DNA of 20,246 nt from IMG/VR virus record IMGVR_UViG_3300046655_000056, positions 1-20,246 of that record; one strand, written 5' to 3'. This DNA is from a virus. The number at the start of each line of letters is the position of its first letter. Within the stretch, counting starts at the first letter, position 1. The notes under the pieces were generated by a model, which saw only the letters and a program-made list of their open reading frames with translations, was not told where the DNA came from and ran no database searches. Position numbers and translations under genes: made by a program. Below are positions 1-20,246 of the stretch, piece by piece.

Positions 1-103
1 TGCTGGCGAACAAATAGCAGTAGGTTGGAATACTGTTTATATGCCGCATACTACCGATGACCATGAAGGCGCAACTGTGTTTTCAGCAAAGTTAATAGGA
101 TAG
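1..103 (+). CDS. C-terminal end of a tail-fibre or structural protein (partial)
   Basis: An open frame enters from the left edge in frame 2 and stops at the TAG at 101-103, giving the last 33 residues (AGEQIAVGWNTVYMPHTTDD and 13 more). The fragment is too short to assign to a family. Its place just before a fibre-like protein, the holin genes and the terminase matches the tail-fibre end of the T7 late region, so a fibre or tail-tip protein is the best guess. An AGGAGA lies in and after its stop codon and serves the next gene 9 bases downstream. Confidence 0.6.
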   Translation, partial: AGEQIAVGWNTVYMPHTTDDHEGATVFSAKLIG

Positions 104-112
104 GAGACTGAC

Positions 113-637
113 ATGGCACTAACAAAATTAAACAATCAGTCTCTGTCTGCTGTGACATCGGCTGGCTTGCCTAGTGGCTCTGTGTTGCAGGTGGTTAGTA
201 CAGCAAAAACCGATACCTTTACTACTACAAGTAACTCTTTTTCAGATGTTACAGGATTAACGGCAACTATAACCCCATCTTCTACTTCAAGCAAAATTTT
301 AGTTTTAGTGTCAACAAATGCTGGAACTAATCCAAGTGGTGTAGCTGAGTTTAAGTTATTAAGAGGTAGCACTGAAATTTTACTTGCAGACTCTGCTAGT
401 AATCGTAGCCAAACAACTTTTACTCTTTATACAGGCAGTGGCAACAATGGTGCGGCTGGTGTAGGAATGAATTTTTTGGATAGTCCAAACACTACCAGTG
501 CAACAACGTACAAAATAACAATGCGTTCAAATACAAACGGTCAGATTGTCGGTGTAAATAGAACGCAAGATGATGCAGACGGTTCTTCAACTTCTAGAGG
601 AGCTTCTACAATTACACTCATGGAGATTGCAGGGTGA
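113..637 (+). CDS. Tail-fibre-like / receptor-side structural protein, 174 aa
   Basis: The start is preceded by AGGAGA at 102-107. The protein is rich in Ser, Thr, Gly and Asn and predicted to be beta-rich, with no membrane segment. Its N-terminus (MALTKLNNQSLSAVTSAGLP, then SGSVLQVV) resembles small fibre-like or virion-surface proteins that I recognise from many marine phages, where a short N-terminal adaptor precedes a beta-sandwich. Position after the end of a larger late gene and before a gp17.5-like holin supports a tail-tip role. Its exact job (adhesin, fibre cap or decoration) cannot be read from the sequence. The next gene starts by GTGA overlap with its stop. Confidence 0.6.
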   Translation: MALTKLNNQSLSAVTSAGLPSGSVLQVVSTAKTDTFTTTSNSFSDVTGLTATITPSSTSSKILVLVSTNAGTNPSGVAEFKLLRGSTEILLADSASNRSQTTFTLYTGSGNNGAAGVGMNFLDSPNTTSATTYKITMRSNTNGQIVGVNRTQDDADGSSTSRGASTITLMEIAG

Positions 638-783
638 ACCAGAACGATATAATGCTTGCTGGTGGCGGTTTGACTGCACCCCTGTGGCTACCTACTCTTA
701 ACCAGTGGGTAGCTTTGGTAGTGGGGGTTATGTCCATCTGCTACTTAAGCTTTAAAATATATAAAATGTGGAAGGATAAGTAA
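634..783 (+). CDS. T7 gp17.5-like holin candidate, 49 aa, GTG start
   Basis: A 49-residue frame starts at GTG 634, overlapping the preceding TGA (GTGA), and stops at TAA 781-783. It has one hydrophobic segment at about residues 25-41 and a basic tail ending in KMWKDK. The stretch LNQW before the membrane segment and the charged, Trp-containing tail resemble T7 holin gp17.5 (LNEW, membrane segment, basic tail). The gene sits directly after the fibre genes, as 17.5 follows 17 in T7. A holin would open the inner membrane to let the lysozyme reach the wall. The family link is by eye on a very short protein. A second holin-like gene lies at 1621-1980. Confidence 0.6.
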   Translation: MNQNDIMLAGGGLTAPLWLPTLNQWVALVVGVMSICYLSFKIYKMWKDK

Positions 784-956
784 TGGCTTATCAAGGACAA
801 ACTAAACCAATGGGCTTTGGCGAAGCTTATCAAATTGCCAAAGGTGGTATTCTTAGTATGTTAGGTATTAAGAAAAAGAAAGTTAAGCGTAGTGGTACTC
901 GCTCTGGTACGTCACCTAACCAACAACCTATGGAAAACATCAGACGAACTAACTAG
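783..956 (+). CDS. Small basic hypothetical protein, 57 aa
   Basis: ATG 783 overlaps the stop of the preceding gene by one base (TAATG). The product has a central lysine run (KKKKVKR at residues 30-36) and a polar tail, with no membrane segment. I do not recognise a family. The tight coupling on both sides, with an AGGAGA following its stop for the next gene, supports it as a real gene of the late lysis/tail block. Confidence 0.65.
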   Translation: MAYQGQTKPMGFGEAYQIAKGGILSMLGIKKKKVKRSGTRSGTSPNQQPMENIRRTN

Positions 957-964
957 GAGAGTAT

Positions 965-1423
965 ATGCTGGCTGAATTAGCAGCCTGTAATGCCGCCTTT
1001 GCTGTAATAAAACAAACTCTAGCCAACGGACGTGAACTAGCAGACTGTGGGAGAGCTATCTCAGACTTTGTTACAGCGAAGGATACTCTTCAGAAAAAAG
1101 CTCATAAAAAGAAAAACTCGTTCTGGACTAAAGTAGGCGGTAGTGCTGGTGAAGACTTAGAAGAGTTTATGGCACTTGAGAAAGTACGTAAACAAGAAGA
1201 CCAGTTACGTGAAGCTATGCAGCTTTATGGACGTGCTGGCCTTTGGCAAGATTGGATTAAGTTTCAAGCTGAAGCAAGAAAACGTAGACAGTTAGAACAA
1301 GAAGAAAGAATAAGAAAACGTAAGCAGCTAATAGAAATACTAACCATAGCAGCCCTCACTATACTTGGGGGAGCGTTAGTAGTTTACTTTGCTTTCGTCT
1401 ATTATCTAGCAACGAGAGGATAA
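965..1423 (+). CDS. Membrane-anchored late protein with C-terminal TM segment, 152 aa
   Basis: The start follows AGGAGAGT at 955-962. Residues 1-45 form an Ala-rich helical region. Residues 80-122 are highly charged and helical, probably coiled-coil (KRRQLEQEERIRKRKQ). A hydrophobic segment at about 124-147 ends the protein. I recognise this as a conserved late-region protein of many marine phages with no known function. A long cytoplasmic or virion-side helical part with a C-terminal anchor could fit a role in lysis or in virion-membrane contact, but it does not have the N-terminal anchor of a classical i-spanin. Confidence 0.7.
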   Translation: MLAELAACNAAFAVIKQTLANGRELADCGRAISDFVTAKDTLQKKAHKKKNSFWTKVGGSAGEDLEEFMALEKVRKQEDQLREAMQLYGRAGLWQDWIKFQAEARKRRQLEQEERIRKRKQLIEILTIAALTILGGALVVYFAFVYYLATRG

Positions 1424-1426
1424 GAT

Positions 1427-1624
1427 ATGTTTAAAGCTATCGTATTTGCCTGTATGATACAGTCACCTGAGGAATGTTTACAATTAGATGACACTTGGGG
1501 TCTTAGACCTACTAAAGTACAGTGTGAGGCACGTATAAAAGAAATGATAGGTAGTGTAAAGTTTGTTATACCTGACTACGAAATAGTAGGTGCTAAGTGT
1601 GAGAAGATAGGAACAATGACATGA
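1427..1624 (+). CDS. Conserved small hypothetical protein with four cysteines, 65 aa
   Basis: The start lies 4 bases after the previous stop, with GAGAGGAT upstream. The N-terminus (MFKAIVFACM) is mildly hydrophobic. Cys residues at about 9, 17, 33 and 58 could form disulfides if exported. I recognise the general pattern as a small protein found in late regions of marine podophages and myophages, with no assigned function. The stop overlaps the next start (ATGA). Confidence 0.65.
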   Translation: MFKAIVFACMIQSPEECLQLDDTWGLRPTKVQCEARIKEMIGSVKFVIPDYEIVGAKCEKIGTMT

Positions 1625-1980
1625 TACCTATACTAATGAAATTATTTGGAAGTAAGGATGTAATCCAGCAGGGCATCAAGCTCATAGATGACATCCATAC
1701 CTCTACCGAAGAAGAGGTTATCGTTAAGTCTAAGGCTAAAACAGACCTACTGGCGGCTTACGCTCCTTACAAGCTAGCACAACGCTACCTAGCACTAATG
1801 TTTACAGTTACTTTTCTAGTATGTTTTTCTATTACAATGAGTATGACATTAGCTGGCAAGGGTGATACCGAAGCAGTTAAGAGTGTCTTAAACGAGTTCT
1901 GGATTGGCGAGATTATGCTAGTAATTGTAGGTTTTTACTTTGGTGGGGGATTGGCAGCTTCTATTAAGGAAAAGAAATAA
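1621..1980 (+). CDS. Holin-like membrane protein (3TM gene-transfer-agent type), 119 aa
   Basis: ATG 1621 overlaps the preceding TGA. The protein has an amphipathic N-terminal half (residues 1-50) followed by two clear membrane segments at about 57-77 and 94-114, and ends in a basic tail. This layout and the AYAPYKLAQRYLALMF stretch look like the holin family first described from gene transfer agents (the 3TM holin family). It stands four genes after a separate gp17.5-like holin candidate, so one of the two may be an antiholin or a pinholin partner. Function is inferred from architecture and from position upstream of the lysozyme. Confidence 0.7.
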   Translation: MIPILMKLFGSKDVIQQGIKLIDDIHTSTEEEVIVKSKAKTDLLAAYAPYKLAQRYLALMFTVTFLVCFSITMSMTLAGKGDTEAVKSVLNEFWIGEIMLVIVGFYFGGGLAASIKEKK

Positions 1981-2082
1981 TTGGAACTGACGTATATTGA
2001 ACTAATTATACACCTGCTAGTATTGACAGGTGTGTGGATAAATACAGCAATCAACATAGTACATAGGATAAATTCAAAATGA
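1981..2082 (+). CDS. Putative 33-aa membrane peptide, TTG start
   Basis: A short frame begins with TTG immediately after the TAA at 1978-1980, with AAGGA upstream at a usable distance, and ends with TGA at 2080-2082 in an ATGA overlap with the next gene. It encodes a peptide with a hydrophobic stretch of roughly 20 residues (IELIIHLLVLTGVWINTAIN). It fills an otherwise empty gap between two coupled genes, which is the main support. It may be a tiny lysis-accessory membrane protein. The unusual start keeps confidence low. Confidence 0.4.
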   Translation: MELTYIELIIHLLVLTGVWINTAINIVHRINSK

Positions 2083-2225
2083 GCTTATACGAAAACATTA
2101 ACAAGCGTAAGAAGGCTGGTACTAGCCGTCCTAAGGGTAAGTCAACAATTTCTGACAAGTCGTATGCTAACATGAAGGCTGGGTTTCCTAAGAAAAACAC
2201 AAGTAAATACAAGAAGAAAGCATGA
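2079..2225 (+). CDS. Small basic conserved protein, 48 aa
   Basis: ATG 2079 overlaps the preceding TGA, and its own TGA overlaps the lysozyme start (ATGA at 2222). The peptide is strongly basic (MSLYENINKRKKAG, then repeated lysine clusters, ending KYKKKA). I recognise near-identical openings in small proteins next to lysis or terminase genes in T7-like marine phages; their function is unknown. High charge suggests nucleic-acid or membrane-surface binding, which is inference only. Confidence 0.7.
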   Translation: MSLYENINKRKKAGTSRPKGKSTISDKSYANMKAGFPKKNTSKYKKKA

Positions 2226-2635
2226 CAAAGCTAATAGAGCAGTTGAAGCGGCACGAGGGTGTCAAACTTAAACCTTATTTCTGTACGCAGGGCAAATGTA
2301 CTATCGGTGTTGGAAGAAACTTAGACGATGTTGGTATAACAGAGAAAGAAGCAGAGATGCTTCTGGAACACGACATACAAGAGGCAGTGACACAACTGAC
2401 ACGCAGGTTTGCGTGGACGAAAGACCTAGACGAGGTACGTTTCGCAGCCCTTATCAACTTCACCTTCAACGTAGGGATAGGGACAGTAGCAAAGTTCGTA
2501 AACGCAATGGCTCTGCTAAAGGACGGAAAGTACGATATGGCGGCAGAGGAGTTTCTACAGAGTAGGTGGGCTAAACAAGTAGGCCACCGTGCAGTAGAAG
2601 TCACTGAGCAGATACGTACAGGAGAGTGGCAATGA
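2222..2635 (+). CDS. T4-type lysozyme (GH24 muramidase endolysin), 137 aa
   Basis: This enzyme hydrolyses the glycan strands of peptidoglycan at lysis. The active-site region is clear: RHEG with Glu12, Thr27 in TIGVG, and later the family's AALINFTFNVG and SRWAKQVGHRA stretches. Compared with T4 lysozyme (Glu11, Asp20, Thr26), the Asp position is Cys21 here. The E-8-D/C-5-T spacing is a known variant of the family triad. There is no obvious signal-anchor segment, so it should be soluble and need a holin. The start overlaps the preceding stop, and its TGA overlaps the small terminase start (ATGA at 2632). T7 itself uses an amidase placed elsewhere, so this is a different lysis module in the late block. 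Confidence 0.93.
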   Translation: MTKLIEQLKRHEGVKLKPYFCTQGKCTIGVGRNLDDVGITEKEAEMLLEHDIQEAVTQLTRRFAWTKDLDEVRFAALINFTFNVGIGTVAKFVNAMALLKDGKYDMAAEEFLQSRWAKQVGHRAVEVTEQIRTGEWQ

Positions 2636-2847
2636 GTAAAAAAGAACTGATAGACAATTTGCACGATGCTGTAACACAGGACTTGCTACTACGAGTACGT
2701 AGTGGCGAGGCCACAGCGTCTGAGTTGTCAGTAGCTGTCAAGTTTCTAAAAGACAATGGTGCTAGTCTTGACGCTATCATGGCAGAAAGTCCTATGGACA
2801 ACCTGTTAAAGGACTTACCCTTTGAGGTAGCGGAGAGTGTACAATGA
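2632..2847 (+). CDS. terS: Terminase small subunit candidate (T7 gp18-like), 71 aa
   Basis: I place the start at the ATGA junction at 2632, with GGAGAGTGG upstream; an in-frame ATG at 2626 would add two residues. The protein is short, acidic and helical (MSKKELIDNLHDAVTQDLLL, then a SELSVAVKFLKDNGAS stretch), as in T7-like small terminase subunits, which recognise the concatemer and deliver it to the large subunit. It lies just two genes before the large terminase. T7 gp18 is 89 residues. The family match is by size, helix-rich sequence and position. Confidence 0.75.
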   Translation: MSKKELIDNLHDAVTQDLLLRVRSGEATASELSVAVKFLKDNGASLDAIMAESPMDNLLKDLPFEVAESVQ

Positions 2848-3155
2848 GAGGACATAACGCTAGTCTAACATCTAAGAATGTCACGCTACCTGCTGACCAA
2901 TCTTGGGTAAAGCTTTTAGATGATAACGCTAGTCGTATGTATCTAGTAATACAGAATGACCACGATAACCACGCTATTACTATAGGCTTTAGTAATAACA
3001 CTACTGCACCTACTACTGGACTAAACTTAAAAGGTTCTGCACAAGTAGGAGATAAGGATGCTACGTGGGAGTTCTCAGTAGCACCTATTAACGCTGTGTG
3101 GGCAAAGGTAAACGACAACCATGCACATGATATAGAAGTTATATATGATGACTAA
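2844..3155 (+). CDS. Unknown beta-rich protein between terminase subunits, 103 aa
   Basis: ATG 2844 overlaps the TGA of the small terminase gene. The sequence alternates hydrophobic and polar residues, with many Asn, Asp and Thr (VTLPADQSWVKLLDDNASRM, AITIGFSNNTTAPTTG). This suggests a compact beta-sandwich such as a decoration, collar or tail component, and there is no signal or membrane segment. No family is recognised. The stop overlaps the terminase large subunit start by a few bases. Confidence 0.7.
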   Translation: MRGHNASLTSKNVTLPADQSWVKLLDDNASRMYLVIQNDHDNHAITIGFSNNTTAPTTGLNLKGSAQVGDKDATWEFSVAPINAVWAKVNDNHAHDIEVIYDD

Positions 3156-4824
3156 CATTCCAGAGCCACTACACGACTTTAGGAACTTTACATACTTAGT
3201 ATGGCAACACTTAGGTCTGCCAGAGCCTACACCTGTGCAGTACGATATTGCACACTACCTACAGACAAGTCCCAAGCGTAGTATTATTGAGGCGTTTCGG
3301 GGTGTAGGTAAGTCCTACATTACTGCTGCATACGTGGTACATCAGCTATTGCTAGACCCACAGTTAAAGTTTATGGTTGTCTCAGCATCTAAAGCACGTG
3401 CTGATGACTTCTCTACCTTTACGCAGCGTATTATCACAGAACTGCCTATATGTCAACACCTGATTGCTAAAGATGGACAACGGTGGTCTAAGATTGCCTT
3501 TGATGTTGCACCAGCTAAAGCATCTGGTAGCCCCTCTGTAAAGAGTGTGGGTGTTACTGGACAGCTTACAGGTTCTCGTGCTGACATTATCATTGCAGAT
3601 GACGTAGAAGTACCTAATAACTCCATGACACACATGATGCGAGAGAAGCTTGCAGAAACTGTCAAAGAGTTTGACGCTGTTCTCAAGCCTGACGGTAAGA
3701 TTATCTACTTGGGTACACCTCAGAATGAGATGAGCTTGTACAACGTACTACTATCTCGTGGTTATGACATGAGAGTGTGGCCTGCTAGGTATCCTACCCT
3801 AGAACGCTCTGAGAAGGCGTATGGTGGCCGTCTTGCTCCTTTGCTATATGAGGCACTACAGGACGAAGGAACAGCACTGTACGGGCTTCCTACGGACGCT
3901 AAACGCTTTGATGACGAAGACCTACTAGAAAGAGAGCTAAGTTATGGTAGAAGTGGTTTTGCTTTGCAGTTTATGTTGGATACTTCACTTTCTGATGCGA
4001 ACAAGTACCCACTTAAGCTATCCGACTTACTGGTAATGTCGTGTGACAAGGATACAGCACCTGAGAAGATAGTGTATGGCATTATGAAGCCTGTAACAGA
4101 ACTGCCTAACGTAGGTCTGAGTGGTGATAAGTTCTACGCACCAGAGGATACAGTAGGTAGAGCTAAGTATACTGGCTCAGTACTCGCTATTGACCCTTCT
4201 GGTAGAGGTAGCGATGAGACAGCCTACGCAGTTGTAAAGATGTTAAACGGTTTTCTGTATGTTGTAGACTGTGGCGGTGTTGAGGGTGGATACTCTGACT
4301 CCACGTTACAACACTTAACAGACCTAGCAAAGATACACAGCGTAAACATGGTACTCATTGAGAGTAACTTTGGTGACGGTATGTTTACTGAGCTACTCAA
4401 GCCGTACATGCTTAAGACATACCCATGCAGTATGGAAGAGGTAAGACATAATACACAGAAGGAAAGTCGTATCATCGACACGCTAGAGCCTGTTATGAAC
4501 CAGCACAGGTTGGTGATAGACCCTAAGGTAGTACAGAAGGACTACGACAGTGTGCAGCACATGCCACCTGATAAGGGTGTTAAGTACATGCTTACCTATC
4601 AGATGACTAGGATTATGAAGGTACGTGGTGCATTGGCTCACGATGATAGACTTGATGTACTCGCTATGGCTGTGCAGTACTGGGTAGACCAGATGGCAGC
4701 AGACGCTGACAGTGAGATACAGATACGTAGAGATGATTTACTAGATGCAGAACTAGATAAGTTCATGTCAAACCTTAACTTTGGTGTAAGTTCTAGTGAA
4801 CCTTCTGGGTGGATAGAAGTCTAA
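3145..4824 (+). CDS. terL: Terminase large subunit (T7 gp19-like), 559 aa
   Basis: This is the ATP-driven motor and nuclease that cuts the concatemer and packages DNA through the portal. The ATPase domain has Walker A FRGVGKS at residues 51-57, Walker B ADIIIADDVE at 146-155 and the coupling motif IYLGTPQNE at 187-195. The C-terminal RNase H-fold nuclease has Asp350 in VLAIDPSGRG and a later acidic site in HDDRLDVLAMA. The length is close to T7 gp19 (586 aa). The start may be at 3145 or at the second ATG, 3148. The stop codon TAA 4822-4824 lies inside a repeated promoter-like word. It closes the late gene block before a gene-free gap, as gene 19 does in T7. Confidence 0.95.
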   Translation: MMTNIPEPLHDFRNFTYLVWQHLGLPEPTPVQYDIAHYLQTSPKRSIIEAFRGVGKSYITAAYVVHQLLLDPQLKFMVVSASKARADDFSTFTQRIITELPICQHLIAKDGQRWSKIAFDVAPAKASGSPSVKSVGVTGQLTGSRADIIIADDVEVPNNSMTHMMREKLAETVKEFDAVLKPDGKIIYLGTPQNEMSLYNVLLSRGYDMRVWPARYPTLERSEKAYGGRLAPLLYEALQDEGTALYGLPTDAKRFDDEDLLERELSYGRSGFALQFMLDTSLSDANKYPLKLSDLLVMSCDKDTAPEKIVYGIMKPVTELPNVGLSGDKFYAPEDTVGRAKYTGSVLAIDPSGRGSDETAYAVVKMLNGFLYVVDCGGVEGGYSDSTLQHLTDLAKIHSVNMVLIESNFGDGMFTELLKPYMLKTYPCSMEEVRHNTQKESRIIDTLEPVMNQHRLVIDPKVVQKDYDSVQHMPPDKGVKYMLTYQMTRIMKVRGALAHDDRLDVLAMAVQYWVDQMAADADSEIQIRRDDLLDAELDKFMSNLNFGVSSSEPSGWIEV

Positions 4825-4845
4825 AGTTACATCCTAAGGGGAAAG
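4820..4845 (+). promoter_or_regulatory. Putative phage-RNAP promoter, copy 1 (after terL)
   Basis: The word CTAAAGTTACATC at 4821-4833 overlaps the terL stop. It is followed by CTAA and then GGGGAAAG from 4838, so 17 bases precede a G-initial purine start, the same geometry as T7 promoters. Identical 13-base words occur at 11192 and 19763. This copy has the position of T7's terminal promoters beyond gene 19. The assignment is inferred from repetition and position. Confidence 0.65.
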
Positions 4846-4881
4846 ATTAAACTATTACATAGTATAGTATGTAGAACATGT

Positions 4882-4914
4882 TATAGTATGTAGTACATTG
4901 TTGTACATACTATA
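4882..4914 (+). repeat. Inverted repeat / operator-like hairpin
   Basis: TATAGTATGTA at 4882-4892 is the exact reverse complement of TACATACTATA at 4904-4914. A nested GTACA-TTGT-TGTAC pairing is also possible. There is no U-rich tail, so it is not a standard terminator. The right arm recurs at 8707-8717 in the RNA polymerase leader. It is probably a protein-binding site or a cruciform. Confidence 0.6.
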
Positions 4915-5034
4915 CACTACTCGTAGTAATAAGTAAAGAAAATACTACATAGTAGGGTATAGTATGTTAAACAATGCTTATGTGATGGTTAGATTTGTGT
5001 GACATAATTGTGACAGGGTGTATTGGGTGTAAAA

Positions 5035-5064
5035 TTGTTAAAAAAATCTGAGAGGGTATATAAT
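5035..5064 (+). promoter_or_regulatory. Candidate sigma70 early promoter A
   Basis: TTGTTA at 5035-5040 and a perfect TATAAT at 5059-5064 are separated by 18 bases. It faces the early genes from within the gene-free gap, where host RNA polymerase promoters are expected in a T7-like genome. Confidence 0.5.
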
Positions 5065-5105
5065 AATAGTAGAACGCGCGATCCCCCTTAAAGGTACGTG
5101 TTCCA

Positions 5106-5206
5106 TTGTAGCACATTTTCTACATGTTGTCAATGTCAAACATTTGACGCAGCTTTTGTGCTACATTGTGCCACATCTGCAACATGTGTGACATATTTGC
5201 AACATC
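5106..5206. repeat. Cluster of ACAT-containing repeats and inverted repeats
   Basis: After an isolated TGTAGCACAT at 5107-5116, five ACAT words end at 5166, 5176, 5185, 5194 and 5205, at 9-11 base intervals, in units such as TGTGCTACAT and TGTGCCACAT. TGTAGCACA (5107-5115) and TGTGCTACA (5157-5165) are exact inverted copies. ACATGTTG and CAACATGT form another inverted pair, and GTCAAA-CA-TTTGAC lies between. Helically phased repeats suggest a multi-site protein-binding region or an origin or packaging element; the function is unknown. Confidence 0.5.
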
Positions 5207-5454
5207 TGTCTGTCTCTCTCTATCTATTTTTTCCTTTTACTATATAATGCCCAAACTTTTTATAAATTATTTTCATTTTTATTCATTTTTTTTCTTGATT
5301 ATCTTTTTTACTTATGCTTTAATAATATTATCGAAAGGGATACAGTGTTAGCGCATATTCGATACAGTCAAAAGAAAGCGCATAAGAGATACGTTCAACC
5401 TTGCTAGACAATAAGACAGAATAAAGAATACCGAATACAAAGTTAAAAAAGTTA

Positions 5455-5483
5455 TTGACAAGATAAGACAGTAAGAGTAAAGT
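5455..5483 (+). promoter_or_regulatory. Candidate sigma70 early promoter B
   Basis: A perfect TTGACA at 5455-5460 is followed, after 17 bases, by TAAAGT at 5478-5483 (four of six consensus positions). It is correctly oriented and placed to transcribe the early block that starts at 5767, with the structured stretch at 5613-5760 forming the leader. Confidence 0.5.
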
Positions 5484-5663
5484 AAGAGAATAAGAGATAC
5501 GAAACTTCTAAAGTTTGCTAGCCGATGGGCTAATAATAAACAGAACCTATCTAGTAGTAAGTCCTACAATGTGATAGATACGAACCGCAAGGGGCGTCAA
5601 ATATACCTGCCTATCCTCAGGGGAGAGATTACACTACGGGATAAGCGGCTATGCACTGGGTGT

Positions 5664-5719
5664 AGCTAGGTGGATTAGGCGAAGCTAGGTGGAGTCCGAT
5701 AGCAAGGACAGAAGCCTAG
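5664..5719 (+). other. Structured 5' leader with duplicated arm
   Basis: AGCTAGGTGGA occurs twice (5664-5674 and 5683-5693). The second copy can pair CTAGG with CCTAG at 5715-5719 and enclose an inner GTCC-GGAC stem (5694-5709). The first copy could compete for the same 3' arm. There is no tRNA signature. It may be an mRNA leader structure or a small RNA. Confidence 0.35.
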
Positions 5720-5766
5720 TTGTTACAAGGTGCAATGGTGTACCTATAACGCTAGGAGTAGTAGCA

Positions 5767-5970
5767 ATGCAAACAACAACTATTAAACTATTTGGCAAGA
5801 CAGTAGCAACGTATGGCAAGCGCAAGCGTTTTGTAGAAAACCGTTTCGGTATGAAGCGAGGTTCTACATTCATGGGCTTACATATGGGCAAGACTAGCCA
5901 TTATCTGTCAATGCCAGTACTAGCCAAACGCAAGTTTGGAGGAGTGCAAGACATTGTAAATATCACTTGA
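5767..5970 (+). CDS. Early small basic protein, 67 aa
   Basis: I choose ATG 5767, which has the ribosome binding site AGGAGTAG at 5754-5761. The upstream in-frame extension to 5689 runs through the structured leader and is unlikely to be translated. The product is basic (TYGKRKRFVENRFGMKRGST, and AKRKFGG near the end), soluble, and of no recognised family. As the first gene after the control region it takes the place of T7's 0.3-type host-takeover genes. A role in inhibiting a host defence or host polymerase is possible but not shown. Confidence 0.65.
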   Translation: MQTTTIKLFGKTVATYGKRKRFVENRFGMKRGSTFMGLHMGKTSHYLSMPVLAKRKFGGVQDIVNIT

Positions 5971-5981
5971 CACTAGTAGGG

Positions 5982-6002
5982 CAACGATATATTGTATCGT
6001 TG
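5982..6002 (+). repeat. Hairpin between early genes
   Basis: CAACGATA (5982-5989) pairs with TATCGTTG (5995-6002) around a 5-base loop. No T-run follows, so it is not a typical intrinsic terminator. It lies 12 bases after one gene and about 15 bases before the next ribosome binding site, and may be an RNA stability or processing element. Confidence 0.45.
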
Positions 6003-6030
6003 TACCTTGTAACAACTAGGAGTAGACACT

Positions 6031-6630
6031 ATGACAGTAGAAAACATTGTAGCCATATATAGGCTAGCAACACCAGAGGAAAAACGTGATGGTGTAGTAT
6101 GGTACGCTCAGGCTCTTGCAGAGTGCAATCGTATTGCGCTGGACTATGACGTACCACTACACATTGTAGTAGGTGTATGTGCGGCCTTGTCACCTAACAA
6201 TAGGTGGGAACGTAACGTGCAGAATACACGTGACATGGTACAAGCCTTTACAGGTGGAGAGTTTATCAACAACTTCAAGGTTAGCACGTATCATGCTATG
6301 AAGCAGAAGGCTTGGCGTATACTGGCGGCAATGCCAGAGGCAGAGGCAGAGGTAATCACTATGCTCAATGGGCAGAAGATTATCAGTTTCTTTCAGAACA
6401 TCATGGGCTATGATACCTGTACCATTGATGGTCATGCTAGGAACATTGCTTATGGTGTACGTGAAGGCTTGACAGGTACCATAAGCATAGGTAAGAAAGA
6501 GTATGCAACACTGCAAGCTGAGTATGTAGCGGCAGGTAAGAAAGTTAGGCTCAATGGTAGAGCATTAAAAGCCTTTGAGATGCAAGCTATCACATGGGTA
6601 GCATGGCGCAGAATACATGGCATAGGATAA
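6031..6630 (+). CDS. Conserved phage protein, possibly DNA-glycosylase-like fold, 199 aa
   Basis: The start has AGGAGTAG 15 bases upstream. The protein has the conserved stretches VCAALSPNNRWERNVQNT (about residues 49-66), NIMGYDTCTIDGHARNIAYG (about 122-141) and a C-terminal ITWVAWRRIHG. I recognise this as a family common in phages of marine and other bacteria, annotated only as a domain of unknown function (DUF7178, I believe). The helical make-up and the invariant IDGHA with a nearby SPNN motif vaguely suggest a helix-hairpin-helix glycosylase fold, but the catalytic pattern is not clear. It is the largest gene of the early block before RNA polymerase and could act on host or phage DNA; this is not proven. 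Confidence 0.8.
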   Translation: MTVENIVAIYRLATPEEKRDGVVWYAQALAECNRIALDYDVPLHIVVGVCAALSPNNRWERNVQNTRDMVQAFTGGEFINNFKVSTYHAMKQKAWRILAAMPEAEAEVITMLNGQKIISFFQNIMGYDTCTIDGHARNIAYGVREGLTGTISIGKKEYATLQAEYVAAGKKVRLNGRALKAFEMQAITWVAWRRIHGIG

Positions 6631-6642
6631 GGAGTAGTAACC

Positions 6643-6807
6643 ATGATAGAAAAAGCATTAACATTAATCAGCATAGTAGCAGGTACGCTATTGACATATA
6701 TGGCAGGGCATGATATCTATTGGGATAGCGGAGTAGCTACACTAGTAGCGTACACTATCGGAGTGCTTGCACTAGGTGCAGGTATCAGGTCAATCATTAA
6801 GGAGTAG
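6643..6807 (+). CDS. Early two-TM membrane protein, 54 aa
   Basis: The frame runs from ATG 6643, with AGGAGTAG upstream at 6630-6637, to TAG 6805-6807. Two hydrophobic segments, at about residues 5-21 and 30-48, flank a short polar loop (GHDIYWDSG), and a short charged tail ends the protein. No family is recognised. An early membrane protein in a lytic phage may act in superinfection exclusion or in changing the host envelope, but this is inference from topology and timing only. Confidence 0.65.
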   Translation: MIEKALTLISIVAGTLLTYMAGHDIYWDSGVATLVAYTIGVLALGAGIRSIIKE

Positions 6808-6812
6808 AGACA

Positions 6813-7049
6813 ATGCGAGTAACTAAACACATGCTAGAGGTACGCTTGGGACGTATCAACAGGACAGTGGTTGATGGTGTATTCACAGGCTATCAGCTAA
6901 ACAATGCACCTTGTTATGGTGGTTGGCAGTTGACATGTAATGATGGTAGCACTATCATACAGCATAGACTACCACCAAAGCAGATGCTAAACTATCTTGA
7001 TGGTGTAATAATAGGGCTTGACATGGGCAGATATGGAGCAGTAAAATGA
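6813..7049 (+). CDS. Conserved small early protein, 78 aa
   Basis: The ribosome binding site AGGAGTAG lies within the end of the preceding gene. The sequence (MRVTKHMLEVRLGRINRTV, then YGGWQLTCNDGST) matches my memory of a small protein widely spread in phages, where a GGW(Q)L strand lies in a short alpha-beta fold; its function is unknown. The stop overlaps a possible downstream start at 7046 (ATGA). Confidence 0.7.
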   Translation: MRVTKHMLEVRLGRINRTVVDGVFTGYQLNNAPCYGGWQLTCNDGSTIIQHRLPPKQMLNYLDGVIIGLDMGRYGAVK

Positions 7050-7063
7050 TAGAGGTAGAGACA

Positions 7064-7255
7064 ATGGCTAAATACAAACTACATGGTACACTGTACACAT
7101 ATATGGATGCTATAGTTGAGGCGAAGGATGAGGAAGAAGCCCTTGCCTTGGCTGATGCAGATAAGGTAGAATGGTATAAGGTTGGTGGTGATTTTGAGCA
7201 TCACGAAGATATGGTATTCAAGGAGGTAGACAATGACCAAGCAGATAGAACTTGA
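7064..7255 (+). CDS. Small acidic early protein, 63 aa
   Basis: Two starts are possible: 7046 (ATGA overlap, 69 aa) and 7064 (63 aa, preceded by GAGGTAGAG at a good distance). I favour 7064. The product is acidic and soluble, with a strand-helix layout (MAKYKLHGTLYTYMDAIVEA, then EALALADADKVEW). It looks like a small phage-type alpha-beta protein of unknown function. The next gene begins inside it at 7233. Confidence 0.65.
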   Translation: MAKYKLHGTLYTYMDAIVEAKDEEEALALADADKVEWYKVGGDFEHHEDMVFKEVDNDQADRT

Positions 7256-7433
7256 CAGCGACAACATGGTAGTGTATATAGATGGGGGGTATTTACCAGC
7301 AAAGCTAGAGTACCATAGGAATGAAGAGGTTGACCAGTACGTAGTAGCTGTGGTAGAGTATGAGATAGAGCTAGAAATGTATGACGAACCACAGCTAGAG
7401 TTAGTAGTAGATAACGACAATGACAAAGATTAA
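7233..7433 (+). CDS. Small acidic early protein, 66 aa
   Basis: A strong AAGGAGGT lies at about 7220-7227, inside the preceding gene, and the two genes overlap by 23 bases. The protein is strongly acidic, especially in its second half (EYEIELEMYDEPQLELVVDN). It has no membrane segment and no recognised family. Acidic early proteins can act as DNA mimics or polymerase binders; there is no specific evidence for that here. The end overlaps the start of the next gene. Confidence 0.65.
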   Translation: MTKQIELDSDNMVVYIDGGYLPAKLEYHRNEEVDQYVVAVVEYEIELEMYDEPQLELVVDNDNDKD

Positions 7434-7611
7434 TCCAGTAGCAAAGGCACTGCTACAAAGCAGAAGGCGTACACAGTACGTACCTAACAAGAAGAAACAC
7501 AACAGACAGAGGGATAAGGGGACTGGCTATGAATATCTTTTATCTGAGCAAGATACCAGAGGAAGCAGCAGAGATGCACTGCGACAAGCACGTAGTGAAG
7601 ATGATACTTGA
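7420..7611 (+). CDS. Small basic conserved protein with overlapping tail, 63 aa
   Basis: The N-terminal half (MTKINPVAKALLQSRRRTQY, then VPNKKKHNRQRDKG) is highly basic and matches a short family I recognise from many marine phages, of unknown function and possibly nucleic-acid binding. In those relatives the protein ends soon after the basic region. Here it runs on for about 28 residues into the next gene in a different frame, giving an 83-base overlap. The extension probably reflects a lost stop codon rather than an added domain. Confidence 0.6.
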   Translation: MTKINPVAKALLQSRRRTQYVPNKKKHNRQRDKGTGYEYLLSEQDTRGSSRDALRQARSEDDT

Positions 7612-8017
7612 GACAGCACAGCTACTCAGTACTGCACACAGAGTACTAGATGGTGACGAGTGGGCAGACTATGTAGACTTGTATAAGTGTACGCACATCA
7701 ACCATCCATCAACAGTGTGGGTACGTGCTAGTGCTGACCATTACAAGTGGACACTTGACCTGCTGTTCTATCTGTGCAAGAACTATACACTCAGGTATGG
7801 TAAGATACACAAGACACAACGACTACTAGATAGTCTTGGTATACTACCAGAGAACATACCAGACGAAGGCTACACACAACCACCACAGTGTATGCCTGAC
7901 CAATACAAGACAGACTGTTCAGTAGATGCCTATCGTGCGTACTACATGGGCGAGAAGTCTAGCTTTGCAGTCTGGAATCACAGCGACACACCAGTGTGGT
8001 GGAAGGAGACAGTATGA
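7529..8017 (+). CDS. Conserved phage protein (CDKHVVKMILETAQLL family), 162 aa
   Basis: The start is preceded by AAGGGGA. Conserved blocks are MHCDKHVVKMILETAQLLST near residues 16-35, HINHPSTVWVRAS near 55-67, QPPQCMPDQYK near 116-126 and an AYRAYYMGEK stretch. I know this family from cyanophages and other marine phages. It is sometimes loosely linked to pyrimidine-dimer glycosylases, but I cannot confirm that. The invariant Cys, His and Lys residues suggest an enzyme or metal site. It is one of the two larger proteins of the early block. Its stop overlaps the next start (ATGA). Confidence 0.78.
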   Translation: MNIFYLSKIPEEAAEMHCDKHVVKMILETAQLLSTAHRVLDGDEWADYVDLYKCTHINHPSTVWVRASADHYKWTLDLLFYLCKNYTLRYGKIHKTQRLLDSLGILPENIPDEGYTQPPQCMPDQYKTDCSVDAYRAYYMGEKSSFAVWNHSDTPVWWKETV

Positions 8018-8220
8018 GAAACAAGTACGATGATGCCTACGTTATGGGCTACCACAATGGATATCATGGGTTGACATACGACAACCAGTATGATAAAAAG
8101 AAACAGCCACAGTACAATGTAAAGTACAAGCATGGGTACGAGGCAGGTAACGAGATGAAGAACAAGGAGCAGTGGGATGATTGTATTAACAATAGTAATG
8201 GGCTTATTCATGTACGATAG
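8014..8220 (+). CDS. Small tyrosine-rich early protein, 68 aa
   Basis: I take the ATGA junction at 8014 as start, with AAGGAG just upstream. Two related GY-type motifs occur (YVMGYHNGY near residue 10 and YKHGYEAG near residue 44), a layout common in small phage proteins of unknown function. It is rich in Tyr, Asn and Lys and has no membrane segment. The next gene begins inside it at 8177. Confidence 0.65.
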   Translation: MRNKYDDAYVMGYHNGYHGLTYDNQYDKKKQPQYNVKYKHGYEAGNEMKNKEQWDDCINNSNGLIHVR

Positions 8221-8359
8221 TGCAGAATTTATTTCAGACATGAAGGACAAGCACGAACAAGGCTATCAGTTTAAGTATGTAGGCAAGCAAGATGCTACAC
8301 CTGATGTACCACATGTAGCCGCAGAGGGTAAGATTTACTTTAGCATGGAGAAGAACTGA
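8177..8359 (+). CDS. Small early protein with hydrophobic N-terminus, 60 aa
   Basis: ATG 8177 is preceded by AAGGAG at 8163-8168, a better site than any before the alternative start at 8210, so I prefer 8177 even though it overlaps the previous gene by 44 bases. The first 12 residues are hydrophobic (MIVLTIVMGLFM) and the rest is polar. No family is recognised. The stop overlaps the next start (TGATG). Confidence 0.5.
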   Translation: MIVLTIVMGLFMYDSAEFISDMKDKHEQGYQFKYVGKQDATPDVPHVAAEGKIYFSMEKN

Positions 8360-8544
8360 TGAGCATGGGATACACTAGATGTCCTTACTGTAACTCAAGT
8401 GAGGCAGAGAAACTGTACGCAGTAGACCACAAGGTTGAGTGCTACTGTCATAACTGCTACGCTGAGTGGACAACAGAACCAGAGGTGTTGCAAGATACAC
8501 CATACGAAACCTTTATGTTGCGTAACTATGGAGAAGTAGCATGA
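8359..8544 (+). CDS. Small zinc-ribbon protein, 61 aa
   Basis: Two CxxC knuckles, CPYC at residues 8-11 and CHNC at 30-33, form a classic zinc ribbon, followed by an acidic tail. This resembles the small Restriction alleviation/Lar-like or single-ribbon proteins found in phages, which bind nucleic acids or host enzymes. A Lar-type role against restriction would suit an early gene but is not shown. It overlaps both neighbours (TGATG upstream, ATGA downstream). Confidence 0.7.
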   Translation: MSMGYTRCPYCNSSEAEKLYAVDHKVECYCHNCYAEWTTEPEVLQDTPYETFMLRNYGEVA

Positions 8545-8699
8545 CACTATTAATAGTAGGTTGGATAGTAGCTATGTGGTTAATAGTTATATGTGGTTCT
8601 CTTACTAACAACGAAGAGGGTGTAGTAGGACTACAGTTTATAACTATGGTAGCTGGTGTACTAGTGATTGGTGGAGCAGGTATGTTAAACATGTTATAA
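8541..8699 (+). CDS. Early two-TM membrane protein, 52 aa
   Basis: ATG 8541 overlaps the preceding TGA, and the frame ends at TAA 8697-8699. Hydrophobic segments at about residues 3-19 and 33-50 are joined by a polar loop with NNEEG. It is the second small two-TM protein of the early block (see 6643-6807). The two do not look closely related. Its last codons lie within a 16-base perfect palindrome shared with the RNA polymerase control region. Function is unknown. Confidence 0.65.
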   Translation: MTLLIVGWIVAMWLIVICGSLTNNEEGVVGLQFITMVAGVLVIGGAGMLNML

Positions 8700-8724
8700 C
8701 ATGTAATACATACTATAGTATAAT
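8680..8724 (+). promoter_or_regulatory. RNA polymerase gene control region: palindromes and -10 element
   Basis: ACATGTTATAACATGT at 8689-8704 is a perfect 16-base palindrome, and ATACTATAGTAT at 8710-8721 a perfect 12-base one. A TATAAT at 8719-8724 is preceded, 17 bases upstream, by a weak -35 (ATAACA) lying inside the first palindrome. The words GTATGTTAAACA, AACATGTTATA and TACATACTATA all recur in 4875-4973. This layout fits a repressible host-type promoter for the RNA polymerase genes. Confidence 0.5.
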
Positions 8725-8742
8725 GTAAAACAGGGGGTCTCC

Positions 8743-8760
8743 TTATGGATGTAACTTTAG
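8743..8760 (-). promoter_or_regulatory. Putative antisense phage-RNAP promoter, copy 4
   Basis: Read on the minus strand, 8760-8748 is exactly CTAAAGTTACATC, followed by CATA and then AGGAGA from 8743. It matches copy 1 over 15 bases (TCTAAAGTTACATCC). Transcription would run left, antisense to the RNA polymerase ribosome binding site, its promoter and the early operon. The sense strand also encodes residues 2-6 of the polymerase, so function is inferred from sequence identity. Confidence 0.5.
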
Positions 8761-9542
8761 AAACAGACCAAGACCTTATTGACCACCAGCTACAGTTAGA
8801 AACTGAGATGATGACAGGTGGTATAGAAAGATTTAGAAAGGAACGTGACGCATCAATAGAACGTGGTAAAGAGAGCCACACTCTGCATGGCAGGGCTATC
8901 ATAGCTAGGCTAGTGGATGACATGACCGTAGCTATACGAGAGTGGCTGGACAATCCAAGTAATACATCACGAGACATAGCATGGAAGAGGGTGAAGGATG
9001 TACACCCAGAACAGTTAGCATACCTCAGTCTAGTCACACTGGTGGATAGCATCAGTAGAAAGAACACACTGATGTATGTAGCTAGAAGCATAGGGTCAGC
9101 CGTTGAGATACAAGACAGGCTGGACAGGTGGATAGCAGACGAGGGTGACATAGCACGTAACACAATCAAGCAAGCTATGAAGAAAGCCTATGGTGCTAGA
9201 CGCTACGGCCTGACTAACAAGATGAACAAGGATGGGTACAAGGAGAACACATGGCAACAGTCAGAGCGTGTACATGTGGGCTTCAAGATGGTAGACCTTA
9301 TCATCCAGAGTACAGGTATAGTAAAGCTGAACACACAGCAGGTTAAACGTACAAGCAAGACTACCTATGTTATACCTGAGACAGACACAGTAGAATGGAT
9401 TGATGCGTTCAATAGTTTTACTGAGACACACAGACCTAGACTACTACCATGTGTTATCATCCCTAAGGATTGGACAGATGTGACAGGTGGTGGGTATCAT
9501 GGTCACGAGATTAACAAGCTACCTATAGTGAGGCGTAGATGA
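8745..9542 (+). CDS. RNA polymerase N-terminal part (split T7-type RNAP), 265 aa
   Basis: This protein aligns by eye with roughly residues 30-305 of T7 RNA polymerase. Shared stretches include IARLVDDMTVAIREWLDN, HPEQLAYLSLVTLVDSIS, HVGFKMVDLIIQSTGIVKL and PCVIIPKDWTDVTGGGYHG near the C-terminus (T7 has PKPWTGITGGGYW). It covers the promoter-binding N-terminal domain and lacks the first 30 or so T7 residues. The start has GGGGG at 8733-8737. It ends in basic VRRR at the ATGA junction with the second part. Both halves are needed for a working enzyme, much as gp15 and gp16 form N4 RNAPII. Confidence 0.92.
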   Translation: MDVTLETDQDLIDHQLQLETEMMTGGIERFRKERDASIERGKESHTLHGRAIIARLVDDMTVAIREWLDNPSNTSRDIAWKRVKDVHPEQLAYLSLVTLVDSISRKNTLMYVARSIGSAVEIQDRLDRWIADEGDIARNTIKQAMKKAYGARRYGLTNKMNKDGYKENTWQQSERVHVGFKMVDLIIQSTGIVKLNTQQVKRTSKTTYVIPETDTVEWIDAFNSFTETHRPRLLPCVIIPKDWTDVTGGGYHGHEINKLPIVRRR

Positions 9543-11188
9543 GTTTAAAGACACACTTAAATAGATTGCGTAGGCAAGACCTAACACAAGAGTATGCCTG
9601 TCTTAACACACTACAGCGTACTGAGTGGCGTATAAACAAGCAGGTACTTGAGGTCACACGTAACTTGTGGGACAATGGACATCAGGTGGGCAACCTACCA
9701 GCCAAAGAGGACTTACCTCTACCACCCTATCCATTTGATAAAGAACCTGAAGAGATGACTGAGCAAGAGAGGGATGTGTTTCGCACGTGGTCACGCAAGC
9801 GTAATCAAATCTACTCCTTAAACAATCGCAGCATGAGCAAGCGTGTGCAAGTGGAGCGTACACTAAAGATAGCAGAACAGTACAGCAGGTACGATAGGTT
9901 CTACTATGTATGGCAGAACGACTTTCGTTCACGCAAGTACGCATCAAGCACGTTTCTCTCTACTCAGTCAGCAGATTGGAGCAAGGCTTTACTAGAGTTT
10001 GGCTACCCTGTCACCATCAACAGTTGGGATGATGCACGTTGGCTGTGCATACATGGTGCTAACCTGTATGGTAACGACAAGGTAACACTGGATGAGCGTG
10101 AGCGTTGGGCTTGGGACTTTGCTGAGATGTGGTGTCATCGTGTGGTATCTAATCCATACGAGTGCATGGTGTGGCTTGAGGCAGACAAACCCTTTCAGTT
10201 TCTAGCGTGGTGTTATGAGATGTCAGGCTTGATGAAGGATGGCTGGGGATTTGAGACACGTCTACCCTGTGCGGCAGATGGGTCATGCAATGGACTACAG
10301 CATCTCTCTGCCATACTAAGGGATGAGCAGGGTGGTAAGGCTACCAACCTAACAGCATCTGAACTACCTCAGGATATCTACACACAGGTAGCACAGGAAG
10401 CTATGCGTAAGGTACGAGAGGATGACACAGAACTAGCACGTAAGTGTTTAGAGTTTGGGATAGACAGGAAGATAGCCAAGCGTCCTGTTATGATAGTACC
10501 CTACTCAGGTACACGTCACGCATGTAGGCAGTACATTGAGGAAGCAATGCAAGACAAGATAAGTAAGGGAGAAGCTAATCCATTCGGTGATGATTTGTTT
10601 GAAGCATCTTCCTACTTGTCAAAGTATGTATGGGATGCTATAGCTGATGTGATTGTATCAGCAAGAGAGGTGATGACATACATCAAGGATGTAGCAGATG
10701 TGTACTCAGACCACAACAAGCACATGGAATGGGTCACACCTACAGGCTGGCTAGTGCTACAGAACTACAACGAAACAGACAGCAAGAGGATTAAGACACA
10801 CATCAATGGTAACACTGTATCACTATCCTTTCCTAAGGACAGAGAGAACGCAGTGCATCGTAAGCGTACAGGCTTGGGTAGTAGCCCTAACTTCATACAC
10901 TCTATGGATGCAGCAGCTATGACCAAGACTATTAACAGAGCATCCAAGCTTGGTATCGAGGACTACGCAATGGTACACGACAGCTATGGTACACACTCAA
11001 CCAACATGCCTATGCTATCTGAGGTACTGCGTGAGGAGTTTGTTAATATGTACGAACAGCATGATATCTTGACAGAGTTGAGAGACCATGCTATAACAGT
11101 GCTTGGTACACAGGATGTTCCTGTTCCACCAAGTAAAGGTAACTTAGATTTACGTGAGGTTCTAAAGTCACAGTACTTCTTTGCATAA
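9539..11188 (+). CDS. RNA polymerase C-terminal, catalytic part (split T7-type RNAP), 549 aa
   Basis: This is the catalytic part of a single-subunit phage RNA polymerase. Key residues are present: Asp247 in AADGSCNGLQH (T7 Asp537), Lys314 and Tyr322 in KRPVMIVPY (T7 Lys631 and Tyr639), His480-Asp481 in MVHDSYG (T7 His811-Asp812), and the C-terminal FFA foot (T7 FAFA). The region between WVTPTGW and NFIHSMD, which holds the promoter-specificity loop, is shorter than in T7, so promoter choice should differ. Its first 130 residues (TEWRINKQVLEV, NDFRSRKYA) continue directly from where the 265-aa protein stops. ATG 9539 overlaps the upstream TGA, which suggests coupled synthesis in equal amounts. 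Confidence 0.95.
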   Translation: MSLKTHLNRLRRQDLTQEYACLNTLQRTEWRINKQVLEVTRNLWDNGHQVGNLPAKEDLPLPPYPFDKEPEEMTEQERDVFRTWSRKRNQIYSLNNRSMSKRVQVERTLKIAEQYSRYDRFYYVWQNDFRSRKYASSTFLSTQSADWSKALLEFGYPVTINSWDDARWLCIHGANLYGNDKVTLDERERWAWDFAEMWCHRVVSNPYECMVWLEADKPFQFLAWCYEMSGLMKDGWGFETRLPCAADGSCNGLQHLSAILRDEQGGKATNLTASELPQDIYTQVAQEAMRKVREDDTELARKCLEFGIDRKIAKRPVMIVPYSGTRHACRQYIEEAMQDKISKGEANPFGDDLFEASSYLSKYVWDAIADVIVSAREVMTYIKDVADVYSDHNKHMEWVTPTGWLVLQNYNETDSKRIKTHINGNTVSLSFPKDRENAVHRKRTGLGSSPNFIHSMDAAAMTKTINRASKLGIEDYAMVHDSYGTHSTNMPMLSEVLREEFVNMYEQHDILTELRDHAITVLGTQDVPVPPSKGNLDLREVLKSQYFFA

Positions 11189-11191
11189 ATC

Positions 11192-11214
11192 CTAAAGTTA
11201 CATCATAGCCTAAT
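11192..11214 (+). promoter_or_regulatory. Putative phage-RNAP promoter, copy 2 (before SSB)
   Basis: CTAAAGTTACATC at 11192-11204 is followed by ATA and then GCCTAATC from 11208, three bases after the RNA polymerase stop and about 30 bases before the SSB start. It stands where T7 has phi2.5. The start-site sequence is less purine-rich than in copies 1 and 3. Confidence 0.65.
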
Positions 11215-11236
11215 CATAATTATAGGAGAATATAAA

Positions 11237-11845
11237 TTGGAAATTATTAAAGGCAACGCTCGATGGGCAAAAGTATTTGAACCAGATACTCGTTATGTTC
11301 CAGAGGGTGAGTACTCTATTCAGGTAACAATACCTGAGGCAGAGGCAACAGAAGTGTGTGAGCAGTTCAACAGCATGATAGAAGCTAAACGTGCTGAAGC
11401 TGTCAAGGATAATCCTAAGTTAACAAACGTCCTGTCCACACATCAACCCTTTGAGATGGATACTGATGAAGCTGGTACACCTACTGGTGACATTGTATTC
11501 AAAGCTAAGATGAAAGCACGTGTCAAGTCAAAGGATGGTAAGGTGTACGAGCAGAAGCCAATGGTTGTGGATGCTAAGAAGACACCACTTGATGGGTCTA
11601 CCCTGATTGGCAATGGTTCTGTTGTTAAGATTGCAGTCGAACCTTTCGCTTACATGATGCCAGCCACTAAGACAGTAGGTGTCACACTACGATTGAAAGC
11701 TGTACAAGTCATTGACATTGTAGAGTATGGTAACAATGCTGCCTCTATCTTTGAGGAAGAGGATGGGTTTGTTACTACTGCTGTGCAGAAGGATGACGCA
11801 CTTGATGTCTTTGGTGGTGATGCTGATGCCGAAGGGGACTTTTGA
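11237..11845 (+). CDS. Single-stranded DNA-binding protein (T7 gp2.5-like), 202 aa, TTG start
   Basis: The start is TTG at 11237, with AGGAGA at 11224-11229; there is no ATG nearby. The protein is a single OB-type domain (residues about 1-160, opening MEIIKGNARWAKVFEP) followed by an acidic tail ending GGDADAEGDF. The terminal Phe after an acidic tail is the feature by which T7 gp2.5 contacts the polymerase and helicase. It protects single-stranded DNA and organises the replisome. The position right after RNA polymerase and before endonuclease I is the T7 order (1, 2.5, 3). The rare TTG start may tune its amount. Confidence 0.88.
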   Translation: MEIIKGNARWAKVFEPDTRYVPEGEYSIQVTIPEAEATEVCEQFNSMIEAKRAEAVKDNPKLTNVLSTHQPFEMDTDEAGTPTGDIVFKAKMKARVKSKDGKVYEQKPMVVDAKKTPLDGSTLIGNGSVVKIAVEPFAYMMPATKTVGVTLRLKAVQVIDIVEYGNNAASIFEEEDGFVTTAVQKDDALDVFGGDADAEGDF

Positions 11846-12185
11846 GGAGAGGGTCATTGATGACCTGAATGTACGTGATGTTCCATATATGTATGAGCCA
11901 GAGAAGCTGGCCTACTATGTGGAGCGTCACTACGTACCTGACTTGAAGGTTGGTACTATGTATGTAGAGTTGAAGGGATACTTCAGACAGGATGCACAAC
12001 GAAAGATGAAGGCCGTTAAGGCACAGCATCCAGAGTTGGACATCAGGTTTGTATTCCAGAAAGCAGACGCTACAATACAGGGTGCTAAGAAAAGGAAGGA
12101 TGGCTCAAAGATGACCTGTGCTGAGTGGGCAGACCGTAATGGTTTTGTTTGGAATGAGGGCAGTATACCAGAGGAATGGTTATGA
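11826..12185 (+). CDS. Endonuclease I (T7 gp3-like Holliday junction resolvase), 119 aa
   Basis: I choose ATG 11826 (overlapping the SSB end by 20 bases); the longer frame from 11727 only adds an out-of-frame reading of the SSB gene. The resolvase core is clear: FEERV near residue 6, YVPDL with Asp39, and VELKG with Glu48 and Lys50, matching T7 gp3 Glu20, Asp55, Glu65 and Lys67. QHPELDIRFVF is nearly identical to T7. It cuts branched DNA, clears replication knots and helps digest host DNA. It is shorter than T7's 149 residues, missing the basic C-terminal tail. Confidence 0.92.
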   Translation: MPKGTFEERVIDDLNVRDVPYMYEPEKLAYYVERHYVPDLKVGTMYVELKGYFRQDAQRKMKAVKAQHPELDIRFVFQKADATIQGAKKRKDGSKMTCAEWADRNGFVWNEGSIPEEWL

Positions 12186-12430
12186 GTATTGTAGATGTTA
12201 CAGAAGAGATTGTATCTGAGATTGACTTGAACGCTGAGTTCAACAAGGATGGCTTACGCTTCTCTGTCTATGTAGATGAGGCAGAGGTACATGAGCATGT
12301 TGATTATGTGGACATGGCATACCTTATGGTACAGGATGAGGACAAGTATCCACCTGAGGTACTAGTGCCTATTCGTAAGGGTCTGTCTCGTATGGTAGAC
12401 ATACTTGAAGAGGCAGAGATTGATGGTTGA
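12182..12430 (+). CDS. Acidic hypothetical protein, 82 aa
   Basis: The start is taken at the ATGA junction with the endonuclease gene; an ATG two codons earlier (12176) is also possible. The product is very acidic (MSIVDVTEEIVSEIDLNAEF, later EDKYPPEVLVPI and EEAEIDG), soluble and alpha-beta in character. No family is recognised. It lies where T7 has the 3.5 lysozyme-regulator between genes 3 and 4, but it shows no amidase motifs, so that T7 function is not kept here. Its stop lies inside the next gene's start region. Confidence 0.7.
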   Translation: MSIVDVTEEIVSEIDLNAEFNKDGLRFSVYVDEAEVHEHVDYVDMAYLMVQDEDKYPPEVLVPIRKGLSRMVDILEEAEIDG

Positions 12431-14030
12431 GGATGGTGAGTTTATCAGGCACGTTGCCTGTCCTCACTGTGGCAGTAGTGATGCCAACGCTTTGTATAGC
12501 AATGGTAAACACTACTGCTTCTCTTGCCAAACTCTAACACCAGCTAACAATGAGGAAGCTATGGCAAAGTTTGAGACACACGACACAGGCTTCTTGGACA
12601 TAGAGTACAGGGATTTACTTAAGCGTGGTATCTCTCAAAAGACTTGTCAGTTCTGGGGCTATGGTGTTACTGATTACAAGGGACAGAAGGTACAGGTTGC
12701 TAACTATCGTAGCAGGGCTGGAGATTTGTCAGCACAAAAGATTAGGTTTGCCAACAAGGACTTCTCTGTTGTTGGTAACATTAAAGATGTTGGCCTGTAT
12801 GGTGAGCATCTATGGAGAGATGGTAAGGGTGGCAAGTTCATTACTATATGTGAGGGTGAGCTAGATGCTATGTCCCTATCACAGGTGATGGATAACAAGT
12901 GGCCTGTAGTATCTCTACCCTCAGGCTGTACCTCTGCTAAGAAAGCATTGGGTAAGTCTATTGAGTGGTTGTCCAAGTATGAGTATGTAGTACTTATGTT
13001 TGACATGGACGAGGTGGGTCAGAAAGCAGCAAAGGATTGTGCTTCAGTACTACCACCTAACAAATGTAAGATAGCTACCCTTCCCTTGAAGGATGCTAAC
13101 GAAATGCTACAAGCAGGTAGGGTCAAGGAACTAGTCGATGCTGTATGGGAAGCTAAGACATTCAGACCTGATGGTATCGTAGCAGGTACAGATGTATGGG
13201 ACATTGTTACTGAGGATGACAGTAAAGATTCAGTACCCTATCCATACATAGGTATGCAAGAGAAGACAGGTGGCTGTCGTAGGGGTGAGATAACAACAGT
13301 AACTGCTGGCTCTGGTATTGGTAAGTCACAGCTAGCACGTGAGTTTGCTCACAATCTCATCAGGAATGGTAGGACACTAGGATACATTGCTCTTGAAGAA
13401 AGCATAAAGCGTACTGCCTTAGGTCTGATGTCGATTGAGATGAACAAGCCCCTTCACCTACACAACAACACTGTACCAGAAGAGGAGTTGAAACATGCTT
13501 TCGATGCTACACTTGGAACTGGTAGAGTATACCTATATGACCATTGGGGTTCTACTGATAGTGATAATCTACTTGACAAGATAAGATACTTAGTTCATGG
13601 TTGTGGGTGTGAGTACATTATCCTTGACCACATCAGTATCGTAGTCAGTGGACTAGAGGGTGGAGATGAGAGGAGACTTATTGATAATACAATGACACGT
13701 TTACGTGCGTTGGTTGAGGAGTTAAACTGTGGCCTGATACTAGTGTCACACTTGAAGCGTCCCTCTGGTGACAGAGGACATGAGGATGGCGCACAAACTT
13801 CACTCTCCCAGCTACGTGGTTCAGCAGCAATCGGTCAGCTTAGTGATATGGTGATTGGATTGGAGCGAGACCAACAAGACAAAGACAATCCTCACGTCAG
13901 CCATGTAAGAGTTCTTAAGAACAGATGGTCAGGCGATACAGGACTATGTTGTTCACTGTTGTACGATACTGATACAGGACGTATGACTGAGACAATCTTT
14001 GATGAAGATGAGGACGATATAGAATTTTAA
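12423..14030 (+). CDS. Primase-helicase (T7 gp4-like), 535 aa
   Basis: This ring-shaped helicase unwinds DNA and makes primers. In order: a zinc-binding domain with Cys13, Cys16, Cys32 and Cys35 (CPHC, CFSC); a TOPRIM primase core with Glu144 (CEGELD) and Asp194/Asp196 (FDMDE); and a RecA-type helicase with Walker A AGSGIGKS at about 295-302, then LDHISIVVSG and the arginine-finger region. The acidic tail ends FDEDEDDIEF, with a terminal Phe as in T7 gp4. I place the start at 12423; an in-frame ATG at 12405 would add six residues. The zinc domain means the full-length primase form is encoded, and no internal start for a helicase-only form is obvious. Confidence 0.95.
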   Translation: MVEDGEFIRHVACPHCGSSDANALYSNGKHYCFSCQTLTPANNEEAMAKFETHDTGFLDIEYRDLLKRGISQKTCQFWGYGVTDYKGQKVQVANYRSRAGDLSAQKIRFANKDFSVVGNIKDVGLYGEHLWRDGKGGKFITICEGELDAMSLSQVMDNKWPVVSLPSGCTSAKKALGKSIEWLSKYEYVVLMFDMDEVGQKAAKDCASVLPPNKCKIATLPLKDANEMLQAGRVKELVDAVWEAKTFRPDGIVAGTDVWDIVTEDDSKDSVPYPYIGMQEKTGGCRRGEITTVTAGSGIGKSQLAREFAHNLIRNGRTLGYIALEESIKRTALGLMSIEMNKPLHLHNNTVPEEELKHAFDATLGTGRVYLYDHWGSTDSDNLLDKIRYLVHGCGCEYIILDHISIVVSGLEGGDERRLIDNTMTRLRALVEELNCGLILVSHLKRPSGDRGHEDGAQTSLSQLRGSAAIGQLSDMVIGLERDQQDKDNPHVSHVRVLKNRWSGDTGLCCSLLYDTDTGRMTETIFDEDEDDIEF

Positions 14031-14052
14031 CTAGCTACTGCGGAGACAGAGC

Positions 14053-15759
14053 ATGAGACTTATATTTGATATAGAAGCAGACAATCTCTTGGATGATGTA
14101 ACACAGGTGTGGTGCATAGTAACAAGAGATGTAGACACAGAGGAAGTACACACCTTTGACCCCAACAATATAGAAGAGGGCATCAAGTTACTTGACAAAG
14201 CTGACATGCTGATAGGCCATAACATAATTGAGTATGACCTACGTGTGTTAGAAAAGCTACATGGTTACAAGTACACTGGACAAACTCTTGATACGTTGGT
14301 ATACTCTAGAACTATATGGCCTGACATTCGTGAGGTTGATATCAAACTGCACAAGCAAGACAGGATGCCACTAGCATTGATTGGTAGACAAAGCCTGAAA
14401 GCTTGGGGCTACAGACTAGGAGAATTAAAAGGTGTTTTCGGTAGTGATAGTGAGGACTTTGGAACTTTCTCACAAGAGATGCTTGACTACTGTGTCCAAG
14501 ACACGATGGTCAATTACAAACTATATCTTAAAATTGTGGAAAAAAATTTCAGCAAACAGGCACTAGACCTAGAGACTGAGATACATACTTTGCTGGTAGA
14601 GCAACAGGAACGAGGCTTTACCTTTGATGTTAAACAAGCACAGGCTCTGTACTCTAGTATAGCAGGGCGTAAGCAAGAGATTGAGAACCAGTTACAGCAG
14701 GTGTTTGAACCTACTGTAGTTGAGATGAAGACTAAGACTAAGACCATTCCATTCAACCCTGCATCACGACAGCAGATAGCAGACAGACTGATGAAGAGAG
14801 GATGGAAGCCAGCTACCTTCACTAACAATGGAGACCCGAAGGTAGATGAAGAAGTACTGTCTAACATTGATATGCCAGAAGCAAAGCTGTTGACTGAGTA
14901 CCTACTACTTAATAAAAGAGTAGGCCAGATAGCAACAGGCAAGCAAGCTTGGTTGAAGATGGAGAAGGGGGGTAAGTTACATGGTAGAGTTAATCACATG
15001 GGTGCTGTCACGTCACGCTGTACGCATAGCAACCCGAACATGGCGCAAGTTCCTAGCGTTGGTTCGCCATTTGGTGAGGAGTGTAGGAGTTTATTTCATG
15101 CACCCTCAGGTTATTCCCTCTTGGGTGCTGACGCTAGTGGGTTGGAGTTGCGTTGCCTTGCTCATTACATGGCTGCTTACGATGATGGGTCTTACGCACA
15201 TGAAGTAGTTAACGGTGATGTGCATACTATTAACCAAGAAGCAGCAGGTCTACCCTCACGTCCAAACGCCAAGACATTCATCTATGGATTTCTTTATGGT
15301 GCAGGTGATGAGAAGATTGGTAAGATTATTAACAAGGGTAGCAAGGAAGGTAAGTCTATTAAGAATAAGTTTCTAAAGAAACTACCAGCCCTGAAGTATC
15401 TAAAGGATGCTGTATCTAAAGCAGCAGATGATAGAGGATGGGTCAAGGGATTGGATGGCAGAGCTATACCAGTTCGTCATAGTCACGCTTCACTGAATAC
15501 TTTACTTCAGTCATGTGGTGCTATAATCTGTAAGACATGGTACGTGTTTATTGCACGTGCTATCAAGGAAGCAAACTTGGACGCACAGATTGTAGCGTTC
15601 ATCCACGATGAGGTACAGCTAGTAGTAAAGAAAGGTCAGGAAGATGAAACAGGCAGACTTATTCAACGATGTATGCGAGACACAGAGCAACACTTCAAGT
15701 TCAGATGTCAGCTTGATAGTGAGTACAAGTATGGAAACAACTGGGCAGACACACACTAA
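14053..15759 (+). CDS. DNA polymerase (T7 gp5-like, family A), 568 aa
   Basis: This is the replicative polymerase. The 3'-5' exonuclease is intact (Asp6 and Glu8 in FDIEAD, Asp62, Asp150 in YCVQD). The polymerase motifs are A with Asp360 (GADASGLELRCLAHY), B with Lys407, Tyr411 and Tyr415 (NAKTFIYGFLYGAGDEKIG), and C with His518-Asp519-Glu520. It is 136 residues shorter than T7 gp5. Most of the loss is the thioredoxin-binding insert: only about 16 residues separate QQVF (about 218) from FNPASR (about 234), where T7 has about 90. GGAG lies upstream at 14042. The next gene starts inside its last codons. Confidence 0.95.
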   Translation: MRLIFDIEADNLLDDVTQVWCIVTRDVDTEEVHTFDPNNIEEGIKLLDKADMLIGHNIIEYDLRVLEKLHGYKYTGQTLDTLVYSRTIWPDIREVDIKLHKQDRMPLALIGRQSLKAWGYRLGELKGVFGSDSEDFGTFSQEMLDYCVQDTMVNYKLYLKIVEKNFSKQALDLETEIHTLLVEQQERGFTFDVKQAQALYSSIAGRKQEIENQLQQVFEPTVVEMKTKTKTIPFNPASRQQIADRLMKRGWKPATFTNNGDPKVDEEVLSNIDMPEAKLLTEYLLLNKRVGQIATGKQAWLKMEKGGKLHGRVNHMGAVTSRCTHSNPNMAQVPSVGSPFGEECRSLFHAPSGYSLLGADASGLELRCLAHYMAAYDDGSYAHEVVNGDVHTINQEAAGLPSRPNAKTFIYGFLYGAGDEKIGKIINKGSKEGKSIKNKFLKKLPALKYLKDAVSKAADDRGWVKGLDGRAIPVRHSHASLNTLLQSCGAIICKTWYVFIARAIKEANLDAQIVAFIHDEVQLVVKKGQEDETGRLIQRCMRDTEQHFKFRCQLDSEYKYGNNWADTH

Positions 15760-16201
15760 GACATGTAACACCTGTAATGTAGAACTTACTGACCTTAACT
15801 GGTACAAAGGTTTTCAGAAGAACAGAACTTATAAGTGCAAGCCTTGTACTAGAGCCTATCAGATACCTATTGAACGAGCAAGGAACATGCTTAAGAAGAT
15901 TAAGGAAGGTACTCTTGCACAGTTCAATAAGATTAAGACAGGTGATATCTATGTAATTACTAATCCAGCATGGCCTGATTGGGTAAAGATTGGTAGAGGT
16001 GTAGACGCAAAGGACAGGTTCAAAGACTACATGACTTACAGCCCCTTTAGGGATTACAAGTTAGAGTACTATGTACACACAGACAACAGGTCTGAGGCTG
16101 AACACAAGGCTCACGTAGAAGCAGAGAAGTTAGGTGAGAGAAGGAACGAGTGGTTTAATATATCACTACAGCAAGCAAAGGATATATTAAATGGACTTTG
16201 A
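15731..16201 (+). CDS. Zinc-ribbon plus GIY-YIG-type (T5orf172/Mug113) nuclease-like protein, 156 aa
   Basis: The start is taken at ATG 15731, overlapping the polymerase end by 29 bases; an earlier ATG (15644) only reads the polymerase gene in another frame. Residues about 12-40 carry a zinc ribbon (CNTC, then CKPC). Residues about 75-150 match the T5orf172 type of GIY-YIG domain: IYVITNPAWPDWVKIGRG, an Arg in the first helix region, a charged middle and NEWFNISLQQAKDIL with the acidic residue. Such proteins are nucleases or DNA-binding relatives of homing endonucleases. Its insertion between polymerase and exonuclease suggests a free-standing homing-type nuclease or a repair factor. Confidence 0.8.
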   Translation: METTGQTHTKTCNTCNVELTDLNWYKGFQKNRTYKCKPCTRAYQIPIERARNMLKKIKEGTLAQFNKIKTGDIYVITNPAWPDWVKIGRGVDAKDRFKDYMTYSPFRDYKLEYYVHTDNRSEAEHKAHVEAEKLGERRNEWFNISLQQAKDILNGL

Positions 16202-16397
16202 TTTCTTATGGAAGATGATACTCACCTGTTGCTTCATGGGTGTTACTATCTGCCTGTGTATCAAGTGGATAGTAGAAGCTTACCTTGACTACGTACAAGT
16301 AATGATGGGTATCAAGGTAGTTACACTGGCTCAGATGAAAGAAGAACAATCGCAACAAGATAGACAGGAGATGGACGATGACCCTTTTGCTCATTGA
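16191..16397 (+). CDS. Small single-TM protein, 68 aa
   Basis: AAAGGA lies upstream, and the start overlaps the preceding gene by 11 bases. A single membrane segment covers about residues 8-26 (WKMILTCCFMGVTICLCIKW), followed by an amphipathic part and an acidic tail (EEQSQQDRQEMDDDPFAH). No family is recognised. It may tether replication or degradation enzymes to the membrane, which is speculation from its place between two nuclease genes. The end overlaps the exonuclease gene by 20 bases. Confidence 0.65.
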   Translation: MDFDFLWKMILTCCFMGVTICLCIKWIVEAYLDYVQVMMGIKVVTLAQMKEEQSQQDRQEMDDDPFAH

Positions 16398-17091
16398 TGG
16401 TGACATCGTTGCATACAAAGCAACAGTATCAGCAGAGACACCTATTAATTGGGGTGATGGTCTATGGACACTACACTGTTATGAACAGGACGTAGCAATT
16501 AGACTAGATGAACAGATAGATAAGCTAGTCAATGAAGCACCAGTACAGGATTGTATTGTTGCTCTATCAGACAAAGCAAACTATCGCAAAGAGTTAGCCC
16601 CATACTACAAGGCTAATCGTAAGACTACTCGTAAGCCTATGCTATTGCAGTGGGCAAAGGAGTACCTACAAAATAAGTACAACACAGTTATGTATAGGAG
16701 ATTGGAAGCAGATGATGTCTTGGGGATATTGGGTACTGCGAATACAGATACTATTATCTGGTCTGAAGATAAAGACTTACGCACTGTACCTGCAAAGCAT
16801 TGGATTGATGGGGACGTGGTGGAAATCAGCGAGGAAGAAGCTGATTATAACTTCCTTACTCAGACGCTTGTTGGTGATTCTACTGACAATTACAAGGGTT
16901 GTCCTAGTGTTGGTTATAAAACTGCTGAGAAAATTCTTGAGTTTGGTGACGGCTGGGGAGCAGTGGTTAGAGCGTTTATCAGCAAGGGTCTCTCTGAAGA
17001 AGTAGCTATAGAGAACGCACGACTAGCACGTATCCTACGCAATGGTGAATACGATACAGACACAGGAGAGGTAAAGTTATGGACACCTTAG
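16378..17091 (+). CDS. 5'-3' exonuclease (T7 gp6-like, FEN family), 237 aa
   Basis: The enzyme removes RNA primers, processes recombination ends and degrades host DNA to nucleotides. The metal-binding acidic sites are seen in LLIDGDIVAYKA (Asp7 and Asp9), RLEADDVLG (about 109-117), WSEDKDLRT (about 133-141) and VGDSTDNYKGCPSVGYKTAE (about 165-184), the last being the helix-two-turn-helix that grips DNA. T7 gp6 is about 300 residues, so this is a compact version. AGGAG lies 9 bases upstream of the start. It follows DNA polymerase, with two small genes between, as gene 6 follows 5 in T7. Confidence 0.93.
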   Translation: MTLLLIDGDIVAYKATVSAETPINWGDGLWTLHCYEQDVAIRLDEQIDKLVNEAPVQDCIVALSDKANYRKELAPYYKANRKTTRKPMLLQWAKEYLQNKYNTVMYRRLEADDVLGILGTANTDTIIWSEDKDLRTVPAKHWIDGDVVEISEEEADYNFLTQTLVGDSTDNYKGCPSVGYKTAEKILEFGDGWGAVVRAFISKGLSEEVAIENARLARILRNGEYDTDTGEVKLWTP

Positions 17092-17336
17092 AGCAGCCAC
17101 GTGAAGATATGGTAAACAACCCACCACACTATGCAGGTAAGATTGAGACTATTGACTACATTGTAGATGTACTAGGTGAGTGGGAAGCCATCAGCTATTG
17201 TCATGGTAACGTACTAAAGTATACAGGCAAGCGACTATTCAGTAAGGGTAATCCTGTACAGGATGCAGAGAAAGCTATCTGGTATTTAAACAAGATGGTA
17301 GAGTTAATGAAGAAGACACAAGGGAAGAACTGGTAA
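17079..17336 (+). CDS. DUF3310 protein (T7 gp1.7-like nucleotide-kinase relative), 85 aa
   Basis: The family signature is clear: NNPPHYAGKIETIDYI at about residues 13-28, SYCHGNVLKYTGKRLFSKG at about 39-57 and AEKAIWYLNKMVEL near the end. T7 gp1.7, reported as a nucleotide kinase, is often grouped with this family. The gene overlaps the exonuclease end by 13 bases and shares one base with the next start (TAATG). Its place next to MazG and ribonucleotide reductase fits a role in nucleotide supply. That role is inferred; the fold has no typical kinase P-loop. Confidence 0.85.
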   Translation: MDTLEQPREDMVNNPPHYAGKIETIDYIVDVLGEWEAISYCHGNVLKYTGKRLFSKGNPVQDAEKAIWYLNKMVELMKKTQGKNW

Positions 17337-17539
17337 TGAACGAAGTAACATTTAGAGTAGACAGGTATGATAATGAGGGCAACGTGGTTGGATACACAGA
17401 GCATGTGTTTCAGACAGAGGGATGTCTTCAAGATATGGTAGACAACTTTAAGGACTTCCTTGTAGGTATGACCTTTACTTATGTTGAACAAGTGATAGCC
17501 ATCAAAGAAGGTGGCGATGAAGTAGCTTCGGAGCGATAG
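17336..17539 (+). CDS. Small hypothetical protein, 67 aa
   Basis: The start overlaps the preceding stop by one base. The protein is soluble and probably alpha-beta (MNEVTFRVDRYDNEGNVVGY, later FKDFLVGMTFTYVEQV), with no motif I recognise. It sits within the nucleotide-metabolism block and is followed within 6 bases by MazG. Confidence 0.65.
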   Translation: MNEVTFRVDRYDNEGNVVGYTEHVFQTEGCLQDMVDNFKDFLVGMTFTYVEQVIAIKEGGDEVASER

Positions 17540-17544
17540 AAACA

Positions 17545-17868
17545 ATGATTAACTTTTACGAATACCAGATGAAGTCTCTAACTACAGCAGTGTACCCTAA
17601 GAAGTACAGCATCTCTTACCCTGCACTAGGACTAGCTGAAGAAGCTGGTGAGGTAGCAGGTAAGATTAAGAAGATGATGCGTGATAACATTCAGCTTGAA
17701 GACCAGAAGGAAAAGATTGAGGCAGAGATGGGTGATGTACTATGGTATCTTGCAGCACTAGCACACGACTGTGGCTTATCACTACAGGTTATAGCAGAGA
17801 AGAACGTAGAGAAACTAAAGGCACGTCAGAGTGCAGGTACATTGCATGGTGAAGGGGATAACAGATGA
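17545..17868 (+). CDS. mazG: MazG-type nucleotide pyrophosphohydrolase, 107 aa
   Basis: The family hydrolyses (d)NTPs to monophosphates, or in some phages is thought to alter the ppGpp alarm state. The metal-binding ExxE...ExxD pattern is clear: LGLAEEAGEVAGKIKKMMRD at about residues 30-49 and EMGDVLWYLAALA at about 61-73. The length is that of a single MazG domain. GGAG is upstream, and its TGA overlaps the reductase start (ATGA at 17865). MazG beside a ribonucleotide reductase is a frequent marine-phage pairing for supplying nucleotides during infection. Confidence 0.93.
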   Translation: MINFYEYQMKSLTTAVYPKKYSISYPALGLAEEAGEVAGKIKKMMRDNIQLEDQKEKIEAEMGDVLWYLAALAHDCGLSLQVIAEKNVEKLKARQSAGTLHGEGDNR

Positions 17869-19766
17869 GGACTAACCACCTACCAACAGACTATCAGACC
17901 TTCATTGCTACTAGTCGCTATGCACGATGGCTAGAAGATGAAGGCAGACGTGAGACATGGGCTGAGACTGTGGCACGTTACATCAACTTTATGGGTAGCA
18001 AAGTAAAGCTACCTAATAAAACATGGGATGAGTTAGAAGATGCTATCCTAAACCTAGAAGTCATGCCATCCATGAGAGCATTGATGACAGCAGGTGACGC
18101 AGCAGAGCGTGACAATACCTGCATCTATAACTGTAGCTACCTACCAGTAGACCACATACGTTCCTTTGATGAGGCTATGTTTATTCTACTGTGTGGTACA
18201 GGGGTAGGCTTCTCAGTAGAGCGACAGTTTATTAGTAAGCTACCTGATGTACCTGAGAACCTAGACTATACTGACGATGTAATCGTGGTCAAGGATAGTA
18301 AAGAAGGTTGGGCTAAGTCATTACATAAGCTGATGTCACACCTATATGCAGGTGATATACCTAAGTGGGATACGTCAGAGGTACGCCCTGCTGGTGCTAG
18401 GCTCAAGACATTTGGTGGACGTGCCTCAGGTGCTGAACCACTAGAGGACTTGTTCAAGTTTGTAGTAGCTAAGTTCAAGGCTGCTGCTGGACGTAAGCTT
18501 AACAGTCTTGAGTGTCACGATATCATGTGTAAGATTGGTGAGATTGTGGTAGTAGGTGGCGTACGTAGGTCAGCCATGATTAGCCTATCTAACCTGAGTG
18601 ATGGACGTATGGCTCACGCCAAGTCTGGCTCATGGTGGGAGAACGAAGGACAACGTGCGTTAGCTAATAACTCTGCTGCATACACAGAGAAGCCTGACAT
18701 GGAAACATTCATTCGTGAGTGGTTATCTCTGGTAGAGAGTAAGTCAGGTGAGCGTGGTATCTTCAGCCGTGTTGCTGCTGACAAGCATGTGGAAAAGAAT
18801 GGCAGACGTGAGACAGGACACGAGTGGGGTACTAACCCATGCTCTGAGATTATCCTACGTCCTTACCAGTTCTGTAACCTGACTGAGGTAGTGGTACGTG
18901 AGAGCGATGACCTTGACAGTCTTAAACGTAAGGTAAGACTAGCTACCATTCTTGGTACAGTACAGTCTACCTTTACCAAGATGCCATACTTGCGTAAGAT
19001 ATGGCACAAGAATACAGAAGAAGAACGCCTACTTGGTGTGTCACTGACAGGTATCATGGACAATCGGTTACTGTCTAAGGCTATAGATAGCCCACGCTGG
19101 CTCAATGAGATGAAGCAAGAAGCTATCAATACTAACGCTAAGTATGCTGAGAAGTTAGGCATCCAAGTATCAACAGCTATCACATGTGTTAAGCCTAGTG
19201 GTACAGTGTCACAGCTAGTAGACAGTGCGTCAGGTATCCATGCACGTCATAGTGAGTATTACATTCGTACTGTTCGTGGTGATAACAAAGACCCACTAAC
19301 ACAGTTTATGAAGGACAGTGGCATCCCTGCTGAACCTTGTGTAATGAAGCCTGATAGTACTACAGTGTTTAGTTTTCCCATGCGTTCACCTATAGGTGCT
19401 ATCACTCGTAACGATATGACTGCACTAGAACAGCTTACACTATGGAAGAACTATGCTCTAGCGTGGTGTGAACATAAACCATCTGTAACTATTACAGTAC
19501 GTGACGCAGAGTGGATGGAAGTAGGAGCATGGGTGTATGAAAACTTTGACATTTGTTCTGGTATTTCATTCCTACCTCACAGTGACCACAGTTATGCACA
19601 AGCACCATACCAAGACATTGATAAGGAACAGTATGAAACACTCAAGAAACAGATGCCTAGTCAGATTGATTGGAAGGCTCTTGCTCTATATGAGAAAGAG
19701 GACAGCACCTCAGGGTCACAAACTCTAGCCTGTACAGCAGGTGCATGTGAGATTGTAGATATCTAA
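17865..19766 (+). CDS. nrdJ: B12-dependent ribonucleotide reductase, class II monomeric (RTPR type), 633 aa
   Basis: It makes deoxyribonucleoside triphosphates using adenosylcobalamin instead of a separate radical subunit. The key residues follow the Lactobacillus RTPR: Asn324, Cys326 and Glu328 in GTNPCSEI (thiyl-radical site), Cys337 (the pair Cys408/Cys419 also lie 11 apart), a first active cysteine at 86 or 90 (NTCIYNCSY), the phosphate-binding KPSGTVSQL, and a C-terminal redox pair Cys623/Cys628 in ACTAGACEI. It is about 100 residues shorter than RTPR (739). No small NrdB-type subunit is nearby, as expected for class II. The stop codon overlaps promoter-like copy 3. Confidence 0.95.
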   Translation: MRTNHLPTDYQTFIATSRYARWLEDEGRRETWAETVARYINFMGSKVKLPNKTWDELEDAILNLEVMPSMRALMTAGDAAERDNTCIYNCSYLPVDHIRSFDEAMFILLCGTGVGFSVERQFISKLPDVPENLDYTDDVIVVKDSKEGWAKSLHKLMSHLYAGDIPKWDTSEVRPAGARLKTFGGRASGAEPLEDLFKFVVAKFKAAAGRKLNSLECHDIMCKIGEIVVVGGVRRSAMISLSNLSDGRMAHAKSGSWWENEGQRALANNSAAYTEKPDMETFIREWLSLVESKSGERGIFSRVAADKHVEKNGRRETGHEWGTNPCSEIILRPYQFCNLTEVVVRESDDLDSLKRKVRLATILGTVQSTFTKMPYLRKIWHKNTEEERLLGVSLTGIMDNRLLSKAIDSPRWLNEMKQEAINTNAKYAEKLGIQVSTAITCVKPSGTVSQLVDSASGIHARHSEYYIRTVRGDNKDPLTQFMKDSGIPAEPCVMKPDSTTVFSFPMRSPIGAITRNDMTALEQLTLWKNYALAWCEHKPSVTITVRDAEWMEVGAWVYENFDICSGISFLPHSDHSYAQAPYQDIDKEQYETLKKQMPSQIDWKALALYEKEDSTSGSQTLACTAGACEIVDI

Positions 19767-19786
19767 AGTTACATCATTAGCGAAAG
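19763..19786 (+). promoter_or_regulatory. Putative phage-RNAP promoter, copy 3 (before head genes)
   Basis: CTAAAGTTACATC at 19763-19775 is followed by ATTA and then GCGAAAG from 19780, again 17 bases before a G start, like copy 1. It overlaps the reductase stop codon and would drive the morphogenesis genes that begin at 19798, where T7 has phi6.5-type promoters. Confidence 0.65.
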
Positions 19787-19797
19787 TTTGTTTTATT

Positions 19798-19977
19798 ATG
19801 AGAGTATTAGGTAACGATTTTAACATAACAGATGGACTAATAAACCATCTGCTTGCAATCTATCCCAACAAACTACCGCTTGAACAGATTACTCCTGAGG
19901 ACTTAGCTTTCCTCAGGGGGCAACAGTCTGTCATAAGTAAGCTGATAGAAATGCAAGACCAAGATTTTGAGGAATAA
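19798..19977 (+). CDS. Small hypothetical protein at the start of the head region, 59 aa
   Basis: The start ATG 19798 has no strong ribosome binding site (GCGAAAG is at 19780, rather distant), which lowers certainty of the exact start. The protein is acidic and helical (MRVLGNDFNITDGLINHLLA, then EDLAFLRGQQSVISKLIEMQ) and has no membrane segment. It stands where T7 has the small genes between 6 and 8 (6.5, 6.7, 7.3), which encode minor virion or assembly proteins. The family is not recognised. Confidence 0.7.
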   Translation: MRVLGNDFNITDGLINHLLAIYPNKLPLEQITPEDLAFLRGQQSVISKLIEMQDQDFEE

Positions 19978-19981
19978 TGAT

Positions 19982-20209
19982 ATGGGTGGATTAATGGGAG
20001 GCCGTGCGCCAGCACCGCTACCAACCCCTGCTCGTCCTGTAACTGCTGTAACCAAGACACCAGATTTAGAGCTTGATGATACAGACGTAACGACAGCACA
20101 GGCTAGAAAGAAAAAGGGTAAGAAAGCCCTTAGAACAGATATGTCAACACAACCTACTGGACAAATGCCAACACAAACGGCAGGTCTACAGATTAAGAAG
20201 GGTCAGTAG
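19982..20209 (+). CDS. Proline- and lysine-rich small virion-type protein, 75 aa
   Basis: I choose ATG 19982; a TTG further upstream would add five residues. The protein begins MGGLMGGRAPAPLPTPARPV, has a Lys cluster (ARKKKGKKALR) and a disordered polar tail. Proteins starting MGG with Pro-rich N-termini just before the portal gene are common in podophages and are often minor head or tail-assembly components such as T7 gp6.7 or gp7.3, though sequence identity is not claimed. The next gene also starts with MGG. Confidence 0.65.
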   Translation: MGGLMGGRAPAPLPTPARPVTAVTKTPDLELDDTDVTTAQARKKKGKKALRTDMSTQPTGQMPTQTAGLQIKKGQ

Positions 20210-20210
20210 T

Positions 20211-20246
20211 ATGGGTGGATTTAGAAGAAGCTCTCCACCACCTGCG
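20211..20246 (+). CDS. Start of a second MGG-type protein (partial)
   Basis: ATG 20211 begins one base after the previous stop and encodes MGGFRRSSPPPA before the window ends. The shared MGG start and Pro-rich opening suggest it is a relative of the preceding protein, or carries the same N-terminal signal. GGGTCAG lies upstream. Confidence 0.5.
   Translation, partial: MGGFRRSSPPPA

Follow-up and report, generated by a model that had tools for sequence, protein, structure and literature searches.

T7 has the textbook minimal replisome, of which thioredoxin, as processivity factor, is taken to be part. The virus record studied here (the window, 20,246 bases) carries a T7-type DNA polymerase gene that lacks the thioredoxin-binding insert, and the question it raises is how such an enzyme is kept on its template during replication. 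An earlier note on this DNA had treated the phage as exceptional and had argued that it must use other means of gaining processivity, among them acidic tails on its single-stranded DNA-binding protein (SSB) and helicase or a clamp-like factor. Answering the question involves establishing what kind of polymerase this is, what exactly has gone from it, how common that state is, and which partners could hold it.

The polymerase gene lies in familiar company, with a split T7-type RNA polymerase, a gp2.5-type SSB, endonuclease I and a gp4-type primase-helicase around it, and a 5' exonuclease, MazG and ribonucleotide reductase as further neighbours (Table 1). Profile searches matched phrog_17 (E 4.7e-148) over residues 2-567 and PF00476 at 170.7 bits against a cut-off of 34.3, and a phmmer search against solved structures gave T7 gp5 as the best solved relative (E 1.7e-121), with an alignment running end to end. 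The catalytic residues D6, E8, D62, D150, D360, R403, K407, Y411 and D519 are all intact and are invariant among 80 unique polymerases with the same insert length, D6 and E8 being counted in 79 of 80 as one row is gapped there. In the alignment, D6, E8, D150, D360, D519 and Y411 correspond to D5, E7, D174, D475, D654 and Y526 of T7 gp5, which we take to be its exonuclease and polymerase catalytic residues. Both sets of motifs had been described as intact, and this description stands. The deposited phages nearest in polymerase are marine roseophages and pelagiphages, at no more than 49.6% identity; closer relatives are numerous in IMG/VR, where two contigs (L002 and L003) encode a polymerase that is 100% identical.

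Table 1. Replication features of the window, with the positions, strand and basis of each.
Feature	Positions	Strand	Basis
gp2.5-type single-stranded DNA-binding protein	11237..11845	+	phrog_112 E 3.3e-30, PF21265
SSB C-terminal acidic tail DALDVFGGDADAEGDF, Phe-ended	11795..11842	+	sequence
Conserved acidic 84-aa protein (22 acidic, 6 basic residues), weak accessory-factor candidate	12176..12430	+	conservation
gp4-type primase-helicase, TTG start as listed	12405..14030	+	phrog_239 E 3.9e-188
Helicase C-terminal acidic tail FDEDEDDIEF, Phe-ended	13998..14027	+	sequence
T7-type family A DNA polymerase, 568 aa, ATG start, without thioredoxin-binding domain	14053..15759	+	profiles, alignment, model
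Thumb-tip beta-hairpin, residues 219-233 (15 residues), EPTVVEMKTKTKTIP, in place of 72-residue T7 stretch	14707..14751	+	alignment, model
Basic segment of the fingers (residues 423-455, net +8), a candidate surface for docking tails or holding DNA	15319..15417	+	alignment, charge
Site of missing T7 574-587 (W579 fork hairpin and start of front basic patch), residues 457-463	15421..15441	+	alignment

The insert can be measured as the residues between two fixed anchor points, Phe218, at which the thumb helix ends, and the Phe of an FNP motif (Phe234). By this count the window polymerase has 15 residues and T7 has 72, which confirms that the thioredoxin-binding insert is absent; the size of about 16 residues proposed earlier was right, and that of roughly 90 for T7 was too large. 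The phmmer blocks against T7 gp5 likewise stop at query residue 218 (T7 261) and restart at 227 (T7 327). The T7 loop is given as residues 258-333 in one paper (PMC3556154) and as 71 residues in another (PMC3997047), and the about 71-76 thumb residues that define the thioredoxin-dependent gp5 subtype are lacking in the window polymerase. An AlphaFold2 model, built from a 60-sequence alignment (pLDDT 93.4, pTM 0.90), places a short hairpin (strands 221-224 and 229-232) directly after the helix at 193-217. Superposition on T7 gp5, which had been suggested as a check, aligned 567 of 568 residues with chain 2ajq_F (Z 43.6, 2.1 A) with only this short hairpin at the site; an alternative insert, the result that would have spoken against the earlier reading, was looked for in the model and not found.

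Host thioredoxin could in principle bind the polymerase at another place, and it should be available, as thioredoxin is near-universal in bacteria (13 of 14 control genomes). However, no window segment of at least 3 residues that is absent from T7 gp5 was found along the whole polymerase, the superposition extends throughout, and T7 269-325, most of the thioredoxin-bound loop, is missing. An alternative insert elsewhere in the protein was ruled out on the first two of these grounds, and binding at another place is considered very improbable. It is more improbable still that an error of assembly or annotation produced the short form, even for a metagenome-derived virus record. The frame is open, the two contigs noted above carry the identical polymerase, 72 unique relatives share the same 15-residue length, and the cultured pelagiphage HTVC019P has 22 residues at the site. 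These relatives in effect refute an error, and assembly error is excluded because of the identical contigs, the shared length and the synonymous codon variation found under invariant residues.

The hairpin itself is conserved. All 72 unique members of the window clade have K226, K228 and K230, T227 likewise never varies, and the lysines are encoded by both AAA and AAG. Of the 271 polymerases compared, 254 have Lys or Arg at position 228, where T7 has Pro. The excess over the protein average is modest, with 10 of 18 positions invariant compared to 31% (P 0.028 for a segment picked post hoc), and the hairpin region taken together, residues 212-233, is near neutral (mean net charge -0.2 in the clade).

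The polymerase also lacks a second piece, which the earlier note missed and which comprises the W579 fork hairpin and the front basic patch. T7 574-587 is absent in the alignment, and the T7 columns K587, K589, R590 and R591 read gap, D, R and G in the window. We take these four to be the residue numbers of the front basic patch in T7 gp5; the WKRRW sequence itself is seen in the alignment. The window polymerase thus has neither the hairpin nor the patch (K587 to R591) of the thioredoxin-dependent subtype. Of the 268 unique polymerases with inserts shorter than 63 residues, 267 have a gap in the W579 column and 266 have one in the K587 column. Conversely, the fork hairpin and a WKR[RK] motif are present in all seven references that bear the thioredoxin-binding domain (TBD), and therefore the insert and the hairpin with its patch go together. 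A helicase-tail peptide on T7 gp5 is reportedly the subject of the 6P7E paper. In T7, W579 lies within the 574-587 stretch, on a hairpin that stacks at the fork (PMC8835902), and the helicase tails are described as binding the front patch and the TBD patch, with processivity rising from 5 to 17 kb (PMC12593628, PMC5997990). A review counts three positive patches on the T7 polymerase (PMC8472574), and the third, beyond the two compared here, may be conserved in the window polymerase.

How unusual is this state? Insert lengths were compared across 271 unique polymerases, assembled from four seeded scans (at most 80 loci each) and fetched phage records. Twelve of 334 polymerase open frames were left out as not full length, and P-SSP10 (L095) and ProddE (L089) were excluded from the reference alignments, the gene being unannotated or interrupted. 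The lengths were 15 residues in 80 polymerases, 22 in 68, 30-35 in 82, 39-62 in 38 and 63-72 in 3, class sizes that are not abundances because the sample is seeded and holds at most 80 loci per scan. The window clade has 72 unique members with this 15-residue length, and only T7, gh-1 and ICP3 reach at least 63 residues among these seeded polymerases. Among deposited phages, a polymerase match at E 1e-60 was found in 1343 records and a T7-insert-like piece at E 0.01 in 1205, mostly Klebsiella, Escherichia, Pseudomonas and Salmonella phages, the two counts coming from separate searches and not being strict subsets. In a tree of 79 polymerases with the insert columns removed, the seven TBD-bearing rows fall on one side of a branch (SH-aLRT 100), and when rooted on E. 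coli Pol I the full insert belongs to one Studiervirinae clade nested among shorter forms. This root rests on long branches (EcPolI 3.08, phiKMV 7.41), so a gain of the insert in the T7 line is likely but not proven against one old loss.

Read most simply, the insert-free state is the general one for T7-type polymerases, and the thioredoxin insert and the fork hairpin with its front patch appear to be additions of T7 and its Studiervirinae kin. Insert-free polymerases make up a large share of the family, and the window enzyme is an ordinary one among them. The idea of an exceptional phage is not supported, as the insert is absent from most T7-type polymerases of the seeded sample and the T7 form is that of one clade; to say that this phage must use other means is probably to put matters backwards, since the insert looks like a T7-lineage addition. 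The absence of a thioredoxin-binding domain was already reported in 2017 for phiKMV-like phages (PMC5653853). For marine phages, a search of open-licence papers gave none on insert-free T7-type polymerases among the matches listed, which is a weak negative.

Accessory factors were searched for in 29 records, of which 13 belong to the window clade (G000 and the records of L019, L025, L040, L041, L007, L010, L028, L065, L068, L100, L101 and L106). Thioredoxin (PF00085) was matched in none of these 13, while the same search found it in 13 of 14 control genomes. Glutaredoxin (PF00462) exceeded the cut-off in one of 13, the record of L100, a relative at 65% identity, and was also matched in the records of L122 and CRP-227. 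The beta clamp (PF02768) gave no match in 19 records, several of them fragments, with a working control, and none in the 13 clade records; the search for the T4-type clamp (PF02916), with none in 19, is uninformative, its control being silent as well. The clamp-like factor that had been proposed is thus not supported, the 13 clade records having given neither a thioredoxin nor a beta-clamp match and a glutaredoxin in only one. As a separate observation, the cyanophages Syn5 (gp25, L088:4460-4756) and S-TIP28 (L094:4458-4760) encode a small thioredoxin-like protein between helicase and polymerase, with an NCGPC or NCKPC motif and a Pfam E of 4e-5, below the curated cut-off. Their polymerase insert is 30 residues long, and the protein could be a phage-borne partner of this short insert.

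A phage protein that profile searches do not recognise could also serve as the processivity factor, and the acidic 84-aa protein encoded just upstream of the helicase is an example. Its frame sits within the replication cluster, is kept in 43 of the 49 clade loci that cover the site, and belongs to no known family in profile searches. The model (pLDDT 84.4) has three strands and two helices. The protein is strongly acidic, however, nothing found links it to the polymerase, and its model has no solved-structure match at E <0.001, although this last point is no evidence against a role. The other conserved small neighbours include a DUF3310 protein, a probable membrane protein and a T5orf172-type protein, and the resemblance of the latter two to these types also speaks against an accessory factor among them. 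Overall, we consider such a factor unlikely, though less so than thioredoxin bound elsewhere. The membrane protein (16191-16397, 68 aa) has a conserved acidic end and occurs in 53 of 57 covering loci. The T5orf172/MUG113-type protein (15644-16201) starts in a frame inside the 3' end of the polymerase gene, occurs in 55 of 60 covering loci and matches PADLOC PDC-S57 at E 6.7e-13.

The tails of the SSB and helicase offer a more promising connection. The window encodes the two T7-type partners, a gp4-type primase-helicase and a gp2.5-type SSB, and both end in acidic tails closed by Phe, as had been pointed out before. The true helicase start may be a Met codon at 12423. In the 15-residue class, all 47 unique SSBs end in Phe, as do 56 of the 61 unique helicases, and the mean net charge over the last 20 residues is -6.6 for the SSBs and -6.1 for the helicases. 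For all polymerases with inserts below 63 residues the hand-summed figures are 147 of 154 unique SSBs and 133 of 190 unique helicases, and helicase tails outside the 15-residue class are often without the Phe. Among 1315 control open frames of at least 150 codons, which include non-genes, 3.0% end in Phe and one is both Phe-ended and acidic. Acidic tails have other jobs besides polymerase docking, and their conservation is therefore no proof of docking. The tail idea was also incomplete in that the front basic patch, which in T7 adjoins the W579 hairpin, is absent as well. Since both published docking sites (the TBD patch and the front basic patch) are missing from the window polymerase, the tails, if they tether it, must bind some other site.

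One candidate for such a site is the fingers segment at residues 423-455, equivalent to the T7 stretch with the parental-DNA cleft lysines 545/549/553 (PMC8835902). Its mean net charge is +7.8 in the 72 clade members versus 0 to +3 in the seven TBD-bearing polymerases. In the other insert-free classes it is less basic (means +4.4 to +4.9), so it is no general replacement for the lost docking sites. K545, K549 and K553 were expected to be kept, but only K549 is matched (Lys434), and the segment is for this reason better called more basic overall than a retained cleft. The lysine hairpin and the fingers segment are thus the candidate surfaces, and sequence alone does not assign either of them to DNA or to tail binding.

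The reading that we favour, taken as a whole and at somewhat better than even confidence, is that the window encodes a thioredoxin-independent enzyme of the T7 gp5 kind, which serves as the replicative DNA polymerase of an Autographiviridae-type marine phage and is probably tethered by helicase and SSB. The polymerase core would itself hold the new duplex, and the three-lysine hairpin would give it a minimal grip. Intrinsic processivity would be modest, as in other insert-free family A enzymes, and processivity at the fork would be gained through the acidic Phe-ended tails, for which the fingers surface, strongly basic here, or else the lysine hairpin could be the docking place. Alternatively, the polymerase may simply be distributive, with frequent fall-off and reloading being enough for a genome of about 40 kb, and neither clamp nor docking needed. 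E. coli Pol I-like insert-free family A polymerases are described as having low processivity (PMC3556154), T7 gp5 without thioredoxin is reported to add only a few nucleotides per binding (PMC3997047), and neither clamp nor thioredoxin was found in the 13 clade records. However, the Phe-ended acidic tails of nearly all SSBs and helicases in the 15-residue class suggest a kept tether, and the clade has conserved its basic fingers segment. A distributive enzyme is accordingly the strongest of the alternatives, and still a good deal less probable than tethering.

Several features of the surroundings can be recorded alongside the replication genes. The T7-type RNA polymerase is split into 8745-9542 and 9539-11188 (265 and 549 aa, carrying the RPOL_N and RNA_pol domains) with an ATGA overlap. 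It is split in 32 of 32 unique clade members showing both parts and fused in none; counting every locus, with near-copies, gives 45 split in the clade, and outside the clade 68 fused and 4 split, one of the latter (L109) being itself a window relative. The RNA polymerase II of phage N4 is a parallel. At the gene junction, TACGCCTCACTATAGG occurs at 9522-9537 on the minus strand, antisense, as the sole such site in the window, one base off what we take to be the T7 promoter core. The relatives L008, L014 and L040 differ within it, and it is probably a coding coincidence. Late genes, a lysozyme-like ORF and the large terminase, lie within 2222-6030, upstream of the early region and RNA polymerase, and the junction of the genome ends seems to fall inside the contig. 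About 1.2 kb of this stretch (4825-6030) has few long + strand frames.

For the T7 model, the comparison separates what is general in T7-type replication, the tails, from what is specific to T7, thioredoxin. A single lineage combines the use of thioredoxin with the fork hairpin and the front docking patch, whereas the acidic tails are kept far more widely. A more specific proposal, drawn from sequence comparison and put forward only tentatively, is that in insert-free T7-type replisomes, which would be widespread among marine phages, the tails dock on the fingers surface and the thumb lysine hairpin rather than on either published T7 patch, with the TBD and the fork hairpin with front patch as later joint additions of the T7 lineage. 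If true, the tail tether would be older than thioredoxin recruitment. Marine phage polymerases are in any case natural insert-free enzymes, which can be used for studying how a clamp-less replisome holds on to DNA.

Among known polymerases, the closest parallel is T7 gp5, with the same fold, the same order of exonuclease and polymerase, gp4 and gp2.5 partners nearby, a Tyr at T7 Y526 and 45.9% identity over window residues 227-568 (deposited T7 records). Besides T7 269-325 (TBD) and 574-587 (W579 hairpin and start of the front patch), the window enzyme lacks the smaller T7 loops 48-51, 74-79, 144-156, 191-209, 381-384, 460-467 and 639-644. The phiKMV-like polymerases (phiKMV, phiNFS, LKA1 and others) are also reported to be without a thioredoxin-binding domain (PMC5653853), but phiKMV polymerase (807 aa) is only distantly related in sequence, on a very long branch, and by annotation separate primase and AAA ATPase genes adjoin it in place of a gp4-type gene. 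E. coli DNA polymerase I (Klenow part), described as a repair enzyme (PMC3556154), resembles the window enzyme in having neither thioredoxin insert nor fork hairpin; it differs in showing no thumb-tip hairpin in the alignment, and identity by structure is 22%. Nearer in kind are the cultured pelagiphages, roseophages and cyanophages HTVC019P, CRP-227, HTVC011P and Syn5, whose T7-type enzymes fall short of a full insert, with 22, 33, 34 and 30 residues there, respectively, and, like the window enzyme, have no W579 hairpin. What sets the window clade apart from these marine phages is its stretch of 15 residues, the shortest, which carries the KTKTK hairpin, and a fingers segment that is more basic.
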